Position numbers and translations under genes: made by a program | In this document: positions 1-64,000 of the stretch, one piece after another | How the letters are laid out: the number at the start of each line of letters is the position of its first letter | Numbering within the stretch: position 1 is the stretch's first letter | The notes under the pieces: generated by a model | Seen by the model: only the letters and a program-made list of their open reading frames with translations | Told to the model about the DNA's origin: nothing | Database searches by the model: none | DNA from: Bacteroidota bacterium | Lineage (GTDB): Bacteria > Bacteroidota > Bacteroidia > Palsa-965 | Reading direction: 5' to 3' | Assembly: GCA_006218065.1 (NCBI GenBank) | Contig: VBWE01000007.1 | Location: 1-64,000, forward strand | DNA length: 64,000 nucleotides

Positions 1-28
1 CGATAGCTATCGGGACCAGTACGTCGCA
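1..28 (+). tRNA. 3' end of a probable tRNA, cut by the window edge
   Basis: Bases 1-15 are the right part of the palindrome TCCCGATAGCTATCGGGA. They are followed by CCAGT (would be T-stem 61-65), ACGTCGC (acceptor 66-72) and A73, then a terminator. The same palindrome-CC junction occurs in three complete tRNAs at 47039, 47369 and 48067, so I infer another tRNA with the insert. The anticodon lies outside the window. A plain intergenic palindrome is the alternative. Confidence 0.5.
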
Positions 29-31
29 CAC

Positions 32-54
32 AAATCCGCTTCGGCGGATTTTTT
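32..54 (+). terminator. Rho-independent terminator
   Basis: A 7-bp stem AATCCGC/GCGGATT closes a TTCG tetraloop and runs into a T tract. It directly follows the presumed tRNA 3' end and would end that transcript. Confidence 0.8.
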
Positions 55-195
55 GTTTTCCTCCTGCCGGACGTACGTTTGAGGCTATAAAAGCCCGGCC
101 ATATTTCTCTTTCCGCTTATCCGTCTCTTTATTCCAGTCGTCGAACGAGTTTATCTGTTAATCTAATTTCCGTGACGACCAAAGCGCGCAAGAAG

Positions 196-203
196 TAGTT
201 TTG
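196..203 (+). promoter_or_regulatory. Bacteroidota -7 element
   Basis: TAGTTTTG fits the TAnnTTTG -7 consensus and lies 19 bases before the start codon at 223. No convincing -33 element is visible. Confidence 0.4.
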
Positions 204-222
204 CCCCGTCAAAAGAAAAATC

Positions 223-660
223 ATGAGAAGTATTGCGTTTCCGTTATTCGCTTTTTTGCTGGGCATTGCGGCTATTTTTTACACGGCATGCAACGGCTCG
301 AAGACGGAACCCAACCCGAACGATTCGTTGACAAAACAGGTCCAGCAGGAATTCGGACAGTTAGAAAACCTGCATAAAGAAATCCAAAGCTCGCACCTGG
401 CATGGGTGAACGAACATGCCACCGTAATGGGCAAAAGCGATGATTCGACTCATCTGCGCATCGAGCAGCAGCACCTGAAATTGATCGAAGAGGACGGCCA
501 GCTTGTGGACAAGCACAAAATGATGATTCAAAGTATACCGGCAGAAAGCACGGAAACCCGGAAGATGCTCGAAGAACTGCATAATTCGATCGCCCGGCTG
601 GAATCGGATCTGAAGAAAATTCAGGACGATCATGTCGAAATGAACAAGTCGCATCATTAA
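223..660 (+). CDS. small predicted lipoprotein with coiled coil
   Basis: This 145-residue protein has a hydrophobic N-terminus (residues 4-20) ending in a lipobox-like Y-T-A-C, so Cys23 would be lipidated and the protein anchored in a membrane facing the periplasm. The rest is charged and heptad-like, rich in Glu, Lys, Gln and His, with several histidines from residue 66 on, suggesting an extended alpha-helical coiled coil. I do not recognise a family. It stands alone: the left neighbour is a tRNA end with a terminator, and a terminator follows at 741. The start at 223 is chosen because it gives a complete signal sequence. Confidence 0.7.
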   Translation: MRSIAFPLFAFLLGIAAIFYTACNGSKTEPNPNDSLTKQVQQEFGQLENLHKEIQSSHLAWVNEHATVMGKSDDSTHLRIEQQHLKLIEEDGQLVDKHKMMIQSIPAESTETRKMLEELHNSIARLESDLKKIQDDHVEMNKSHH

Positions 661-740
661 AAATCAAGGTTGGTTAGTTGGATTGTGGGTAGTACTGCGG
701 AGTAAGGGTGTGTAACGTGTAAATGATTCCCGCAGCAAAA

Positions 741-768
741 AATCCTCCCCCCGCGGGAGGATTTTTTT
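741..768 (+). terminator. Rho-independent terminator
   Basis: The stem AATCCTCCC/GGGAGGATT is followed by seven T residues. It separates the lipoprotein gene from the histidine kinase. Confidence 0.8.
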
Positions 769-804
769 ATGACCGGGGTCAATTTCTTCCCTTTCATTAA
801 TCCG

Positions 805-812
805 TAACTTTG
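805..812 (+). promoter_or_regulatory. -7 element close to the histidine kinase start
   Basis: TAACTTTG matches TAnnTTTG perfectly and ends five bases before the ATG at 817. Transcription would start at or next to the A of the ATG, so the mRNA could be leaderless. Confidence 0.5.
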
Positions 813-816
813 CGGT

Positions 817-1818
817 ATGCCTTCTTCACCCAAGCCCAGACCATTGCTGCTTTTTTATGTGCTGGTGACTTATGTTTTCCTGCAATTCGGGTGGTGGACG
901 TATATGCTCATCCAACTGAACAACGAGGTATATGCACAAAAGAGCCTGGTAATCAGGATGCAATCCACGCAGCTTCCCGTTATTCCCGGCACGGAACAAC
1001 TGGCGCTGCAGGAGGCCGAACTGAGCGACCGGCTGCACAAGCGCTGGCTGATGATACTGGGAGAAGGCGCAGTTTTTTCCGTGCTGCTGGTACTCGGGAT
1101 TATGCGGACACGGAGCAGTTTTAAGAAAGAAGCGGCGCTTGCGGAACAGCAAAAGAATTTTTTGCTTTCCGTTACGCACGAATTAAAGTCACCGCTGGCT
1201 TCGGCGCGGCTGCAGCACGAGACTTTGCTGCACCGGGAACTGCCTCGCGAAAAACAGAAAGAAATACTGGAGAGCGCCATCGAAGATATCGACCGGCTGC
1301 ATACGCTGGTGGAGAATATCCTGCTGGCTGCGCGGATAGATAATCATACCAACAGCCTGCATCCCGAGACCTGTGATTTTTCGAAGCTGGTTGAAGAACT
1401 TGCGGAGAAAAACGCACCCTCCATCCGCCGCACACATCCTTTTGAAATTACGCTGGAGCCGGGAATAGACGTCCGTGTGGATAAATTATCCTTCCCTTCC
1501 ATCCTGCTCAACCTGCTGGAAAATGCAGTAAAGTATTCACCGGCGGGAAGTGCAATCAGGATTTCGCTTGCAGTAAAGAACAACAAAATCATGCTTGCCG
1601 TGGCCGATCGCGGTACAGGAATACCCGGTGAGGATAAACTGAAAGTGTTCGACAAATTCTATCGCGCGGGGAGTGAAGAAACACGCAATACCAAAGGAAC
1701 CGGCCTGGGACTTTATATCGTAAAATCGCTTATCGACGCCCAGGGCTGGCAGATCGCAATCAAAGACAATCCCGGCGGGGGAACTGTTTTTGAAATTGAA
1801 ATACCGAAAGCAGTATGA
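817..1818 (+). CDS. membrane sensor histidine kinase
   Basis: A 333-residue two-component kinase that would sense an extracytoplasmic signal and pass phosphate to a response regulator. Two membrane segments (about 9-32 and 78-95) enclose a short periplasmic loop. The HisKA domain has the phosphoacceptor His121 in SVTHELKSPLASAR. The ATPase domain has the N box (LLENAVKYSP, Asn236), the G1 box (ADRGTGIP, Asp264) and the G2 box (KGTGLGLY, 293-300). No HAMP or PAS domain is seen. The stop overlaps the start of gpmI by four bases (ATGA), so the two are probably translationally coupled. No partner response regulator is adjacent. The signal is unknown. Confidence 0.9.
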   Translation: MPSSPKPRPLLLFYVLVTYVFLQFGWWTYMLIQLNNEVYAQKSLVIRMQSTQLPVIPGTEQLALQEAELSDRLHKRWLMILGEGAVFSVLLVLGIMRTRSSFKKEAALAEQQKNFLLSVTHELKSPLASARLQHETLLHRELPREKQKEILESAIEDIDRLHTLVENILLAARIDNHTNSLHPETCDFSKLVEELAEKNAPSIRRTHPFEITLEPGIDVRVDKLSFPSILLNLLENAVKYSPAGSAIRISLAVKNNKIMLAVADRGTGIPGEDKLKVFDKFYRAGSEETRNTKGTGLGLYIVKSLIDAQGWQIAIKDNPGGGTVFEIEIPKAV

Positions 1819-3317
1819 ATAAAAAAGCAATGCTGATTATCCTCGACGGATGGGGAATCGGAGATAAAACAAAATCGGACGCTATTGCGCACGCACGTAC
1901 GCCTTTCATGGATTACCTGCTGGCGAATTTCCCGCATGCCCGGCTGCGCACTTCCGGCGAAGACGTCGGTCTTCCCGAAGGGCAAATGGGCAACTCGGAA
2001 GTCGGACACCTGAATATCGGTGCGGGGCGCGTGGTTTACCAGGACCTGGTGAAGATCAACAAAGCCTGCCGCGAAAAAACGATCGACACGAATCCTGAAC
2101 TCGTAGCTGCGCTGACGTATGCGCGGCAAAACGGCAAAGCAGTCCACCTGCTGGGGCTGGTATCGGACGGCGGTGTGCATTCGTCGCAGGAACACCTGCA
2201 TCACCTGTGCTCGCTTGCAAAACAATACGGGCTGACGAAAATTTTTGTACATGCTTTCACGGACGGCCGCGATACTGATCCGCAAAGCGGGCTGGGCTAC
2301 ATCACGAAACTGGAGGAACATCTTTCAAAAACCACGGGAAAAATCGCGACGATCTGCGGACGTTATTACGCGATGGATCGTGACAAACGCTGGGAGCGCG
2401 TGAAACTCGCGTACGACCTGCTGACCAAAGGCGCCGGTGAAAAATCGACCGATGCGCGGACGGCCATGCGGCAATCATACTCCGCCGGAGTAACAGACGA
2501 GTTCATCAAACCCGTGCTGCTTGCTGAAGAAGGAATAATCCGGGAGAATGACGTGGTGATCTGTTTCAATTTCCGCACGGACCGCTGCCGTGAAATCACA
2601 CAGGCGCTCACGCAGCAGGATATGCCGGAACAAGGCATGCAGACTTTGCCGCTTTATTATGTTACAATGACGAATTACGATGACACGTTCAGGCATGTTC
2701 ACGTGATTTTCGACAAAGACAATTTAAGCGAGACGCTGGGTGAAATCGTTTCCCACGCGGGAAAGAAGCAGATCCGGATCGCGGAAACTGAAAAATACCC
2801 GCATGTTACTTTTTTCTTTTCCGGCGGGCGGGAAGAAAAGTTCGAAGGCGAAAAACGCATCCTTATTCCTTCGCCGAAAGTGGCTACGTATGATCTGCAG
2901 CCTGAAATGAGCGCGATCGAACTTACGGATGCCCTTGTTCCCGAACTTGAAAAAGGAGAAACGGATTTCGTTTGCCTGAACTTCGCCAACGCGGATATGG
3001 TGGGGCATACCGGCGTGTATGAAGCCGTGATCAAAGCGCTGGAAACCGTGGACTCCTGCCTGAAACGCGTGGTGGAAGCGGGACAGAAAAGCGGGTACTC
3101 TTTCATCATCATCGCCGACCATGGGAACGCGGATTATATGATCAATCCCGACGGAAGTCCGAATACGGCGCACACCACCAACCCGGTTCCGTGCATCCTG
3201 GTCGATACGCAGCATAAAAAAATTTCCGATGGCCGCCTGGCGGATGTCGCACCTACTTTGCTGAAGCTGCTCGGTCTTGCACAACCGGAAGTGATGACCG
3301 GGAAATGCCTGGTATAA
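1815..3317 (+). CDS. gpmI: 2,3-bisphosphoglycerate-independent phosphoglycerate mutase
   Basis: This glycolytic enzyme interconverts 3- and 2-phosphoglycerate in the cytoplasm through a phosphoserine intermediate and two Mn ions. The 500 residues are normal for the family. Visible motifs are the N-terminal metal site IILDGWGIG (Asp11), the phosphoacceptor Ser61 in GNSEVGHLNIGAGR, the substrate-binding FTDGRDTDP, and the C-terminal metal motif ADHGNADYM. It overlaps the upstream histidine kinase by four bases, which is an unusual partner for a glycolytic gene. A hairpin follows at 3324. Confidence 0.97.
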   Translation: MNKKAMLIILDGWGIGDKTKSDAIAHARTPFMDYLLANFPHARLRTSGEDVGLPEGQMGNSEVGHLNIGAGRVVYQDLVKINKACREKTIDTNPELVAALTYARQNGKAVHLLGLVSDGGVHSSQEHLHHLCSLAKQYGLTKIFVHAFTDGRDTDPQSGLGYITKLEEHLSKTTGKIATICGRYYAMDRDKRWERVKLAYDLLTKGAGEKSTDARTAMRQSYSAGVTDEFIKPVLLAEEGIIRENDVVICFNFRTDRCREITQALTQQDMPEQGMQTLPLYYVTMTNYDDTFRHVHVIFDKDNLSETLGEIVSHAGKKQIRIAETEKYPHVTFFFSGGREEKFEGEKRILIPSPKVATYDLQPEMSAIELTDALVPELEKGETDFVCLNFANADMVGHTGVYEAVIKALETVDSCLKRVVEAGQKSGYSFIIIADHGNADYMINPDGSPNTAHTTNPVPCILVDTQHKKISDGRLADVAPTLLKLLGLAQPEVMTGKCLV

Positions 3318-3348
3318 AAAAAACCTGCACGCGGAGGACACATGCAGG
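3317..3348 (-). terminator. terminator of the OmpA-like gene
   Basis: The stem CCTGCA/TGCAGG (3324-3348) is flanked by a run of A, which reads as a T tract on the minus strand. It lies between the convergent gpmI and OmpA-like genes. Confidence 0.6.
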
Positions 3349-3369
3349 CCTGAACAGGAGGGGCTGCGG

Positions 3370-4242
3370 TCAGCGCCCTTTCCTGTCGTTTACTGCGAGC
3401 ACTTTCAATTCGGTGCGGCGGTTGAGCTGGTGAAGCGCTTCCTGTTTCATTTTATCTTTTTCGGAAATGGTCATCCGGTCGGAAACGAGGAGCTGGTATT
3501 CCCCGTAGCCTTTGTAAAGCAAGCGCGGCGCATAAATCCCGGAGGCCAGCAGGATATCGTAAATCTGTTTTGCACGTGCCGCAGACAATTTTTCGTTGTA
3601 TTTATCTGAACCACGTACATCGGTGTGGCAACCGATTTCCAGCACAAGTTCCGGGTGCGCTTTGATGAATTTTTCCACCGGAGCCAGTGAATCGCGCAAA
3701 CGAACTTCCCGGCGGTCATCGAAAGAATAAACGATTACCGGTATGCGAATAAATTCTCCCGGCAGGAAAACGGAATCGGACATTGATTTTTCCACCCGCA
3801 GGATTTTCAGCTCTACGCGCCGGCCGGAGGTTTGTTCGTATGGAACGCCCTTGCTGTTTTTCTTTACCGGGAGAAGTTCTGTTTCCCCGTAGCCTTTCCA
3901 GGTAAGCCTGCTGTACCCGACTCCCATACCAATAAGTGTATCGTAAATCGTTTTTGCGCGTCGTTCCGAAAGGCGCAGGTTAAACGTGTCTGATCCGCGG
4001 ACATCGGTATGGCAACCGATCTCGAAAACCAGTCCCGGTTTTGATTTGATGAATTCCGCGACCGGGCGAAGCGAATCCATGCCGGGGATGAGTGTTTCTT
4101 TACCGATTACAAAATCTATTTTTTCCAGCCTGATTTTTTTCCCGGTAAAAAACCCGGTATCGCTGCCGGTTGGGATAGCTTTTGCTTCAAGGGCCGGGCA
4201 GGCCGCACATATTCCAAAAAGAAGTACAATCAGTTTTCTCAT
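3370..4242 (-). CDS. periplasmic protein with two OmpA C-terminal domains
   Basis: A 290-residue protein with a signal peptide (about 1-22) and two tandem OmpA/MotB-like peptidoglycan-binding domains (about 40-150 and 168-285). Each carries GCHTDVRGSD, then NxxLSxxRA (first copy 88-95, second 216-223) and a KGYGE motif. Asp and Arg in these motifs normally bind diaminopimelate of peptidoglycan. No beta-barrel, lipobox or membrane segment is present, so the protein is probably soluble in the periplasm and could bridge two peptide stems. The near-identical domains suggest internal duplication. It is monocistronic, convergent with gpmI. Confidence 0.8.
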   Translation of the reverse strand: MRKLIVLLFGICAACPALEAKAIPTGSDTGFFTGKKIRLEKIDFVIGKETLIPGMDSLRPVAEFIKSKPGLVFEIGCHTDVRGSDTFNLRLSERRAKTIYDTLIGMGVGYSRLTWKGYGETELLPVKKNSKGVPYEQTSGRRVELKILRVEKSMSDSVFLPGEFIRIPVIVYSFDDRREVRLRDSLAPVEKFIKAHPELVLEIGCHTDVRGSDKYNEKLSAARAKQIYDILLASGIYAPRLLYKGYGEYQLLVSDRMTISEKDKMKQEALHQLNRRTELKVLAVNDRKGR

Positions 4243-4433
4243 AGGGTTATCCTGTTGCCCGCTTCACAAGAGAAGAACCCGCAGGTGGGAACAGCGGAGG
4301 CTGCACTGCGGATTCTTTCCTGGAAACAGGGATCATCACCGCCCGGTGCAATTCCAGTTTTTTTGCCAGTTATAAGTATAACTGCAAAACGGTAAAAAGA
4401 TACAGGTTGAGGGTAGTTGCCGTACTAAAAATC
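4243..4433. other. intergenic stretch without recognised gene
   Basis: I see no ORF, RNA gene or clear promoter here apart from possible 5' signals of the OmpA-like gene. A short AT-rich palindrome-like stretch lies at about 4368-4382. The direct-repeat block begins at 4434. Confidence 0.5.
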
Positions 4434-4573
4434 TCTCGCAATGGCGCAATGACGCAAAGCTGGCTTTCTCGCAATGACGCAAGGACGCAAAGCTGGCTTT
4501 CTTACGAGGACTCAAAACAAATTTCTCGCAAGGGCGGAAGGACGCAAAGCTGGCTTTCTCGGAAGGGCCAAAG
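4434..4573 (+). repeat. imperfect 33-bp direct repeats
   Basis: Units at 4434-4466, 4467-4499 and 4524-4556 start TCTCGCAA and end GACGCAAAGCTGGCTT. A shorter degenerate unit lies at 4500-4523 and a truncated one at 4557-4573. The block adjoins the 3' end of the TonB receptor gene. The CGCAAGGACGCAAAG core resembles a common dispersed bacterial repeat word. Confidence 0.85.
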
Positions 4574-4593
4574 TCTTGGACGAAATTACAGGA

Positions 4594-6894
4594 TCAGAAT
4601 TTCATGCTGACCTGGAGGGTAAAGTTCCGGGGGGGCTGAACATCGGCAGGACGGGAAGAATATTCGTGGTTGGTAATGTTATTCGTAACCAGCGCCACGC
4701 GCACTGTTTTATTGACCTGGTAAGAAAAGCGCATATCGAAAATCCAGTCAGAGCTGTTGAAGCGTTCCCGGTACTCTTTTATTCCGCCAAGCAGGAAAGA
4801 CGCATCATAAAAAAACCTGTCGATATTTTCCATGAACGTATTGAAGCGCATGCTGGTTCCGAACATGAATTTACGCCAGGAAATTTCCACATCCGCTTTG
4901 GCAATATGGCGATAACGGTATTTGAGAATATTTTCTTTCGACGTGTTCACCAGCGAATCTTTTGCGATGTTAAAAATCAGCGATTGCGGATCCATGTAGG
5001 TATATCCGAGCAGCATATTGGTACCGATCTTTCCTATTTTCCCCTGGCCGATCAGGGAAACGTCGATGCCTCTTGTCCGTGTGGAACCGACGTTGATCGA
5101 TCTGAATCCGAGTCCGAAGAACGGATCGACGAGCGGATTACCCCACTGGTTGAAACTGAATTCCATCATGTTGTGGTATTCCATCCAGAAAGCGGAAAGA
5201 TCCAGATAGGCCATCCATTTACCGCATTTGATTCCCTGCTTGATTCCGAACTCGGCGCTTTGCCCGGTTTCTGGCTGCAGGGAATCGTTCGGATAGATTT
5301 CGAGTCCGCTCGCACTTGTACGGATATATTTTTCAGCGATCGAAGGGAAACGGTATCCCTGGCCGTACGAAGCCCTGAGCCAGGTTGCTTTTGCTGCCTC
5401 GAAGCTTACGCCTATGCGCGCCACCGGGCGGAAAGGCAGCGTGATCGTATCGTTTTCTCCGCGAACGATATTGAATTCGGTTGATGCAGTATCCAGTTTA
5501 TAATATTCACCCCGGATGCCGAAGGACACGTTGAGTTTATCGAAGAATTTTTTATCGAACTGCCCGTATGCCGACATGTTGGCCGCATAATGATCGAGGT
5601 ATAAAGCGGATGTTACCACTGTATAATTCAATACATATCCGCTCGTGATCGTGAGTTTGCTTTCAAATTGTTTCTGGTACTGGTATTCACCGTACCAGAA
5701 ATCGGCTTCGGAGCTTTGTTCCGTATCGTTGCGGTTATCGGTGCGGTAATAGCGCGTACGCAGGCTGTGTTTATGTCCTTTGGCTCCGAAGTAAGTAACG
5801 AAGGGATCGACTGTAAAGCGGAAATTTTTATAGTTCTGCACTTCTCCGCCGGAAGGCCTGTAGGCGCCGGTATCGCCATCGAGCCAGACAATGAACAGAC
5901 CACCCTGCGTGTACATGCTGTTGAGGTTAACACCTGCGCTTAATCCGGGTACTTTTTTGAACCGGTAGCGTGTATTCATGTTGAATCGTGCGCGTTGTTC
6001 GGTTTCGAGTTCACGGTAGCCGTCGTCGGTAAACACATGTCCGCCCATCACGAGATCGAGGTTTCCGCATTTGCGCGCGTGGAGGAAATTTGCGCCGCTG
6101 AAAGCGGGATTACGGTTTTTCCACCAGATCAGTTCGGCGCGTTTCGGATTGTCGTAAAACCCGGAGTAGATAGAAAATTTCGTTTCGGGTGTGTCGCGCG
6201 GGTACCTGGTCCGGAAATGAATCACGCCATTGAGTGCGGAGGATCCGTAAAGTGCAGACGACGCTCCTTTAATCACTTCTACCTGCTCCACGTTTTCACA
6301 CGGGAGAAAATTCCATTTCACATCGCCGGCATCGCCCGAAAGCTGCGGCAAATCATCCACCAGCAAAAGCACACGGCTGCCTGCGCCATAGCTGTACCCG
6401 CTTCCACCGCGGATATTGGCCTGGCCATCGGTTACGTTTACCCCGGGAACCTGGTCGAGGATCGTTTCCATGTTGGTTGTATTTTTATTTTCGACCAGCT
6501 CGGGTTTGATTACTTCCACGGAAACGGTTACATCGCCGATTTTCTGTTCGTATTTCCCGGCGGAAACAACGACGATATCAAAGGATTGGGCTTCCGATTC
6601 CATGTTTACGTCGAGCGTGATTTTTTCACCTTCTTTCGCTTCAACCTGCTGTTTGATATCCTTAAAACCGATCATGTGAAAAAGCAGCTGGTGCGTGCCC
6701 GGTTCGACATTCAGCGTAAATATGCCGTTGATATCGGCGGCGGTGCCCGGTTTGCCATCGATGGTTACTGTTGCCCCGGGAAGGGGATCTGTAGTAACTA
6801 TATCTTTAATAGTACCTGTTATAACAGTTTGGGCAAAGAGGGAGAATGTTAGAAAAAAATAGGAAAAAAGTGTGAGCGGGAGTTTGAGATCCAT
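4594..6894 (-). CDS. TonB-dependent outer-membrane receptor
   Basis: This 766-residue receptor would import a scarce substrate through the outer membrane using TonB energy. A signal peptide (1-22) is followed by a carboxypeptidase-D-like beta domain (about 24-105, with PGATVTIDGKPGTAADINGIF), a plug domain (about 115-230, with IRGGSGYSYGAGSRVLLLVDD and the KGASSALYGSSALNGVI motif) and a 22-strand-type barrel ending in Phe766, as expected for BAM-dependent insertion. No SusD-like lipoprotein is adjacent, so a siderophore, cobalamin or metal substrate is as likely as a glycan. The substrate cannot be told. It is monocistronic and divergent from dprA. Confidence 0.9.
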   Translation of the reverse strand: MDLKLPLTLFSYFFLTFSLFAQTVITGTIKDIVTTDPLPGATVTIDGKPGTAADINGIFTLNVEPGTHQLLFHMIGFKDIKQQVEAKEGEKITLDVNMESEAQSFDIVVVSAGKYEQKIGDVTVSVEVIKPELVENKNTTNMETILDQVPGVNVTDGQANIRGGSGYSYGAGSRVLLLVDDLPQLSGDAGDVKWNFLPCENVEQVEVIKGASSALYGSSALNGVIHFRTRYPRDTPETKFSIYSGFYDNPKRAELIWWKNRNPAFSGANFLHARKCGNLDLVMGGHVFTDDGYRELETEQRARFNMNTRYRFKKVPGLSAGVNLNSMYTQGGLFIVWLDGDTGAYRPSGGEVQNYKNFRFTVDPFVTYFGAKGHKHSLRTRYYRTDNRNDTEQSSEADFWYGEYQYQKQFESKLTITSGYVLNYTVVTSALYLDHYAANMSAYGQFDKKFFDKLNVSFGIRGEYYKLDTASTEFNIVRGENDTITLPFRPVARIGVSFEAAKATWLRASYGQGYRFPSIAEKYIRTSASGLEIYPNDSLQPETGQSAEFGIKQGIKCGKWMAYLDLSAFWMEYHNMMEFSFNQWGNPLVDPFFGLGFRSINVGSTRTRGIDVSLIGQGKIGKIGTNMLLGYTYMDPQSLIFNIAKDSLVNTSKENILKYRYRHIAKADVEISWRKFMFGTSMRFNTFMENIDRFFYDASFLLGGIKEYRERFNSSDWIFDMRFSYQVNKTVRVALVTNNITNHEYSSRPADVQPPRNFTLQVSMKF

Positions 6895-6967
6895 GGGCGT
6901 GGCGTAAATTTGTGGTGAGGGTAATGGCCTCTAATGACAATGTTAATAAAAAGATTAAACCTCATCA

Positions 6968-8071
6968 ATGCTTTTCGACGAACCCCTTTCCCGAATCGCC
7001 CTGAGCCTTGTACCGAACATCGGGCCGGTACTTGCACGTAAACTGGTTTCACACTGTGGCAGTGCATCGGCTGTTTTTCATGAAAAAAAACGCCTTCTTG
7101 AACGGATACAGGGTATCGGCGTTGCTACTGCATCGGCAGTAAATGACCATCGCGTTTTCTGGCGGGCAGAAGAAGAACTCGGTTTCATTGAAAAAAATAA
7201 AATCCAGACCTGGTTTTTCCTGGACAACGAATACCCGCGCAGGCTAAAACATTGTTACGATGCCCCGGTCATTCTGTATCATATCGGCAATACGAATTTC
7301 AATAATACGCGCGTAGTCGGTATTGTCGGAACGCGGCGCGTTACACCATACGGTGCTGATCTTTGCGAAAAACTGATCCGCGAACTCGAGCCGTACAATG
7401 TACTTGTAGTAAGCGGGCTGGCTTACGGCGTTGACAGCATAGCACACAAAACCGCCGTGGAATGCGGCCTTCAAACTGTGGGCGTGCTTGCGCATGGCCT
7501 GGATAACCTTTATCCGAATGAAAACCGCGGGCTGGCCAAAAAGATGATCAAAAACGGCGGACTGCTTACGGAGTACACCAGCAATACCAACCCCGACCGC
7601 GAGAATTTTCCGAGCCGGAACCGCATCGTAGCCGGGTTGCTGGATGCACTGATCGTTGTTGAAAGCGGGGTTGAAGGAGGCTCCCTTATTACCGTCGAGT
7701 ATGCCATAAATTACAACCGCGATGTTTTCGCATTTCCCGGCGCTGTCGGCGAAGAACGCTCAGCCGGCTGCAACAAAATTATCCGCACCCACAAAGCCGG
7801 CCTGATCGAATCGGGTGCCGATCTTGCCCGCATCATGAGCTGGGAACTGAACGATATCCGGAAACCTTCGCCGCAGCCCGCCCTGCCGATCGCTCTCGAT
7901 CCCGAAGAAGAAAAAATCGTGAACAGCATGCGCGGGCAAGGCAATCTTTACCTGGATGAAATCAGTTCGGTTTCCGGAATTTCCATGAGCAGGGCAGCCT
8001 CTATCCTGCTCCACCTCGAATTTACCGGTATTGTAAAATCGCTTCCCGGGAAATTATACCGGCTCAACTGA
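6968..8071 (+). CDS. dprA: DNA-processing protein DprA
   Basis: DprA binds incoming single-stranded DNA during natural transformation and loads RecA. The 367 residues comprise an N-terminal helix-hairpin-helix/SAM-like region (about 5-60), an extended Rossmann fold (about 95-290) with GIVGTRRVTPYG, SGLAYGVDSIAH and FPSRNRIVAGL, and a C-terminal winged-helix domain (about 300-367). It suggests the host can take up DNA, although other competence genes are not in the window. The following secreted-protein gene starts two bases after its stop, so they are probably cotranscribed. Confidence 0.95.
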   Translation: MLFDEPLSRIALSLVPNIGPVLARKLVSHCGSASAVFHEKKRLLERIQGIGVATASAVNDHRVFWRAEEELGFIEKNKIQTWFFLDNEYPRRLKHCYDAPVILYHIGNTNFNNTRVVGIVGTRRVTPYGADLCEKLIRELEPYNVLVVSGLAYGVDSIAHKTAVECGLQTVGVLAHGLDNLYPNENRGLAKKMIKNGGLLTEYTSNTNPDRENFPSRNRIVAGLLDALIVVESGVEGGSLITVEYAINYNRDVFAFPGAVGEERSAGCNKIIRTHKAGLIESGADLARIMSWELNDIRKPSPQPALPIALDPEEEKIVNSMRGQGNLYLDEISSVSGISMSRAASILLHLEFTGIVKSLPGKLYRLN

Positions 8072-8073
8072 GC

Positions 8074-9180
8074 ATGATGAAAAAAAATTTGCTGTTTTTC
8101 CTGCTGGCAATAAACGTTCCTGCTTTTGCAGACATGGCACCGGAATTCGATTTGTCCAGGCTGGCCTGGAACGCCACGCATATCCTCGTTGCAAAAGGAA
8201 CCGATCACCAGAAAAAATTCGAAATAATCGAATCGTGGAAAGGTGAACTGAAAACAGGCGCAATTATTTCCGTTCCGTATCTCGATGATTTCGAATTTTC
8301 CACGAACGATAAATCCGCCTGGAATGAAGAGAACGATCTGCGAATTGAACGGAATAAACAATTTAACCGCGTGATTCTTTTTCTTCGCCGGAACGAGCAG
8401 GGACAATGGCAAAGTGCCTATTTCAGCAGCGAAGAATGGAAAGAATATTCCGGCAAAGCTTACGGCATGACCACGAACGCGGATAAAGAATACATGAAAA
8501 TTTCCATGGCCTGGAGCGAGGACACGGCGACTTTCGCTTTTTTCCAGATGATGAACCCGGGACCGAGAATGCTCAGTTCCTGTGACAAATCTGAAAAAGA
8601 ATTCAAACGTTATGTGCTGAACATTGCAGCGCGGAAAAACCGCTTCGAGCAAAACCGGCTTATCAGTACGCTTTCCGTGCGCGCCGATTCGCTGAAACCT
8701 TACCTGCTCGATAACCTGGTTTATGACATGCGTTCGGATATCGCGCCTGTTCTGCGAAGCTGCGGGACGGAAGGTGCGCGGGCTATGGAAGAAGTGCTGC
8801 ATACCGATTCCATGCTTTACATGCACACCGGTATTCTCCAGCTTTTTTCATTCAATTTCGGAGAGGAGATCTGCCCGCATCTCATCCGGCTTCTGAATGA
8901 TGACCGGAAATACTGGGAAAGCCAGGCCGGTAAAAAGAAGATGACCCTGGCGGAAAACAACTTCGGTTACGGCTCGGCGCCGCCCGAATTCCGCCGGCGT
9001 GCCGACTGGAACGGCCGAACGTATTACATTACTGCCTATCTCTCCGATCGTAAATGCACGGAGGGCCGGAAAGCGCTCCAGGCATTTTATGATTTCTGGT
9101 TTTCCCATCCCGAGTTCGATCCCACCGGCAAAGACCAGGTAAGCAGCACACTGAAAGAATTCAAAGCGGCGAAGCAGTAG
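8074..9180 (+). CDS. secreted protein of unknown function
   Basis: A 368-residue protein with a signal peptide (MMKKNLLFFLLAINVPAFA) predicted to be exported. The N-terminal part is beta-rich and charged. The C-terminal half (from about 190) is helical and leucine-rich in a HEAT-repeat-like manner (RLISTLSVRADSLKPYLLDN, then repeated helical pairs), which suggests a scaffold. I do not recognise a named family. It begins two bases after dprA, which suggests cotranscription but gives no clear functional link. Two ATGs are adjacent at the start; the first is used. Confidence 0.75.
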   Translation: MMKKNLLFFLLAINVPAFADMAPEFDLSRLAWNATHILVAKGTDHQKKFEIIESWKGELKTGAIISVPYLDDFEFSTNDKSAWNEENDLRIERNKQFNRVILFLRRNEQGQWQSAYFSSEEWKEYSGKAYGMTTNADKEYMKISMAWSEDTATFAFFQMMNPGPRMLSSCDKSEKEFKRYVLNIAARKNRFEQNRLISTLSVRADSLKPYLLDNLVYDMRSDIAPVLRSCGTEGARAMEEVLHTDSMLYMHTGILQLFSFNFGEEICPHLIRLLNDDRKYWESQAGKKKMTLAENNFGYGSAPPEFRRRADWNGRTYYITAYLSDRKCTEGRKALQAFYDFWFSHPEFDPTGKDQVSSTLKEFKAAKQ

Positions 9181-9216
9181 ATCGCAAAAATATTATTCCC
9201 GTATCTTTCGGCCGCG

Positions 9217-9915
9217 ATGAGTGATATTTACAGCAGCGGCGAATACCTGAGCAATAACCCGGACTGGCACGAAGAAGGTGCGCCGGAAAAGGCAGCCAAT
9301 ATCCTGAAACTGATCCTGCGCAACGGAACAAACGTACGATCGGTGGCGGAAGTGGGCTGCGGAAGCGGACAGATCCTGGCCGAACTGCAGAAACAGTTAC
9401 CCGCAAGTTCCGTTTTCCACGGCTACGATATTTCCCCGGATGCGTATTCCATCTGCAGTAAAAAAACAAATGAACGCCTGCATTTTTTCCTGGAAGATCT
9501 CACCGGAAAAAAAGACGCTGCATTCGACCTGCTGCTGGTGATCGACGTGATCGAACATATCGAAAATTATTTCGAATTTTTACGGAAGCTCAAACACCAG
9601 GCGCCGTATTTTATTTTTCATATTCCGCTCGATCTCTGTACCTGGACTTTATTCCGCGAGGAAATGCTGATCGAATCCAAAAAACGCGTGGGACATATTC
9701 ACAACTTCAGTCCGAAGTTCATCCGCAGCATCCTGGATGATCTCGGTTATGAAACAGTCGACTGGTTTTACACACCGCCACAATTTGAAAACATGACCGG
9801 CAAACAGCGCTTTGTAAACGGCTTCCGGAAACTGTTTTTCGCGATCAGCAAAAATTTTGCAGTAAAAACTTTCGGAGGTTATTCCATTATGCTCCTGGCG
9901 AAAACGAAATCGTGA
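9217..9915 (+). CDS. class I SAM-dependent methyltransferase
   Basis: A 232-residue cytoplasmic enzyme with a Rossmann-type SAM-binding domain. Motif I is VAEVGCGSGQILAEL (43-57), the acidic end of strand 2 is GYDIS, and the post-motif stretch is DLLLVIDVIEHIENY, as in UbiG-like and Methyltransf_11/23 families. The small-molecule or lipid acceptor cannot be inferred. The C-terminus has a hydrophobic segment (GGYSIMLLAK) but no clear membrane anchor. It converges on purT with no gap. Confidence 0.85.
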   Translation: MSDIYSSGEYLSNNPDWHEEGAPEKAANILKLILRNGTNVRSVAEVGCGSGQILAELQKQLPASSVFHGYDISPDAYSICSKKTNERLHFFLEDLTGKKDAAFDLLLVIDVIEHIENYFEFLRKLKHQAPYFIFHIPLDLCTWTLFREEMLIESKKRVGHIHNFSPKFIRSILDDLGYETVDWFYTPPQFENMTGKQRFVNGFRKLFFAISKNFAVKTFGGYSIMLLAKTKS

Positions 9916-11076
9916 TCAGTGCACTTTGATTTTTGCCGCCGCCGCTTTTGCTTTCTCCACCAGTTTTTTCACGTCCGATCCGGGAACATCATACGACAAC
10001 GCAACCGCCATGCGACGATACGGACGCGTAGTCGGTTTTCCAAAAACACGGACATCGGATTTTTCTTCTGCGAGCGCAGCATCCACCCCGCTGATTTCGG
10101 GAGTACCTTCCTGCGAAGCGAGCACCACGGCGCTTGCACCCGCACGTTCCAGCGTGATGACCGGAATCGGCAAACCGAGTACGGCGCGCAGGTGTAATTC
10201 GAATTCGTTCAGGTTCAGTGTTCCCGCAAGCGTTACCATACCCGTATCGTGCGGCCGCGGCGAGAGCTCGGAAAAATAAACGCCTTCGTCGGCGAGAAAA
10301 AATTCAACGCCCCAGATGCCCGCACCGGTGAGTGCGCCGGTCACTTTCCCGGCCATGTCCTGCGCTTCTTTGATATGTGCGTCGCTCATCGGGTGCGGTT
10401 GCCAGCTTTCCTGGTAATCGCCGCGCTCCTGGCGGTGGCCGATGGGCGGACAAAATAAAGTCGGGCCGTTTTTTTGTGTTATGGTGAGCAAGGTGATTTC
10501 CGAATTGAATTTTACGAATTGCTCCACGATCACTTCCATCAGGTCGCCGCGCGATCCGGCCATGGCATAGTTCCACGATTTTTCAATATCGGCTTCGGTT
10601 TTGATCACGCTCTGCCCTTTTCCGCTGCTCGACATCAACGGTTTCACCACGCAGGGAATACCGATTTCAGAAACGGCTTTTTTGAATTCTTCGGGCGTTG
10701 TGGCATATGCATATTTCGCCGTGCGCAGGCCGAGTTCTTTTGCGGCAAGGTCGCGGATGGCTTTCCGGTTCATGGTGAAATTGGCTGCGCGGGCGCTGGG
10801 AACAACCTGCACACCTTGTTTTTCATACACGTAAAAACGTTCAGTACGGATAGCCTCGATTTCGGGAACGACGAGATCCGGGCAATGTTTCGCAACGATG
10901 GCATCGAGTGCAGAACCGTCGAGCATATTGATCACTTCACGCTCATCGGCCACCTGCTGCGCGGGGGCATCGTTATAAGAATCGACGGCGATGACGTGTT
11001 GCCCGAGCCGCTGTGCAGCGATGACGAATTCTTTACCGAGCTCGCCGGAACCGAGCAGCATGATTTTCTTTTTCAT
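9916..11076 (-). CDS. purT: formate-dependent phosphoribosylglycinamide formyltransferase
   Basis: PurT makes formyl-GAR from GAR, formate and ATP in purine synthesis, replacing the folate-dependent PurN. The 386 residues match the family. They start with the dinucleotide-fold motif [19 protein letters not shown] (7-25), followed by an ATP-grasp domain (about 110-320) with [13 protein letters not shown] and the metal-binding [22 protein letters not shown] region. It is monocistronic and divergent from the phosphatase gene at 11182. Confidence 0.95.
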
Positions 11077-11133
11077 AAACCTGGATTTGAGGCCGCAAGA
11101 TAAGAAGTCGCTGTTTATTCAGCTTCCAAATCC

Positions 11134-11141
11134 TATCTTCG
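11134..11141 (+). promoter_or_regulatory. candidate -7 element
   Basis: TATCTTCG matches the Bacteroidota -7 pattern with one substitution. It lies 40 bases before the start at 11182. Confidence 0.35.
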
Positions 11142-11181
11142 TGTGTAGAGGAAAAGAACAAACGCTATCCTTCCAGGCGTT

Positions 11182-13074
11182 ATGAATGAAGACGAGATTA
11201 AAAAATATCCGGCCGGTTCCAGGGAGCGCATTGTTGCAGTTACGGAATACGTATTTGAAAACCGCCGGAAGATCCCTGCAGAAGGACTGAAGCTCATCCA
11301 GGAACTGGAGCACGACGCACACCGGCTCGGGGATAAAAAGGTGATCGCGGAACTGCTCAAAGCAAAAGCCTGGTGTTATTATTATTGTTCGGACGACGAA
11401 CAGGCCGTGGAAGTGGCCATGCAGGGCGCACATGCCGGCGAAGAAGCCGGGTCGGTGGAAAGTATGTTCCGGAATCTCATCATCGTTTCGTATTGTTTTG
11501 CACGGCTCGGCGACATGAAACAGGCGCTCGATGTGGCGAACCGCTGTTCGGAATTGCTAGACGCTTCCACCGAAAAAAATGTCCAGCTCGAAGGGATCAT
11601 GCACTCGGTTTATGCCAGCCTTTATTTCCAGCTGGAAGATTCACTGCTGGCCAAAGAGCATAATGAAATAGCCATTGCCTGTTTCCGGAATCCCGGTTTC
11701 GAGAATAACCTGGCGGGGCAGATCAACAACCTGGGCAACGTGGAAAAAATGCTCGGCAACCTCGACCGGGCCATGGCCTGTTACGAAGAGGCGATCGACT
11801 ATTACCGCGAACACGGGGAGCATATTCTCTGGGGAAATGCACTGATCAATATCGGGACGGTATTTGCGGACCGCGGAGACCGGGAAAAACAAACCGAAAA
11901 TTTTAAGCTCGCGCTGGATCTCTACGAAAAAATAAATTACCAGTTCGGCATCATGTACGCGCACCTCATGCTGGGAAAAACATACGTAACCACCGGGAAT
12001 TTCGACATTGCCGAGAAGCATCTCGACGAAGCGGAACGGCTGGCCATCAGCATGAAGTCGGAAAAAAACAGCGCACTTATTCTTGAAGTGCTTGCCGACC
12101 TGGAAAAATCGCGCGGCGATTACAAAAAAGCATTTGAATACTTCACCGAATTTCATACGCTGCAGAACAAACTGCTTCATTCCAAATCGATCACGCAGGC
12201 GCGAAACCAGCAAATCATTTCGAGGCTGACCAACGCGGAAAAAGAACGCGAACTTTTCCGGCTGAAGAATATCGATCTCGTCAAGCTGAATAACGAGATC
12301 AACCAGAAGAACAAGGACATTCTCGACAGCATCAGCTATTCGAGAAGAATTCAGCACGCTATGCTGCCCCATGCGGAAGTGATGCGCGCACTGCTGCCGG
12401 ATTCGTTCGTTTTATACCAGCCGCGCGACGTGGTGAGCGGTGATTTTTACTGGGCGGGCAACGCCGGGAATACCGGCGAAGTTATCGTTGCCGTTGCCGA
12501 CTGCACCGGTCACGGCGTACCGGGCGCGCTGCTCAGCATGCTCGGCATTTCACTACTCAACGAAATCATTATCGGGCAGCATATTCATTCGCCGGCGGAA
12601 ATCCTGGACGCGCTTCGTACAAAAATTCTTTCTTCGCTTGCCGGTTCGCAGGCATCGGGAACGATACAGGACGGCATGGACATCATGTGCTGCCGGATCG
12701 ACCCGGTGGCGCGCAAAATTTTTTATTCGGGCGCCAACCAGCGCATGTACCTGCTTCGCGGAAAATCGGTTATGGAATTCCGCGGCGACAAGCAACCCAT
12801 CGGCGCAGGCGAATGGAAACCGCATCCTTTTTCGGAAGGCGTGATCGAGCTGTTGCCGGGCGATGTTATTTACCTGATGACCGACGGGCTGGCCGACCAG
12901 TTCGGCGGACCCGATAGTAAAAAACTGAAGTACAAAGGCGTTGAAGCGCTGCTGGCCTCGCTTTCCGGCATCCCGGTCCAGGAACAGCCCGACACGGTAA
13001 CGGCATTTTTGTCCGGGTGGAAACACGAACTTGTGCAGACCGACGACATCTGCCTGGCCGGGCTCAGTTTTTAA
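11182..13074 (+). CDS. TPR-SpoIIE serine phosphatase, soluble
   Basis: This 630-residue protein has TPR helices (about 20-330), a coiled-coil linker (about 340-385, ending NKDILDSISYSRRIQHAMLP) and a PP2C/SpoIIE phosphatase domain (about 395-628). The metal-binding motifs are VVSGDFYW (about 415), DCTGHGVPGALLSM (about 440), DGMDIM and DGLADQFGG. Such enzymes (RsbU/SpoIIE type) dephosphorylate anti-sigma-factor antagonists or similar serine-phosphorylated partners. No signal peptide or membrane segment is present, so it is cytoplasmic, unlike the copies at 14394 and 16452. It is the first of four paralogues within 9 kb. No anti-sigma or STAS partner is adjacent. Confidence 0.88.
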   Translation: MNEDEIKKYPAGSRERIVAVTEYVFENRRKIPAEGLKLIQELEHDAHRLGDKKVIAELLKAKAWCYYYCSDDEQAVEVAMQGAHAGEEAGSVESMFRNLIIVSYCFARLGDMKQALDVANRCSELLDASTEKNVQLEGIMHSVYASLYFQLEDSLLAKEHNEIAIACFRNPGFENNLAGQINNLGNVEKMLGNLDRAMACYEEAIDYYREHGEHILWGNALINIGTVFADRGDREKQTENFKLALDLYEKINYQFGIMYAHLMLGKTYVTTGNFDIAEKHLDEAERLAISMKSEKNSALILEVLADLEKSRGDYKKAFEYFTEFHTLQNKLLHSKSITQARNQQIISRLTNAEKERELFRLKNIDLVKLNNEINQKNKDILDSISYSRRIQHAMLPHAEVMRALLPDSFVLYQPRDVVSGDFYWAGNAGNTGEVIVAVADCTGHGVPGALLSMLGISLLNEIIIGQHIHSPAEILDALRTKILSSLAGSQASGTIQDGMDIMCCRIDPVARKIFYSGANQRMYLLRGKSVMEFRGDKQPIGAGEWKPHPFSEGVIELLPGDVIYLMTDGLADQFGGPDSKKLKYKGVEALLASLSGIPVQEQPDTVTAFLSGWKHELVQTDDICLAGLSF

Positions 13075-13100
13075 GAGGCTTTCCGAATTCACGAATCACT

Positions 13101-13108
13101 TACCTTTG
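13101..13108 (+). promoter_or_regulatory. -7 element for kbl
   Basis: TACCTTTG is a perfect TAnnTTTG match 32 bases before the kbl start. Confidence 0.5.
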
Positions 13109-13140
13109 GATTCGATTTCAACCAACAGAAAAACATTTTT

Positions 13141-14331
13141 ATGTACGGTTCATATAAAGATTTTCTCCGGGCGGAGCTGAATACGATCGACGAGGCCGGC
13201 CTCTTCAAACGTGAACGTGTGATCACCACGCCGCAGGGCGCTTCGGTGAAAGTGAGTTCCGGGCAGGACGTGCTTATTTTCTGCGCGAACAACTACCTCG
13301 GACTTTCTTCGCATCCCCGCGTGATCGAAGCGGCGCACAAAACGCTGGATACGCACGGCTACGGCATGTCGTCGGTGCGTTTTATCTGCGGCACGCAGGA
13401 TATTCATAAAACACTCGAAGAAAAAATCGCGAAATTCCACGGCACCGAAGACACGATTTTGTACGCCGCCTGCTTTGATGCGAACGGTGGCGTGTTCGAA
13501 CCGCTGTTCGGCGAACAGGATGCGATTATTTCGGACGAACTGAACCACGCTTCGATCATCGACGGCGTAAGGCTTTGCAAAGCGCAGCGTTTCCGTTACA
13601 AAAACTGCGACATGAACGATCTCGAGGCGCAGCTTAAAGCCGCTTCGAACTGCCGCTACAAGATCATCGTTACCGACGGCGTATTTTCCATGGACGGTTT
13701 CGTAGCGCCGATAGATAAAATATGCGACCTGGCGGATACATACGGCGCGCTGGTGATGGTGGATGAAAGTCACGCCACCGGCTTCATCGGCAAAACCGGG
13801 CGCGGCAGCGTGGAGGCCGGCGGCGCGACGGGGCGCGTGGATATCGTTACCGGGACGCTCGGCAAAGCGCTGGGCGGCGCGATGGGCGGATTCACCACGG
13901 GTAAAAAAGAAATTATTGAAATGCTTCGCCAGCGTTCGCGTCCTTATCTTTTCTCCAACTCGCTGGCCCCGGCTATCGTGGGCGCATCCATCGCCGTATT
14001 CGATATGCTGAGCGAAACCACCGCGCTCCGCGACAAGCTGGAATGGAACGTGAATTATTTCAAAGAAGGCATGCGCAGGATCGGACTGGAATTCAAACAA
14101 GGCGACTCGGCGATTGTCCCCGTGATGCTTTACGATGCGAAACTGTCGCAGGAATTCGCGAATGCGCTGCTCGAAGAAGGCATATATGTGATCGGGTTCT
14201 TTTATCCCGTGGTCCCGAAAGGCCAGGCCCGCATCCGCGTGCAGCTTTCCGCCGCCCACGAAAAAGAACATCTCGACAAAGCGATTGCCGCTTTTGAAAA
14301 AGTCGGGAAGAAACTCGGCGTGATTAAATAA
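13141..14331 (+). CDS. kbl: glycine C-acetyltransferase (2-amino-3-ketobutyrate CoA ligase)
   Basis: A PLP enzyme that splits 2-amino-3-ketobutyrate with CoA into glycine and acetyl-CoA, the second step of threonine breakdown after Tdh. The 396 residues fit the family. The PLP Lys242 lies in [14 protein letters not shown], the cofactor-binding DESHATG is at 208-214, and [12 protein letters not shown] at 131-142 is also conserved. Other alpha-oxoamine synthases (BioF, serine palmitoyltransferase) share the fold, but length and the N-terminal sequence favour Kbl. No tdh gene is adjacent. It sits between paralogous phosphatase genes with its own -7 element. Confidence 0.92.
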
Positions 14332-14393
14332 GTTCCAGGCCCTTCCGGGTTCTTCATTGCCGAATCGATATGGTATTGCTTACATTTACTTCC

Positions 14394-16400
14394 ATGCGGT
14401 CGCGGCTTCACGTATTTATGTTTGTTTTTCTTTTGCTTCCCGGTTTTATAAAAGCCGCGGGACTGGAAGACACGATCAGTGACTACGCCAAAACACTTCC
14501 GCGCGACACGAATTCCGTTAACAAATTAATCGCCCTTGCTGAAAAAGCGGCGCTGACGAATAACGATACGGCCCTGCGTTACGCCGAAGAAGCGCTGGTG
14601 ATCGCGCTCGAGCTGAAAAACGTCCAGGCCGAAATTACGGCGCGCTTCAATGTCGGCATCCGGAATATTTATATCGCCGATTACGTGGAAGCTTCCGAAA
14701 ACCTTTTCCGCGCACTCGAGCTTGCCAAAAAAACCGGCGACAAAGGCAGGGAGATCGCCGCGCTGAACAGCATCGGCAATATTTACGCGCACCAGGATAT
14801 TCATGCCGAAGCGGTCAAGTATTACGAAATGGCGCTTGCCATTGCCAGGGAAACGGGGAACAAAAAACGCGAAGCAATTATCCTGGGCAACATCGGGAAT
14901 ATTTTTTACCAGCTGCAGTTTAAAGACAGCGCAAACCTCGGGAAAGCCGTGAACTACCTCCGCCGCGCACTCGACGTGCACCGCTCGAACAACGATACCG
15001 ACCGGATGATTACCGGCATGAACAGTTTATCGCTTTCGCTGATCGATCTGAAAAATTACCCGGAAGCAGAAGCATTACTCGATTCATCCATGCGCATGAT
15101 GCGGCTGATCGGCGATTCATCCAACATCACGTATGCGTATTCGTATATCGCCCGGATCGACCGCGACAAAGGTTTGTATGCGGAAGCGCTGAAGTATTAT
15201 TTCATCTCGCTCGATCGTGCGCAGTCGGTAGGCAACCTGGACATGATCATGGATTGCTACCTGAATCTTTCCGAAACATACGAATCGCTCGAACGGTTCG
15301 AAGACGCTTACCGTTATCATGTCCGTTATGCGCAGATGAGTGACTCGCTGGTGAATACCGATAATACGCGCATCATCACCGACCTGAAAAACAGGATCAG
15401 GGCCGAGCGGGATGAAGGCGAGATCAACCAGCTCCGGCAGGAAAAAGAGATTTCGGACCTGCAGACCGAGCGGACCGCATTCTGGGTTACCGTACTTGTG
15501 CTCGGCATTATCCTGCTGGTGGTTACCCTTTTCTTTTTCTACAACCGCGCACGCAGCAAAGAAAAAGCCAACCGCCGCCTCTCCGAAAAAAATGCGGTGA
15601 TCGAAGAGAAGAACAAAAACATTACCGATTCCATCACCTATGCGCGGCGCATCCAGCGCGCCGTACTCGTTTCGGGCAAGCTGGCGGGAAAAAATTTCCC
15701 GGATCATTTCCTGTTTTACAAACCCAAGGACATCGTATCCGGCGATTTTTACTGGTCGTACACCAGCGGCGCCAAAACGTTTTTCATCATCGCCGATTGT
15801 ACCGGGCACGGCGTTCCCGGCGCGTTCATGAGCCTGCTCTCCATTTCATTCCTGAACGAAGCCGTCGCCGAAAAAGGCATCCAGCGTCCCGATCTCATCC
15901 TGGCACACGTACGCGAGCAGCTCATCTCCTCGCTCAATCGCGAAAGCGCCGGGGACGAACCGGGCGAGGGTATATCACCGGAAACCGGCGTGCAAGACGG
16001 GATGGATGCGGTACTTTGCGTTTACGATTCGGAAAAAAATCACCTGCAGTTCGCCTGTGCGAACAACCCGCTGTGGCTGCTGCGCGGCGGAGCGTTTATC
16101 GAATACAAGCCGGATAAAATGCCGGTGGGGAAACATCCCGAAGGCAACAAGCCATTTACGCTGCAGAGCATCGACCTGCAAAAAGACGATATTATTTACC
16201 TGTTCACCGATGGTTATGCCGACCAGTTCGGCGGAGAGCAGGGAAAAAAATTCAAATACAAACAGCTTCAGCAAAAACTGCTCGGGCTGCACCGGTTACC
16301 CATGGAAGAGCAAAAAACAAGACTCGAAAATCTTTTTGAATCGTGGAAAGGAAACCTGGAGCAGGTGGATGATGTGCTGCTCACGGGCATTAAAATTTAG
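14394..16400 (+). CDS. TPR-SpoIIE serine phosphatase, membrane-anchored
   Basis: A 668-residue protein with a signal peptide or N-terminal anchor (MRSRLHVFMFVFLLLPGFIKA), periplasmic TPRs (about 30-335), a membrane segment (about 362-385, VTVLVLGIILLVVTLFFF), a cytoplasmic coiled coil (EEKNKNITDSITYARRIQRA) and a PP2C/SpoIIE domain. Its metal motifs are KDIVSGDFYW (about 445), DCTGHGVPGAFMS and DGYADQFGG. The layout suggests that a periplasmic cue sensed by the TPRs controls cytoplasmic phosphatase activity. An ATG at 14370 is also in frame; 14394 is preferred because it begins a clean signal sequence. Confidence 0.85.
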   Translation: MRSRLHVFMFVFLLLPGFIKAAGLEDTISDYAKTLPRDTNSVNKLIALAEKAALTNNDTALRYAEEALVIALELKNVQAEITARFNVGIRNIYIADYVEASENLFRALELAKKTGDKGREIAALNSIGNIYAHQDIHAEAVKYYEMALAIARETGNKKREAIILGNIGNIFYQLQFKDSANLGKAVNYLRRALDVHRSNNDTDRMITGMNSLSLSLIDLKNYPEAEALLDSSMRMMRLIGDSSNITYAYSYIARIDRDKGLYAEALKYYFISLDRAQSVGNLDMIMDCYLNLSETYESLERFEDAYRYHVRYAQMSDSLVNTDNTRIITDLKNRIRAERDEGEINQLRQEKEISDLQTERTAFWVTVLVLGIILLVVTLFFFYNRARSKEKANRRLSEKNAVIEEKNKNITDSITYARRIQRAVLVSGKLAGKNFPDHFLFYKPKDIVSGDFYWSYTSGAKTFFIIADCTGHGVPGAFMSLLSISFLNEAVAEKGIQRPDLILAHVREQLISSLNRESAGDEPGEGISPETGVQDGMDAVLCVYDSEKNHLQFACANNPLWLLRGGAFIEYKPDKMPVGKHPEGNKPFTLQSIDLQKDDIIYLFTDGYADQFGGEQGKKFKYKQLQQKLLGLHRLPMEEQKTRLENLFESWKGNLEQVDDVLLTGIKI

Positions 16401-16423
16401 ATCGCCTTCCTTGCAGGATTTAG

Positions 16424-16431
16424 TACATTTG
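16424..16431 (+). promoter_or_regulatory. -7 element
   Basis: TACATTTG is a perfect TAnnTTTG match 20 bases before the start at 16452. The third phosphatase gene may therefore have its own promoter. Confidence 0.45.
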
Positions 16432-16451
16432 ATACGCTCTTCCGACAATTT

Positions 16452-18428
16452 ATGCGCAGGTTCCTGCTTTCTTTTTTACTCCCTGCTTTGCTGGTTATTT
16501 CCGGCGGAACCACTCTCCCTGCACAGAACAAAGCGCTCATGGACAGTATTCTCCGTGTGCTTCCTTCGGTAAAAGAAGATACTTCCAAAGCAAAGATGCT
16601 CATCGACCTGGGCTGGGAAGTAAGCTACGGCGATCTTGAAAAAGGAATGGTTTACTGCAAGGAAGGTCTCGCACTTGCACAAAAACTGAAATACGAAAGG
16701 GGCGAATCCGCAGGATGGAATGCGCTCGGAACGATTTATCATGATCTCGGCGATTACAGCAAGGCCATCAGCGCGCATCAAACGGCGATCCGCCTGCGCC
16801 GCAACCAGCATGACCCGACCAAACTCGGGAAATCGTACCTCAATCTTGCCATTGTTTATTACAGCATGGGAGATCCCCGGCGCTGCATCGAATTCCTGGA
16901 ACAGGCCGTTGAACAGTTCAAGATGGGAAAACTGGAATCGGGACTTTGTGTTACGTACAACGATATGGGCACGGCGTATTATGACCTGGACAGTATTTCC
17001 AAAGCGATGAACTATTTTTTGCTCGCGGAAGAAATCGCACAGCGTCTCGGGCATGCTTCTTACCTGTCGGGCAGCCTGGGCGGAATCGCTTTGTGCCGGG
17101 CAAAGACCGGTGATTTTGCAGGCGCCGACATCGCAATAAACGAAGCGATCCGGATGCTTCGCGAAAACCAGATGGAGTATGATCTCATCACCCGGCTCGA
17201 AGCACTGGCCATCATCCGCAAAAGCGAAAAAAAATACGACGCTGCAATCGCGGCCATACAGGAAGCCATGACCCTTACTGCCAAAATCGGTAAAACGGAT
17301 TCACGGAAAAACCAGTTGTTCCAGCTTTCGGAAATTTACGAGCTGTCGGGCAAACACGATAAAGCGCTCGAAGTTTACAAGCAATACACCGCACTTAAGG
17401 ACAGCCTGTTCGGCGAAAAAAACCAGCGCCATATCCGCGAGATGGATGCCGAGTTCGATAAAGAAAAACGGGAACGGGAAATCGAATCGCTAAAGCACGA
17501 CAAAGAGCAGCAGGAACTTATTGCGCAGCGGCAGAACCTGGTGATTACCATTGCCATAACAGCGCTCGTCTTCCTGATCGCAGTCGCCATTTTACTTTTT
17601 ACGCGCAGCAAATCGCGCAAGCGTGCGAACATCCTGCTCACGGATCAGAAAGCCATCATCGAAGAAAAAAATAAAAGCATCACCGATTCGATCAACTACG
17701 CGCAGAAAATACAGCAGGCCCTGCTGCCTACTCCATCCGAGTTCAACCGCTCGGGCATGCGTGAAGGTTTTGTTTTTTATCGCCCGAAGGATATCGTGAG
17801 CGGCGATTTTTACTGGATGGCGGTTCGCGGCGACAGTATTTTTCTCGCCATCGCGGATTGCACGGGCCATGGCGTTCCGGGCGGATTCATGAGCATGCTC
17901 GGCGCCGCCCTGCTGAACGAGATCATCAACGATAAAAACCTCGCCGAACCGGCCGCCATCCTCGACCTGATGCGCGAAAAAGTAATCGTTGCGCTGCGCC
18001 AGTCGGGCACCGCCGGTGAAAGTAAAGACGGCATGGACATGGTGCTCTGGCGTTTCGACAAGAACGAAAAACAGCTCGTTTACGCAGCGGCCAACAACAG
18101 CTTTTACATTATCCGCGACGGAAAATTACTGGAACAACTGCCCGACAAACAGCCGGTAGGTTATCATGCCGAACAACGCCCGTTCAAACAGCATACCGTT
18201 AAACTGGAAGCTGGCGACAGCCTGTACGGTTTTACCGACGGGTATGCCGACCAGTTCGGCGGACCGCAGGGAAAAAAATTAAAATACAAACGGTTCCAGG
18301 AAACCCTGCTGAAAAACTGGGCGCTGACGATGGACGAGCAGGATAAACTGCTCAGCCGCGCTTTTGACACATGGCAGGGCAACCTCGAACAGGTAGATGA
18401 TGTACTCGTAATCGGCATAAAAATCTGA
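16452..18428 (+). CDS. TPR-SpoIIE serine phosphatase, membrane-anchored
   Basis: A 658-residue paralogue of the previous gene with the same order: signal peptide (1-25), TPR repeats (about 40-330, with the typical ALGTIYHDLGDYSKAISAHQ pattern), a membrane segment (about 361-383), a coiled coil (EEKNKSITDSINYAQKIQQA) and a PP2C/SpoIIE phosphatase domain with KDIVSGDFYW (about 446), DCTGHGVPGGFMSM, DGMDMV and DGYADQFGG. It ends EQVDDVLVIGIKI, almost identical to the next paralogue. The gene at 18430 begins one base after its stop, so the two are probably one transcript. Confidence 0.88.
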   Translation: MRRFLLSFLLPALLVISGGTTLPAQNKALMDSILRVLPSVKEDTSKAKMLIDLGWEVSYGDLEKGMVYCKEGLALAQKLKYERGESAGWNALGTIYHDLGDYSKAISAHQTAIRLRRNQHDPTKLGKSYLNLAIVYYSMGDPRRCIEFLEQAVEQFKMGKLESGLCVTYNDMGTAYYDLDSISKAMNYFLLAEEIAQRLGHASYLSGSLGGIALCRAKTGDFAGADIAINEAIRMLRENQMEYDLITRLEALAIIRKSEKKYDAAIAAIQEAMTLTAKIGKTDSRKNQLFQLSEIYELSGKHDKALEVYKQYTALKDSLFGEKNQRHIREMDAEFDKEKREREIESLKHDKEQQELIAQRQNLVITIAITALVFLIAVAILLFTRSKSRKRANILLTDQKAIIEEKNKSITDSINYAQKIQQALLPTPSEFNRSGMREGFVFYRPKDIVSGDFYWMAVRGDSIFLAIADCTGHGVPGGFMSMLGAALLNEIINDKNLAEPAAILDLMREKVIVALRQSGTAGESKDGMDMVLWRFDKNEKQLVYAAANNSFYIIRDGKLLEQLPDKQPVGYHAEQRPFKQHTVKLEAGDSLYGFTDGYADQFGGPQGKKLKYKRFQETLLKNWALTMDEQDKLLSRAFDTWQGNLEQVDDVLVIGIKI

Positions 18429-18429
18429 C

Positions 18430-20304
18430 ATGAACGCCGACAACATCAGCCAGATCGATCTTGACAATGCCGGCGCCTGGGCCCTGCGTTCCGACGAGCC
18501 GAAAACGGCGATCGCCACCGCCATAAACACACGGGAAGCTTCACGCAAAATAAATTACCGGGAAGGTGAGGCATTCGCGCTGCGCACGATCATTTCCGGG
18601 TACGTGGAACTCGCCGATTTTACCGAAGCCATCCGCTACATTCCCGAAGCGCTCCGCCTGCACGAAACAATCGGCGATCCTGTTTCGCTCGGCCTGGTCC
18701 AGAATCTTGCCGGCGTGCTCAATTACCGCTACGGCCGGTATGAAGATGCGCTGCAGTATTTATTCAAAGGACTTGAAAACCGCCGCACGAGTAATGACCT
18801 GCCGGGTGTGGTTTCTTCCAAAACCAATATCGGCCTTGTTTATCACGCTTTGCAGCAATGGGACGATGCGCTGAAAGAATTTTTCTCCGCGATCGAAATC
18901 AATACGCCGCTGCAGGATTTTAATGCGGAAGCACGGCTGCTGAACAATATCGGTATCACGTATTACCGGGTCGGGAATCATGCGGAATCGCTGCATTATT
19001 TCGAACGCTCGCTCGGGGTCAAGGAAAAAGCCGGCGAACGGTCGAACCTGTACAGCGCATATTTCAACATCGCCGAATTGTGCATGAATACGGGCGATGC
19101 ACGGAAGGCGGACCAGTATTACAGGAAGTCACTCGAGCTGAGTACGGAATACGGAACAATTCTCGGCGAAGCGGTCAGCATCTTCGGTCTTGCGCGCGTA
19201 GCCCGTGCCAACCACCGATCTGAAGAAGCGGAAAAACTGGCCCTGCAGGCGCAGGATCTTTTTCTTTCACAGGATTCTAAAGAATACCTCGCCGGTTCGT
19301 ACTCTTTGCTCTGCGAGATCTGCGAAGAGCGGAAAGATTTCGAAAAAGCGCTCGACTGGCATCGCCGTTATTTCGATGTGCAGCAGGAACTGTTCAAACT
19401 GGAAAGCAGCAAGAAACTGGAAAGCTTCAAGCTGCAGCATGAACTGGAGAATGCGCAGAAAACCGCCGAGATCGAAAAACTGAAAAACGCCGAGCTGAAA
19501 AAAGCATATGGGCTCATCGAAGAAAAGAACCGGGAGATCACGGACAGTATCAACTATGCGCGGCGTATCCAGGAGGCCATGCTTCCGCTGGAATCGGATG
19601 TGCAAACGCTCCTGCCCGCTTCGTTTATCTGTTTCCGTCCGCGTGATATCGTGAGCGGCGATTTTTATTTCGTGGAACCGGTTCGCCTGAATGACGGTAC
19701 TTCACTCATCGCTTTTGCAGCAGCCGACTGTACAGGCCACGGCGTTCCCGGCGCGTTCATGAGCATCATCGGGTACAATATCCTGCGCCAGTCACTTACA
19801 CAGGGCGATGTAAATACTCCGGGCCAGGCGCTGGACTACCTGAACCATCACCTGAGCATTGCGCTCAAGCAGGAAAACAAATCGCAGCAGATGATCCGCG
19901 ACGGGATGGATGTCGCTTTCTGCGTGCTGAATCCGTCAACGAACATGCTTTATTATTCCGGCGCAAATAATCCGTGCTGGATCATCCGGAACGACGGCGG
20001 TTTTGAAGAACTGAAAGCGGACAAACAGCCGGTCGGTTTTTTCGAAATGCAGAAACCGTTCGTTACGCAGGAGTCGAAACTGGCCGAAGGCGATATGGTT
20101 TACCTTTTTACCGACGGGTATGCCGACCAGTTCGGCGGAGAGCAGGGGAAAAAATTCAAATACAAACAACTGCGGGAATTGCTGCTTCGCATGCACCGGC
20201 TTCCGCTGGCGGAACAGCAGGATATTCTCAACCGCACATTCGTGGAGTGGCAGGGAGCGCTGGAACAGGTAGATGATGTGCTGGTGATCGGGGTGCGGGT
20301 TTGA
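18430..20304 (+). CDS. TPR-SpoIIE serine phosphatase, soluble
   Basis: A 624-residue paralogue without signal peptide or membrane segment. TPR repeats (about 10-320) are followed by a long coiled coil (about 325-380, KLESFKLQHELENAQKTAEI and on) and the SpoIIE-type phosphatase domain with RDIVSGDFYF (about 405), DCTGHGVPGAFMS, DGMDVAF and DGYADQFGG. It starts one base after the membrane-anchored paralogue, so a soluble and a membrane form are likely made together and could act on the same phosphoserine target. The target is not identifiable here. Confidence 0.88.
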   Translation: MNADNISQIDLDNAGAWALRSDEPKTAIATAINTREASRKINYREGEAFALRTIISGYVELADFTEAIRYIPEALRLHETIGDPVSLGLVQNLAGVLNYRYGRYEDALQYLFKGLENRRTSNDLPGVVSSKTNIGLVYHALQQWDDALKEFFSAIEINTPLQDFNAEARLLNNIGITYYRVGNHAESLHYFERSLGVKEKAGERSNLYSAYFNIAELCMNTGDARKADQYYRKSLELSTEYGTILGEAVSIFGLARVARANHRSEEAEKLALQAQDLFLSQDSKEYLAGSYSLLCEICEERKDFEKALDWHRRYFDVQQELFKLESSKKLESFKLQHELENAQKTAEIEKLKNAELKKAYGLIEEKNREITDSINYARRIQEAMLPLESDVQTLLPASFICFRPRDIVSGDFYFVEPVRLNDGTSLIAFAAADCTGHGVPGAFMSIIGYNILRQSLTQGDVNTPGQALDYLNHHLSIALKQENKSQQMIRDGMDVAFCVLNPSTNMLYYSGANNPCWIIRNDGGFEELKADKQPVGFFEMQKPFVTQESKLAEGDMVYLFTDGYADQFGGEQGKKFKYKQLRELLLRMHRLPLAEQQDILNRTFVEWQGALEQVDDVLVIGVRV

Positions 20305-20332
20305 TGGTGGTTCGGCCTCACCCCAACCCCTC

Positions 20333-20455
20333 TCCGGCAGAGAGGGGAATTGGTTCGGTCGGCACAGGAAACTATCGTTTTCCGCGTATTTTTTTATGCG
20401 AAGCCTGGCGGCTTCACACGCAACTTTTCTCCGGCAGAGAGGGGAATTGGTTCGG
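20333..20455 (+). repeat. direct repeat pair
   Basis: The 27-bp stretch CTCCGGCAGAGAGGGG plus AATTGGTTCGG occurs at 20333-20359 and again at 20429-20455. It lies between the last phosphatase gene and a T9SS cargo gene. No gene is visible in 20305-20590. Confidence 0.7.
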
Positions 20456-20525
20456 CTGTTAGCTGACGTTAAAAAGCAAAGAGCAAAAGCAGTTTTACAA
20501 AGTCTTTGTAACAAAGTCGCTATTG

Positions 20526-20546
20526 GTCGACGTCTGAGACGTCGAC
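20526..20546. repeat. perfect inverted repeat
   Basis: GTCGACGTC and GACGTCGAC flank TGA. The flanks AGTCGCTA (left) and TAGCGAAG (right) extend it imperfectly. No T tract follows, so it is not an obvious terminator. Confidence 0.6.
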
Positions 20547-20590
20547 TAGCGAAGTTTTGTTTAAGAAATCTTGTTTAAACGATCTTTTTA

Positions 20591-20953
20591 TCACTGCACC
20601 ATAATCCGCTGCACAAACTGCTTGTCGCCGGTTTGGATAACGCAGACGTAAATACCGGTGGAAAGATCATTCATACCATACTGATATTCCTGCCCGCCGT
20701 CGAGGTGCGGGATCAGCGTTTTGGCAATCACCCGGCCGCGCACATCGCTCACGAATAAAAAAGCATTGGTCATATCCACCGAAGGTGTGATCGAAAGTAC
20801 GTTCGTCAGCGGGTTGGGATAAAAACGGACCGTTTCAGCAACAGTTCCTGCCGTGAGATCGATATTACCCTGGTCGCCATTATTCGCATCCTGGCCGAAT
20901 GCCTGTTCCCGGTTCATAACCAGTAAAAGGAAGAATATCATCAGGTAACGCAT
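20591..20953 (-). CDS. small T9SS type A sorting-domain protein
   Basis: A 120-residue secreted protein made of a signal peptide (about 1-20), a linker of about 25 residues and a T9SS type A C-terminal sorting domain beginning at the typical FYPNPLTNVLSI, with GQEYQYGMNDLSTGIYVCVI and the terminal QRIMVQ. The T9SS domain directs outer-membrane export and cell-surface attachment or release. Almost no cargo is present between signal and sorting domain, which is unusual. It may be a remnant of a larger cargo gene or a free sorting module. Confidence 0.8.
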   Translation of the reverse strand: MRYLMIFFLLLVMNREQAFGQDANNGDQGNIDLTAGTVAETVRFYPNPLTNVLSITPSVDMTNAFLFVSDVRGRVIAKTLIPHLDGGQEYQYGMNDLSTGIYVCVIQTGDKQFVQRIMVQ

Positions 20954-21281
20954 AAACGTGTGTGTTGATTCTACCTGTTAGACGATAATAATCGTGCCAT
21001 TGTTTATGATCCTTTGTAACTGGCCGGGAAAAACCTCCAGGTGGTTAAAAACCGCAAAACCCAACTTTTTGAAGTATTTGCTCGTACTTATTATAAGTAT
21101 CTCCCTTCAACCGCAGGAGCCGGCAAACCTCTTCGGTTGGACAGGTTAATTTTTATCAGTATATTTTCCAGGTAAATCAATAAGTCTGTGGCAAATACAT
21201 CTTGCTGAACAGGTATGATTTACCGGGGAATTAATTTAGTCCTGCGGTTTTTTCAACGTACATTTCGTCAAATCCCGGCCC
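20954..21281. other. intergenic region, no gene seen
   Basis: The two T9SS cargo genes diverge from here. I see a short AT-rich palindrome at about 21087 (TACTTATTATAAGTA) and a candidate -7 element TACATTTC at 21259-21266, about 15 bases before the start at 21282. Nothing else is supported. Confidence 0.4.
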
Positions 21282-22877
21282 ATGAAACGAACCTGCTTAA
21301 CCCTTTTACTCAGCGCCGCAACAATCATCCCATGTTATTCACAGGCCCTGATGAAACCCGGCATGACCGCAGTTACTTCCTACGCCATCAGTGGCGATCT
21401 CGGCATAGCTATAGATGACTACGTACTGACTGTTTACGATATCCGCCCGTTCCAGTCTTCTTCCATAGGAAATAATTTTCCCGCCGCCATGCTGCGCCCC
21501 ACCCCGCCCGCAGACAATCAATGGAAGCGGAGCCGGATGGGATCCGTGTTCGGAGTTACCAGCGATACCGTCGGCAATATTTACGTAGCTGCAGGAAATC
21601 CCTATGATATGCAAGCTGTCGGCACTGCAGGCATGGGCGGTATTTACAAAGTGAAGTGGGACGACTGGACTGTGAGCGACCTGGTAACAACCATCAATGC
21701 ACCGAGCGGTGTTTCGGCCACGCAGATTCCGAATACCGGTTGCGGGCTTGGCAACATCGGTTATGACAAGTGGCACGACCGGCTTTTTGTTACCAATTTC
21801 GAAGACGGTAAAGTTTACAATATTACGCCCACGGGTGCGGTCATTGGCAGTTTCGATCCTTTTACCCCGGACAACCAGGCTACCAGTTCGGCAGATTACG
21901 GCGAGATCGTATGGGGAGTTGATGCTTACGGACACAACACGACCGATGTGCGCGTGTATTTTGCGCGCTGGCTGAATAACGGGAGCGGATTAAATTCGAC
22001 TGAAATCTGGTCGGTGGCGCTCGATGCTGCGGGTAATTTCACCGGCACGGAACAGCTCGAATTCCAGGTTATGGAAGTGTCGCCGGGAAACGGTTCGATG
22101 CCGGTTTCGGATATTTCTTTTTCCGACGACGGCCGTATGCTGCTCACAGAAAGAACCATGATCGCTCCCAATTCCCCCAGCGCCCACCTGTCCCGCCTGC
22201 TCGAATATCAATATGTCAACAACGCCTGGGTGCTTCGTGAATATTATTATACGGGCAACTATGGCGGTCATAAAAATACAGCCGGCGGAGGCGATTACGG
22301 GTACAGTTTATACGATGCAACTGCCGATACCGTGGACGGTTGCCAGGAAATGGTTTGGGCTACCGGCGATGCTTTGAAATTCGGCGGTTACAATTACGAT
22401 AACTCATACGATTACATTTATGGCATGACCGGGATATCCATCCAGGGTAATTCCAACAGTGCTAGCGACCCTGATTTTGTTTGTACTACAAGCTATTTTG
22501 TTGACCTGAACAACGACATCACGGATATTCCGAAAATGTATATCGGCGCACTGGATATATTAAACGACTGCCGGGCGACCGCTCCGCCGCCACCGCCGCC
22601 CACGCCCACACCGGTCACCCCGCCCTGCGAAATCGCTTTGCCGAATATTGTAACGGCAAACGGCGACGGTATAAACGACTTTTTCATTATTCCCTGCCCG
22701 GGTGAATGGAAACTGGAGATTTATAATCGCTGGGGAAATAAGATTTATACCTCCAATTTTTACCAGAATGATTTCAACGGGAGAGACCTGAGCGACGGTG
22801 TGTATTACTATATCCTCGAATCGCCGGCCGACGGTAAAAAAGAAGGCGGATTTTTCCACCTGATCAGGGGTAATTAA
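21282..22877 (+). CDS. secreted protein with gliding-motility C-terminal (T9SS type B) domain
   Basis: A 531-residue exported protein. A signal peptide (MKRTCLTLLLSAATIIPCYSQ) precedes a large beta-rich region (about 25-430) that looks like a beta-propeller or SdiA-type surface domain. A proline-rich linker (APPPPPPPTPTPVTPP) leads to a gliding-motility-associated C-terminal domain (about 445-531) with NIVTANGDGINDFF, IYNRWGNKIY and DGVYYYIL. That domain is a T9SS type B sorting signal that leads to surface attachment. The function of the propeller part is unknown. It is monocistronic. Confidence 0.85.
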   Translation: MKRTCLTLLLSAATIIPCYSQALMKPGMTAVTSYAISGDLGIAIDDYVLTVYDIRPFQSSSIGNNFPAAMLRPTPPADNQWKRSRMGSVFGVTSDTVGNIYVAAGNPYDMQAVGTAGMGGIYKVKWDDWTVSDLVTTINAPSGVSATQIPNTGCGLGNIGYDKWHDRLFVTNFEDGKVYNITPTGAVIGSFDPFTPDNQATSSADYGEIVWGVDAYGHNTTDVRVYFARWLNNGSGLNSTEIWSVALDAAGNFTGTEQLEFQVMEVSPGNGSMPVSDISFSDDGRMLLTERTMIAPNSPSAHLSRLLEYQYVNNAWVLREYYYTGNYGGHKNTAGGGDYGYSLYDATADTVDGCQEMVWATGDALKFGGYNYDNSYDYIYGMTGISIQGNSNSASDPDFVCTTSYFVDLNNDITDIPKMYIGALDILNDCRATAPPPPPPTPTPVTPPCEIALPNIVTANGDGINDFFIIPCPGEWKLEIYNRWGNKIYTSNFYQNDFNGRDLSDGVYYYILESPADGKKEGGFFHLIRGN

Positions 22878-22984
22878 ATTATACTATCCCCCTGATTCAA
22901 TTATCTTTACAGCCGTAAAGGGCCGGTTTCCCGCTTCCCTCCCGGCCTCCGCCTTGTTTTGAACAACATATTTGTTCATAAAAC

Positions 22985-23015
22985 TTTGGCAATCAAAATA
23001 TCCTTATTATCTTCG
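22985..23015 (+). promoter_or_regulatory. promoter of the rplM-rpsI ribosomal operon
   Basis: TTTG (22985-22988) and TATCTTCG (23008-23015) are separated by 19 bases, the layout of the Bacteroidota housekeeping promoter. The leader to the rplM start is about 50 bases. Confidence 0.7.
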
Positions 23016-23072
23016 CAGCCCCTTTCGATGGAGAGTGGGTGCATAAATCGAACATAATAAGCTGTAAATCAA

Positions 23073-23543
23073 GTGAATACGCGAAGCTATAACACCGAAT
23101 CGATCAGTGTCGAAGAAGCCAAAGCCAAGAAAGAATGGCTGCTTGTAGATGCTGAGAACGAAACACTCGGACGCCTGGCCTCCAAAGTGGCCTACCTGGT
23201 GCGCGGAAAGCATAAAACCAGTTTCACCCCGCATATTGATTGCGGAGACAACGTGGTGATCATCAATGCTGAGAAAGTACGCCTGACCGGTAAAAAAATG
23301 GATCAGAAAGTTTACACACGTTACACGGGATATCCCGGTGGACAGCGTTTCGCAACGCCGCGTGAACTTCTGAACAAGAAACCCGAGCAGATCATCACGC
23401 TTGCGGTTGGTCGTATGCTTCCCAAGAATAAGCTGGGCGACAAGCTGCGCACAAACGTATTCGTTTATGCCGGCGGAACGCACAAGCACGAAGCTCAGAA
23501 TCCGAAGAAAGTCGATCTCAAAACTATTAAAGAGCGCGCATAA
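23073..23543 (+). CDS. rplM: 50S ribosomal protein L13
   Basis: L13 is an early assembly protein of the large subunit. The 156 residues include the family motifs VDAENETLGRLASKVA, HIDCGDNVVIINAEKV, TGYPGGQR and AVGRMLPKNKLG. The start is GTG at 23073, since no ATG lies upstream in frame and the N-terminus then has normal Bacteroidota length. Its stop overlaps the rpsI start (TAATG). Promoter at 22985. Confidence 0.97.
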   Translation: MNTRSYNTESISVEEAKAKKEWLLVDAENETLGRLASKVAYLVRGKHKTSFTPHIDCGDNVVIINAEKVRLTGKKMDQKVYTRYTGYPGGQRFATPRELLNKKPEQIITLAVGRMLPKNKLGDKLRTNVFVYAGGTHKHEAQNPKKVDLKTIKERA

Positions 23544-23929
23544 TGGAAGTAATAAACACACTTGGCCGTCGTAAAACGGCAGTTGCACGGGTTTATGTGC
23601 AGAGAGGCAACGGCGAGATCATCGTCAACAAACGCGATTATAAAGAATACTTCCCTACGGGCATCCTGCAGAGCAAAGTCATGCAGCCGCTCAACCTCAC
23701 CAACAATGCCGGCCAGTTCGACATCAAAGTGAACGTTGACGGTGGCGGAATGACCGGTCAGGCCGAAGCTGTTCGCCTGGCTATCGCCCGCGCGCTGGTG
23801 GAAATGGATCCCGAAGTGAAATCCAAACTGCGTGCAGAAGGTTTCATCACCCGCGATCCCCGCATGGTGGAACGCAAGAAGTTCGGCCGTCGCAAGGCAC
23901 GTCGTCGCTTCCAGTTCAGCAAACGTTAA
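23543..23929 (+). CDS. rpsI: 30S ribosomal protein S9
   Basis: S9 contacts the P-site tRNA through its C-terminal tail. The 128 residues start GRRKTAVARVYVQRGNG and end in the basic tail KKFGRRKARRRFQFSKR, whose final Arg reaches the tRNA anticodon. It is coupled to rplM by a one-base overlap, the usual pairing of these two genes. Confidence 0.97.
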   Translation: MEVINTLGRRKTAVARVYVQRGNGEIIVNKRDYKEYFPTGILQSKVMQPLNLTNNAGQFDIKVNVDGGGMTGQAEAVRLAIARALVEMDPEVKSKLRAEGFITRDPRMVERKKFGRRKARRRFQFSKR

Positions 23930-23962
23930 TCCGAATCAACAACACATACATCATTCATCAGA

Positions 23963-24814
23963 ATGTCAAGAACATCGTTTAACGAACTCCTTGAAGCAGG
24001 CGCTCACTTCGGGCACCTCAAGCGCAAGTGGAACCCGGCCATGGCGCCGTACATCTTCACAGAGAAGAACGGTATCCATATCATCGACCTGAATAAGACT
24101 GTTGCGAAACTCGACGAAGCATGCAATGTGCTCAAAGGTTTTGCCCGCCAGGGAAAGAAAATCCTTTTCGTGGCCACCAAGAAACAGGCCAAGGAGATCG
24201 TCGCTGAGAAAATCAAACCGCTCGGACAGCCTTACGTTACTGAACGCTGGCCCGGCGGTATGCTCACCAATTTTGCTACTATCCGCAAGGCTATCCGCAA
24301 AATGAGCAACATCGATAAAATGGCCACGGACGGCACTTTCGACAACATGTCGAAAAAGGAAAAGCTGATGCTTTCACGTGAGCGCGCCAAGCTGGAACAC
24401 CAGTTCGGTTCGATCGCCGACCTTACCCGCCTGCCCACAGCCATCTTCATCGTGGATATTTCCAAAGAACATATCGCTGTTGCAGAAGCCAAACGCCTCG
24501 GTATTATTACCATCGCCATCGTGGATACCAATTCCGATCCCGGCCAGGTAGATTATGCCATCCCGGCGAATGACGACGCTTCCACTTCGATCAGCCTGAT
24601 CATGAGCGTGGTTGCCAAAGCAATCGAAGAAGGTCTTGCCGATCGCAAAATCGACAAAGACAAAGCGGACGAAGAGAAAGAAGAAGAAGGGGAACTGAAA
24701 CTTTCGCGCAACTACGACGCCGATGAAGAAGAAGCCAGCGGCGAGAAGAAAAAGCCTGCAGCAAGCGGCCCTCCCGGCAAGCGCCCGCGCAAAAAGCCGA
24801 CAGCGAAACCTTAA
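23963..24814 (+). CDS. rpsB: 30S ribosomal protein S2
   Basis: S2 joins late in small-subunit assembly. Residues 1-225 are canonical (LLEAGAHFGHLKRKWNPAM, RWPGGMLTNFATIRK, DTNSDPGQVDYAIPANDDA). A charged, lysine- and glutamate-rich tail of about 55 residues follows, typical of Bacteroidota S2. It lies 33 bases after rpsI and 40 bases before tsf; rpsB-tsf is the conserved pairing. Confidence 0.97.
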   Translation: MSRTSFNELLEAGAHFGHLKRKWNPAMAPYIFTEKNGIHIIDLNKTVAKLDEACNVLKGFARQGKKILFVATKKQAKEIVAEKIKPLGQPYVTERWPGGMLTNFATIRKAIRKMSNIDKMATDGTFDNMSKKEKLMLSRERAKLEHQFGSIADLTRLPTAIFIVDISKEHIAVAEAKRLGIITIAIVDTNSDPGQVDYAIPANDDASTSISLIMSVVAKAIEEGLADRKIDKDKADEEKEEEGELKLSRNYDADEEEASGEKKKPAASGPPGKRPRKKPTAKP

Positions 24815-24854
24815 TTTCCTTTTGAATAATTAACAACAGCATACTTTTTCAATC

Positions 24855-25679
24855 ATGTCAACAATTACCGCAGCCGATGTAAACAAGCTCCGCACGATGA
24901 CCGGTGCGGGCATGATGGACTGCAAAAAAGCCCTCACTGAAGCAAACGGCGATTTCGAAGCCGCTATCGATATCCTGCGCAAGAAAGGGCAGAAAGTTGC
25001 AGCAAACCGCAGCGACCGTGATGCCAAAGAAGGCCGCGTGGTGGCCTTTACCGCCGATAACCGCGCCGTGCTCATCATGGTAAACTGCGAAACCGATTTC
25101 GTTGCCAATAATGCCGACTTCAGCAATTTCGTAGATACCATCGCCAAAGTAGCCCTGGAAAAAAATCCCACCGATATCGAAGCCCTCAAAGCGCTTCCGT
25201 ATGCAGGAAACGGCCAGACCATCGGCGAAAAAATCATCGAGCAGGTGGGCAAAATCGGCGAGAAAATTGAACTCAGCCGTTACGAAGTAATGAATGCCCC
25301 CGATGTTACCGCTTACAATCACCCCGGTAACAAGCTGGCGACTATCGTAGGCTTCAGCAAAAAAGCATCCGGCGAAATCGGAAAAGATGTGGCTATGCAG
25401 ATCGCAGCCATGTCGCCGGTATCGGTTGATAAAGACAGTATTCCCGCCGACCTGATCGCACGCGAACTCGAAATCGCACGCGAACAGATCCGCCAGGAAG
25501 GTAAGCCCGAAGACATGGTCGAGAAAATCGCCCAGGGCAAGCTCAACAAATTCTATAAAGAAAGCACGCTCCTGAACCAGGAGTTCATCAAGGACGGCAA
25601 GAAAACGGTTCGTCAGTATATTACTGACAGCGACAAGGAATTGTCCGTAACCGGCTTCAAGCGCATCGCCCTTGGCTGA
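24855..25679 (+). CDS. tsf: elongation factor Ts
   Basis: EF-Ts exchanges GDP for GTP on EF-Tu. The 274 residues show the N-terminal UBA-like domain (VNKLRTMTGAGMMDCKKAL), the TDFV contact region in NCETDFVANNADF and the C-terminal dimerisation region. It follows rpsB and ends at a terminator (25694). Confidence 0.97.
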   Translation: MSTITAADVNKLRTMTGAGMMDCKKALTEANGDFEAAIDILRKKGQKVAANRSDRDAKEGRVVAFTADNRAVLIMVNCETDFVANNADFSNFVDTIAKVALEKNPTDIEALKALPYAGNGQTIGEKIIEQVGKIGEKIELSRYEVMNAPDVTAYNHPGNKLATIVGFSKKASGEIGKDVAMQIAAMSPVSVDKDSIPADLIARELEIAREQIRQEGKPEDMVEKIAQGKLNKFYKESTLLNQEFIKDGKKTVRQYITDSDKELSVTGFKRIALG

Positions 25680-25693
25680 TAACATCATTCGAA

Positions 25694-25722
25694 AATCCTC
25701 CGCCAAGCGGGGGATTTTTTTT
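25694..25722 (+). terminator. terminator after tsf
   Basis: The stem AATCCTCCGC/GCGGGGGATT with a CAA loop leads into eight T residues. It ends the rplM-tsf transcript just before pyrH. Confidence 0.85.
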
Positions 25723-25724
25723 GA

Positions 25725-26453
<729 letters not shown>

Positions 26454-26477
26454 TCGTTTTACAGGCCCGGTACGTTT

Positions 26478-26665
26478 TCCGGATATGAGATTTGAGACTT
26501 GTGAAAAACAGACCGCTCAACCTGACAAGTTCCTTTACTTTTAGTCCCGGTTGATTTTCCGGATATGAGATGTGAGACTTGAGATATGAGACTTGTAAAA
26601 TAGTCAGGTCTCGGCCTGAGCGGCCTGTTTGTCTCAAATCTCAAGTCTCACATCTCATATCTGAA
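26478..26665. repeat. word-based inverted repeat between pyrH and frr
   Basis: The left side repeats words such as GAGATTTGAGACTTG and GAGATGTGAGACTTGAGATATGAGAC. The right side (about 26631-26661) is the complementary TCTCAAATCTCAAGTCTCACATCTC. The transcript could fold into a long imperfect hairpin between the two genes. The copies CCGGATATGAGAT at 26478 and 26559 are direct repeats. Confidence 0.75.
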
Positions 26666-26713
26666 ATACCCACTCCTTTTTTTATCTTTACCCATACTCA
26701 AAACAACTTGTTT

Positions 26714-27277
26714 ATGAACGAAAATCTCCAGCTTATTCTCGATACGACGCAGGAAGCGATGGAAGCGGCTGTCGGTCACCTGGAAACCGAGCTCGCCAAA
26801 ATCCGCGGCGGCCGCGCTTCTTCCAGTATGCTCGACGGCATTATGGTGGATTATTACGGTGTAAATACGCCGCTGAACCAGATGGCCAACGTCAATACGC
26901 CGGATGCGCGTACGATTTCCGTGCAGCCCTGGGACAAGTCAGTACTCGATCCCATCATGCGCGCGATCCAGGCCGCCAACCTCGGCTTCAACCCGACAAA
27001 CAACGGTTCGCTGATCATCTGCGCAATTCCGCCGATGACGGAAGAACGCCGCAAGATCCTGGTTAAAAAAGCCAACGAAGAAGGCGAACACGCCAAAGTC
27101 GGTATCCGCAACGCCCGCCGCGACGGGAACGAAGAAGTGAAAAAAATGGTGAAAGGCGGTCTTCCGGAAGACGAAGGAAAAGAAGCCGAAGCCAAAGTGC
27201 AGCAACTCACCGATACATACAGCGGGAAGGTGGACAAGCATCTCGAAATAAAAGAAAAAGAAATCATGACGGTTTGA
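26714..27277 (+). CDS. frr: ribosome recycling factor
   Basis: RRF splits post-termination ribosomes with EF-G. The start at 26714 gives 187 residues, close to the usual 185; an in-frame ATG further upstream at 26579 would add residues encoded by the inverted repeat and is rejected. Motifs seen are GGRASSSMLDGIMVDYYG, PWDKSVLDPIMRAI and KVGIRNARRDGNEEVKK. A terminator follows at 27298. Confidence 0.96.
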   Translation: MNENLQLILDTTQEAMEAAVGHLETELAKIRGGRASSSMLDGIMVDYYGVNTPLNQMANVNTPDARTISVQPWDKSVLDPIMRAIQAANLGFNPTNNGSLIICAIPPMTEERRKILVKKANEEGEHAKVGIRNARRDGNEEVKKMVKGGLPEDEGKEAEAKVQQLTDTYSGKVDKHLEIKEKEIMTV

Positions 27278-27297
27278 TCATACCGTAAAAACCAGTC

Positions 27298-27332
27298 ATC
27301 CCGGCCTCTGCAAAGGAGCCGGGATTTTTTTT
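27298..27332 (+). terminator. terminator after frr
   Basis: ATCCCGGCCTC and GAGCCGGGAT form the stem, followed by eight T residues. Confidence 0.85.
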
Positions 27333-27394
27333 CGTCCTGCCGTAGGGGTAAATGTTTCGTGGAATGTCTTATTCATAAATCAACAGCAACAACC

Positions 27395-28147
27395 ATGACA
27401 CGTTTATCGTCCGTACCGGCTTTTCGCCCGCTTTTACTGATCATCATCGGCATTCTCCTGCTGGCCTTTGCCGGCTCGTGCCGGAAAGACAATTCCCTGT
27501 TCGGCATCCGCGGAAGCGGGAACGCCGTAAACGAAACACGCGCAACGGGTATTTTCAACGGCGTATCCCTTTCTATCGACGCGGATGTCGTGCTGCATAC
27601 CGATTCGAATTGCCGCGTGGTGATTACCGCTCAGCAGAATATTCTCGATGTGCTGGAAACCGGTCTTCACGGAACGGAACTGGCCATCGGCTTCCGCGAA
27701 AACGTACGCTCGCACAGTAATATCACCATACACGTGTATGCCCCGGTTTATGTACTGGCCACAATCAGCGGAAGCGGATCGGTGAGCAATGCCGATTCGA
27801 TCCATACGACGGATTTCGAAACCAAAATCAGCGGTTCGGGAAACATCACGATCAATTACTTAGACTGCAGTACGGCGAAAGCTTCCATCAGCGGAAGCGG
27901 AAATATCACGCTCAGCGGCCAGTGCCAGTCGGCGAAATACACGATCAGCGGGAGCGGCAGCATCCGCGGCTTCGGACTCACCGGCCTGCATGGCGATGTA
28001 AATATTTCCGGTTCGGGCGATACGGAAATCAACGTCACCCAAACACTGAATATCCGCATCTCGGGAAGCGGGAACGTGTACTACAAAAACACGCCGGCCA
28101 TCCAGGTGAGCACCTCGGGATCGGGAAATGTTACGCATGTCAATTAA
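27395..28147 (+). CDS. head GIN domain (DUF2807) lipoprotein-like protein
   Basis: A 250-residue exported protein. Residues about 9-28 form a signal sequence ending near Cys29 (LLAFAGSC), consistent with a lipoprotein. The rest is a DUF2807/head-GIN beta-helix with repeated ISGSGNI, SGSGSV and SGSGDTEI turns, one per coil. Such proteins are common in Bacteroidota, and their role is not established; some appear adhesin-like. An in-frame ATG at 27359 would add 12 residues before the signal sequence; 27395 fits better. Confidence 0.8.
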   Translation: MTRLSSVPAFRPLLLIIIGILLLAFAGSCRKDNSLFGIRGSGNAVNETRATGIFNGVSLSIDADVVLHTDSNCRVVITAQQNILDVLETGLHGTELAIGFRENVRSHSNITIHVYAPVYVLATISGSGSVSNADSIHTTDFETKISGSGNITINYLDCSTAKASISGSGNITLSGQCQSAKYTISGSGSIRGFGLTGLHGDVNISGSGDTEINVTQTLNIRISGSGNVYYKNTPAIQVSTSGSGNVTHVN

Positions 28148-28179
28148 TCCCGAAACACGCATGAGCGATAATTTTTTAT

Positions 28180-28311
28180 GGTCTGATGCTATCGGTCCGA
28201 AGGACTCCTTTCCAAAGGAATCTTTCGGATCGGAGGATTCTCAAATCAAGCGTCAGAAAACTATTGATTAGAACGAATCCGTATCGAATAGTTTTCTAAC
28301 GCTTGATTTGA
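28180..28311. repeat. inverted-repeat element, copy 1
   Basis: Arms of 25 bp at 28241-28265 and 28287-28311 differ at one position and contain AAATCAAGCGTCAGAAA. To the left lies GGTCTGATGCTATCGG (28180-28195), then an extra palindrome-like block (28196-28236). The copy at 33720 has the same order on the opposite strand. Confidence 0.8.
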
Positions 28312-28340
28312 ATTTACCGGAGAAGGTAAGGGTCCGGTTG

Positions 28341-28377
28341 CGCCGCTCCTGGCTTTATGCCGGGGCGGCGTTTTTTT
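28341..28377 (+). terminator. strong terminator-like hairpin
   Basis: CGCCGCTCC pairs with GGGGCGGCG across the loop and is followed by seven T residues. On the plus strand it could end the head-GIN transcript. Confidence 0.7.
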
Positions 28378-28424
28378 ATGCAGGAAAGAGTACGAGAAAT
28401 ATAGTCACTGTGAAACACCAACAA

Positions 28425-29501
28425 CTAACTAAGTGTTTTCCGTTTCACATCGGGCCTGGGATAATCATCCGCTTCTTTCGAAACCCAGACTTTCGTTCCT
28501 TCCGTACAATTCGAACAAATGTCGATGCTGCTGCGCGAACGGAGTACCGAAGCACGGAAACCTGCATACTTGCCATTGAACCAGAGTTCGCGGAAAGATT
28601 CCTGCTGCAGGTTCCCGAGTTTGTGCTTCGCATCTTTATCGAAGCAGCAGGGCACTACAAGTCCGTCCCAGGTAATTACCGCCGAATGCCAGAGCCGCCA
28701 GCAATGATTCGCGAGACTATTTTTGACGCGGTATGTTCCGTCGGATAGTTTTTCGTAGCGGGAATATTTATCGTTTTCGGGAATAAGCGGGTTGCCGTGT
28801 TCGTAATCATACACCTGTGCTGTTTTCAAACGTACTTCATCCACGCCGAGTTCTTCGGCCATGCGGTACACTTCGGAGACCTGGTGTTCATTCGGTTTAA
28901 CAACAAGGAACTGGAAAATAAGATACGGCGTGCGCGAGCGTAATTTCTTTTTCCATTTCACGATGTTCTTCGTCCCGTTAATCACACGGCCCAGCGAACC
29001 GCCCACACGATACATAGCGTATGTTTCCTGCGTCGAGCCGTCGATGGAAATCGTCAGCCGGTCGAGGCCCGATTCCACCGTGCGGCGGGCGGTATCGTCA
29101 TCCAGGAAATGCGCGTTGGTGGATGTGCTTACATAAATTCCTTTACCGGAAGCATAACCGGCCATCTCCAGGAAATTCCTGTTCAGGTACGGTTCTCCCT
29201 GGAAATAAAGCGTGAGGTAAAGCAGGCTCGGACTTAGCTCGTCGATTGTTTTGCGGAAAAATTCCGGGTCGAGCATCCCGGTCGGGCGGGTGAATTCGCG
29301 CAGGCCGCTGGGACATTCCGGGCAACGCAGGTTGCAGGAAGTAGTCGGTTCAACCGAAACGCTGACCGGCATTCCCCACTGACGCGATTTGCCGGTCCAG
29401 CGGGAAACGTAATATGCACCCAGCACTTTCGCCGCATTGAAATAACGGCGAAAAGTAAATTTGGAAAGCAGGTTCAGCTTATCGCGAAATCGTCCGGCCA
29501 T
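28425..29501 (-). CDS. radical SAM/SPASM enzyme
   Basis: A 358-residue enzyme with the radical-SAM iron-sulfur motif C56-N-L-R-C60-P-E-C63, a TIM-barrel core and a C-terminal SPASM-type cysteine set (VPCCFDKD and DICSNCTEG) for auxiliary clusters. Family members mature peptides or sulfatases or modify small molecules. No precursor peptide is visible nearby. The neighbours at 29708-33700 include sulfotransferases, which raises but does not prove a link to sulfatase maturation; sequence alone cannot decide. Confidence 0.88.
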   Translation of the reverse strand: MAGRFRDKLNLLSKFTFRRYFNAAKVLGAYYVSRWTGKSRQWGMPVSVSVEPTTSCNLRCPECPSGLREFTRPTGMLDPEFFRKTIDELSPSLLYLTLYFQGEPYLNRNFLEMAGYASGKGIYVSTSTNAHFLDDDTARRTVESGLDRLTISIDGSTQETYAMYRVGGSLGRVINGTKNIVKWKKKLRSRTPYLIFQFLVVKPNEHQVSEVYRMAEELGVDEVRLKTAQVYDYEHGNPLIPENDKYSRYEKLSDGTYRVKNSLANHCWRLWHSAVITWDGLVVPCCFDKDAKHKLGNLQQESFRELWFNGKYAGFRASVLRSRSSIDICSNCTEGTKVWVSKEADDYPRPDVKRKTLS

Positions 29502-29590
29502 TGCTTAAAGTTACACAAACGCTTCCCGAAAAAAAATTTACGGTGGAAACTGTCCCGGCAATCGATTTAAAAAGTGATAGTTCAAAATAT

Positions 29591-29663
29591 ACCACAGAGG
29601 CACGGAGAACACAGAGAACCACGGAGACTCTGTGTTCCTCCGTGTTCTCCGTGCCTCTGTGGT
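29591..29663. repeat. perfect 22-bp inverted repeat
   Basis: ACCACAGAGGCACGGAGAAC plus AC (29591-29612) is exactly complementary to 29642-29663. The 29-base centre holds a further imperfect copy of the same words. It lies between the radical SAM gene and the arylsulfotransferase-like gene. Confidence 0.85.
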
Positions 29664-29707
29664 TATTTTTTTTCTGGAAAATTTTGCAACGATAACCTGA
29701 TCGTACC

Positions 29708-31462
29708 TTATTTCTGGTACGGCACAATAATCGTGCGGGAAAATTCAGGATTCGTTACTGACGTGATTTTCAATTCCAGCGCCGATCCTTTGGGAGGCAA
29801 TTTCAGTAAATTGACATTAGCCAGCCCGCTTTTTCCTGCACCGAGTGAAAAAACAAAATCAGCCTGGACGGGCGGACTGCCGTCGCCTTTTGAACGATAC
29901 ATGATTTTATACTGGTCCGCTTCGGTGCCTTCGTTGTTTATGGTTACCTGCAGCATTTTCGTTTCATCCGACCAGGTTTCCGTTGTTGCGAATGCTGTAA
30001 AATAGCACGGGTAAAGCGACGAAGCATAATGTGCGCGGTACTGTTTCGATTCGATCCACTTTTTTTCTTTTTCACTCCAGGCTTCGACTAAAATATCCCA
30101 GGCTATTTTTTTATCCTTTGATACTTCCACCACGCGGTTCACGCCGCCCATGTTGATGAGGTAATTCCCATTGGGAAGCAAATCCATACTGCCCATTTTT
30201 ATGCTCTTGCCGTCGTTCTGCTCGTCCATTTTACAATCGAATTTCCAGGCGACTTTGGGCTGCTCGCCGGGCCGGGCGGGCGGAGCGATAATCATGGCGC
30301 TCGAAGTGATTTTCGGATCGGCGACAGAATCGTTATTGAACAGCGCAATATTTCCGTCGGGCAGGATATTCGCGTCGTGCTGGTGCCAGAATAATTTTCC
30401 GCCGTAATCACCGGCTACCTGGCCGGTTGCTTTTTCAATTTTCAGTATCCTGTTCAGGTCGCGGAAACCGGCATACACGTACTCGCCTTTTTCATCTACG
30501 CTGAAGGCATTCAGGTGCAGGCTGGCCTGGGTTTTTCCCTGCTCGTTCCGGGAATTGAAAATTTCACTGTCGTTGGTGAAATAATCTTTCGAACGCCAGA
30601 CCCAAACCGGTTTTCCCCAAAACGTGTACTCGATAATGGTTCCGAAATTCACACGCACGGTATCCGTTCCGCCGGGAACTTTTTTTATGATGATCTCGTT
30701 CCCCAGCACCATGTAATTGCCATTGGGAAGCCGCTTGAAATCGTGGTGGTAATATTCCCGGTTCGTGCCGGAAACTTTGCCGTCATCAGGACCTGTCCAC
30801 AGTATTTTCCCTGCCGTGTTCAGCTCGTAAATATGCTGTGTGGACAACATCGTAATAGTTCCCTGCGGCGTAACGCGGATATCGCGGATGAGGTCCGACT
30901 CGCTGATTTTACCAGGCACCGGGCGGAGACACCAGACCGGGTTCCCGTTCCTGTCAATGATCGCGTGCATATAATCCAGCGTGAACAGGCCGGTATTGTC
31001 TTTCGATTTTTTCAGGACGCGGACGCGGTTCTTCGCCGGGTCGGCGGGAGGAAGCGGCAGGATGGAAAACCGTTTCGCAGGCGACTGCGCGATCGGGTTG
31101 CCTTTCGGATCGAATGCGATAAAATACCAGGAATAGGATTTTCCGAATTCCAGGCCGCTGACCAGGGTAGCCGGTGTGCGGTCCACCTGCTCGATCACGA
31201 TTTTTTTCAGCGTATCCGGTTTTCCCGTTTTTACAACCGGGACAAGTTCTTCGATGACCAGCCGGTAATCCGCGGCGTTTTTCACGCCGGGATATTCGAA
31301 CATAACCTGCGTATGGTTGAGCACGGCTCCCGGTTCCGGCACAAATGCCGAAGCGGGTCCTGCAGGTGCGCGGCTTGCCACGCTGTTGAAAGTGAGTGGC
31401 GGCTGCGCCGGGAGAACGAATGAGAACAGCAGCAGAAATAAAACAAATAGTTTCTTATGCAT
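29708..31462 (-). CDS. arylsulfotransferase-like secreted beta-propeller protein
   Basis: A 584-residue exported protein (signal peptide about 1-20) with a Fn3-like N-terminal region (about 30-135) and a beta-propeller of the Arylsulfotran_2/ASST type. Repeated active-site-like motifs are YHHDFKRLPNGNYMVL and FWHQHDANILPDGNIALFNN. ASST enzymes move sulfate between phenolic compounds without PAPS using an active-site His; whether this protein is active is unproven. It overlaps the sulfotransferase gene upstream by eight bases, so the two are probably translated together. Confidence 0.75.
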   Translation of the reverse strand: MHKKLFVLFLLLFSFVLPAQPPLTFNSVASRAPAGPASAFVPEPGAVLNHTQVMFEYPGVKNAADYRLVIEELVPVVKTGKPDTLKKIVIEQVDRTPATLVSGLEFGKSYSWYFIAFDPKGNPIAQSPAKRFSILPLPPADPAKNRVRVLKKSKDNTGLFTLDYMHAIIDRNGNPVWCLRPVPGKISESDLIRDIRVTPQGTITMLSTQHIYELNTAGKILWTGPDDGKVSGTNREYYHHDFKRLPNGNYMVLGNEIIIKKVPGGTDTVRVNFGTIIEYTFWGKPVWVWRSKDYFTNDSEIFNSRNEQGKTQASLHLNAFSVDEKGEYVYAGFRDLNRILKIEKATGQVAGDYGGKLFWHQHDANILPDGNIALFNNDSVADPKITSSAMIIAPPARPGEQPKVAWKFDCKMDEQNDGKSIKMGSMDLLPNGNYLINMGGVNRVVEVSKDKKIAWDILVEAWSEKEKKWIESKQYRAHYASSLYPCYFTAFATTETWSDETKMLQVTINNEGTEADQYKIMYRSKGDGSPPVQADFVFSLGAGKSGLANVNLLKLPPKGSALELKITSVTNPEFSRTIIVPYQK

Positions 31463-32483
31463 TGGCAGTAACGGATTCGAAACGTTTTTTCAGTGCGCCG
31501 ATAAACGCATCCTGCGCTGCGCGTTTCTCCAGGTCGGCGGGATCGGCTTTTTTGCGGGCTTCTTCTTTTCCTTTTTTATTTTCTGCGTGGAAGACGGCGA
31601 TTTCCGTTTCGGAAAAATTTGTCCGGGTATCTTTTCCTGCATGCAAAGTGTACCCGAGTTTCTGCAAGGTTTCCCCGGCGACCGATTCGAATATGGCGAT
31701 ATCTTCTGCAGACAGTTCGCGAAGGAATTTATTGGTATTGTCTTTCATCACGGGCTTCACCAGGTTTCCCCACATCAGGCCGGAAGCAGCGGTTTCTTTC
31801 GATTCGTCGGAGCGATTATAGTCCATTACTTCGGGGCGATACATCACGCCTGTTTTTTCGCAGATGGCGCGGATTGTTTTTTCCGGGTCGAGCGTATATT
31901 CCTCGTAACGGATCTGGATCGACCGGGAAGGATCAAGTTTCGCGCAAAGCGCATGCGACAGTTCCTGCTCTTCGCTCCACTGCCGGGCCAGTGCGTACAT
32001 GTGTTTTTCTCCCACGATGGCTTTGCGGAACGAGAGCGCCACATCGCGGCCGTCGCGGTAAATATGAATGTAAAACGGGTGAATGCCCGCCGCCTCGATT
32101 GCATCGATGTAATGAATATTCGCCATGCTTTTGCAGCACCACCACGATGCGCCTTTCTGCAGGGCTTTCATTTCGTAAACCGCTTTGGAAACCTGCGGCA
32201 GGTTTTTCCCGGCGCAGCGTGAAGCAATTTCCGCACGGTCGAATTGCAATCCCCAGTTCACCGGGTTCAGTTCCACCAGTGTGCAGACATCATCCACAAG
32301 CTGCGCAAATGCACCGGGCGATTCCAGGTTGCCGTACATGGGCAGCAGCGGCATAAACGTTTGTAAAATGTGCGGAGGATGCGGCGCGCTTATTTCGGGA
32401 AGCTGGTTGAGCATCACGCGCAGCAGGTTCGAACCCGAGCGCTGTGTACCGATGAACTGGATGGAACGTAATTCTTTTGTCAT
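31455..32483 (-). CDS. PAPS-dependent sulfotransferase
   Basis: A 342-residue protein of the Sulfotransfer_1/3 P-loop family. The 5'-phosphosulfate-binding loop is IGTQRSGSNLLRVML (11-25), and the 3'-phosphate-binding region YRDGRDVALSFR follows near residue 140. These enzymes transfer sulfate from PAPS to hydroxyl or amino groups on glycans or lipids. It overlaps the CHR transporter gene by four bases on one side and the arylsulfotransferase-like gene by eight on the other, so all three form one operon. The acceptor is unknown. Confidence 0.85.
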   Translation of the reverse strand: MTKELRSIQFIGTQRSGSNLLRVMLNQLPEISAPHPPHILQTFMPLLPMYGNLESPGAFAQLVDDVCTLVELNPVNWGLQFDRAEIASRCAGKNLPQVSKAVYEMKALQKGASWWCCKSMANIHYIDAIEAAGIHPFYIHIYRDGRDVALSFRKAIVGEKHMYALARQWSEEQELSHALCAKLDPSRSIQIRYEEYTLDPEKTIRAICEKTGVMYRPEVMDYNRSDESKETAASGLMWGNLVKPVMKDNTNKFLRELSAEDIAIFESVAGETLQKLGYTLHAGKDTRTNFSETEIAVFHAENKKGKEEARKKADPADLEKRAAQDAFIGALKKRFESVTANA

Positions 32484-33700
32484 ATCAGGTAAAGCAGCCA
32501 GCCGAGCAATCCGGATATCGGGATAAGTAAAGCCGAGTCCAGTTTCTTTACAAAAAGCGCAAGGCCGAGGATGACTGCAAAAATAAGGAATAGCGGCCAG
32601 TCCGCAGGCCAGGCGGGCGAAATGGTTTTGATAAAATACACCACCGCGGCCAGGATCATGCCGATGACGGCCGGCCGCATGCCTTTGAATACGGCTTCAA
32701 CCGCAGCATTCCCGCGAATGCGTTCCGTAAAATGCGAAGCAATGACCATCACGAAAGCCGGCGGAAGAAAAATAGCCACGGTGGAAACGAATGCGCCCCA
32801 GAAACCGCTCACTTTCCAGCCGATGAATGCCGCGCTGATCATGATCGGTCCCGGCGTTACCTGCCCCATCGCGATACCGTCGGCAAATTCTTTTGCCGTT
32901 ACCCAGTGGTTCGCATCGACCACTACGGTGGAAATGGCGGGAACAAAAACATAACCGCCGCCGAACAAAGTGACGCTCATGCCGCCGAAAGTTCCTGTGA
33001 GCCGGGCCAGCAACTGCAGTTCGGCACGTACTTCCGGCGAAACAAAATAACCCACGGTAAAAAACACGGCCGTTACCGTCGCCAGGATTCCGACAAACCA
33101 ACCGACTTCACGGAACAATGCCCGGCTGTTTTTTATTTCGCCCGGAGGTGCATGCTGTTCTTTACGGAAAAGAATAAAACCCGCCAGGCCGGAAACGGCC
33201 ATTACGCCAAGCGTAGTTAAAAATCCTGCAAAAAAAATCATCGCCGCAGCGGCAAGCGCAACGATCACCGCCTGTTCCCATTGTTTAACGGTTTTCTTTC
33301 CCATGTCGATGGCGGTTGCAAGAATCACGGCGACCACGCCCGGGATAATGCCGCGGAAAATCTGCTCCATCGTTTGCTGCTCGCCGAACTGGAAATAAAG
33401 CCACGACAAAACACAGAGCAGGATAAAAGCGGGAATGAGCACCGCGCCGAGGCAAACCAGCGCGCCGGCCAGCCCGCGCAGGCGATACCCGATAAACGCG
33501 GTCACGTTGGTCGCCAGCGGACCGGGAAGTACGCTGCCCAGCGTGGTGGCATCCATCAGCGTATCTTCGGGAAGCCAGTTGTTTTTTTTCACCACCTGGT
33601 CGCGGATGGCTGCCACGAGCACGATATTTCCGCCGAAGGAAGTAGCCCCGATCTTGAGAAAAAGCCAGAAAAGTTTTGCGAATGATGGTGAAGCGGACAT
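32480..33700 (-). CDS. chrA: CHR family (ChrA-like) anion transporter
   Basis: A 406-residue inner-membrane protein made of two homologous CHR domains. Each begins with FxxxGxxxFGGN/GGGY-like motifs (FLKIGATSFGGNIVLVA and GTFGGMSVTLFGGGYVFVP) and contains a PGP motif (LPGPLATNVTAFIGY and TPGPIMISAAFIGWKVSG). ChrA exports chromate or related oxyanions such as sulfate. The start at ATG 33700 is preferred over an upstream TTG at 33721, which lies in a repeat element. Being first in an operon with two sulfotransferase genes, it may move sulfate; this is inference. Confidence 0.85.
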   Translation of the reverse strand: MSASPSFAKLFWLFLKIGATSFGGNIVLVAAIRDQVVKKNNWLPEDTLMDATTLGSVLPGPLATNVTAFIGYRLRGLAGALVCLGAVLIPAFILLCVLSWLYFQFGEQQTMEQIFRGIIPGVVAVILATAIDMGKKTVKQWEQAVIVALAAAAMIFFAGFLTTLGVMAVSGLAGFILFRKEQHAPPGEIKNSRALFREVGWFVGILATVTAVFFTVGYFVSPEVRAELQLLARLTGTFGGMSVTLFGGGYVFVPAISTVVVDANHWVTAKEFADGIAMGQVTPGPIMISAAFIGWKVSGFWGAFVSTVAIFLPPAFVMVIASHFTERIRGNAAVEAVFKGMRPAVIGMILAAVVYFIKTISPAWPADWPLFLIFAVILGLALFVKKLDSALLIPISGLLGWLLYLI

Positions 33701-33719
33701 GCTGGGCAAAGATAAACCC

Positions 33720-33847
33720 AAATCAAGCGTTAGAAAGGTATTCGATACTGTTTCTTTATAACCAACAGGTTTCTAACGCTTAGATTTGTGAATCCCGATA
33801 GCATTAGACCATTAAGGTTCGTTTTATCGCTAATGCGTACTTCGGGA
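33720..33847. repeat. inverted-repeat element, copy 2
   Basis: Arms AAATCAAGCGTTAGAAA (33720-33736) and TTTCTAACGCTTAGATTT (33770-33787) match copy 1 in reverse orientation. The adjoining CCCGATAGCATTAGACC (33794-33810) pairs loosely with TAATGCGTACTTCGGGA (33831-33847), and the same CCGATAGCAT word flanks copy 1. Confidence 0.8.
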
Positions 33848-33953
33848 TAATACCATATAAACTACCAAAAATCAATTCTCAAATAGCCGAAAAACCTTTC
33901 ATGTAACTACCTTGGGCATTGTCCGCTTCCTCGCTATCTTCGCAACAGCGAAA

Positions 33954-36413
33954 ATGATCCCACGTCTTTTTTTCTTTATCTCGCTTTTGTTCACCGGCTT
34001 CGTGCACGCGCAGGTCACCATCACCGGCCGTGTGCTTGACGCAGGTACGAAACAGCCGCTGGCTTTCGTCAACGTGTATGCGGAATCGACGCGGCAGGGA
34101 ACCGGCAGCGATATCGACGGGAATTTTTCGCTCGTTGTTCCGAAACTCCCGGTTACACTGCGTTTTTCGTATGTCGGTTACCAGCCGCAAAGCGTGAGCG
34201 TTTCAGGGAGCGCTGAACTTTCGACCGTTTACCTGCGTATCGCACCGATGGAAATCGCCACCGTGGAAATCAAAGCCGGTGAAAATCCCGCGCACCGCAT
34301 CATCCGAAACGTGAACCGCAACCGCGAAAAAAACGACCCGGAAAAAGCGTTGGAATCTTATACCTGCACATCGTACAACAAACTCTACATCACCGGCGAC
34401 CTGCATACGCCCGACGATACGCTGAACACACTCGACACCTCGAAACGGTCGCGCATTGAAAAAATCCTGGACAAGCAGCATCTTTTCCTGAACGAAGCGG
34501 TGAGTGAACGCAGTTTTATCCGCCCGGGAAGAAAAAGCGAATACGTTACCGCTTCGCGGATCTCGGGTTTGCAGAAACCGGATTTCGTGATCCTCGCTTC
34601 GCAGCTGCAGTCGTTCAGTTTCTACGGCGATTTTGTGACACTCGTGGATAAAAATTACCTCAACCCGCTGGCCGACGGCCCGCTGGAACGCTACCTGTTC
34701 GTGCTCGAAGACACGACGTATTCCGGGACCGATACCGTTTTCGTGATTTCTTTCCAGCCCCGCAAAGGAAAAAAATTCGAATCGCTGAAGGGCGTTTTGT
34801 CCATCAACACCAACGGCTGGGCCGTGCAGAACGTGATCGCCGAACCGAACGAAAACAGCGGGGCGGTGACGATAAAAGTCCAGCAGAAATACGAACTGAT
34901 CGACGGTAAACAATGGTTCCCGGTGCAGCTGAACACCGACTGGTACAATAACATGATGACCATCGGCGACAGTACCGTGGCCATCAGCAACAAACCGGTG
35001 GAAACCGACTCGCGCAAAATGCGGCGCACCAAAGCGGTGTCGCGAAGTTACCTCGCTAACATCCGCCTGGATCCCGATCTGCGTAAACGCGACGTAGGTG
35101 TGAACGAACTGGTCATCGCGCCCGACGCCGGGCAGAAAGGCGAAGAGTTCTGGAACAAGTACCGCGCGGATTCGCTCACTAAAAAAGAACAGTACACTTA
35201 CAACCGCATCGACAGTCTCGGGAAAGTGCAGCATCTCGACCGGCGGATCGAATTTGCAAGCGCAGTCTCCACCGGTAAATGGCCGCTCGGTTATGTTGAT
35301 TTCGATATCGTGCGCCTGCTCGAGTACAATAATTTTGAAGGATTCCGGCTCGGCGCGGGATTACACACCAGCCGCAAGGTCAGCCGCTGGTTCAGCCTGG
35401 GCGGTTACGGCGCTTACGGCTTCCGCGACAAAAATTTCAAATACGGCGGCGATGTGCTTTTCTTTTTCGACCGGCACCAGCAGAACCAGTTGAAGTTTGC
35501 GTATTCGCATGATCTCGTGGAATCGGGCGGGATATATTTTCGCCTCGATGAACGCCGGGGACTGGGCAGCGAGCAGTACCGCCGGCTTTTCCGCCACAAG
35601 TTCGACTGGAACGACCAGTATGAAGCCAGTTTGCGTTTCCGGGCGCTGAATCATTTCACTTTCGAAATTCACGGCGGGCGGCAGCAGCGCGAGGGCACGG
35701 ATGCGTACCGTTTCGGGATAAACGGCGCGGATGCTTCGCTGCTGGTGAACCGGTACACGTTTACCGAAACGGGGCTGGCGCTGCGTTTCGCTTTCCGCGA
35801 AAAGTTCATCGACATGTTCGGTTTCCGTTTATCCGACGGCACCGATTTCCCGATCGTTTATTTCCAGGTAACCAAAGGTTTCAACGGGCTGGCCGGCGGA
35901 GAATTCGATTACCTGAAGTACGATCTGAAAATCGCGCATACGTTTATCACGAAATACATCGGCCGTCCTTCGTTCACGCTGCATGCCGGCTGGGCCGATG
36001 GGAACCTGCCTTACACGCTGCTCTACGCGGGCCGCGGAACAGCCGATCGTTTTTCGGTTTCGGTGCAGAATACGTTTGAAACGATGGGCGTGAACGAGTT
36101 TTTATCCTCGCAATACGCCGCAATCCATTACGCGCACAGTTTCGATCTGAAATTCGGTAAAAAATTCCGCCCGGTACTTGTTTTGAGAAGCAGCGCGGGA
36201 TACGGAACGCTGTCCAATAAAACGAGTCACTATTATTACGATTTCCGCACGATGGAAAAAGGTTATTACGAATCGGGATTCGAGCTGAACCGCGTCGTCC
36301 GGTCGGGCTTTACCGCGCTGGGCCTGGGCGGATTTTACCGTTACGGATCGTATGCTTCGGCCGATGCCTGGGAAAATACGATGCTGAAGTTTACGGTCAA
36401 TTTTGCGTTTTAA
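33954..36413 (+). CDS. DUF5686 outer-membrane protein with carboxypeptidase-D-like domain
   Basis: An 819-residue exported protein with a signal peptide (about 1-20), a carboxypeptidase-D regulatory-like beta domain (about 22-105, TGRVLDAGTKQPLAFVNVYA and DIDGNFSL), then a DUF5686-type region and a C-terminal half rich in aromatic, alternating beta-strand patterns ending in FNFAF, which suggests an outer-membrane barrel. It resembles large Bacteroidota outer-membrane proteins of unknown role. The ATG at 33954 is chosen over 33912 because it starts the signal peptide. Confidence 0.8.
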   Translation: MIPRLFFFISLLFTGFVHAQVTITGRVLDAGTKQPLAFVNVYAESTRQGTGSDIDGNFSLVVPKLPVTLRFSYVGYQPQSVSVSGSAELSTVYLRIAPMEIATVEIKAGENPAHRIIRNVNRNREKNDPEKALESYTCTSYNKLYITGDLHTPDDTLNTLDTSKRSRIEKILDKQHLFLNEAVSERSFIRPGRKSEYVTASRISGLQKPDFVILASQLQSFSFYGDFVTLVDKNYLNPLADGPLERYLFVLEDTTYSGTDTVFVISFQPRKGKKFESLKGVLSINTNGWAVQNVIAEPNENSGAVTIKVQQKYELIDGKQWFPVQLNTDWYNNMMTIGDSTVAISNKPVETDSRKMRRTKAVSRSYLANIRLDPDLRKRDVGVNELVIAPDAGQKGEEFWNKYRADSLTKKEQYTYNRIDSLGKVQHLDRRIEFASAVSTGKWPLGYVDFDIVRLLEYNNFEGFRLGAGLHTSRKVSRWFSLGGYGAYGFRDKNFKYGGDVLFFFDRHQQNQLKFAYSHDLVESGGIYFRLDERRGLGSEQYRRLFRHKFDWNDQYEASLRFRALNHFTFEIHGGRQQREGTDAYRFGINGADASLLVNRYTFTETGLALRFAFREKFIDMFGFRLSDGTDFPIVYFQVTKGFNGLAGGEFDYLKYDLKIAHTFITKYIGRPSFTLHAGWADGNLPYTLLYAGRGTADRFSVSVQNTFETMGVNEFLSSQYAAIHYAHSFDLKFGKKFRPVLVLRSSAGYGTLSNKTSHYYYDFRTMEKGYYESGFELNRVVRSGFTALGLGGFYRYGSYASADAWENTMLKFTVNFAF

Positions 36414-36423
36414 AAGGAACTCC

Positions 36424-36543
36424 GAATGCCGAATTTCGAATGCCGAAGTGAATCGCCCTTTTACATTTGACATTCGGCGTTTGAAATTTGAAATTCACTT
36501 CCCGGCTGTTTTCGCTAAACTGCTCCTTCGAAATTCGGCATTC
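36424..36543. repeat. word-based inverted repeat
   Basis: GAATGCCGAATTTCGAA (36424-36440) is exactly complementary to 36527-36543. Inner words (GAAGTGAAT/ATTCACTTC) extend the pairing. It fills the gap between two genes and contains no ORF. Confidence 0.75.
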
Positions 36544-36613
36544 GGCATTAACAATTCGCCATTTCCAGCCCAAATTTTCCGTACTTTTAACCACGCAATT
36601 CAGGTAGTCTCCC

Positions 36614-36630
36614 TCCGATAGCTATCGGGA
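36614..36630. repeat. GATAGCTATC palindrome copy
   Basis: TCCGATAGCTATCGGGA is the window's palindrome with one C missing. It is not inside a tRNA, unlike the copies at 47094, 47424 and 48123. Confidence 0.8.
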
Positions 36631-36658
36631 GTGAAGTGCCTGGTGCCGTTTCAAGCAT

Positions 36659-39154
36659 ATGTGGGAAAAAATATCGCACCTGATTCTGAGGAACCGTTGG
36701 ACATTTCTCATTATCATGTTGCTTATTACCGGGTTTATGGGCTGGGTGGCTTACGAGCGGCTGGAGCTTTCTTACCGGTATGCGCGCGTGCTGCCTGCGG
36801 ATGATCCCGCCCATTATGCCTACGAGGATTTCAAGAAAAAATACGGTGAAGACGGTACCGTCCTGGTCATCGCCCTGCAGGATTCCAGCCTTTTCCAGCT
36901 CGGGAAATTCAATGGCCTGTACGACCTGACCGACAGTCTGAAAAACATCAAGACGTACTCCGATTCCTGCAACTGTTACATCAACGCCATCAAGCAGGTT
37001 CTTTCGCTCACCCGGCTGTATGATCTGAAGTACACAGATTCGACCGGGAAATACGAATTCCTCCCCGTTGTCCAGCGCCGCCCCGAATCGCAGGAAGAAA
37101 CGGACAGCCTGAAAAAAGTAATTTACTCCATGCCTTTTTACGAAGGGCTTGCGTTTAAAAAGAAAGACCATATTTCGGTCATCGCCATTACCTTTTACGA
37201 AAATGCGCTGAACTCCAAAGACCGCATCCCGATCGTAAACAAAATCACCAGCCTCACCGACGCTTTCGTAGCCAAACACAAGATCGCGGAAGTGCATTAT
37301 TCGGGCATGCCGTATATCCGTGCCGAGTATATGCGCCGCATTTCGAGCGAAACCACGTTCTTCATGTACCTCGCACTGATCGTTACCGCGATCATCCTCT
37401 GGCTTTTCTTCCGGTATTTCAACGCCGTTTTCTTCTCTCTCATCGTCGTGGTGATCGGCGTGATCTGGTCGGTGGGAACCATGGGACTTTTCGATTACAA
37501 GATCACCGTACTCACCGGCCTTATTCCGCCGCTGATCATCGTCATCGGTTTACCGAACTGCATTTTCCTGCTCAACAAATACCAGGAAGAATTGCGCAAG
37601 CACGGGAACAAAATGAAAGCCCTGGCGCGCATGGTGCAGAAAGTCGGTCTTTCAAATTTTCTCGCGAACGTTACCACGGCCATCGGTTTCGGCGTTTTCA
37701 AATTCACGAACAGCGAAATGCTCGAACAGTTCGGCGTCATCGCAGCCATCAACGTGATGACGACGTACATCATCGCGCTGATCCTCATACCGATTTTCTT
37801 CAGCTGGCTGCCCGAACCTAAAGCGCGGCATACCAAGCACCTCAGCGGCAAACGCATCAACTGGCTGGTTGAACTCGTGGATCGCCTGGTGCATCATCAT
37901 CGTCGCGGCATTTATCTTTTCATCGGAATAATTTCCGCCATTTCTTTTGTCGGTATGTATTTCATCAATGTGAACGGGTACGTGGTAGATGATCTTCCGA
38001 CCAAAGACAGGATTTATACCGACCTGCATTATTTCGAGAAAAATTTCGGCGGCGTGCTTCCGTTCGAAGTCGCGATCAAATCAAAAAATCCGAAAGGCAT
38101 TTTCGATAAAAATGACGAAGGCGAAGCGCTTTACCTTATCGATTCGATGCAGAACCTCGTGAAAAACGTGATGGTCGATTCCGTGCCGATTTTCTCACGC
38201 CCGATTTCCATCGTGGAAGCGGCAAAATTCGCCAACCAGGCGCGGCTCACGGCGGAGAAAGGCAAACGAAGCGCGAAATTTTATTTCCTCCCCGGCGACC
38301 GGGCTTCGCTCATGGAACTGGCCGGGAACAACGATTCCATGCTGAGCAAGCAGGAACAGAAACTCAGCACCTTCATCACCAAAGACAAAAAAGAAACGCG
38401 CGTCAGTTTCCAGATGGCGGATATCGGCTCACGGAAATCGAAAGTGATTCTCGCCGATCTCAAACCGAGAATCGATTCCATATTTCCTGCGGATAAATAT
38501 ACCGTGGACATGACCGGACACAGCCTCATGTTCCTGAAAAGCAACGATTACCTGCTGCACCATCTTTTCGTGAGCTTAGCCATCGCCATCGGTTTGATCC
38601 TGCTCATCGGCATGGCGCTTTTCCGTTCCATCGCCATTATCGTATTATCCAAAGCGCCCTGCCTCATCCCGCTGCTCATCACGGCCGGGGCGATGGGCTT
38701 TTTCAATATCCCGATCAAACCGTCAACGATTCTTATTTTCAGTATCGCGTTCGGTATCGCATCCGACGGCACAATTTATATTCTTACGGAATACCGTCAC
38801 CAGCTCAACAAACTTTCCGCGGGCAACGCGGCGAAAGCGGTTTCCAATACCATCCGCGAAGTGGGACTGAGCATGATTTATACGAACGTTATCCTTTTTG
38901 CCGGCTTCATCATCTTCTCCCTGTCAAGTTTCGGCGGAACGGTCGCGCTGGGCGTATTGATTTCCATCACGCTGCTCATGTCGCTGGCCACGAACCTGAT
39001 CCTGCTTCCCTGCATCCTGCTTTCGCTGGAGAAGCGAAGCGTGATTAAAGCGTTCCGGAAAGAACCGCTCATCAATATTTACGACGAAGAAGAAGACATC
39101 GACTCCGACAAGCTGATCATCCAGGCAGCAGGAGAAAATCACGACGACGAATAA
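36659..39154 (+). CDS. RND/MMPL family exporter
   Basis: An 831-residue inner-membrane protein of the MMPL (RND-type) group. It has one N-terminal membrane segment (about 10-30), a periplasmic loop (about 40-230), five more segments (about 235-400), a second loop (about 430-600) and a second six-segment bundle. The GxxxD-type substrate-transfer region is seen in GIASDGTIY. Such proteins export lipids or act in outer-membrane biogenesis. No accessory membrane-fusion gene is adjacent. rmlA follows after 31 bases. Confidence 0.8.
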
Positions 39155-39185
39155 TTTTTTCAGACAAACAGCATACCTGATCCGA

Positions 39186-40043
39186 ATGAAAGGAATCATT
39201 CTCGCCGGCGGTTCCGGCACACGACTTCACCCGCTCACGCTCGCTGTAAGCAAGCAACTGATGCCGGTGTACGACAAGCCGATGATCTATTACCCGCTTT
39301 CATCGCTGATGGTTGCGGGCATCCGCGAGATCCTGATCATTTCCACGCCGCACGACCTGCCGAATTTTCGCCGGCTGCTCGGCGACGGATCACAGCTCGG
39401 CTGCCGCTTCGAATATGCGGAACAGGTTGTTCCGAACGGACTCGCGCAGGCATTCGTGATCGGTGAAAAGTTCATCGCCGGCGATCGCGCAGCGCTGGTG
39501 CTGGGTGACAATATTTTTTACGGGACCGGTCTCGGCACCCAGCTGCAGGGATTGAAAAACCAGGAAGGCGGCGTTGTTTTCGCCTACCACGTTTCCGACC
39601 CCGAACGTTACGGCGTGGTCGAATTCGATGAGAAGATGCGCGCGATTTCCATCGAGGAAAAACCGAAAAATCCGAAATCGAATTACGCGGTTCCGGGTTT
39701 GTATTTTTATGATCATACCGTTGTCGAAGTCGCTAAAAATCTCAAGCCCAGTCCGCGGGGCGAATACGAAATAACCGACGTAAACAAACATTACCTCGCG
39801 CAGGGAAAACTCCAGGTGCGTGTGCTCGAGCGCGGAACCGCCTGGCTGGATACCGGCACATTCGCCTCGCTGATGCAGGCCGGGCAATTCGTACAGGTCA
39901 TCGAAGAACGGCAGGGATTAAAAATCGGCTGCATCGAAGAAGTCGCTTTCCGGATGAACTTCATCGACCGCGCGCAGTTAAACAAACTTGCCGAACCTTT
40001 GCTTAAAAGCGGCTACGGTCAGTACCTGCAGAATCTCCGGTAA
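39186..40043 (+). CDS. rmlA: glucose-1-phosphate thymidylyltransferase
   Basis: RmlA joins dTTP and glucose-1-phosphate to dTDP-glucose, the entry to dTDP-sugars such as rhamnose for cell-surface glycans. The 285 residues have the nucleotide-binding [11 protein letters not shown] (8-18) and [18 protein letters not shown]. It is followed after three bases by an epimerase/dehydratase gene, which argues for a sugar-nucleotide function, and by a polyprenyl synthase. Confidence 0.93.
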
Positions 40044-40046
40044 AAT

Positions 40047-40991
40047 ATGGCTTACCAGAATCACATACTCGTTACCGGCGGCGCCGGTTTTGTAGCCAGC
40101 GGAATCGCCGAAAAACTCGCGCAGGATCCGCTGAACCTGGTTGTCGTGGTTGACAACCTGCTCACCGGTTCCATCGAAAAAGTTCCTGTTTCGCCGCACA
40201 ACAATATCCGTTTCATCAAATGCGATGTGAACCGGTTCGGCGATATTTCGTCGGTTTTTTTCGCTTACCGGTTCGATTATGTTTTTCATTACGCCGCCGT
40301 GGTAGGCGTTCAGCGCACGCTCGATAATCCCGTGCTCGTGCTGGGCGACATCAAGGGCATCCGGAACATTCTCGATCTCTGCAAAAACACGGGCGTGCGC
40401 CGCGTATTTTATTCTTCCTCCTCGGAAGTGTACGGCGAACCCGTGGAATTTCCGCAGAATGAAGAAACCACCCCGCTCAATTCACGGCTGCCGTATGCGA
40501 TCGTAAAAAATGTCGGTGAAGCATTTCTCAAATCGTACCAGAAAGAATTCGGATTGAATTACACCATCTTCCGCTTTTTCAACACATATGGTCCGAAACA
40601 AAGCCGCGACTTCGTGATCTCGCGTTTTATCTCGCGCGCCCTGCGGAATGACGACATCACCATTTACGGCGACGGCTCACAGACGCGCACTTTCTGTTAT
40701 ATCGACGACAACGTGGAGGCCTGTTCGGCGGCGTTCAACAAAAACCTGTTCATCAACGAAGTGGTGAACATCGGCAGCGACCGCGAACTGCAGATTCTCG
40801 ATCTTGCAAAAACGATCATCCGGGCCACCGGTTCCAAATCAAAAATTGTACACCTTCCTCCCCTGGCCGAGGGCGACATGACGCGACGCATGCCGGATAC
40901 ATCCAAAATGAACGATTTACTGAACCGGAAACTCATTCCGCTGGAAGAAGGTATCCGCAAAATTCTCGCCGACACCCGGTTTATCCTCTGA
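40047..40991 (+). CDS. NAD-dependent epimerase/dehydratase
   Basis: A 314-residue extended-SDR enzyme with the dinucleotide-binding GGAGFVASGIAEKL and the catalytic YAIVK after SSSSEVYGEP. It converts nucleotide-activated sugars, for example by 4-epimerisation or 4,6-dehydration. Which substrate is used is not clear; the adjacency to rmlA suggests a dTDP-sugar. The start is three bases after the rmlA stop. Confidence 0.85.
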   Translation: MAYQNHILVTGGAGFVASGIAEKLAQDPLNLVVVVDNLLTGSIEKVPVSPHNNIRFIKCDVNRFGDISSVFFAYRFDYVFHYAAVVGVQRTLDNPVLVLGDIKGIRNILDLCKNTGVRRVFYSSSSEVYGEPVEFPQNEETTPLNSRLPYAIVKNVGEAFLKSYQKEFGLNYTIFRFFNTYGPKQSRDFVISRFISRALRNDDITIYGDGSQTRTFCYIDDNVEACSAAFNKNLFINEVVNIGSDRELQILDLAKTIIRATGSKSKIVHLPPLAEGDMTRRMPDTSKMNDLLNRKLIPLEEGIRKILADTRFIL

Positions 40992-40995
40992 TCAC

Positions 40996-41982
40996 GTGAA
41001 AACGGATTCCATCGTATCGCTCCAGCAACGCATCGAAGAATCGATTGCTTCGTTCAGCGCGATACTTCCTGCGGGCCCGGAAAAATTGTACGAACCCATC
41101 CGGTACACGCTGGGCAAAGGCGGCAAACGTATGCGCCCGCTGCTTGTGCTGACTGGCTGTAAAATTTTTCACGACGATATCACGCAGGCTTTGCCGGCTG
41201 CCATGGGAATCGAGCTGTTCCACAATTTCACGCTTTTGCACGACGATATCATGGACAATGCGCCGCTGCGGCGCGGGCAAGCTACCGTGCATGCGCAATG
41301 GAATCCGAATGTCGCCATCCTGAGCGGCGACGCGATGATGGTGGAGGCCTACAAACAAATGGCGCAAAGTCCGGCCGCTGTGATGCCGCGCGTACTCGAA
41401 CTTTTCAGTAAAACGGCGCTCGAAGTTTGCGAAGGCCAGCAACTCGATATGGATTTCGAAACGCAGGCCAACGTCAGCATCGATCAGTACCTGCGCATGA
41501 TCGAATTAAAAACCGCCGTACTGCTCGCCGCTTCACTCAAAACCGGCGCAATCTGCGGCGGAGCGCCCGAACCCGAAGCGCAGAAACTGTACGAATTCGG
41601 AAGGCATATCGGTATCGCTTTCCAGTTGCACGACGATATTCTCGACGTTTATTCTGCCGCTGAAAAATTCGGGAAGCAGGCGGGCGGCGATATCATTTCG
41701 AACAAAAAAACATTTCTCCTGCTCAAAGCATACGAACTTGCCGACCGTTACCGGAAAGAAGAGTTGCACCAGTGGATGCATGCACCGCAATTTGTGCCCG
41801 AAGAAAAAGTGCAGGCCGTAAAAGCGATCTTTGATTTTCTCGGCGTAAAAAAATACGCGGAAGATGAAATGAGCCGGCATTACCAGGCCGCATCATCGGA
41901 ACTGAACAATGTGACCGGAAATGAAAACTGGAAAAATATCCTGCGCGATTTCTGCGCTGCGCTGATGGTCCGCGAACATTAA
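40996..41982 (+). CDS. polyprenyl (isoprenoid) diphosphate synthase
   Basis: A 328-residue trans-prenyltransferase that builds linear isoprenoid chains from IPP and an allylic primer. Both aspartate motifs are intact: DDIMD (83-87) and DDILD (213-217). The product length cannot be told, but octaprenyl or solanesyl (quinone side chain) or geranylgeranyl are likely. The start is GTG at 40996, with no ATG nearby in frame. Same-strand neighbours with tiny gaps suggest an operon from rmlA onwards. Confidence 0.88.
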   Translation: MKTDSIVSLQQRIEESIASFSAILPAGPEKLYEPIRYTLGKGGKRMRPLLVLTGCKIFHDDITQALPAAMGIELFHNFTLLHDDIMDNAPLRRGQATVHAQWNPNVAILSGDAMMVEAYKQMAQSPAAVMPRVLELFSKTALEVCEGQQLDMDFETQANVSIDQYLRMIELKTAVLLAASLKTGAICGGAPEPEAQKLYEFGRHIGIAFQLHDDILDVYSAAEKFGKQAGGDIISNKKTFLLLKAYELADRYRKEELHQWMHAPQFVPEEKVQAVKAIFDFLGVKKYAEDEMSRHYQAASSELNNVTGNENWKNILRDFCAALMVREH

Positions 41983-41986
41983 CGGT

Positions 41987-43933
41987 TCATTCCGAGTACA
42001 GGAATTCCCAGGCACTTTTGTATGCTCCGCAATTTTCAGCGTATTCCAGGAAATCTTTATAAAACGAATTCCGTGAAAGTGTCGCGCTGTCGCCGAAAAC
42101 AACCAGTTTTCTTTTCGCACGCGTGAGCGCTACGTTCAGGCGCCGGTAATCACTGAGAAAACCAATCTCCCCGGTATCGTTGCTGCGCACCAGGCTGATG
42201 CAGATCACATCCCGCTCCTGGCCCTGGAATCCGTCAATCGTTTTTACCGCAATCTTATGCGGCGATTGTTTCAGCAGCTCATCGCTTTCCAGGATTTGTG
42301 CGAGCAATTCCACCTGCTGTTTGTACGGTGAAATTATACCGACCTGCAAAGCGGGATGCATCCCGGCGCGCACATCGTATTGCCCGAGCAGCATACGCAG
42401 GTATTTAAAAAGCAGCTGTCCTTCTTCCGGGTTGCTCATGCTCAGCGATTCCGGGTTCTGTTCTTCTGTAAAACCGCAGCCGGCAGTATCGATAAAATCG
42501 AACGGACGATGGAGCAGCGTTTCTTCTTCATCAAAACTCAGCAGGTTGTCTTTCACCGTATCGTCTGCCGTAAGCTTGCCTTCGTAAAATTTTCCGTTCG
42601 AAAAACCCATGATCGTTTCGTGCATGCGGTATTGCACGTTCAGCATCACGGAGGCATTTTTCTGTGCAGCGATGCAACGTTCAAAAAGTGTGAAGCGGAG
42701 TCCGCCGTCTCCCGCTTTTTTCGATTTTACCGTCGGCGGAAGCTGCTGGTGGTCGCCCGCGAAAATCACGCGTTTGGCCCGCGTGACGGGTATCCAGCTC
42801 ATGGGTTCGAGGGCTTGCGCAGCTTCATCGATAAAAACGGTACTGAAAATTTTATCGCGGATTTGCCGCGAAGAAGAAACGACAGGCGTGCAGGCGATCA
42901 CCTGCGCATGGTCGAATTGCTCGGCAAAAATATAATCTTCGAGCATCGACGCTTCTTTCAGGATGTTCCGCGCTTCGGTGTACAATAAATTACGCTGTTC
43001 CCGTTCGGATGCGCCGAAGTTCCGTTTGTATTTTTTGGCGAGAGCAAAATATTCTTCCGCTTTTTTGCGGTAGTCTTTCAGTTCCTGGTACGACTCGTGG
43101 CTGGTCACTTTCACATCGAGCGTATTGTTGATCACTTCATCCGAAACCCGCGCGGGATTTCCGAGACGCAGCACGTTGATACCTTCGCGCGCCAGTTTTT
43201 CCGTAAGCAGATCCACCGCGGTATTGCTCGGGCTGCAAACCAGCACCTGTTTTTCTTTCATCAGCGTATGGCGGATAGCCTGCACCAGCGTGGTCGTTTT
43301 CCCGGTTCCCGGGGGCCCGTGAACGATCGCGACATCCTTTGCCGAGTCGATCAGTTGCAATGCTTCGTTCTGTTTCCTGTTCAGGGAAGTAACGACAATA
43401 CTTTCGTCACGTTTATCAAATTCACATACGCGGTTCCCGTAAAGCGTTTCACGCAGTTCGGCCAGGCGGTTTCCATCGGCCTGCATCACTTTCTGCAAAG
43501 CGATGAGCATTTCCCGGTACGAGTTCTCATCGAACATCAGGTTGAGGCCGAGTTTTCCGCCACCCGACCAGTCGGGAAGTTCATCCGCATTCAGCGCGAT
43601 ACGCACCCGGTTTTTTACTACCTGCCGGATCGTTCCCTGCACGCCGCCTGATCCGCCGTAAGCCGTATTGCTGAACAGTTCCACGATTTTTCCCGAAGAA
43701 AACTGGTGCGCCTGTTCGTGATCTGTTGTGCGCTCCACTTCGATGATCAGGTTATCCGCCGGACCGAGTTCTTCCGAAACCACTACAACCGGGTACCAAG
43801 TAAGGCCGTTCTTTTTGCGTTCCGTGATACTGCATTTTTCAAATTGTTCGATATACTGGCGCTGATCTTCTTCTTTCTCGATCGCAAGTAATTCGATAAG
43901 TTTAAAAATCGCTTCCGTGGTTTTTTTCGACAT
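41987..43933 (-). CDS. superfamily 1 DNA/RNA helicase (Upf1/IGHMBP2-like)
   Basis: A 648-residue SF1 helicase. Walker A is HGPPGTGKTTT (205-214), the DEAA box is in VFIDEAAQALEP (about 384), and motifs DHQQLPPTV, LNVQYRMHETI, KTIDGFQGQERDVICISLVRS and LNVALTRAKRKLVVFG follow in order. The N-terminal part (about 1-170) has a beta-barrel insertion typical of the Upf1-like group. Bacterial homologues unwind RNA or DNA; the substrate here is unproven. A -7-like TATCTTTATG lies just upstream on the minus strand. Confidence 0.88.
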   Translation of the reverse strand: MSKKTTEAIFKLIELLAIEKEEDQRQYIEQFEKCSITERKKNGLTWYPVVVVSEELGPADNLIIEVERTTDHEQAHQFSSGKIVELFSNTAYGGSGGVQGTIRQVVKNRVRIALNADELPDWSGGGKLGLNLMFDENSYREMLIALQKVMQADGNRLAELRETLYGNRVCEFDKRDESIVVTSLNRKQNEALQLIDSAKDVAIVHGPPGTGKTTTLVQAIRHTLMKEKQVLVCSPSNTAVDLLTEKLAREGINVLRLGNPARVSDEVINNTLDVKVTSHESYQELKDYRKKAEEYFALAKKYKRNFGASEREQRNLLYTEARNILKEASMLEDYIFAEQFDHAQVIACTPVVSSSRQIRDKIFSTVFIDEAAQALEPMSWIPVTRAKRVIFAGDHQQLPPTVKSKKAGDGGLRFTLFERCIAAQKNASVMLNVQYRMHETIMGFSNGKFYEGKLTADDTVKDNLLSFDEEETLLHRPFDFIDTAGCGFTEEQNPESLSMSNPEEGQLLFKYLRMLLGQYDVRAGMHPALQVGIISPYKQQVELLAQILESDELLKQSPHKIAVKTIDGFQGQERDVICISLVRSNDTGEIGFLSDYRRLNVALTRAKRKLVVFGDSATLSRNSFYKDFLEYAENCGAYKSAWEFLYSE

Positions 43934-43946
43934 AACGCATAAAGAT

Positions 43947-43969
43947 AAAGCCGGAACAAATCCGGCTTT
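43947..43969 (-). terminator. hairpin after the endonuclease-like gene
   Basis: AAAGCCGG and CCGGCTTTA pair around ACAAAT. The T tract on the minus strand is short, so termination is uncertain. It separates the endonuclease-like and helicase genes. Confidence 0.4.
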
Positions 43970-43990
43970 ACATTCGGGGAAAATATTCTG

Positions 43991-44986
43991 CTATTTTTTC
44001 GGCGGGTACAGGTCCACGTAAACCGGCAAATGATCGCTGTACCAACCCAGGTAACGGCTTCCTGCGAAGGTGCGCAGCGGTGCTGGCCCGTCTCCTTTGT
44101 ACACTTCGCCCATCATCCAGTCGGCCTGGTAAATGCGGCCGCCGTCAGGGTTCACGTGATCCTGTTTTTCCTTCAGCAGCGATTCCGAAACGAGAAGCTG
44201 GTCGAAAATATTTTTTTCTTTCTTGTAATAATGCGAGCCGTTGCCCATCTTTTTTTCCAGCATCATGAGGTTGACCAGTTGCGCACTGTCGAGCACCATT
44301 TCGATACTTTCGTCGGAAGGCGTATCGTTGAAATCGCCCATAGCGACAATCGCGGCATCTTTTTCTTTTTTCCTGATCTCCCCGATGGCATGCAGAAGCG
44401 CGTTGGCTGCGCATATCCGCAGGCTTTCGCTTTTCTCCCCGCCGCGCCGTGAAGGCCAGTGGTTCACGAGGAAATACACCGGCGTTTTTTTGTTTATCAT
44501 CGCCTTCACGACAAGGATGCTGCGTGTGGGACGCATCGTATCTGAAGCAAATTTTACCGGTTCGAGATAGCTGCTTACAATTTTTACTTTGTTTTTTTTA
44601 TACAACAGGGCAACATCGATCCCGCGTTCATCAGGAGAATCCATGTGCACGATTCCGTATTTGCCTGTTTTCAGACCCGTTTTTTGCGTGAGGTCTTCAA
44701 GTACTTTTTTGTTTTCCACTTCACAAACCCCAAGTACATCCATTCCTTTTCCGCCGTTCATTTCAAGAATCACTTTCGACAGGTTTTTCAGTTTGGTCGT
44801 GTAACGCTGCGTGTTCCATTTGTTTTTGGCTCCTGGCAGAAATTCCTCATCGTTGATTTTCGGATCATCGATAGTATCGAACAGGTTTTCCACATTGTAA
44901 AAACCGATACGGACAAGCGGCTGCACATCCTGGGCATTGACCCAAACCGAAACAGCGAGAAAAACGGCAAATAATATTCTTTTCAT
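43991..44986 (-). CDS. secreted endonuclease/exonuclease/phosphatase family protein
   Basis: A 331-residue protein with a signal peptide (about 1-18) and an EEP fold. Motifs are FYNVENLFD (metal-binding Asn/Glu), DVLGVCEVEN, VNHWPSRRGG and MGDFNDTPSD, with SDHLPVYVDL at the C-terminus containing the catalytic His. It could degrade extracellular DNA or cleave phosphoesters. The signal peptide puts it outside the cytoplasm. Confidence 0.85.
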   Translation of the reverse strand: MKRILFAVFLAVSVWVNAQDVQPLVRIGFYNVENLFDTIDDPKINDEEFLPGAKNKWNTQRYTTKLKNLSKVILEMNGGKGMDVLGVCEVENKKVLEDLTQKTGLKTGKYGIVHMDSPDERGIDVALLYKKNKVKIVSSYLEPVKFASDTMRPTRSILVVKAMINKKTPVYFLVNHWPSRRGGEKSESLRICAANALLHAIGEIRKKEKDAAIVAMGDFNDTPSDESIEMVLDSAQLVNLMMLEKKMGNGSHYYKKEKNIFDQLLVSESLLKEKQDHVNPDGGRIYQADWMMGEVYKGDGPAPLRTFAGSRYLGWYSDHLPVYVDLYPPKK

Positions 44987-45078
44987 AGTTGAAGGTGTTG
45001 AACAGCAAAAGTACGGGTAAACCAGCTGAACCGGATGTCAACCGAACATGATCTTAAAGCAAAAAAAGCCTTTCTCCT

Positions 45079-45112
45079 CGCGCGCGTACGCGCACGCGTA
45101 CGTACACGCGCG
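45079..45112. other. 34-bp alternating pyrimidine-purine tract
   Basis: Every dinucleotide step from 45079 to 45112 is CG, TA or CA in pyrimidine-purine order (17 steps). Such tracts can adopt Z-DNA under negative supercoiling. It lies 137 bases before the array promoter, in a 326-base region with no ORF longer than tiny. Confidence 0.7.
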
Positions 45113-45248
45113 TTTCAAGACAGCTGGAACAGAAACGGTTTTATGCCGGTTACCCGTTTGCATTTTTTTTGATTTGTTTGAAACCCTGTATTTACAATAG
45201 TTTCAGCGAATACTTCCGGGCGTTTCGAAAAAAAAATACGTTTGCCTC

Positions 45249-45280
45249 TTGACAAATCGAAACTTATGCATTTATCTTTG
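45249..45280 (+). promoter_or_regulatory. strong promoter in front of the tRNA array
   Basis: TTGACA (45249-45254) and TATCTTTG (45273-45280) are separated by 18 bases. The second element fits both the Bacteroidota TAnnTTTG and a good -10. A second TTTG at 45241 may substitute for -33. Transcription would run rightwards into the micro-ORFs, basic protein and tRNAs. Confidence 0.75.
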
Positions 45281-45312
45281 CGTAAACGAAATCAAAAAAA
45301 TAACCGAATCAA

Positions 45313-45405
45313 ATGATACTCGCGCCGACATATAGCAGCCAGTTTATGGCCAAGGGCATTAATCATGGGAGAGAACCCCGGATCAGCCGGATGTGTAGCG
45401 CGTAG
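45313..45405 (+). CDS. putative micro-ORF, 30 aa
   Basis: The first ATG after the array promoter encodes MILAPTYSSQFMAKGINHGR and ten more residues. I recognise no family. It overlaps the next micro-ORF in another frame, so at most one is likely. Without a Shine-Dalgarno sequence the support is weak; it could be leader RNA only. Confidence 0.2.
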   Translation: MILAPTYSSQFMAKGINHGREPRISRMCSA

Positions 45406-45484
45406 CGGATTTTTCCGAACGCAAGAATCGACAGATACACGCCCGGCGCCCGAAAACGCCGGGTTTTTTATTTCAAAAAAATGA
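45365..45484 (+). CDS. putative micro-ORF, 39 aa
   Basis: This ORF encodes MGENPGSAGCVARSG and on to PENAGFFISKK, reading through the terminator-like hairpin at 45442. Its stop overlaps the next ATG by four bases (ATGA), the arrangement of coupled genes. This suggests a leader peptide whose translation would affect the hairpin. No family is recognised. Confidence 0.3.
   Translation: MGENPGSAGCVARSGFFRTQESTDTRPAPENAGFFISKK
45442..45469 (+). terminator. terminator-like hairpin 1 in the array leader
   Basis: CCCGGCG (42-48) pairs with CGCCGGG (57-63), loop CCCGAAAA, followed by six T. It lies inside a micro-ORF and before all downstream genes, so it would act as an attenuator rather than an end. 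Confidence 0.65.
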
Positions 45485-45618
45485 AAAACAGAAACATGAA
45501 ACGAATTCAGCCGCTGCGGCCCGGTTACAGCTTCGACCTTACAGGGATAGCTGTGTCCTTTACCGCCGGAACAGGTAAAAAAGAAGACAATCCTCCCGAG
45601 ACCGGGTTTATACCCTGA
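45481..45618 (+). CDS. putative micro-ORF, 45 aa
   Basis: This ORF starts at the overlapping ATGA and encodes MKNRNMKRIQPLRPGYSFDL and 25 more residues, basic at the start and acidic later. Two in-frame Met codons lie at residues 1 and 6. No family is recognised. The coupled start raises its credibility above that of the other leader ORFs. Confidence 0.35.
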   Translation: MKNRNMKRIQPLRPGYSFDLTGIAVSFTAGTGKKEDNPPETGFIP

Positions 45619-45627
45619 CGTACGCCG

Positions 45628-45693
45628 ATGCGTATGACAGCAATGAACCCGGCTCAGAAAAAGAGACCGGGTTTTTTGTTGCCCGAAAAATAA
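45628..45693 (+). CDS. putative micro-ORF, 21 aa
   Basis: It encodes MRMTAMNPAQKKRPGFLLPEK and covers the second hairpin. It is too short to judge. Confidence 0.15.
   Translation: MRMTAMNPAQKKRPGFLLPEK
45646..45677 (+). terminator. terminator-like hairpin 2 in the array leader
   Basis: AACCCGG (46-52) pairs with CCGGGTT (67-73), with inner CTC/GAG, and a six-T run follows. It lies just before the 178-residue basic protein, so transcription must read through. Confidence 0.65.
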
Positions 45694-45700
45694 AACGAAA

Positions 45701-46237
45701 ATGAAACAGGAAGCATACCTGAAACCGTCCTTGCAAAAACGGCAGAAACGGCGCGACAAAAGACTGGCCGAAGAAGTGATCGAATGCTACAGAACCGGGC
45801 GGCGGCTGAAAAGCGTCAAAGGTTCGAAGCGATCCATTTCCGGGAAAAATTTCGGGAACGGTCCGGCGAAAGAAGGCATAAAGCGTATGCACAAGGGCGG
45901 TACAAAAAATTTCAATGACACCCTGGGGCCGCTTGTCCGCTATCTGCGCACGCAAACAGGGAAAAACTGGAACAACGTTTTTTCGGAACTGAGCAAAAAA
46001 CTGGACAGCAATACGGTTTCCGGGCAGCATGTGATCGATCACCTGTGGGGTTTCGTCAACCTGCATGTGAAAGTGAAAAGTAAAAAAGAAATCTATGTCA
46101 TAAACAGGCGCGGATGGCAGGCAGGCAGATTGTATTCGCAGGGTAAATGGCCGGAGTTTTATGTACATCCGAAAACCGGTATCCTGCTGGAGGCGCCGAA
46201 AGGTAAATGGACAATAAACGGTCCGCTGATTTTTTGA
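45701..46237 (+). CDS. basic protein of unknown function at the head of the tRNA array
   Basis: This 178-residue protein is strongly basic in its first 70 residues (KQRRDKRL, GRRLKSVKGSKR, KEGIKRMHKGG). A central helical stretch, VRYLRTQTGKNWNNVFSELS, with SGQHVIDHLWGFV follows, then a beta-like end (RLYSQGKWPEFYVHPKTG). The pattern of a WxxVxSEL core followed by a conserved His and a terminal YVxPxTG seems to mark a small family of uncharacterised proteins, but I cannot name it. No signal peptide or membrane segment is present. Size and charge suit RNA binding. It lies between the promoter and the tRNAs, which makes an array-specific function likely but unproven. Confidence 0.75.
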   Translation: MKQEAYLKPSLQKRQKRRDKRLAEEVIECYRTGRRLKSVKGSKRSISGKNFGNGPAKEGIKRMHKGGTKNFNDTLGPLVRYLRTQTGKNWNNVFSELSKKLDSNTVSGQHVIDHLWGFVNLHVKVKSKKEIYVINRRGWQAGRLYSQGKWPEFYVHPKTGILLEAPKGKWTINGPLIF

Positions 46238-46320
46238 TACCGTTCTTTCACAAACGACCTCGTAGATCCTTCATCTTCTTTGAAATACTGGAATATGCTT
46301 CATTTACCGGCACAACATCC

Positions 46321-46393
46321 GGCCCATTAGTCAAATGGATAAGACACCGGTCTTTCAATCCGGAGGTGCCGGGTTCAATTCCCGCATGGACTA
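46321..46393 (+). tRNA. tRNA-Glu (TTC)
   Basis: The anticodon loop CTTTCAA gives TTC. The acceptor GGCCCAT/ATGGACT pairs except C3-A70 and one G-T. The D stem GTC/GAC is intact; 31-39 is a T-T mismatch and 49-65 a C-C mismatch. T loop TTCAATT. Discriminator A73, no encoded CCA. Several mismatches make it less canonical than its neighbours. Confidence 0.8.
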
Positions 46394-46501
46394 CTCAAAA
46401 TAAATCACCCTTGCTGTGGAATTAAAATTCCCGGCGCATCTTACGGATGAAGCATATCCGCAAAAGTTCTTTGAAAATACAAACGTCCATTCCAGTCACT
46501 C

Positions 46502-46558
46502 AGAAGCTGTTTGGAAATCATACCGGCAGGAAAATTCCGAAGGTTTGAAACAGCTTCT
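46502..46558. repeat. inverted repeat before tRNA-Ala
   Basis: AGAAGCTGTTT (46502-46512) is exactly complementary to AAACAGCTTCT (46548-46558) across a 35-base loop. It ends five bases before tRNA-Ala and might serve in RNA processing. Confidence 0.5.
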
Positions 46559-46563
46559 CAACT

Positions 46564-46636
46564 GGGGTCGAAGTACAGCCGGCCGTACACCTGTTTTGCA
46601 CACAGGAGGATGTGGGTTCAAATCCCACCGGCTCCA
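46564..46636 (+). tRNA. tRNA-Ala (TGC)
   Basis: Loop TTTGCAC gives TGC. The acceptor GGGGTCG/CGGCTCC, D stem GTAC/GTAC, anticodon stem CCTGT/ACAGG and T stem GTGGG/CCCAC are all paired. D loop contains GG, T loop TTCAAAT, A73. Position 8 is A instead of T, an odd base. Confidence 0.9.
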
Positions 46637-46668
46637 CACCTGTTTACCAGGCGTGTTTGGTTGGACGT

Positions 46669-46709
46669 ACCTGCCGGGTCAATGATGAAGCTCACATTGC
46701 CCGGCAGGT
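46669..46709 (+). other. long hairpin between tRNA-Ala and tRNA-Gly
   Basis: ACCTGCCGGG (46669-46678) and CCCGGCAGGT (46700-46709), with CAATG/CATTG inside, form a stem of about 15 bp with a ten-base loop. No T tract follows. It could be a processing signal or an RNA fold of its own. Confidence 0.6.
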
Positions 46710-46759
46710 TACCGAATCATGTTCCTGTGAGCCATACGACAAAACAGTATTGTGAAGAT

Positions 46760-46830
46760 GCAGGAATAGTTCAGAGGAAGAATGCTGCGCCTCCAACGCA
46801 GCGACCCGGGTTCGAGTCCTGGTTCCTGCT
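46760..46830 (+). tRNA. tRNA-Gly (TCC)
   Basis: Acceptor GCAGGAA/TTCCTGC and anticodon stem CTGCG/CGCAG pair perfectly; T loop TTCGAGT; discriminator T, as usual for tRNA-Gly. The anticodon loop is CCTCCAA, so position 33 is C instead of the nearly universal T. Confidence 0.85.
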
Positions 46831-46845
46831 CAGTAAATAAAACAA

Positions 46846-46918
46846 TGGAACGTCGTCCAGCGGTTCAGGACCATACTCTTACAAAGTAATGACGGGTGTT
46901 CAACTCACTCCGTTCCAA
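46846..46918 (+). tRNA. tRNA-Val (TAC)
   Basis: Loop CTTACAA gives TAC. Acceptor TGGAACG/CGTTCCA pairs fully, starting with T1-A72, which is more typical of tRNA-Gln. The anticodon stem has an A-A at 27-43. T stem GGGTG/CACTC, loop TTCAACT, A73. Confidence 0.8.
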
Positions 46919-46932
46919 CAAAACGAACAAAA

Positions 46933-47016
46933 ATGAAAACAACGAAGACAACAATTCAGCAAACCTGTAACGCGGGAAATAAAGATAAAGCGTGCAGGAA
47001 AAACGTAAACGCATAA
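46933..47016 (+). CDS. putative micro-ORF between tRNAs, 27 aa
   Basis: It encodes MKTTKTTIQQTCNAGNKDKA and seven more residues, basic, with two Cys. It fits exactly between tRNA-Val and tRNA-Gln. Presence in a tRNA spacer is suggestive only. Confidence 0.2.
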   Translation: MKTTKTTIQQTCNAGNKDKACRKNVNA

Positions 47017-47038
47017 ACTGAATTTCCCGGCAAAAATC

Positions 47039-47124
47039 TGCCGGGTCGTCTAAAGGCAGGACATCTGATTTTGAATCAGGCAATGCTGGTTCGTCCCGAT
47101 AGCTATCGGGACCAGCCCGGGCAA
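47039..47124 (+). tRNA. tRNA-Gln (TTG) with palindrome in the T loop
   Basis: Loop TTTTGAA gives TTG. Acceptor TGCCGGG/CCGGGCA pairs except G5-G68. The T stem is GCTGG/CCAGC. Its loop reads TTCG followed by the 18-nt palindrome at 47094-47111, instead of seven bases. Bases T54-G57 are kept; 58-60 are replaced, giving a 22-base loop. Confidence 0.85.
47094..47111. repeat. 18-nt palindrome in tRNA-Gln
   Basis: TCCCGATAGCTATCGGGA is perfectly self-complementary. In RNA it would form a seven-pair stem with an AGCT loop on top of the T stem. Confidence 0.95.
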
Positions 47125-47138
47125 CAAAACGAAAACAA

Positions 47139-47234
47139 ATGAAACGAATAGACAGACATAACGGGAAACCTGCAAATAACCGATTTGATCGGGTAATACT
47201 TGCAACAGATCCGGACCGATGGCCGTGCGCATGA
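47139..47234 (+). CDS. putative micro-ORF between tRNAs, 31 aa
   Basis: It encodes MKRIDRHNGKPANNRFDRVI and 11 more residues ending WPCA. It lies between tRNA-Gln and a terminator hairpin. No family is recognised. Confidence 0.25.
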   Translation: MKRIDRHNGKPANNRFDRVILATDPDRWPCA

Positions 47235-47255
47235 TTATGTGCCTACAGAAAAATC

Positions 47256-47289
47256 AGCCCGGTCTCAAAAAAAGAACCGGGCTTTTTTT
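47256..47289 (+). terminator. terminator-like hairpin inside the array
   Basis: AGCCCGG (56-62) and CCGGGCT (77-83) pair and seven T follow, ending two bases before tRNA-Asp. The same stem family is used at 45646. Confidence 0.75.
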
Positions 47290-47291
47290 AT

Positions 47292-47363
47292 GGTTCGTTA
47301 GCTCAAAGGTGGAGTTCCTGACTGTCTATCGGGAGGTTGAGGGTTCGAGTCCCTCACGAACCG
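47292..47363 (+). tRNA. tRNA-Asp (GTC)
   Basis: Loop CTGTCTA gives GTC. Acceptor GGTTCGT/ACGAACC and T stem GAGGG/CCCTC are perfect, T loop TTCGAGT, discriminator G as typical of Asp. It starts two bases after the hairpin's T tract. Confidence 0.92.
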
Positions 47364-47368
47364 CAAAA

Positions 47369-47454
47369 CGATCCGTAGTTCAACGGAAGAACAGTAGTCT
47401 CCGGCACTACAGGTGGAGGTTCATCCCGATAGCTATCGGGACCTTCCGGATCGA
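47369..47454 (+). tRNA. tRNA-Arg (CCG) with palindrome in the T loop
   Basis: Loop CTCCGGC gives CCG. Acceptor CGATCCG/CGGATCG, D stem GTTC/GAAC, anticodon stem GTAGT/ACTAC and T stem GGAGG/CCTTC are all paired. The T loop is TTCA followed by the palindrome at 47424-47441. Confidence 0.88.
47424..47441. repeat. 18-nt palindrome in tRNA-Arg (CCG)
   Basis: Identical to the copy in tRNA-Gln, and again between R57 and the CC of the T stem. Confidence 0.95.
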
Positions 47455-47470
47455 CGAAAAAAATTTAACA

Positions 47471-47542
47471 CGGAGTGTGGCGCAAGGGTAGCGTTCGTGT
47501 CTGATATGCACGCGGTTGCAGGTTCAAGTCCTGCCGCTCCGA
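47471..47542 (+). tRNA. tRNA-Ile (GAT)
   Basis: Loop CTGATAT gives GAT. Acceptor CGGAGTG/CGCTCCG pairs with one T-G. D stem GCGC/GCGT, T stem GCAGG/CCTGC, T loop TTCAAGT, A73. Confidence 0.85.
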
Positions 47543-47581
47543 CAAAAAAAGAAAACAATGGAACCTTATCCACCCATATAG

Positions 47582-47655
47582 CGGGGTGTAGCGCAGTTGG
47601 TCAGCGTACGTGCATCGGAAGCACGAGGTCGTCGGTTCGAATCCGGCCACCCCGA
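47582..47655 (+). tRNA. tRNA-Pro (CGG)
   Basis: Loop ATCGGAA gives CGG. Acceptor CGGGGTG/CACCCCG and T stem GTCGG/CCGGC are good, T loop TTCGAAT, A73. It is one of the most canonical members. Confidence 0.93.
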
Positions 47656-47714
47656 CACCAATAACGACAGGGAAACCTACCGAATTGTTCTTTGATTTTT
47701 CATGCATCGTGAAT

Positions 47715-47789
47715 TGGCTCGTAGCTCAACTGGCTGGCAGCACCGTCCTTTTAAGACGGGGGATATGGGTTCGAATCCCATCGGGCCAA
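47715..47789 (+). tRNA. tRNA-Lys (TTT)
   Basis: Loop CTTTTAA gives TTT. Acceptor TGGCTCG/CGGGCCA, anticodon stem CCGTC/GACGG, T stem ATGGG/CCCAT. The D stem has a C-C at 13-22. T loop TTCGAAT, A73. Confidence 0.9.
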
Positions 47790-47812
47790 CTTTTCATGCT
47801 GTGATTTTGTAC

Positions 47813-47885
47813 TGGCCTGTAGCTCAACCGTAGGAGCTGCACTCTTATACAGTGACGGATGCAGGTGCAACTCCTGCCAGGCCAA
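47813..47885 (+). tRNA. tRNA-Ile (TAT), rare anticodon
   Basis: Loop CTTATAC gives TAT, which would read AUA without lysidine. Acceptor TGGCCTG/CAGGCCA and T stem GCAGG/CCTGC are perfect, but 27-43 is G-A and the T loop is TGCAACT, so position 55 is G instead of T (no pseudouridine possible). A73. Confidence 0.8.
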
Positions 47886-47889
47886 CTTC

Positions 47890-47960
47890 GGGAATATAGC
47901 TCAATGGCAGAGCGGCCGCCTGTTAAGTGGTTGATGAATGTTCGATTCGTTCTGTTCCCG
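47890..47960 (+). tRNA. tRNA-Asn (GTT)
   Basis: Loop CTGTTAA gives GTT. Acceptor GGGAATA/TGTTCCC pairs with one T-G; D stem GCTC/GAGC; T stem GAATG/CGTTC; T loop TTCGATT; discriminator G as in Asn. Confidence 0.88.
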
Positions 47961-47969
47961 CAAATTACG

Positions 47970-48041
47970 CGGTCCGTAGCTCAATAGCAGAGCACCACTC
48001 TCATAAGGTGGATTGTGGTGGTTCAAGTCCACCCGGGCCGA
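47970..48041 (+). tRNA. tRNA-Met or Ile2 (CAT)
   Basis: Loop CTCATAA gives CAT. C1-G72 is paired and the anticodon stem lacks the three G-C pairs of initiator tRNA, so it is elongator Met or lysidine-modified Ile. The D loop has AG where GG is usual. T loop TTCAAGT, A73. Confidence 0.85.
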
Positions 48042-48066
48042 CTGGATGCAAAAATGAGATGAATAC

Positions 48067-48153
48067 TGACCTGTAGCTTAACGGAAGAGCGCGTCGTTAC
48101 GACCGACAGAGATGAAGGTTCGTCCCGATAGCTATCGGGACCTTTTGGGTCAG
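48067..48153 (+). tRNA. tRNA-Arg (ACG) with palindrome in the T loop
   Basis: Loop TTACGAC gives ACG. Acceptor TGACCTG/TGGGTCA pairs with two G-T; 27-43 is C-A. T stem GAAGG/CCTTT encloses TTCG and the palindrome at 48123-48140. Discriminator G. Confidence 0.85.
48123..48140. repeat. 18-nt palindrome in tRNA-Arg (ACG)
   Basis: Third complete tRNA copy, identical in sequence and position to those at 47094 and 47424. Confidence 0.95.
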
Positions 48154-48166
48154 CATAAATGCCATA

Positions 48167-48239
48167 CAGCCTGTAGCTCAACAGGAAGAGCAGTCCGCTT
48201 CTACCGGATCGGCTGAGGGTTCGAATCCTTCCGGGCTGA
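48167..48239 (+). tRNA. tRNA-Arg (TCT)
   Basis: Loop CTTCTAC gives TCT. Acceptor CAGCCTG/CGGGCTG, D stem GCTC/GAGC, T stem GAGGG/CCTTC, T loop TTCGAAT, A73. No insert. Confidence 0.9.
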
Positions 48240-48410
48240 CGAAGTAAAAAGATTTGAAATGAAATAAAGATTGTTTGAAGTAATGAAAGCTAAAAAGGAA
48301 AAGCTGCGATGAAAATTCGCTTCTCTCCCGGGGCATGGTACCTGTACCGGGAAAAGAAACGGAACGGATTCAAAAGCAATTCCGCCAGCAATCGTTGCGG
48401 ATTCGAATGC

Positions 48411-48480
48411 CGCCCGGTAGCTCAAACGAAAGAGCATCCCGCTTGTAAGGGAGGTGAAGGTTAAAGCCCTTTCCGGGCGG
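48411..48480 (+). tRNA. tRNA-Thr (TGT), degenerate
   Basis: TGT lies in an eight-base loop GCTTGTAA closed by only TCCC/GGGA; one base of the 3' stem seems lost. The T loop is TTAAAGC, so C56 is A. Acceptor CGCCCGG/CCGGGCG is perfect. It may be non-functional in translation. Confidence 0.7.
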
Positions 48481-48488
48481 CATATTAA

Positions 48489-48560
48489 GGACGAATAGCT
48501 CAGTTGGCAGAGCACCCCGTTGAAGGCGGGACAGCACTGGTTCGATCCCGGTTTCGTCCA
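48489..48560 (+). tRNA. tRNA-Phe (GAA)
   Basis: Loop TTGAAGG gives GAA. Acceptor GGACGAA/TTCGTCC, D stem GCTC/GAGC and T stem ACTGG/CCGGT pair; 27-43 is C-A. T loop TTCGATC, A73. Confidence 0.9.
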
Positions 48561-48574
48561 CAGAAAAAATAAAT

Positions 48575-48647
48575 GGTGTAGCTGGTGTAACGGTTAACAC
48601 GCCGGTTTGTGAATCCGGTAATAAGGGTTCAACTCCCTTGCTTCACC
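48575..48647 (+). tRNA. tRNA-His (GTG)
   Basis: Loop TTGTGAA gives GTG. The encoded G-1 pairs with C73, the identity mark of tRNA-His. D stem GTGT/ACAC; T stem AAGGG/CCCTT; T loop TTCAACT. T4-T69 and 31-39 (T-T) are mismatched. Confidence 0.88.
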
Positions 48648-48670
48648 CGAAAACTAAAAACAAATGAAAC

Positions 48671-48796
48671 ATGAAGAACATGCTGTTTGGGGTTCCGCTG
48701 CGGACAGGTGTTCGCCCGGACCCGGATGTAAATGATGTAAATGGAGTTGTCGCGCCGGTTGTTCGTGAGGACTATGAAGACGACGACGAATGTTGA
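48671..48796 (+). CDS. putative small acidic protein, 41 aa
   Basis: It encodes MKNMLFGVPLRTGVRPDPDV and 21 more residues ending in the acidic EDYEDDDEC. It follows the last tRNA. Family unknown. Confidence 0.35.
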   Translation: MKNMLFGVPLRTGVRPDPDVNDVNGVVAPVVREDYEDDDEC

Positions 48797-48831
48797 ACAG
48801 GAACAGCGCTGCTGTTCCAAAAAATGAAATC

Positions 48832-48945
48832 ATGCAATACGATTTAAACAAGAATGATAAAAATCCTGAACGTCAGATCAGTTGGTTCGACATAGCCATC
48901 AACGCGATCGCATTAAGCTGCCTGGCAGGCACGCTGATGCGCTGA
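48832..48945 (+). CDS. putative small protein, 37 aa
   Basis: It encodes MQYDLNKNDKNPERQISWFD, then a hydrophobic stretch (IAINAIALSCLAGTLM) that could span or touch a membrane. Family unknown. A terminator-like repeat follows. Confidence 0.35.
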   Translation: MQYDLNKNDKNPERQISWFDIAINAIALSCLAGTLMR

Positions 48946-48984
48946 GCTGGGTTGTGTGGCCAGCTGGCCAAAACAAGCCATCGA

Positions 48985-49043
48985 AAAGGGGAAAGACAAC
49001 GTTCAGGATAAATCAGCGGAAAGTCTTTCCCCTTTCATTTTTT
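48985..49043 (+). terminator. terminator-like long-loop hairpin
   Basis: AAAGGGGAAAGAC (48985-48997) and GTCTTTCCCCTTT (49023-49035) are exact complements around a 25-base loop, followed closely by seven T. It would separate the tRNA transcript from the RtcB gene unless read through. Confidence 0.6.
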
Positions 49044-49065
49044 AAAAATCCGGAAGGAGGTTACT

Positions 49066-49209
49066 ATGCGTAAAAATCAAATGACTGACAAAACCTGGAT
49101 GTATGCCGAAATGCCGGCGCTCATCCTCAAAAACAAATCGTGGCTCATGCGTTTGCTGAAAGCGGGTAACCGGCTGGTGAACAAAATGAAGCCGATGAAA
49201 TTTTCATGA
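49066..49209 (+). CDS. small basic protein before rtcB, 47 aa
   Basis: It encodes MRKNQMTDKTWMYAEMPALI and 27 more residues, ending in the basic RLVNKMKPMKFS. A near-perfect Shine-Dalgarno AAGGAGG (49054-49060) lies five bases before the ATG, which is unusual in Bacteroidota and supports translation. RtcB begins 15 bases after its stop. No family is recognised. Confidence 0.55.
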   Translation: MRKNQMTDKTWMYAEMPALILKNKSWLMRLLKAGNRLVNKMKPMKFS

Positions 49210-49224
49210 ACAAATAAAATTATC

Positions 49225-50625
49225 ATGGCTAAATTAAAATTACAGGGCAAAGACCTTCGCCGCATCGGCTTCCCGGAAGACGTGTCGCTGGGCCTCGCCA
49301 TACAGATCATGCACAAACATTTCAAGCACCACACCGTTGACGAGGCGCTTGAGGTGCTCAAAAAAATACTGGCTTCACCGGCAGATTATCTCGACGATCC
49401 TTATCTCTGGAAAATCGCGGATAAACTGGCGGATGAACCGGAAGCCGAACCCGATGCGTTTACCCTGCGGGAAGCAGGTTGTGATTTCCGCATCTTCGGA
49501 TCCGGTTTCATCGACGATTCGGCCATCGCGCAGATGAAGATTGCATTGCGTTTGCCCGTTGCAGTTTCAGGCGCACTCATGCCCGACGCGCATCACGGCT
49601 ACGGGCTGCCGATCGGCGGTGTGCTGGCTGGGGAAAACGCCGTGATTCCTTTCGGAGTCGGTGTCGATATCGGCTGCCGCATGTGCCTGAGCATTTTCGA
49701 CGTACCTGCTGACGAATTGAAAAACCGGGAGAAAATGCTGGAAAAAGCGCTGCTCCGCAATACAATCTTCGGATCGGGCGGACAGAACCGGGTTGCGCAG
49801 GATCACGAAATAATCGCGCGCCCGGAATTCGATGAGATTCCGCTGATCCGGAATTTCAGAAGCAAAGCAGCGATGCAGCTCGGCACTTCAGGTTCGGGAA
49901 ATCATTTCGTGGAATTCGGTGAAATAGAAATCACGGAAGGTATCCCGGAGAAGAACCTGGAACCCGGCAGGTACATCGGCCTGCTTTCACATTCCGGCTC
50001 GCGCGGGCTGGGCGCCACTATCGCGAATCATTATACGCAGGTGGCGATGGATATGCTGCGTCTCCCGAAAGAAGCGCAGCACATGGCCTGGCTTCCGCTC
50101 GACCGCGAAGAAGGACAGGAATACTGGGCCGCGATGAACCTTGCCGGTGATTATGCTTCGGCCTGTCACCATGTGATTCACGAACGCATCAGCCGGGAAA
50201 TTCAGTTTGCCCGGCTGGCGATGATCGAGAATCATCACAACTTCGCCTGGAAGGAAATGATCAACGGGCGCGAGCTCATCGTTCATCGAAAGGGTGCGAC
50301 ACCGGCCAGCCTCGGCGAACTCGGTATCATTCCCGGTTCGATGACGACCGCCGGTTTTATTGTCCGCGGAAAAGGAGAAGCCGGTTCGATCAATTCCGCT
50401 TCGCACGGCGCGGGACGTAAAATGTCGCGCAGCAAAGCCCTGCAGAGCATCACGCGCCATGCGTTGAAAGAAGCAGTGAAATCAAAAGGCGTGACCCTGT
50501 TCGGCGGCGGACCTGATGAAGCGCCGCAGGCTTACAAGGATATTCATGCCGTGATGCAGGCCCAGAAACAACTGGTGGATACACTGGGCTGCTTCATGCC
50601 GAAGATCGTGCGCATGGATGGTTAA
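49225..50625 (+). CDS. rtcB: RtcB family RNA ligase
   Basis: RtcB joins RNA 2',3'-cyclic phosphate or 3'-phosphate ends to 5'-OH ends with GTP and Mn, as in tRNA splicing and repair. The 466 residues contain the active-site Cys151 in GVGVDIGCRM, GSGNHFVEF (Asn226, His227), SHSGSRGLG (His256), HRKGATPAS (His354) and SHGAGRKMSR (His394, the guanylylation site). It is longer than E. coli RtcB (about 408) owing to an N-terminal helical extension (about 1-90). No RtcA, archease or release factor gene adjoins. It follows the tRNA array on the same strand and precedes a TPR-like gene by 32 bases. Confidence 0.9.
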   Translation: MAKLKLQGKDLRRIGFPEDVSLGLAIQIMHKHFKHHTVDEALEVLKKILASPADYLDDPYLWKIADKLADEPEAEPDAFTLREAGCDFRIFGSGFIDDSAIAQMKIALRLPVAVSGALMPDAHHGYGLPIGGVLAGENAVIPFGVGVDIGCRMCLSIFDVPADELKNREKMLEKALLRNTIFGSGGQNRVAQDHEIIARPEFDEIPLIRNFRSKAAMQLGTSGSGNHFVEFGEIEITEGIPEKNLEPGRYIGLLSHSGSRGLGATIANHYTQVAMDMLRLPKEAQHMAWLPLDREEGQEYWAAMNLAGDYASACHHVIHERISREIQFARLAMIENHHNFAWKEMINGRELIVHRKGATPASLGELGIIPGSMTTAGFIVRGKGEAGSINSASHGAGRKMSRSKALQSITRHALKEAVKSKGVTLFGGGPDEAPQAYKDIHAVMQAQKQLVDTLGCFMPKIVRMDG

Positions 50626-50657
50626 TGAAAAATGAACTGTTTTAAAATTGTCATACG

Positions 50658-51176
50658 ATGGATATCTATTATTCAACCGAAGATAAACTGCTCAAAATCG
50701 ACCGGCTGCTGGATTACGGCAATTACCGGAAAGCGAAACTGCTGCTGACGGAAGTGCTGGAAGATCAGCCGGACAATGCTTTTGCACATTTTTCCATCGG
50801 CTGGATTTTTCATACACGTTTGTATGAATATGTGCAGGCTGAAAATCATTACCGGCTTGCGCAGAAATTCAACCCGGCGCTGACCGTAGTTTACTACGAT
50901 TACATCCGCCTGCTGAACCTGCTTCAGAAAACAACACATGTTCGTGAGCTTGTGGAAAAAGCGCTGCAGGTTCCGGGCGTGAGACCGGATTTTTGCTGGA
51001 ACGAGCTTGGTCTCGCCTGCGAAAAATCGGGAGACTACGCGGAAGCGGTTTCCTGTTATCACAAAGCGTTCGTCGTTTCTACCGAGAAATATTTGTCGGA
51101 CGAATACCAGGATAACCTCGAGCGGGTGAAAAGAAAAATCGGGATGCAGGCGGATTACATTTACTGTTTCCGTTGA
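50658..51176 (+). CDS. TPR-like protein of unknown function
   Basis: A 172-residue soluble protein with tetratricopeptide-like helix pairs (about 5-140, for example YRKAKLLLTEVLEDQPDNA and GDYAEAVSCYHKAFVV). Such repeats bind other proteins. It starts 32 bases after rtcB, so the two are probably cotranscribed, and may be an adaptor for RtcB; this is inference. The gene ends at a bidirectional hairpin facing the NAD operon. Confidence 0.75.
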   Translation: MDIYYSTEDKLLKIDRLLDYGNYRKAKLLLTEVLEDQPDNAFAHFSIGWIFHTRLYEYVQAENHYRLAQKFNPALTVVYYDYIRLLNLLQKTTHVRELVEKALQVPGVRPDFCWNELGLACEKSGDYAEAVSCYHKAFVVSTEKYLSDEYQDNLERVKRKIGMQADYIYCFR

Positions 51177-51179
51177 GCA

Positions 51180-51215
51180 GCAAGGCCGTTTCTGTATAAA
51201 CGGAAGCGGCCTTGC
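51180..51215. terminator. bidirectional hairpin between convergent operons
   Basis: GCAAGGCCG (51180-51188) and CGGCCTTGC (51207-51215) pair perfectly around an 18-base loop. T tracts are weak, so it ends both transcripts only plausibly. Confidence 0.6.
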
Positions 51216-51638
51216 TTATTTCTGCAACTGCAGCATCAGGTCGTGCACGTGTTTCCAGTCTTCTTCCGGATCAAAACCGGCTTTGTCTTCAAAAAGCACA
51301 TTGAAGTACGGTTTATCATTATAACAACCGTAAGCGCCGTTTTCCACTTCCGGGTTTTCGTTTACAAAACGGAAATGTATTTCATGCGTCCGGAAATATT
51401 CCAGGTATTCGTCTATTTCATGCGGATGCGAACAGGTATATAAAATCAGGCATACGTCGTCCCGCCTGCTCACCAGTTGCAAAGCTTCGACCGCATACGG
51501 GTAAAAGGATTTCGGAATTTCGCCTCCCCTGTAGTTTGGGATGATCATGGTTCCGTGAATGTCAACGGCCCAGTAGGTTTTTTCCCACTGGCGGTCGCGT
51601 GCAAAGCGGAAAGCGTTGTGGATGGCTTTCGTGATCAT
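51216..51638 (-). CDS. HAD-like hydrolase of unknown substrate
   Basis: A 140-residue protein with HAD-fold signs: motif I AVDIHGTMI, motif II LILYTCS and a late acidic motif EDKAGFDPEEDW. The nucleophile Asp is present, but the general acid position is His (DxH) instead of Asp, so catalysis may be altered. It is last in the NAD operon and overlaps prs by four bases (coupled). HAD phosphatases act on nucleotides or on RNA ends (T4 Pnkp-type), so a link to either neighbouring system is possible. Substrate unknown. Confidence 0.6.
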   Translation of the reverse strand: MITKAIHNAFRFARDRQWEKTYWAVDIHGTMIIPNYRGGEIPKSFYPYAVEALQLVSRRDDVCLILYTCSHPHEIDEYLEYFRTHEIHFRFVNENPEVENGAYGCYNDKPYFNVLFEDKAGFDPEEDWKHVHDLMLQLQK

Positions 51639-52561
51639 ATTTTTTCGCGCAGGTTTTCGGCGATGAGCGTTCCTATCGATTTTATTTTCAGGAAATCATC
51701 CTTTTGTGCAACGGCGCTGGGGTGCGTGTCCGTGCAGATCACCGTATGAAACAATCCCGAATCGCGCAGGCGTTTCAAACCGTCGCCGGGAAAAATGCCG
51801 TGTGTTGCAATGACTGCAATTTTTTCAGCGCCCGCTTCTTTGTATGCTTTGCCTGCCTGGATCAGTGAGCCGCCGGTACGGATCATGTCGTCGTAAATAA
51901 TAACGTTCTTCCCTTTTACGTCGGCGCTGATGCCGGTGAGTTTAGTTTCGGTTCCGTCGATTCTTCTTTTGTACACGAATGCCGCATGAACCTGCATGTC
52001 ATTGGCTAACGATTCCACCCATTTCGCACGGCCTGCATCGGTACTCGCCAGCACGAAATCGTTTCCGAAAATTTCGCGTGCCGCTTCCATGATCACCGGT
52101 TTGCAGTAAATATGCTGCGGGCGGATATCGGAATGAAAGTAATACGGCAGTCCTTCGGTATGTAAATCAAAAAGAAGAATACGGTTCCCGAAACTCGTGC
52201 GCGGAACGGAAGAAAAAAGAACCGCCCGCGTTTTTGCTTTCACGATTTCGCCGCTTTTCACCGTGCGTTCCATCGTGGAATAGCTGAAATACGGAATTAC
52301 CATCGTCAAAGCCGCGGCGCCCTGCTGGACCAATCCGCAAGCCATGTCGTACATTTCCATCATCGCGGCATCGTTGAATGATCCGCCGATCAGTACTACC
52401 GATTTGCCTTCGACCGGGGTAAGAATACGATGATAACTTTCCCCGTCGGGAAAACGTTTCAGTTCCGCTTCGCCCTTTTCGAAACCCGGATGTTTCAGTA
52501 CGGCTTCCGCGAGGTAAACATAATCGGAAGTACTGAAGATCGTGTGCTGGTTCGTGGTCAT
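51635..52561 (-). CDS. prs: PRPP-synthetase-like protein
   Basis: A 308-residue member of the ribose-phosphate pyrophosphokinase family, which makes PRPP from ribose-5-phosphate and ATP. Seen are RFPDGESYHRI, DLHTEGLPYYFH (in place of the usual DLHAxQIQGFF) and the PRPP-binding DDMIRTGGSLIQAG. It is divergent from housekeeping Prs and looks like a second copy dedicated to NAD salvage. It overlaps NADAR by four bases and the HAD gene by four bases. A use of ADP-ribose, as described for a phage NAD-recovery enzyme of this fold, is a possible alternative. Confidence 0.75.
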   Translation of the reverse strand: MTTNQHTIFSTSDYVYLAEAVLKHPGFEKGEAELKRFPDGESYHRILTPVEGKSVVLIGGSFNDAAMMEMYDMACGLVQQGAAALTMVIPYFSYSTMERTVKSGEIVKAKTRAVLFSSVPRTSFGNRILLFDLHTEGLPYYFHSDIRPQHIYCKPVIMEAAREIFGNDFVLASTDAGRAKWVESLANDMQVHAAFVYKRRIDGTETKLTGISADVKGKNVIIYDDMIRTGGSLIQAGKAYKEAGAEKIAVIATHGIFPGDGLKRLRDSGLFHTVICTDTHPSAVAQKDDFLKIKSIGTLIAENLREKI

Positions 52562-53052
52562 TTATTTTCCGTTTTGTGTTTTTTAATCAGGTCTTCTCTA
52601 ACCTGTGTAAGTACTTCACCGAGCCAGTTTGTACCACGCCATTTGCTCCGGTCAAAGCGATCCGGATTTTCTTCCGTCATGCCGATTCCCCAAATGATAT
52701 CTGTCGGACGGGCTTCCGCCAAAGAAGTTCCGGTAGTATCGAGCAAATGCTTTTTCAGGTTTTCATTCTGAGCGAATTTAGCATAATTGCCTTTATACAC
52801 GATACGTTTGGCTTTCACTCGGTAAACTTCCGCATCAAAATTTCTCACTTTCCGACCCAGAGCTTTCTGGTCGCGCGGATTTGTTTTCTGCATGATTTTA
52901 TCCGCCATTTCCCGGTCGCCGAACAACAATGCCTTCTGATGCATCATGAATTGTTCCGTGCAATTATATTTCACGTCGTTCACACGGAAGATACAGGGAT
53001 ACCATTGTGAGGACGGGCTCTTGGAGCGATAGAAAAAAGTAAACTTTTCCAT
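52558..53052 (-). CDS. NADAR family protein (YbiA/RibX-like)
   Basis: A 164-residue NADAR-fold protein. Family features are FYRSKSPSSQWYPCIF, CTEQFMMHQKALLF, NPRDQKALGRKVRNFD, the substrate-pocket DIIWGIGM and TNWLGEVLTQVREDL. Members cleave N-glycosidic bonds, either of riboflavin-pathway intermediates or of ADP-ribose attached to guanine bases. Lying in an NAD operon, an ADP-ribose-related role is the more attractive reading. It ends inside the prs start (four-base overlap) and begins six bases after nadV. Confidence 0.88.
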   Translation of the reverse strand: MEKFTFFYRSKSPSSQWYPCIFRVNDVKYNCTEQFMMHQKALLFGDREMADKIMQKTNPRDQKALGRKVRNFDAEVYRVKAKRIVYKGNYAKFAQNENLKKHLLDTTGTSLAEARPTDIIWGIGMTEENPDRFDRSKWRGTNWLGEVLTQVREDLIKKHKTENK

Positions 53053-53058
53053 TTGCTT

Positions 53059-54438
53059 TTATATTGCGGCATTCGCCTTGATTTCTCCGAAACTGTATTG
53101 TTTTATTATACTTCCATTCTCAAAAACCGTTTGAAGCAGGTCTGTACTTCCGGCAGCCGCAGGTAACGTCTGGTGATTGCCCTGACTATCTTTAACCAGT
53201 TTTAATCTTCCGCGTTTCGAACGTTTTCCGCTATCGGTAACAGGATCTTTAAACACTTCTCGTTCTTCACCGTTTACAACAGCCGAACTGCATTTGAATG
53301 CAAACTTCTGCGTATCACGATCCAGCTTCTGAAGCAGCGCACCGCCCATTCCAAAGGCAATATTATCTGCAGACCAGCCGTGCGTTTTTAATGTATCCAG
53401 GATCTCCCCGATAGAATCGAAATCCACACCATCGCCCTGGATCACGCGGACATTGGGATGAAGCACTTTGTATCCTTTGGAGTTCGTGGTAAAACCAAAA
53501 CGGTCGCCAAGTATGCTTATCACACGAAGAACCACATCTTTAGGAATACCGCTGTCGGGGCGAACCACCAATGTTCCTTTACGGTTAAGCACAGCTTTTT
53601 TAAGTTCGCCTCCCCAGATATTTTCGCAGGCATTATAAACATCATATGAATCGCTTACTACCGCGACCAATCCTTCCTCATATTGTGTCAGCATATTAAG
53701 GTATGCTTTTGCTTCGTTTTCCCTTCCCCAGGAAGTAATCGTACTGTGCTCGGCGGCGGGAATGGAAAAACCGAAAACTTCATCCGTATTATAAAACTCC
53801 CGGATACAAGCAAGAGCAGCAACCGTATCCGTACCCATGAAATTGACGAGGTGCGCCGCACCGCCGATGGATGCGGATTCAACCGATGAAACTCCGCGGA
53901 AACCGAAATCATGCAGTTTGAAATTGACCAGGGAAGGATCGCCCGTTTCGTCAAGGTATTGCAGTATTCGTTTTTTTATTTCGCGCGACTGTGTAGCTAC
54001 CGTGGAGCCATACCAAACCTGCACGAGTAATGTCTCCAGGAAATTCGTCAGCCAGAAGCAGACAGGGTCTGTGTTTTCGATTGTCATCATCGCATTCTGA
54101 TAATGAACGGGAGTTCCTTCAGCCACTGCTTTGATGCGTACAGGCAATTTACCACCGTGGGTTTTCAGGATATATTCCCAGCCTTCGCGGTAGAATACGG
54201 CAGCATTCCCGAAATGTTTTTCATAGAGTTTTGCCGCGGAATCAATTTTTTCCTGCGTAACCACAACGCCTTCCAGGTAGTTTTTCAGGTAATACTGAAG
54301 GCCAAAAAAAACCACATCGTTAAAACGGCCGCCGCGCGATTCAAAATAAGAATACACGTTTGTGGTTCCGGTAGGATATTGCTTATAATGACTCAGCTTA
54401 TAACTGTCGGTCATTAAGAGGAGGTTATTCTGTATCAA
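53059..54438 (-). CDS. nadV: nicotinamide phosphoribosyltransferase
   Basis: NAMPT joins nicotinamide and PRPP into NMN. The 459 residues carry DSYKLSHYKQYPTGTTNVYS, SVESASIGGAAHLVNFMGTD, the AEHSTITSWGRENE region with the active-site His, VVRPDSGIPKDVVLRV for PRPP and GDGVDFDSIGEIL. It is a full-length NadV. With the PRPP synthetase-like gene and NadM in the same operon it provides a short route from nicotinamide to NAD. A phage-type enzyme using ADP-ribose-pyrophosphate cannot be excluded by motifs. Confidence 0.95.
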   Translation of the reverse strand: MIQNNLLLMTDSYKLSHYKQYPTGTTNVYSYFESRGGRFNDVVFFGLQYYLKNYLEGVVVTQEKIDSAAKLYEKHFGNAAVFYREGWEYILKTHGGKLPVRIKAVAEGTPVHYQNAMMTIENTDPVCFWLTNFLETLLVQVWYGSTVATQSREIKKRILQYLDETGDPSLVNFKLHDFGFRGVSSVESASIGGAAHLVNFMGTDTVAALACIREFYNTDEVFGFSIPAAEHSTITSWGRENEAKAYLNMLTQYEEGLVAVVSDSYDVYNACENIWGGELKKAVLNRKGTLVVRPDSGIPKDVVLRVISILGDRFGFTTNSKGYKVLHPNVRVIQGDGVDFDSIGEILDTLKTHGWSADNIAFGMGGALLQKLDRDTQKFAFKCSSAVVNGEEREVFKDPVTDSGKRSKRGRLKLVKDSQGNHQTLPAAAGSTDLLQTVFENGSIIKQYSFGEIKANAAI

Positions 54439-54460
54439 AACAATTTTTGATTTTGCACTG

Positions 54461-55261
54461 TTAGATTATTTTATGAAGATCGAAGTTGAACATTGTTTTT
54501 GATGGTTTTAGTTCGAAAATACTGGCATGCGGAAAGTTGATATTTGCAATCTCAACTATACGAACTTTTACCTTATCTGACATCCTAGCACCTAAGACTA
54601 TTTCTTTGAGTACGTTAGGGGCAAACGTCAACGTTTTTCTTGAAAATCCCCATTTAGTTATGCGATACTCTTGTTCATATCCCCAATCTGTAGGCTTTGT
54701 AAAAAGTAAAGTAGTGATTTTCTCAAGCGGTTTTCCGAACAAATCAAACAAGGGAAGCTCGTCTTGGTATTGTATAGGACCCATACAACCTTGCACTTCT
54801 TGAAAAAGCAAATGTTTGTCAAATCCAACACAGTATCCCTTTTGCGAGTTCGAATAATGCCCCCACATCAATTGACTGTTATTCTTCGATGACAAACTAA
54901 GAATGCCTATTTCATCATTAATTGTCTTGGAAATAAATTTATTGGTCTCTTCAATATGATTTTCATCAAACAATAGCTTTTGTTGTTGAATATTAAAACT
55001 GAATTCGTGGATCTTTTCTTTATCCCAGTCAGGATGATTTTTCTCGCACATCTCGAGTTGTTTCAGAAAAATGTTGTCCGCGGTCAGTTGGTCTGTTTTG
55101 TAGCGAAAAGGGATCATGCCTTCGAAGTAATCATTCAACATATCTGCCGAAGGAAAAAATAATTCTCGATGAGTGAGCAGTCGTTGATGATGGTGCTTAT
55201 CCCAATCTCTATACTTATAAAGTACATTCGGTATATTACCTAGATATTCCATCTCTTTCAT
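54461..55261 (-). CDS. DUF2971 protein, compositionally foreign
   Basis: A 266-residue protein of the DUF2971 type: YRDWDKHHHQRLLTHRELFF near the start, LSLSSKNNSQLMWGHYSNSQ and GYCVGFDKHLLFQE in the middle, and a C-terminal beta region. DUF2971 has no established function and occurs in defence-rich regions of some genomes. The DNA is clearly AT-richer than its operon neighbours: 54901-54960 has 16 G/C in 60, whereas 53401-53460 in nadV has 33. This suggests later insertion into the operon. It starts one base after the nadM gene. Confidence 0.75.
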   Translation of the reverse strand: MKEMEYLGNIPNVLYKYRDWDKHHHQRLLTHRELFFPSADMLNDYFEGMIPFRYKTDQLTADNIFLKQLEMCEKNHPDWDKEKIHEFSFNIQQQKLLFDENHIEETNKFISKTINDEIGILSLSSKNNSQLMWGHYSNSQKGYCVGFDKHLLFQEVQGCMGPIQYQDELPLFDLFGKPLEKITTLLFTKPTDWGYEQEYRITKWGFSRKTLTFAPNVLKEIVLGARMSDKVKVRIVEIANINFPHASIFELKPSKTMFNFDLHKII

Positions 55262-55262
55262 A

Positions 55263-56147
55263 TTAGTTTATTTTTTTCTTCAGGAGATCATATAGCACTA
55301 CATGTTCCGGAACAAAAAGTTCTTCATCCAGATCTGCAGACAAAACCCATTTCAGTTCGGCAATATCATCGCGGGCCTCGGCTTTTCCGAAAAGTGCTTC
55401 AGCAATAAAAAGGTGCGTAATAATCTTGTCCTGCTCGCTGCGATAGCGCCAGTCATCGATCCTCGCGCTGCCCACGTATGTAATGTTCCCGATCTCCAGT
55501 CCCGTTTCTTCCATCGCTTCCCGGCGCGCAGCATCTTCATACGAATCATCCGTAGGGTCTGCAAAGCCGCCTATGAAACGATACTTCGACTGGTTCGCTT
55601 TCCGGCCCAGCAAAAATTTTCCGTCACGCGTGATCGCCACATCCACGGTAGGGTAAACTTTGGGATACTGGTTGTAGGCAGCGAAAATTACACCCGCACG
55701 AAAATCAGGCGACGACTTTACTTCCTTGCTCAATTCAATACGCACTTCCGTTCCCGATGTATTGTGATGATCGGGCAGTTCCGTTGTTTCAAAATGTCCG
55801 TGGTACGAAGAAATGAAACTGCTCCGGCTGCCGTACAACATCACCGAGCCCACAGGACAGGCCTCACGGATACGACTGTCGAGCATAATGCTCCAGTCCT
55901 TATCCGAAGGCGAATCCGGGATGGAAAGTACAGAAACTGCAGGAAAACGTTTGAGCAACATTTCTTTCCGTGCCACAAAATCCAGCGGGTTATTTCGTGT
56001 AACCAGCGCAGGAGTGGTACCGAGAAAAATCACCACCCGCTTGTGTTTTGCATTTACCGTTTCAATCAGGTCAATATGACCGGGATGAAGCTCGTTCACC
56101 TGGAAGCGGCCTACAATGATTCCGATATCTTTCAATGACTTGTCCAT
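55263..56147 (-). CDS. nadM: bifunctional NMN adenylyltransferase/Nudix hydrolase
   Basis: A 294-residue fusion. The N-terminal NadM domain (about 5-170) has GRFQVNELHPGHIDLI, whose HxGH binds ATP, and converts NMN to NAD. The C-terminal Nudix domain (about 185-294) has GGFADPTDDSYEDAA followed by REAMEETG, with the catalytic glutamates, and would hydrolyse ADP-ribose to AMP and ribose-5-phosphate. The latter is the substrate for the PRPP synthetase in the operon, so ADP-ribose carbon can re-enter NAD. It follows the regulator gene by nine bases. Confidence 0.9.
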   Translation of the reverse strand: MDKSLKDIGIIVGRFQVNELHPGHIDLIETVNAKHKRVVIFLGTTPALVTRNNPLDFVARKEMLLKRFPAVSVLSIPDSPSDKDWSIMLDSRIREACPVGSVMLYGSRSSFISSYHGHFETTELPDHHNTSGTEVRIELSKEVKSSPDFRAGVIFAAYNQYPKVYPTVDVAITRDGKFLLGRKANQSKYRFIGGFADPTDDSYEDAARREAMEETGLEIGNITYVGSARIDDWRYRSEQDKIITHLFIAEALFGKAEARDDIAELKWVLSADLDEELFVPEHVVLYDLLKKKIN

Positions 56148-56156
56148 ACCATTGTT

Positions 56157-56849
56157 TTATAATTCGAAGTGAAACCCTTTATTCGTGAGTTCTTTGTATT
56201 TCACGGCGTCAAAACGGTAAAGTTTCGCAGCCTTATGTGCTACATTCACCTGCTTTTCGCCCAGCTCACGAAGCAAACCCATCCCCAGGATTTTTTTCCT
56301 GAAGTTTCGTTTATCCAGTGCGGTTTCAAGGATGGCCTCGTAGAGTTGCTGAAGTTCTGTAAGTGAAAATTTGACGGGAAGAAGTTCAAAACCGACGGGC
56401 TGGTAACGGACTTTGCCTTTAAGCCGGTTCATCGCAGTTTGTACAATATTTTTATGGTCGAAGGCCAGTGAAGGCAACTCCTTCACATCAAACCAGCGGG
56501 CTTCCTCCGCGCCTTTTCCGGCCACAGGCTGATGTCCTGCGGATTTAACAAGCGCATAATGCGCTACCGAAATGACCCAACCGCGGGGGTCGCGATTCGT
56601 TGAGGTGAAAGTATAAAGCTGCTCGAAGAAAACACGTTTAACGCCTGCTTTGTCAAAAAGAACACGTGAGACTGTATGATCACTGGCTTCATCTTCATGA
56701 ATAAAACCACCGGGCAAAGCCCACTTCCCTTTGTAAGGATCGGCGGCGCGCCTGATCAGTAGTAGTTTCAGCAAACCATCACCGTAACCAAATACCGCAC
56801 AGTCGATACTTACCGAAGGTCGAGCATGAGTATAACGATGCGTTTTCAT
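56157..56849 (-). CDS. nrtR: NrtR-type NAD metabolism repressor
   Basis: A 230-residue protein with an N-terminal Nudix fold (about 1-150) and a C-terminal winged helix (about 155-225, with LTELQQLYEAILETALDKRN). The Nudix box is degenerate (GGFIHEDEASDHTVSRVLFD), lacking the REUxEE acids, so it should bind rather than hydrolyse. NrtR proteins bind ADP-ribose or related metabolites, which releases them from DNA. Two palindromic operators lie upstream, one over its own promoter. It is the first gene of the operon, hence autoregulated. Confidence 0.92.
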   Translation of the reverse strand: MKTHRYTHARPSVSIDCAVFGYGDGLLKLLLIRRAADPYKGKWALPGGFIHEDEASDHTVSRVLFDKAGVKRVFFEQLYTFTSTNRDPRGWVISVAHYALVKSAGHQPVAGKGAEEARWFDVKELPSLAFDHKNIVQTAMNRLKGKVRYQPVGFELLPVKFSLTELQQLYEAILETALDKRNFRKKILGMGLLRELGEKQVNVAHKAAKLYRFDAVKYKELTNKGFHFEL

Positions 56850-56872
56850 CTTAGTGTTATTTAAACACTAAG
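56850..56872. promoter_or_regulatory. NrtR-like operator 1
   Basis: CTTAGTGTT-ATTTA-AACACTAAG is a perfect palindrome with nine-base arms. It overlaps the downstream end of the -7 element and lies directly before the nrtR start, placing a repressor on the promoter. Confidence 0.8.
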
Positions 56873-56896
56873 ATAGTATGTTTTGTTTTTTCGCAA
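56868..56896 (-). promoter_or_regulatory. promoter of the NAD operon
   Basis: On the minus strand TTG (56896-56894) and TATCTTAG (56875-56868) are separated by 18 bases. The second is one base off TAnnTTTG. Operator 1 overlaps it. Confidence 0.55.
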
Positions 56897-56904
56897 GGAA
56901 CTTC

Positions 56905-56926
56905 TTAGTGTATTTTTTACACTTTA
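56905..56926. promoter_or_regulatory. NrtR-like operator 2
   Basis: TTAGTGTA and TACACTTTA form an imperfect palindrome related to operator 1. It lies just upstream of -33, so cooperative repression through DNA looping or adjacent binding is possible. Confidence 0.6.
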
Positions 56927-56996
56927 TGTGTATGGCCCTGATTTACAGGAGGATAATTTACTAATCTGAAAAGTAAAGGAATCGGTTTCTGTAGTT

Positions 56997-57428
56997 TTAT
57001 CGCGGAATCAAATGCACTTCCTTCACCAGTCCCGAAGTATCGATGTCTCTTCCCCAAAGTTCATCGTTTTCCAGCTTCATGATGATCCAGCTGGTTGTAC
57101 TGGCCGATGGCGATACCCTGCTGAAAACAACATTCTTTTTCGGATCGTCGAAAGTCCAGTTGCCCATTTCCAGGTAATCGGATGAATTCAGAAATTTATA
57201 GGAGACACTGTAATTGCCGTCCTTCCCGATGATGAGGTTATAATTGACGAAAATATTTTTGAAATCGTCCGTCTTGTTGACAAAGTTTTCCGAATAATAT
57301 TGAACCTGCCAACTGTTGGCCAGTCGTGATTTTTTGGAACGAAAGCTGAGTGAAGGACCATCGGGGTATTTATTGCAGGAAGGCAGGGAAGTGGTCAGCA
57401 ACAAAACCAGGGCAATGGATTTTTTCAT
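56997..57428 (-). CDS. lipocalin-like predicted lipoprotein
   Basis: A 143-residue protein with a signal sequence and lipobox LPSC (Cys18), so probably a lipoprotein. The body is beta-rich with LANSWQVQYYSENF, GKDGNYSVSYKF and MGNWTFDD, the pattern of Bacteroidota lipocalin-like proteins. No specific function. It lies alone between the NAD operon and metH. Confidence 0.7.
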   Translation of the reverse strand: MKKSIALVLLLTTSLPSCNKYPDGPSLSFRSKKSRLANSWQVQYYSENFVNKTDDFKNIFVNYNLIIGKDGNYSVSYKFLNSSDYLEMGNWTFDDPKKNVVFSRVSPSASTTSWIIMKLENDELWGRDIDTSGLVKEVHLIPR

Positions 57429-57454
57429 CTGCGTGTATTTTCACGCTAATATAA

Positions 57455-60400
57455 TCAATACCCTAAGTTCGGCCCCAGCCAGCGTTCGGTTTCTTCGAAA
57501 GTCATTTCTTTACGACGGGCATAATCTTCCACCTGGTCTTTCGAAATTTTACCGAGCGCGAAATACTGCGATTGCGGATGCGCGAAATACAATCCGCTGA
57601 CAGCCGCTGTGGGCAGCATCGCAAAACTTTCGGTGAGCGTGATGCCAGCATTTTTTTCCGTTTCGAAAAGATCGAACTGCAGCCGTTTTTCCGTATGATC
57701 GGGACAAGCCGGGTAGCCCTGCGCCGGGCGAATGCCCACGTACTCTTCGCGGATGCGCTGTTCGTTCGTTAGTTTTTCGTCCTTAACGTATCCCCAGAAT
57801 TCGCGGCGCACACGTTCGTGCAACAGTTCGGCAAATGCTTCCGCCAGGCGGTCGGCCAGCGCTTTGAGCATAATCGCACTGTAATCGTCGTGGTTCTTTT
57901 CAAATTCACGGACTTTATCATCGATACCGATGCCGGCCGTAACGGCAAAGCCGCCGATATAATCCGCAACGCCGCTGTCTTTCGGTGCGATGAAATCGGA
58001 AAGCGCCATGTTGTAATGCCCTGCAGGCTTTTTCGTTTGCTGGCGCAGCGTGTGCAAAACGGTTTTTACGGTTTTGCGCGAATCGTCCGTATAAATTTCG
58101 ATATCGTCGCCGATGCTGTTGGCCGGGTAAAAACCGACTACCGCTTTCGCCGTCAGCCATTTTTCCGCGATGATCTGTCTGAGCATCTGCTGCGCTTCGT
58201 CGAATAATTTTTTCGCTTCGACTCCGCGTTTCGGATCGTCGAGGATTTTCGGATAACTTCCTTTCATCTCCCAGCTGTGGAAGAACGGTGTCCAGTCGAT
58301 ATAGGTCGCGATTTCCTGCAGCGGGTAATCGTCGAATGCTTTGTTCCCGGTGAATGACGGCCTGGCGATCACACCTGCATTCCAGTCAATGGACAGTTTA
58401 TTGGCGCGCGCGACGGCCAGCGGGATAAATTTATTCTGACTGTGCGCATGTTTATTCAGCTCGCGCAGTTTTTCATATTCTTCGTTCACCTGCGCCACGA
58501 GCCCGGCCCGCAGTTCGGTTGAAACAAGGCTGCTGACTACCGGAACGCTGCGCGAAGCATCGTTCACATGCACCACCGGCGAATCGTAGTTCGGCGCGAT
58601 TTTCACGGCGGTGTGTACTTTCGAGGTCGTGGCCCCGCCGATGAGCAGCGGGATCGTAAATCCCTGGCGCTGCATCTCCTTGGCCACGTGAACCATTTCA
58701 TCCAGCGAAGGTGTGATCAAACCGCTGAGACCGATCACGTCCGCATTTTCTCTTTTCGCCGCTTCCAGTATTTTGTCGGCAGGAACCATCACGCCGAGAT
58801 CAACGATTTCGAAATTGTTGCAGGCCATTACAACGCCCACGATATTTTTCCCGATATCGTGCACATCGCCTTTTACTGTAGCCAGCACCACTTTGCCGGC
58901 CGAACGGGAACTGCCGACTTTTTCCGCTTCGAGAAACGGCGTGAGATAGGCCACGGCTTTTTTCATCACGCGCGCGCTTTTCACCACCTGCGGCAAAAAC
59001 ATTTTTCCCGATCCGAAAAGATCGCCGACCACGTTCATGCCGTTCATCAGCGGACCTTCGATCACGTGCAGCGCTTTTTCAACGCCCTGTCTCGCCTCTT
59101 CGGTATCCGCTTCGATGTAATCGACGATGCCGCGCACCAGCGCATGCGTGAGCCGGTCCTGCACGGAACCTTTACGCCATTCTTCGTCTTTCTGTTCTTT
59201 CTTCGTCGAGCCGCCTTTCAGCGTTTCGGCGTATGTAACAAGTCTTTCAGTCGCATCATCGCGGCGATCGAGCAGTACGTCTTCCACCCGCTCGAGCAGT
59301 TCTTTGGGAACCTGGTCATATACCTGCAATTGGCCGGGATTCACGATGCCCATGTCCATGCCGTGACGAATGCCGTGATAAAGGAACGCAGCATGAATCG
59401 CTTCGCGCACGACATCGTTTCCGCGGAAAGAGAAAGACACATTACTCACGCCGCCGCTTACTTTGGCATACGGGAGGTTTTCCTTGATCCATTTCGTAGC
59501 CCTGAAAAAATCGAGTGCATTGAGGCGATGTTCTTCCATGCCCGTGGCTACCGGGAAAATATTCGGATCGAAAATAATATCCTGCGGAGGAAAACCGACT
59601 TCATTTACAAGAATGCCGTATGCGCGTTTGCAGATTTCGATGCGGCGTTCGTATGTATCGGCTTGTCCCTGCTCGTCGAAGGCCATCACGATCACCGCGG
59701 CGCCGTATTTTTTAACGAGCGATGCCTGGCGTTTGAATTCCGCTTCGCCTTCTTTCATCGAAATGGAATTCACGATCGACTTACCCTGCGCACATTTCAG
59801 CCCGGCTTCGATCACGTGCCATTTGGACGAGTCGATCATCACCGGCAGCCGCGCGATATCCGGTTCAGCGGCGAGCAGGTTGAGAAATTTCACCATCGCC
59901 GCTTCGGAATCGAGCATGCCTTCGTCCATATTCACGTCGATGGCCTGTGCGCCGCCTTCCACCTGGTCGCGGGCAATGGCGAGCGCTTCTTCGTATTTTC
60001 CTTCGGTGATCAGCCGCGCGAATTTGCGCGAACCGGTAACGTTGGTCCGTTCACCGATGTTCATGAAATTACTTTCGGGGCGCAGCGTAACCGGTTCCAG
60101 TCCGCTGAGATGAAGCAGGTGATCGGCTTCCTTTTTTTTCCTCGGGCTGACGCTCGCCGCTTTTTTCGCGATCTCCGCGATATGTTCCGGCGTAGTGCCG
60201 CAACAACCACCTACGATGTTCAGGAACCCGCTCTTCAGGAAATCTTCTACCTGGTGACCCATTTCGTGCGGATGCTGATCGTATTCGCCGAACTGGTTGG
60301 GCAGACCTGCGTTCGGATAACAGCTGATGTAAAACGGCGCTTTCTCCGAAAGTTCTTCGATATACGGGCGCATCTGTTCCGCACCCAGCGCGCAATTCAA

Positions 60401-61120
60401 CCCCACGCTGAGCAGGTCGGCATGACTTACTGAATTCAGGAACGCTTCCGTGGTTTGTCCCGACAAAGTCCGGCCGCTGGCATCGGTGATCGTTCCGGAG
60501 ATCATGAGCGGCAGGCGTATTCCTTTTTCCGTGAAAACCGTTTCCGATGCGAAAAGCGCCGCTTTGGAATTCAGCGTATCAAAAATAGTTTCGATCAGGA
60601 TGAGGTCTACCCCGCCGTCGATCAGCCCGCGAAGCTGTTCACAGTACGCTTCCGCAACCTGGTCGAAGGTCACTGCGCGGTAACCGGGGTCGTTCACATC
60701 GGGCGAAAGCGAAGTTGTGCGGTTGGTGGGTCCCAGGGCTCCCGCCACGTAGCGCGGCTTGCCCGGGTTCTTCGCGGTGTATTCGTCAGCTGCTTTGCGT
60801 GCAATTTTCGCGGCGGCCAGGTTCAGCTCATACGCGAGCCCTTCCATATGATAATCGGCCAGCGAAATGCGTTGCGCGTTGAATGTATTCGTTTCGATAA
60901 TATCCGCACCTGCCTCGAGGTATTCTTTATGAATGTCTTCGATGATCTGCGGCTGCGTGATGCAAAGCAGGTCATTATTCCCCTTCAGGTCGTGCGCAAA
61001 ATCCTTAAAACGTTCGCCACGGTAGCCCGCTTCATCCAGCTTGTAACGCTGAATCATCGTTCCCATGGCGCCGTCGATAACCAGCACACGCTTTTCCAGT
61101 TCTGCACGGATGTCTTTCAT
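57455..61120 (-). CDS. metH: cobalamin-dependent methionine synthase
   Basis: MetH transfers a methyl group from methyltetrahydrofolate to homocysteine through methylcobalamin. The 1221 residues cover all four modules: homocysteine domain with zinc cysteines (about 1-325, [10 protein letters not shown]), folate domain (about 345-620), cobalamin domain with [11 protein letters not shown] (about 640-890; the His coordinates cobalt) and SAM-dependent reactivation domain (about 910-1221). It follows a methyltransferase gene by 15 bases and is controlled by the SAM-I riboswitch upstream. Full length, no frameshift seen. Confidence 0.97.
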
Positions 61121-61135
61121 AACTTCTCTTCCTCT

Positions 61136-61891
61136 TTATAATGCGCCGTAAAAAACGGTCGTATCGTATTGAAACCGGACTGTTCCGTTTTCCTGGTAGC
61201 GCAGGAAAATTTTCTTCAGTACATCGGTCATGAACTTACTGTCGGGATGATCTTCGGCAGGAACGTAGGAAGAAGAAAACAGCCTTCCTTTCAGTCCTTC
61301 GAAATTAAAATCCTGGTGATTCGGCACGCTGAACGATTTCCAGTTTCCTTTTCCCCAGAGCGCATCGAAAACTTCATCCGCGACATTTTTATGATTTACA
61401 TCTTTGTAATCCGTGCCGCACATTTTCAGCAGGTCTTCATACGCTTTCAGGAAATCGGTGCTGTCCGTTTGCCGGTCGTTCCAGATCAGCGCAATATTTC
61501 CGCCGGGCCGGAGGATGCGCCGGCATTCCGTTTTGAATTTTTCCCGGTCAAACCAGTGGAAAGCCTGCCCGGCTGCTACCAGGTCGATGGAATGTGCATC
61601 GAGCCCGGTGGCTTCGGCGGTCGCATCCGCACTGCTGAATCGCGGGTTTCCGGAAAGTAATTTGTCTCCCGCTTCGCGCATTTCCTTATTCGGTTCAACA
61701 CCGATTACGCGGCACCCGGCATCCAGGAAAAGTTCCGCAGAAAACCCGGTTCCCGATCCGATATCGGCAACGGTCATGCCTTCGGATAATACGCCTGCTT
61801 TCCGCAGTTCACCGGCTACCGTTTCCGGGTAGCGCGGACGAAAGCGAACGTAATTCTCAACACGGTTGCTGAATCGCTGCAGTTTATCCAT
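61136..61891 (-). CDS. SAM-dependent methyltransferase, first gene of the metH operon
   Basis: A 251-residue class I methyltransferase. Motif I is VADIGSGTGFSAELFL (about 40-55), followed by IGVEPN and the AGQAFHWFDREKF stretch typical of UbiE/Methyltransf_11 enzymes. The acceptor is unknown. The ATG is immediately preceded by the T tract of a terminator, so translation starts only if transcription passes it. With metH it forms a unit controlled by the SAM level. Confidence 0.87.
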   Translation of the reverse strand: MDKLQRFSNRVENYVRFRPRYPETVAGELRKAGVLSEGMTVADIGSGTGFSAELFLDAGCRVIGVEPNKEMREAGDKLLSGNPRFSSADATAEATGLDAHSIDLVAAGQAFHWFDREKFKTECRRILRPGGNIALIWNDRQTDSTDFLKAYEDLLKMCGTDYKDVNHKNVADEVFDALWGKGNWKSFSVPNHQDFNFEGLKGRLFSSSYVPAEDHPDSKFMTDVLKKIFLRYQENGTVRFQYDTTVFYGAL

Positions 61892-61923
61892 AAAAAAACC
61901 CCTTCTGCGTATATCAGAAGAGG
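61892..61923 (-). terminator. riboswitch-controlled terminator
   Basis: On the minus strand CCTCTTCTG and CAGAAGGGG pair around ATATACG, followed by seven T ending at the ATG. It is the expression platform of the SAM-I riboswitch. Confidence 0.8.
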
Positions 61924-61963
61924 CCTCGTTAGTTTTTTTTGTCAGTCATAAACCAATAAGCTC

Positions 61964-62180
61964 TGTCTTATCTTTTCGCCCCGGTAAACCGGTACGAACA
62001 GGAATTGGCACCTTCTTTCATTATTCAAAGTTTAAGGTTTCATGTTTAATGTTCAATATTTGATGTTGCCAGGTTTTACCGCAGTCAACTCGAAACTTTG
62101 AACATTAAACTTTAAACTTTGAATAAATCCAGGGTTGCCAAGGTTTCATCGGGCGCAGTCCCTCCACCTTTCTGGATAAG
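61964..62180 (-). ncRNA. SAM-I (S-box) riboswitch with enlarged P3
   Basis: On the minus strand the aptamer starts with CTTATCC (P1) and continues AGAAAGGTGGAGGGACTG, GATGAAACCTTGGCAACC, the P3 region, GGTGCCAATTCC, P4 and the closing GATAAG. These are the conserved S-box blocks in order. Between GGCAACC and GGTGCCAATTCC about 115 bases of an AT-rich inverted repeat are inserted at the P3 tip, a part tolerant of length change. It should switch off the methyltransferase-metH operon when SAM is abundant. A promoter lies just upstream (62199). Confidence 0.9.
62030..62132. repeat. AT-rich inverted repeat inside the riboswitch
   Basis: Words such as TTCAAAGTTTAA and AATGTTCAA on one side are complementary to those on the other, with arms of about 35 bases and a few mismatches. 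It occupies the P3 tip of the SAM-I aptamer. Confidence 0.8.
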
Positions 62181-62198
62181 CATTTTAAAGAACAGGTA

Positions 62199-62232
62199 CA
62201 AAAGTAATGATTTGGAAAACAACCGGCAAAAA
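62199..62232 (-). promoter_or_regulatory. promoter of the riboswitch-metH transcript
   Basis: On the minus strand TTTTTG (62232-62227) and TACTTTTG (62206-62199) are separated by 20 bases. TACTTTTG is a perfect TAnnTTTG. Transcription would start near 62192, shortly before the aptamer. Confidence 0.65.
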
Positions 62233-62247
62233 CGGGCCCGGCCGGGT

Positions 62248-62529
62248 TTATCGCCACATCCCGCGTATTTCGCGGAAAAGTCCGATGATTCTTTTGCGGA
62301 AAAAGAGGAAAAGCAGCAGGTACGGAACCGCCATCAGGTAGAGAATGCCGTCGTTGATGCCGCTGATGATGCTTCCGCCGTTTGAGCCGTCGCTTTCCAC
62401 CACGGCTTTGCACATGGCGCATTGCGCACCGGCATCGGCTGTGATCAGCAAAGCGAACAGCAGGAATAATATGGTTTTGGTTGTTTTCAGAACGGGACAA
62501 ATATACGGAAAATGCGGGGAAAGCCTCAC
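62248..62529 (-). CDS. small membrane protein with CxxC
   Basis: A 93-residue protein with an N-terminal hydrophobic stretch (about 18-32), a CAMCKA motif and a second membrane segment (about 60-78, ILYLMAVPYLLLFLFF). The two Cys could bind metal or form a disulfide. Such short CAMC proteins occur in Bacteroidota near cytochrome oxidase genes, but nothing of that kind is nearby. The N-terminal 12 residues may be upstream of the real start. Function unknown. Confidence 0.6.
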   Translation of the reverse strand: MRLSPHFPYICPVLKTTKTILFLLFALLITADAGAQCAMCKAVVESDGSNGGSIISGINDGILYLMAVPYLLLFLFFRKRIIGLFREIRGMWR

Positions 62530-62659
62530 CTTCTTCCTCTCCGAAGGAGAGGATATCGGTATCGGGGGAGCGGACGTTTCTTGCCGGTTTTCAGCGATAC
62601 CTGCGGTATCGGCTTTTGGACTTTCGACACCTTCGGTATCGACTCTTTTCAGCGGACTT
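62530..62659. repeat. cluster of short palindromes
   Basis: CTCTCCGAAGGAGAG, CGATACCTGCGGTATCG and CGACACCTTCGGTATCG follow each other between two minus-strand genes. Each is a small hairpin; no ORF is supported here. Confidence 0.6.
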
Positions 62660-63073
62660 TCAGCGGCTGGCTGTTTTCCGTAGCCTGTAATCCCCGATAA
62701 CTGACAGGAAAATTGCTAAAGCAATTGCGGCTGCCTGCAAAACCAAGGGCATCCTGTTTGCACCGTGAGCTGGCAGATATCGAAACGATGCGCTCCAAAG
62801 GGCTGAAAGAAACCAGGAATATGCCGCAACGCAGGAAATGATTAGCATCCCGTTTATTAAAAACCTGTGGGATTTGTTTTGCCTGGCGAGCCAGTAGTTT
62901 ACAATTGCGAGGAAAACGGGTAAGAGCAGCACCGTTAAAACAAGAAACAACTTCTTGCCTTGCCTATCGGCATCATCATGACTGTCAAAAATCGGGATGG
63001 CGATCCAATAAAGGACAAAGCCGGGAAATACAGTGAGCAGGATTGCTTTAAACCAGTACGCCATTTTTTGCAT
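62660..63073 (-). CDS. four-segment membrane protein of unknown function
   Basis: A 137-residue protein with about four predicted membrane segments (about 8-27, 43-64, 71-92 and 107-126) and a charged loop (DSHDDADRQGKK). No family is recognised. It ends in a cluster of short palindromes. It may be cotranscribed with the response regulator upstream of it. Confidence 0.6.
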   Translation of the reverse strand: MQKMAYWFKAILLTVFPGFVLYWIAIPIFDSHDDADRQGKKLFLVLTVLLLPVFLAIVNYWLARQNKSHRFLINGMLIISCVAAYSWFLSALWSASFRYLPAHGANRMPLVLQAAAIALAIFLSVIGDYRLRKTASR

Positions 63074-63099
63074 GCTGCTGCGTATTGAACCGACGCAGT

Positions 63100-63792
63100 T
63101 TACTTCGCCAGCAATTTAAAACCGCGTCCGTGGATGTTGATGATTTCCACCGTGGAATCTTCTTTGAGGTACTTGCGCAGTTTGGCGATATAAACATCCA
63201 TGCTCCGCGAATTGAAATAGCTGTCGTCGTGCCAGATGCTGTTCAGGGCGAACGAACGGTCGAGCACATCGTTGCGGTGCAGGCAGAGCAGGCGGAGCAG
63301 TTCGGCTTCCTTGGAGGTGAGTTTCTGCGATTTGCCGTCAAAAACCAGCTGCTGCCGGTTGTAATCGAACGTGTATGCACCGACGGAAAATTCCGTTTGC
63401 TCGGAATTGACATTCGGCTTGCTGCGGCGCAGGATGGCTTTCAGGCGGAGCAGGAGTTCTTCCATGCTGAACGGCTTGGTGATATAATCGTCGGCGCCGG
63501 CGTTGAATCCTTCGATGGTATCTTCCTTCATCGATTTGGCGGTGAGGAAAACGACCGGGATATTTTTATTGATGTTGCGGATCTCACGCGCGAGCGTGTA
63601 CCCGTCTTTTACCGGCATCATCACGTCGAGCAGGCAGATATCGTACGCCTGCTTTTTGAACTGGTCGAAGCCTTCCTTCCCGTTTACGGCCAGGTTTACT
63701 TCATAGCCTTTTGCTTCCAGGTATTCTTTCAGCAGGTTGCCCAGGTTCGGATCATCTTCGGCGAGCAGTACTTTAACCTTTTCCTCTTGCAT
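63100..63792 (-). CDS. OmpR/PhoB-type response regulator
   Basis: A 230-residue DNA-binding response regulator. The receiver domain (about 6-120) has Glu12/Asp13/Asp14 and the phosphoacceptor Asp56 in DICLLDVMMPVKDG, with the conserved Lys in DYITKPFSMEELL. The C-terminal winged helix (about 135-230) has LTSKEAELLRLLCLHRNDVL and YIAKLRKYL. It follows a histidine kinase gene by two bases, forming a two-component pair. Targets are unknown. Confidence 0.95.
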   Translation of the reverse strand: MQEEKVKVLLAEDDPNLGNLLKEYLEAKGYEVNLAVNGKEGFDQFKKQAYDICLLDVMMPVKDGYTLAREIRNINKNIPVVFLTAKSMKEDTIEGFNAGADDYITKPFSMEELLLRLKAILRRSKPNVNSEQTEFSVGAYTFDYNRQQLVFDGKSQKLTSKEAELLRLLCLHRNDVLDRSFALNSIWHDDSYFNSRSMDVYIAKLRKYLKEDSTVEIINIHGRGFKLLAK

Positions 63793-63794
63793 GG

Positions 63795-64000
63795 TTATGC
63801 GGATATTTGGTTCGTATTATTAGGTAAATAAACGAAAAAGCGGCTTCCCTTTCCCGGTTCGCTGTCAACGCCTACCGTTCCGCCGTGTTTTTCAGCGATG
63901 GCTTTGACATAACTCAGGCCGAGGCCGAAACCTTTAACATCATGTACATTCCCGGTGGGAACACGGAACAATTTATCGAAAATCTTTTTCTGGTTGTCCT
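63795..64000 (-). CDS. histidine kinase, C-terminal part only
   Basis: The window cuts this gene. The 67 visible residues are the end of the ATPase domain: [20 protein letters not shown] (F and G2 boxes), [20 protein letters not shown] and the terminal GSRFFVYLP. It is the partner of the adjacent response regulator. The sensing part lies beyond the right edge. Confidence 0.9.

Follow-up and report, generated by a model that had tools for sequence, protein, structure and literature searches.

The first 28 bases of the window (the whole stretch of DNA analysed, 64,000 nucleotides long) probably represent the 3' end of tRNA-Val(GAC) sequence that lies between folC and ORF1 and is parted from its 5' half by an assembly gap, and probably also one copy of a family of elements that targets tRNA genes in the Bacteroidota. 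The evidence comes from the end of another contig of the same assembly, from gene order in related genomes, and from a wider survey of the palindrome with which the window opens.

The 3' and 5' halves of tRNA-Val(GAC)

Positions 1–60 of the window read CGATAGCTATCGGGA CCAGT ACGTCGC A CAC, followed by AAATCCGC-TTCG-GCGGATTT and a run of T. The features at this edge, all on the + strand, are:

1..15, +, right 15 bases of the 18-bp palindrome TCCCGATAGCTATCGGGA, in the T-loop; the contig begins at palindrome base 4 (from the sequence)
16..20, +, T-stem 3' strand CCAGT, making 5/5 pairs with ACTGG at the end of contig C64 (from the sequence)
21..27, +, acceptor-stem 3' strand ACGTCGC of tRNA-Val(GAC), making 7/7 pairs with GCGACGT on C64; the Val-GAC gene of relative G008 has ...CCCGTACGTCCCAC
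28..28, +, discriminator base A; no CCA follows in the DNA, which is true of most tRNAs in the genome (from the sequence)
32..54, +, intrinsic terminator AAATCCGC-TTCG-GCGGATTT and T-run (from the sequence and folding)
223..660, +, ORF1, a small lipoprotein-like protein, which opens the conserved block after tRNA-Val in relatives
817..1818, +, sensor histidine kinase, synteny marker
1815..3317, +, gpmI, 2,3-bisphosphoglycerate-independent phosphoglycerate mutase, synteny marker

The first-pass annotation had described a window that opens inside the palindrome CGATAGCTATCG, followed by CCAGT, ACGTCGC, A and a TTCG-loop terminator, and the bases are as it gave them. The window opens inside the palindrome because contig C9 itself starts there: window position 1 is base 1 of this contig (136,946 bp; the source genome is 5.26 Mb in 81 contigs). 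The 5' half of the tRNA is therefore not directly readable, the gene being split by the assembly. Taken alone, the layout of a 3' end in positions 1–28 is weak evidence for a tRNA, because any 12 bases after GGGA would fit it and most exact copies of the palindrome lie outside tRNAs.

The missing half is found on contig C64, which terminates in GCGACGTTAGCTCAGCTGGTTAGAGTATCACCTTGACATGGTGGGGGTCACTGG. This is the 5' half of a tRNA-Val(GAC), with acceptor strand GCGACGT, the sequence TTGACAT, anticodon GAC and T-stem strand ACTGG. Across the gap between C64 and C9, all seven acceptor pairs (GCGACGT/ACGTCGC) and all five T-stem pairs (ACTGG/CCAGT) can form; with 162 contig ends, 12 specified bases would fall in the right place by chance with a probability of about 1e-5. 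C64 and C9 do not overlap, and at least 7 bases between them are unseen (TTCGTCC by analogy). If an ordinary T-loop is used to join the contigs, ARAGORN recognises tRNA-Val(gac); if the palindrome is kept, it recognises no tRNA.

The gene order exbB-tonB-folC-tRNA-Val-ORF1-HK-gpmI is found in relatives of the same family (G004, G006, G008, G010; loci L270, L271, L272, L275), in a set of four genomes in which one flanking gene is undetected in some and the tRNAs are inverted in G008. In the source genome, the genes from exbB to folC and tRNA-Val are at the right end of C64, and ORF1-HK-gpmI at the left end of C9. Independently of the pairing, synteny in these four relatives thus indicates that the end of C64 and the start of C9 are neighbours. 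The first-pass annotation had proposed that bases 1–28 are a tRNA 3' end and predicted, to their left, a 5' acceptor complementary to ACGTCGC and a T-stem strand ACTGG. Both partners are present at the end of C64, and synteny places C64 upstream; the prediction therefore holds on two independent lines of evidence.

G008 retains an intact Val-GAC gene at the corresponding locus. In the source assembly, tRNA searches found no other and no complete Val-GAC gene, and the two Val-GAC half genes were not among the hits of a genome-wide search with a tRNA covariance model. A search of the genome for the pattern GCGACGT-N40-70-ACTGGTTC gave only two places, both non-tRNA; it missed Val-GAC because C64 stops at ACTGG, before TTC. 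Contig C16, which also begins with a full palindrome, was considered as the neighbour of C9 and rejected: its flank is the 5' part of a tRNA-Leu(TAA) that is intact at the start of C25.

Palindromes and GIY-YIG genes at tRNA loci

In the last kilobase of C64, a Val-TAC fragment with TCCCGACTTTCGTCGGGA in place of its anticodon arm comes first. It is followed by an intact Val-TAC and a GIY-YIG ORF with an apparent frameshift (one TGA). A second Val-TAC fragment comes next, with the palindrome CCCGGCTGAAAAGCCGGG in the anticodon arm, and then two copies of the Val-GAC 5' half with a second GIY-YIG ORF (about 95 aa) between them. Pfam PF01541 recognises the two ORFs at 40.6 and 51.2 bits, above its cut-off of 22.6; in a sequence search the PDB yielded no meaningful match to the GIY-YIG ORF. 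In G006 the corresponding interval has one intact tRNA-Val only, without such structure, an empty site that would be compatible with a free-standing homing endonuclease gene. There is no integrase in the roughly 1-kb C64 interval after folC, where the two GIY-YIG ORFs are the only ORFs of at least 60 aa; the gap between C64 and C9 is unseen. Of the seven small GIY-YIG matches in the source genome, four lie on C64 or on C41 (just downstream of tRNA-Ser(GCT)), and one more lies behind tRNA-Ala(GGC) on C12. At the C41 locus (L133, 145.2–145.8 kb), two GIY-YIG copies come after tRNA-Ser(GCT), together with a tRNA 3' end and terminator that are repeated; the palindrome there is a different one, GGTCGAC...GTCGACC.

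Exact copies of TCCCGATAGCTATCGGGA number about 27 in the genome, and most are not in tRNAs. The form TCCCGA-N6-TCGGGA has 42 sites; those inspected are mostly intergenic, an interspersion like that of REP elements. The palindrome or a relative of it is also found in fragments of tRNA genes, each beside the intact gene: fragments of Ala(GGC), Pro and Leu(TAA) carry it in the D-loop, a fragment of Arg(CCG) in the anticodon loop, and fragments of Arg(TCT) and Pro in the T-loop. The intact counterpart of the Leu(TAA) fragment is the gene that starts C25, which has the same leader. Partial 5' copies of tRNA-Gly(GCC) and tRNA-Met in the same style stand beside intact genes at L142 (C16) and L151 (C78:2822-2967), one of them carrying another insert (TCCTCCTTCGCTTCGCTTCGGCGGA). 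A second repeat family of the source genome, GTTTAA-TCCCGATAGCTATCGGGA-TCCTYC, has shared flanks and is intergenic (L036, L038-L042, L044), and in the window a non-tRNA copy of the palindrome lies at 36616-36627, within CTCCCTCCGATAGCTATCGGGAGTGAAG.

Window positions 46321-48648 hold about 18 tRNA genes, which largely duplicate the housekeeping set; many are weak or mismatched, and the whole looks like a mobile or phage-type tRNA array. ARAGORN and Rfam find 15 tRNAs in this array (46.3–48.7 kb) and miss three, because TCCCGATAGCTATCGGGA sits in their T-loop. All three are on the + strand and were identified with ARAGORN after the palindrome was replaced by AAT, upon which they are called as Gln(ttg), Arg(ccg) and Arg(acg):

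47039..47125, +, tRNA-Gln(TTG), palindrome at 47094-47111 in the T-loop
47369..47455, +, tRNA-Arg(CCG), palindrome at 47424-47441 in the T-loop
48067..48154, +, tRNA-Arg(ACG), palindrome at 48123-48140 in the T-loop

Housekeeping copies of all three are present elsewhere in the genome, and none of the three has an adjoining GIY-YIG gene or remnant. The suspicion raised in the first-pass annotation, that the palindrome insert may extend beyond this 47-kb array, proved well founded: tRNA fragments at other places in the genome, and in many Bacteroidota, carry it in the D-, anticodon or T-loop. The flanks of 36 palindrome sites in the genome, a few of them tRNA-derived, pair with each other better than permuted flanks (mean -8.1 against -6.5 kcal/mol; 38 of 10,000 permutations), which hints that the palindrome prefers hairpin loops.

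A scan of public genomes for GTTCR-TCCCGA-N6-TCGGGA-C gave at least 118 stretches, most of them from Bacteroidota; the matches to this T-loop pattern from outside the phylum look like chance. Among the matches listed there are 136 T-loop copies, and 56 of these, spread over 41 loci, agree with the 3' end of an intact tRNA close by; the other 80 include chance matches and truncated loci. The matched tRNAs, again among the matches listed, are of eleven kinds, mostly Leu and Met. In every one of the 56 alignable copies listed, the intact tRNA is upstream and on the same strand; a GIY-YIG ORF stands between it and the palindrome in 12 and is absent from this position in 44. At L276 (Leu, four in tandem), L278 (Trp) and L280 (Phe) the palindrome occupies the D-loop or anticodon arm, and the remnants precede the intact gene; at L277 there are three Val remnants of this type in tandem, in a locus cut by a contig end. 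Fragments with a T-loop palindrome are downstream of the intact gene, and those with a D-loop or anticodon-arm palindrome mostly upstream. Among 395 genomes sampled from the class, 9 have the strict TAGCTA form in the T-loop (control, 0), which is therefore sporadic. Mucilaginibacter hurinus (L198) has one tRNA-Leu with five copies of T-loop palindrome, acceptor and terminator within the 500 bp behind it, a pattern like the ladder that segmental amplification would give.

The GIY-YIG ORFs have a consistent relation to the palindrome. Among the matches listed, the ORF is on the same strand as the palindrome in 23 of the 24 copies with a match within 2.5 kb. Five ORFs enter the T-loop and end GSSR-stop inside the palindrome (L159, L165 of the cultured relative Aequorivita vladivostokensis, L188, L229, L264), and others end 12–115 bp from it on the same strand. 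The ORF at L162 ends GSEHPDF-stop, read from the tRNA D-arm; it follows a sequence that by eye resembles the end of folC, and is possibly at the same site as the C64-C9 interval. A stop codon at palindrome bases 7-9 is found in 47 of 56 tRNA-linked copies and 32 of 80 others among the matches listed, an excess that is no demonstration of selection because one founder sequence dominates. In relatives, 18 of 65 small GIY-YIG loci have a tRNA within 300 bp, always on the same strand, compared with any tRNA at 1 of 30 loci for an HTH_3 control; members of the GIY-YIG subfamily represented by query giy4 mostly lie away from tRNAs. A group I intron was considered and rejected, since Rfam gives tRNAs only, and no intron at threshold, at L074, L162, L165, L264 and L138.

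Readings of the left edge and of the element

The description of the left edge as another tRNA with the same T-loop palindrome holds for the tRNA 3' end, but needs qualification for the gene as a whole, which may be a duplicated 3' fragment, given the 56 of 56 alignable copies downstream of an intact tRNA. We incline to this reading, with some reserve: C9 would start in the remnant, and the intact Val-GAC would be begun by the last 5' half of C64 and finished in the gap. As 3' remnants with T-loop palindromes sit downstream of the intact gene, the last 5' half on C64 may begin such a gene, and the reading implies, with the same reserve, an intact ACTGGTTCGANTCCAGTACGTCGC between C64 and C9. 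It is possible, though we consider it doubtful, that the two contig ends instead form one full-length tRNA-Val(GAC), the only Val-GAC of the genome, with T-loop bases 58-60 replaced by the palindrome and a direct ACTGGTTCGTCCCGATAGC junction to the last 5' half on C64. Such a gene would be inactive, with Val-TAC reading all valine codons, or would give a tRNA with an extended T-arm. C64 does end exactly at ACTGG and C9 begins inside the palindrome, no Val-GAC is found elsewhere in the assembly, and full-length tRNAs with a T-loop palindrome exist (the three in the array, L197, L201-L203 and L232, the last being a similar tRNA-Val with the same leader CCTTCCCG). This form is however in the minority, all 56 alignable T-loop copies among the matches listed having a separate intact tRNA upstream; an intact Val-GAC is kept at the same locus in G008, and duplicated halves in the gap would themselves account for the contig break. 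That the left edge is a non-tRNA, intergenic copy of the palindrome followed by an ordinary terminator is very improbable. Most exact copies in the genome are indeed of this kind and the 3' half alone is weak evidence, but the complementarity of all 12 bases at the contig end where they were expected, the absence of the GAC anticodon elsewhere and the synteny all argue against a chance resemblance.

Given the observed identity of the two halves, the synteny, the palindromes in tRNA loops with their uniform orientation (56 of 56 among the matches listed), the proximity of GIY-YIG genes and the ORFs that end in the palindrome, the best reading of the left edge is as a putative remnant of a mobile GIY-YIG element that targets tRNA genes and keeps one intact tRNA. 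We hypothesise that a small GIY-YIG gene is inserted in or beside a tRNA gene, and that the leftover tRNA fragment has its loop replaced by the CCCGA...TCGGG palindrome. The GIY-YIG protein would cut the tRNA gene, and repair would copy in the element together with part of the tRNA, with one full tRNA remaining; the nuclease would in this way drive tRNA duplication. The palindrome would cap the remnant, supplying the stop codon of the ORF, and the remnant may be non-functional or immune to re-cutting.

In its most general form the proposal is tentative, with a chance a little short of even: a class of mobile elements in the Bacteroidota, consisting of a GIY-YIG ORF and a palindrome, would target tRNA loops specifically and always restore one intact tRNA, would use duplicated tRNA sequence and palindrome to end its own coding region (GSSR-stop, GSEHPD-stop), and would leave tandem palindrome-capped remnants, the solitary palindromes of the array having moved in trans. 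Against this mechanism stand the unread C64-C9 junction, the many genomic palindromes that are intergenic and unrelated to tRNA, the 44 of 56 alignable T-loop copies listed that lack an intervening GIY-YIG gene, the three array tRNAs with neither such a gene nor a remnant at their side, and the giy4 subfamily. As an alternative, the palindrome might be a REP-like or MITE-like hairpin, inserted into any hairpin loop by a housekeeping or IS transposase, with the GIY-YIG genes as independent passengers that also favour tRNA loci. Several non-tRNA copies in the loops of other hairpins, flanks that pair better than permuted ones, and the array copies without a GIY-YIG neighbour are in keeping with such an inserter. 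It is nevertheless unlikely, since the palindrome contains the stop codon of five GIY-YIG ORFs, further ones end 12–115 bp away on the same strand, and a fixed orientation to the intact tRNA is not expected of a simple hairpin inserter.

Relation to known systems

Rickettsia palindromic elements are short interspersed palindromes that form hairpins and invade genes or spacers. REP elements are likewise short interspersed palindromes that fold into hairpins (PMC3733652). The elements described here differ from both in their bias to tRNA loops, their fixed orientation to the intact tRNA and their GIY-YIG neighbour. Integrative elements use tRNA 3' ends as attachment sites, restoring the host tRNA and leaving a tRNA 3' fragment at the far side. 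Here, in contrast, there are only GIY-YIG ORFs, with no integrase in the roughly 1 kb seen, and the remnant contains a palindrome.

The nearest studied case is SegB, a free-standing GIY-YIG homing endonuclease of T-even phages. Its gene lies near tRNA genes, and a segment containing a tRNA is amplified in tandem through recombination that depends on the nuclease and leaves the tRNA functional (PMC13096335). A small GIY-YIG gene adjoining tRNA genes is common to both. Unlike SegB, the present genes are on bacterial chromosomes, their ORFs are very small (about 95 aa) and no phage context is seen; moreover the remnant has an 18-bp palindrome in its loop, and the tRNA remnants are stereotyped as 3' or 5'. 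Group I introns with endonuclease ORFs are reported from bacterial tRNA genes (PMC3984707). They share an endonuclease ORF tied to a tRNA gene, but here the tRNA is duplicated, not spliced, and no intron is found at the Rfam threshold.

We found no description of palindrome/GIY-YIG tRNA elements in the open-access literature, by subject or by sequence, although absence there is no proof of novelty; the text of a 2006 survey of the GIY-YIG superfamily mentions neither Bacteroidetes nor palindromes (PMC1564403). Palindrome-capped tRNA remnants with a GIY-YIG gene look like a little-known kind of tRNA-targeting mobile DNA. If the mechanism is correct, phage SegB would have a counterpart on bacterial chromosomes: a minimal nuclease element, well under 1 kb in size, resident in essential tRNA genes and harmless to them. 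The mechanism would also explain the tRNA fragments and broken tRNA-proximal contigs in Bacteroidota assemblies, and the small GIY-YIG genes just downstream of Bacteroidota tRNAs, where tRNA remnants may have been mis-annotated, and would provide a directly testable system for the choice of tRNA loops by small nucleases.

Follow-up and report, generated by a model that had tools for sequence, protein, structure and literature searches.

A short palindrome in tRNA T-loops, probable member of an interspersed hairpin family in Bacteroidota

Palindromic repeats that invade genes are known from Rickettsia, whose palindromic elements are much longer than the repeat described here and are known mainly from in-frame insertions into proteins. 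Very short GC-rich palindromes near or inside RNA genes are known from mitochondria, namely the PstI palindromes of Neurospora and the double-hairpin elements of fungi. The REP elements, with their GTAG- and CGTC-tagged members (Di Nocera et al. 2013; PMC3733652), are short interspersed hairpins that occur at tens of copies per genome and patchily among related species, and the members of some REP families are located within small palindromes, which sets a precedent for insertion into loops (PMC3733652). A CGTC REP has an 8-9 bp stem starting with A-T pairs, a loop of 4-5 nt and a CCA-like tail, and GTAG REPs are linked to a REP-associated tyrosine transposase (RAYT). A redundant tRNA array in Anabaena, the trn operon, is induced by stress together with rtcB as part of one stress regulon, the TrcR regulon (PMC10272220).

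The window, a 64,000-nt stretch of a Bacteroidota genome, contains a tRNA gene array beside rtcB, in which three genes are interrupted by one and the same palindrome:

36613 to 36630: imperfect intergenic copy of the palindrome, CTCCGATAGCTATCGGGA, with 2 mismatches, 28 nt upstream of where the coding sequence of an MMPL-family gene starts
46321 to 48648, + strand: tRNA gene array, 15 ARAGORN calls plus three interrupted genes (about 18)
about 47039 to 47125, + strand: tRNA-Gln(TTG) gene interrupted in its T-loop (ARAGORN, flanks joined)
47094 to 47111: palindrome TCCCGATAGCTATCGGGA, exact match, in the T-loop of tRNA-Gln(TTG), flanked by the T-stem GCTGG/CCAGC
47369 to 47455, + strand: tRNA-Arg(CCG) gene interrupted in its T-loop (ARAGORN, flanks joined; fold)
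47424 to 47441: palindrome TCCCGATAGCTATCGGGA, exact match, in the T-loop of tRNA-Arg(CCG)
48067 to 48154, + strand: tRNA-Arg(ACG) gene interrupted in its T-loop (ARAGORN, flanks joined)
48123 to 48140: palindrome TCCCGATAGCTATCGGGA, exact match, in the T-loop of tRNA-Arg(ACG)
49225 to 50625, + strand: rtcB (RNA ligase), adjoining the array (PF01139, E=7.5e-80), a neighborhood kept in relatives

As the first-pass annotation had noted, the 18-base palindrome stands in place of T-loop bases 58-60 in all three genes; the three exact T-loop copies all lie on the + strand, against a chance expectation of 0.01 copies when up to 3 mismatches are allowed. With the insert in place, the genes are missed by ARAGORN and by the Rfam tRNA model alike, and once three loop bases are put in its place to link the flanks, ARAGORN calls all of them. 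Hairpin-bearing tRNAs can thus escape both tools, and what looks like a 'novel tRNA architecture' in Bacteroidota may be no more than an insertion. The Arg(CCG) gene pairs well in its acceptor, D and anticodon arms. In RNA folds the inserted hairpin forms in 3/3 cases, and the minimum-energy RNA is not a cloverleaf in 2/3. Loss of A58 and of the T-loop fold should inactivate a tRNA. The genome carries intact housekeeping genes for Gln(TTG), Arg(CCG) and Arg(ACG) elsewhere, so the array copies are spare, and inactivation by the insert fits with housekeeping copies that are free of it. We infer that insertion would kill the tRNA, so that it would survive only in redundant copies, such as those of an rtcB-linked array.

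The palindrome is a genome-wide repeat. Four copies in all had been counted initially, the fourth at 36614; this copy is indeed present, but it is imperfect, and the 5.26 Mb genome holds 26 exact copies (0 for the reversed-pattern control) and 38 occurrences of the 14-nt core (again zero for the reversed control). The genome copies sit in unrelated intergenic DNA. Two more copies lie inside tRNA pieces. One is in a 5' piece upstream of the intact tRNA-Arg(CCG), with the palindrome in place of ATT in the anticodon arm; the other follows tRNA-Arg(TCT), in a displaced 3' piece whose T-loop bases AGT have given way to the palindrome. With 3 copies in 2.3 kb the array is enriched for the repeat, at p about 2e-4 even if copies are limited to 10% of the genome. 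Degenerate short-period intergenic repeats of the GAATGCCGAATTTCGAATG type adjoin the imperfect copy at 36400-36600 of the window, and sequence of this type also holds several other palindrome copies of this genome.

When 59 relatives were compared (this genome counted), 15 matched the palindrome and the rest had none, even members of the same family. Four genomes hold 44, 91, 48 and 13 matches to the pattern TCCCGAN{4,6}TCGGGA, where the controls give 0, 1, 0 and 0. The stem of the hairpin is 7 bp, one T-A pair followed by C-G pairs, and the commonest loop varies by genome, being TAGCTA here and AGCT and AACT in Flavobacterium G149. These hairpins constitute a 16-18 nt interspersed family across Bacteroidota, for which we found no description by its sequence in the papers searched. 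Copies nested within other copies of the same palindrome occur in G018 (C1:793, C40:23194 and C71:13755), and in Flavobacterium (L325-L337) several family hairpins are bordered by A- and T-tracts in the manner of two-way intrinsic terminators.

When 84,980 genomes were scanned for the palindrome in a T-loop context, 107 stretches were returned, and essentially all of them come from Bacteroidota. Two of these records bear gammaproteobacterial names, and one of the two is clearly mislabelled: L139 (CP034120.1), named Glaciecola amylolytica THG-3.7, has 74-85% identity over kilobases to Flavobacteriales/Fluviicola loci and is probably a Bacteroidota genome. Among 122 distinct sites, the T-stem bridging the insert retains all 5 pairs in 64 and 4 pairs in 24 more; those with fewer than four pairs are in part chance matches to the pattern. 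The T-loop copies lie mostly in displaced 3' tRNA pieces downstream of an intact tRNA, and an intact copy of the same T-arm was found in the same locus for 60/122, nearly always upstream on the same strand and typically 50-550 nt off. Fifteen T-loop copies give full-length tRNAs once their flanks are joined, mostly in tRNA arrays and several near rtcB. In Flavobacteriaceae arrays, they comprise Leu(TAG) and Tyr in F. akiainvivens, Pro and Leu in strain Sd200, Pro in L138 and Leu in several others. From these hits the distance to the nearest rtcB is about 1-3 kb in two cases and 10-22 kb in three, and in two cases no rtcB is nearby.

Some T-loop loci have further features. Tandem repeats of about 75-165 bp, consisting of a tRNA piece plus the palindrome and in some cases a terminator, were seen in L070, L104, L220 and L221, and Mucilaginibacter hurinus has five T-loop copies in a tandem repeat of a tRNA piece. 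Small genes of GIY-YIG type lie between the intact tRNA and the displaced 3' piece in L047, L059, L097, L099, L102, L107, L112, L125, L135 and L143. In 8 loci the palindrome supplies the stop codon of a GIY-YIG-like protein, which ends in GSSR or a close variant (GSPR), and Pfam confirmed the GIY-YIG assignment for one protein that ends at the palindrome. As a cause of the insertions, GIY-YIG homing genes were rejected: a small GIY-YIG-like gene precedes at most 19/122 T-loop copies, and one of the 19 listed proteins is not GIY-YIG. A phage origin was likewise rejected, as 2.9 million viral contigs contained no T-loop copy; 42 viral stretches carry the palindrome in other contexts.

Comparison of filled with empty sites reveals what each insertion replaces. 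At sites fitting the T-loop pattern, 3 nt were replaced in 32/42 comparisons, 4 in 4 and 5 in 6, which upholds the loss of bases 58-60 proposed for the window. At other sites, which the search pattern does not constrain, 3 nt were replaced in 7, 5 in 4 and 6 in 4, with two of the non-pattern sites also matching a weaker 1-nt alternative. The filled/empty comparison shows a loss of 3-6 nt, with no clean insertion and no target-site duplication. The site had further been called exact, which holds for the three window tRNAs but not in general: relatives have the insert at 57-61, at 53-55, in the D-loop or in the anticodon arm.

The insertion positions in tRNAs overlap loops, and the T-loop is clearly preferred. 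Nine array hits that were not used for ascertainment were sorted into loops by eye from their flanks; 7/9 lie in the T-loop, with one each in the anticodon loop and the D-loop (binomial p about 1e-5 against uniform placement). Outside tRNAs, a strong flanking stem surrounds 9/52 copies, against 2.1 expected from local controls (p 2e-4); a partner-shuffle test on the same 52 copies is weak, with 44/500 shuffles reaching the observed value. Across 127 copies, which include a few tRNA and terminator sites, the mean flanking stem score is 10.9 versus 8.7 (sd 0.34). The loop-targeting signal is confined to part of the non-tRNA copies, namely those enclosed by the two arms of a pre-existing inverted repeat. 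A TTCR target motif was rejected as the main rule, since it is found at 17/127 copies against 9.7 expected, a weak excess.

Orthologous tRNAs illustrate how the hairpin varies by lineage. An array tRNA-Leu(TAG) is recognizable in nine of 81 Flavobacterium genomes, and its T-loop holds the TAGCTA palindrome in 2, a TCCCGA/TCGGGA hairpin with another loop in 2, and is normal in 5. A conserved functional T-loop insert was rejected on these grounds, the orthologues being found with the hairpin, without it and with different hairpins. In G149, G140 and G112, T-loops of array tRNAs hold TCCCGAAACTTCGGGA-type hairpins, of a loop class that recurs through G149 and G140. Because the differing T-loop hairpins belong to a loop class repeated in their own genome, an inherited functional insert is disfavored; such host-type loops at shared T-loops are predicted of a mobile local repeat and are hard to explain by inheritance of a functional insert. 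A mobile palindrome with a T-loop preference was among the readings first offered for the window, and it is well supported by the interspersed family, by the recurrence in unrelated tRNAs and lineages, and by the lineage-specific hairpins at the same T-loops.

We therefore regard it as likely that the insert is a member of a REP-like interspersed hairpin family of Bacteroidota that has a hot spot in the T-loop and is tolerated only in dispensable tRNAs. The family hairpin would comprise the constant stem TCCCGA/TCGGGA and a lineage-specific loop of 4-6 nt, and its distribution suggests that copies spread by insertion into the loops of DNA hairpins. We infer a mechanism of hairpin-loop cutting and joining, in which the T-arm, a strong hairpin, would be offered as a target and an enzyme such as an SbcCD-type hairpin nuclease or single-strand transposase would cut its loop and trim a few nucleotides. 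The hairpin of the element would then be joined into the cut loop, and the product would be exactly a stem-loop in which some of the loop bases have given way to the element. Spare tRNA arrays are natural traps that record the landing sites of the element, and the T-loop preference together with the 3-6 nt replacement makes the spread of non-autonomous hairpins testable.

As the GTAG and CGTC super-families of REPs are defined, the hairpin family lies outside both. Positions -1 to -8 of the copies show no base preference of the GTAG kind, and the CGTC tag is found at 8/55 copies, close to chance, on which membership of the CGTC REPs was rejected; the 7 bp stem and the flanks, which have no common tail, also depart from that class. 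The family resembles CGTC REPs in having no linked transposase, and REPs generally in its short interspersed hairpins, copy number and patchiness, but it differs from them in the absence of an unpaired CCA-like tail, in the T-loop hot spot and in the replacement of 3-6 nt. The RAYT link is absent among the 59 relatives, 44 of which have Y1_Tnp, with or without the palindrome. RAYT/IS200 transposases were rejected as mobilizers, since their presence does not track the palindrome and a copy is near in 2/40 Y1_Tnp loci; no transposase or other mobilizer was found. The target-site duplication of MITEs and IS-derived elements is not seen, the empty sites showing a loss of bases. Like the Rickettsia elements, the repeat is a palindrome that invades genes, but it is 18 nt long, mostly intergenic and found in tRNA loops; the window copies lie in tRNA genes and intergenic DNA, and none is a long in-frame palindrome in a protein. 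The mitochondrial palindromes are similarly short and lie near or inside RNA genes, but they belong to organelle DNA and have a different sequence.

The arrays have their own comparative context. A cluster of redundant tRNA genes stands beside rtcB in the window (0.6 kb upstream of the gene), in G006, G009, G012 and G029, in F. akiainvivens and in L138. Arrays that adjoin rtcB are kept across Bacteroidota (window 46321-50625; L210, L211, L212, L213, L074 and L138), and in F. akiainvivens (L074) a Band_7 gene, an RNase_T exonuclease and a WYL regulator are found near rtcB, which resembles the TrcR regulon of Anabaena. A spare or conditional role for window-type arrays would fit this stress regulon (PMC10272220), with which they share a redundant tRNA array and an associated rtcB. 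In Anabaena, unlike here, a megaplasmid carries the array and rtcB lies at another place (PMC10272220), and T-loop hairpins are not mentioned in that study.

A function outside translation for the array tRNAs that bear the hairpin, for instance as tRNA nuclease decoys or regulators, with the hairpin under selection, is unlikely. Hairpins do recur in arrays that are linked to a gene for RNA repair, at least eight Flavobacterium genomes have a Leu(TAG) whose T-loop holds a hairpin, and the Anabaena array of this kind responds to stress with rtcB (PMC10272220); however, the tRNAs struck differ between species, the majority of array tRNAs have no hairpin, the loops match the repeat type of the host genome, and the T-stem is imperfect (GGGAG/CCCTT) in some Flavobacterium copies. 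We give little credence to a variant in which the T-loop hairpins of rtcB-linked arrays are functional, either as sacrificial or regulatory RNAs with a recognized hairpin, or as hairpin RNA joined by RtcB into nuclease-cut tRNA loops and then copied back into DNA. Also very unlikely is a single insertion, followed by gene conversion or duplication into the other two tRNAs. The three inserts are identical, in identical positions and within 1.1 kb, but the T-stems differ right up to the GGTTCR and CC that border the insert, base 57 is G, A and G in turn, and other genomes show independent T-loop hits with other hairpins; because the flanks differ up to these conserved bases, the three window inserts are most likely independent of each other.

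Highly improbable is a removable insert, in which the hairpin would be cut from the precursor and the tRNA sealed by the neighboring RtcB, a bacterial analogue of archaeal tRNA introns. The proximity of rtcB to the array, the presence of several other full-length insert-bearing tRNAs in arrays within about 1-22 kb of rtcB, and the intactness of the three window tRNAs apart from the T-loop favor it. Against it, the array-plus-rtcB order is kept in G006, G009, G012 and G029, where Gln and Arg tRNAs, if present, are normal, and the hairpin is missing from 5/9 of the Flavobacterium Leu orthologues and found in tRNA fragments and non-tRNA DNA too. Excision would leave T-loops 3-5 nt short, the target bases having been lost, and the minimum-energy folds show a plain hairpin with no bulge-helix-bulge of the archaeal type. 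On present evidence the insert is not a tRNA intron, and a tRNA splicing or RtcB-dependent role is not supported. As an obligatory partner rtcB was rejected, since there are rtcB arrays with normal tRNAs, and numerous T-loop copies lie in loci that lack rtcB. Neither the removable insert nor the non-translational role raised by the first-pass annotation received positive support, given the insert-free orthologous arrays and tRNAs, the prevalence of fragments among T-loop copies and the non-tRNA copies. The chance of an assembly, library or error-correction artefact is negligible: the palindrome forms the very start of one contig of this genome (C16:1), and assembly may therefore suffer from the repeat, but the insert recurs between diverged flanks in many isolates and MAGs, which different laboratories produced. 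On this evidence, an undescribed mobile hairpin that is drawn to tRNA loops is a better reading than a novel mode of tRNA processing.

Array tRNA-Asp genes of Flavobacterium have an anticodon arm, TCCCGACTGTCTCTCGGGA, with the same stem as the hairpin family (L284:2765, L286:3429 and L302:1180), and the tRNA-Asp of the window (47292-47364) has CTATCGGGA at the same anticodon-arm position; judging by this likeness, the tRNA-Asp anticodon arm is a possible source of the hairpin. Another array tRNA of the window (48411-48481), whose anticodon loop has 6 nt and whose T-loop (TTAAAGC) is unusual, is apparently decaying. Beyond rtcB, at 51216-56849 on the - strand, the window carries an NAD-related cluster comprising a PRPP synthetase-like gene, NADAR, nicotinamide phosphoribosyltransferase, DUF2971, NUDIX and an NrtR regulator, of which the DUF2971 gene is the PADLOC candidate PDC-S31.
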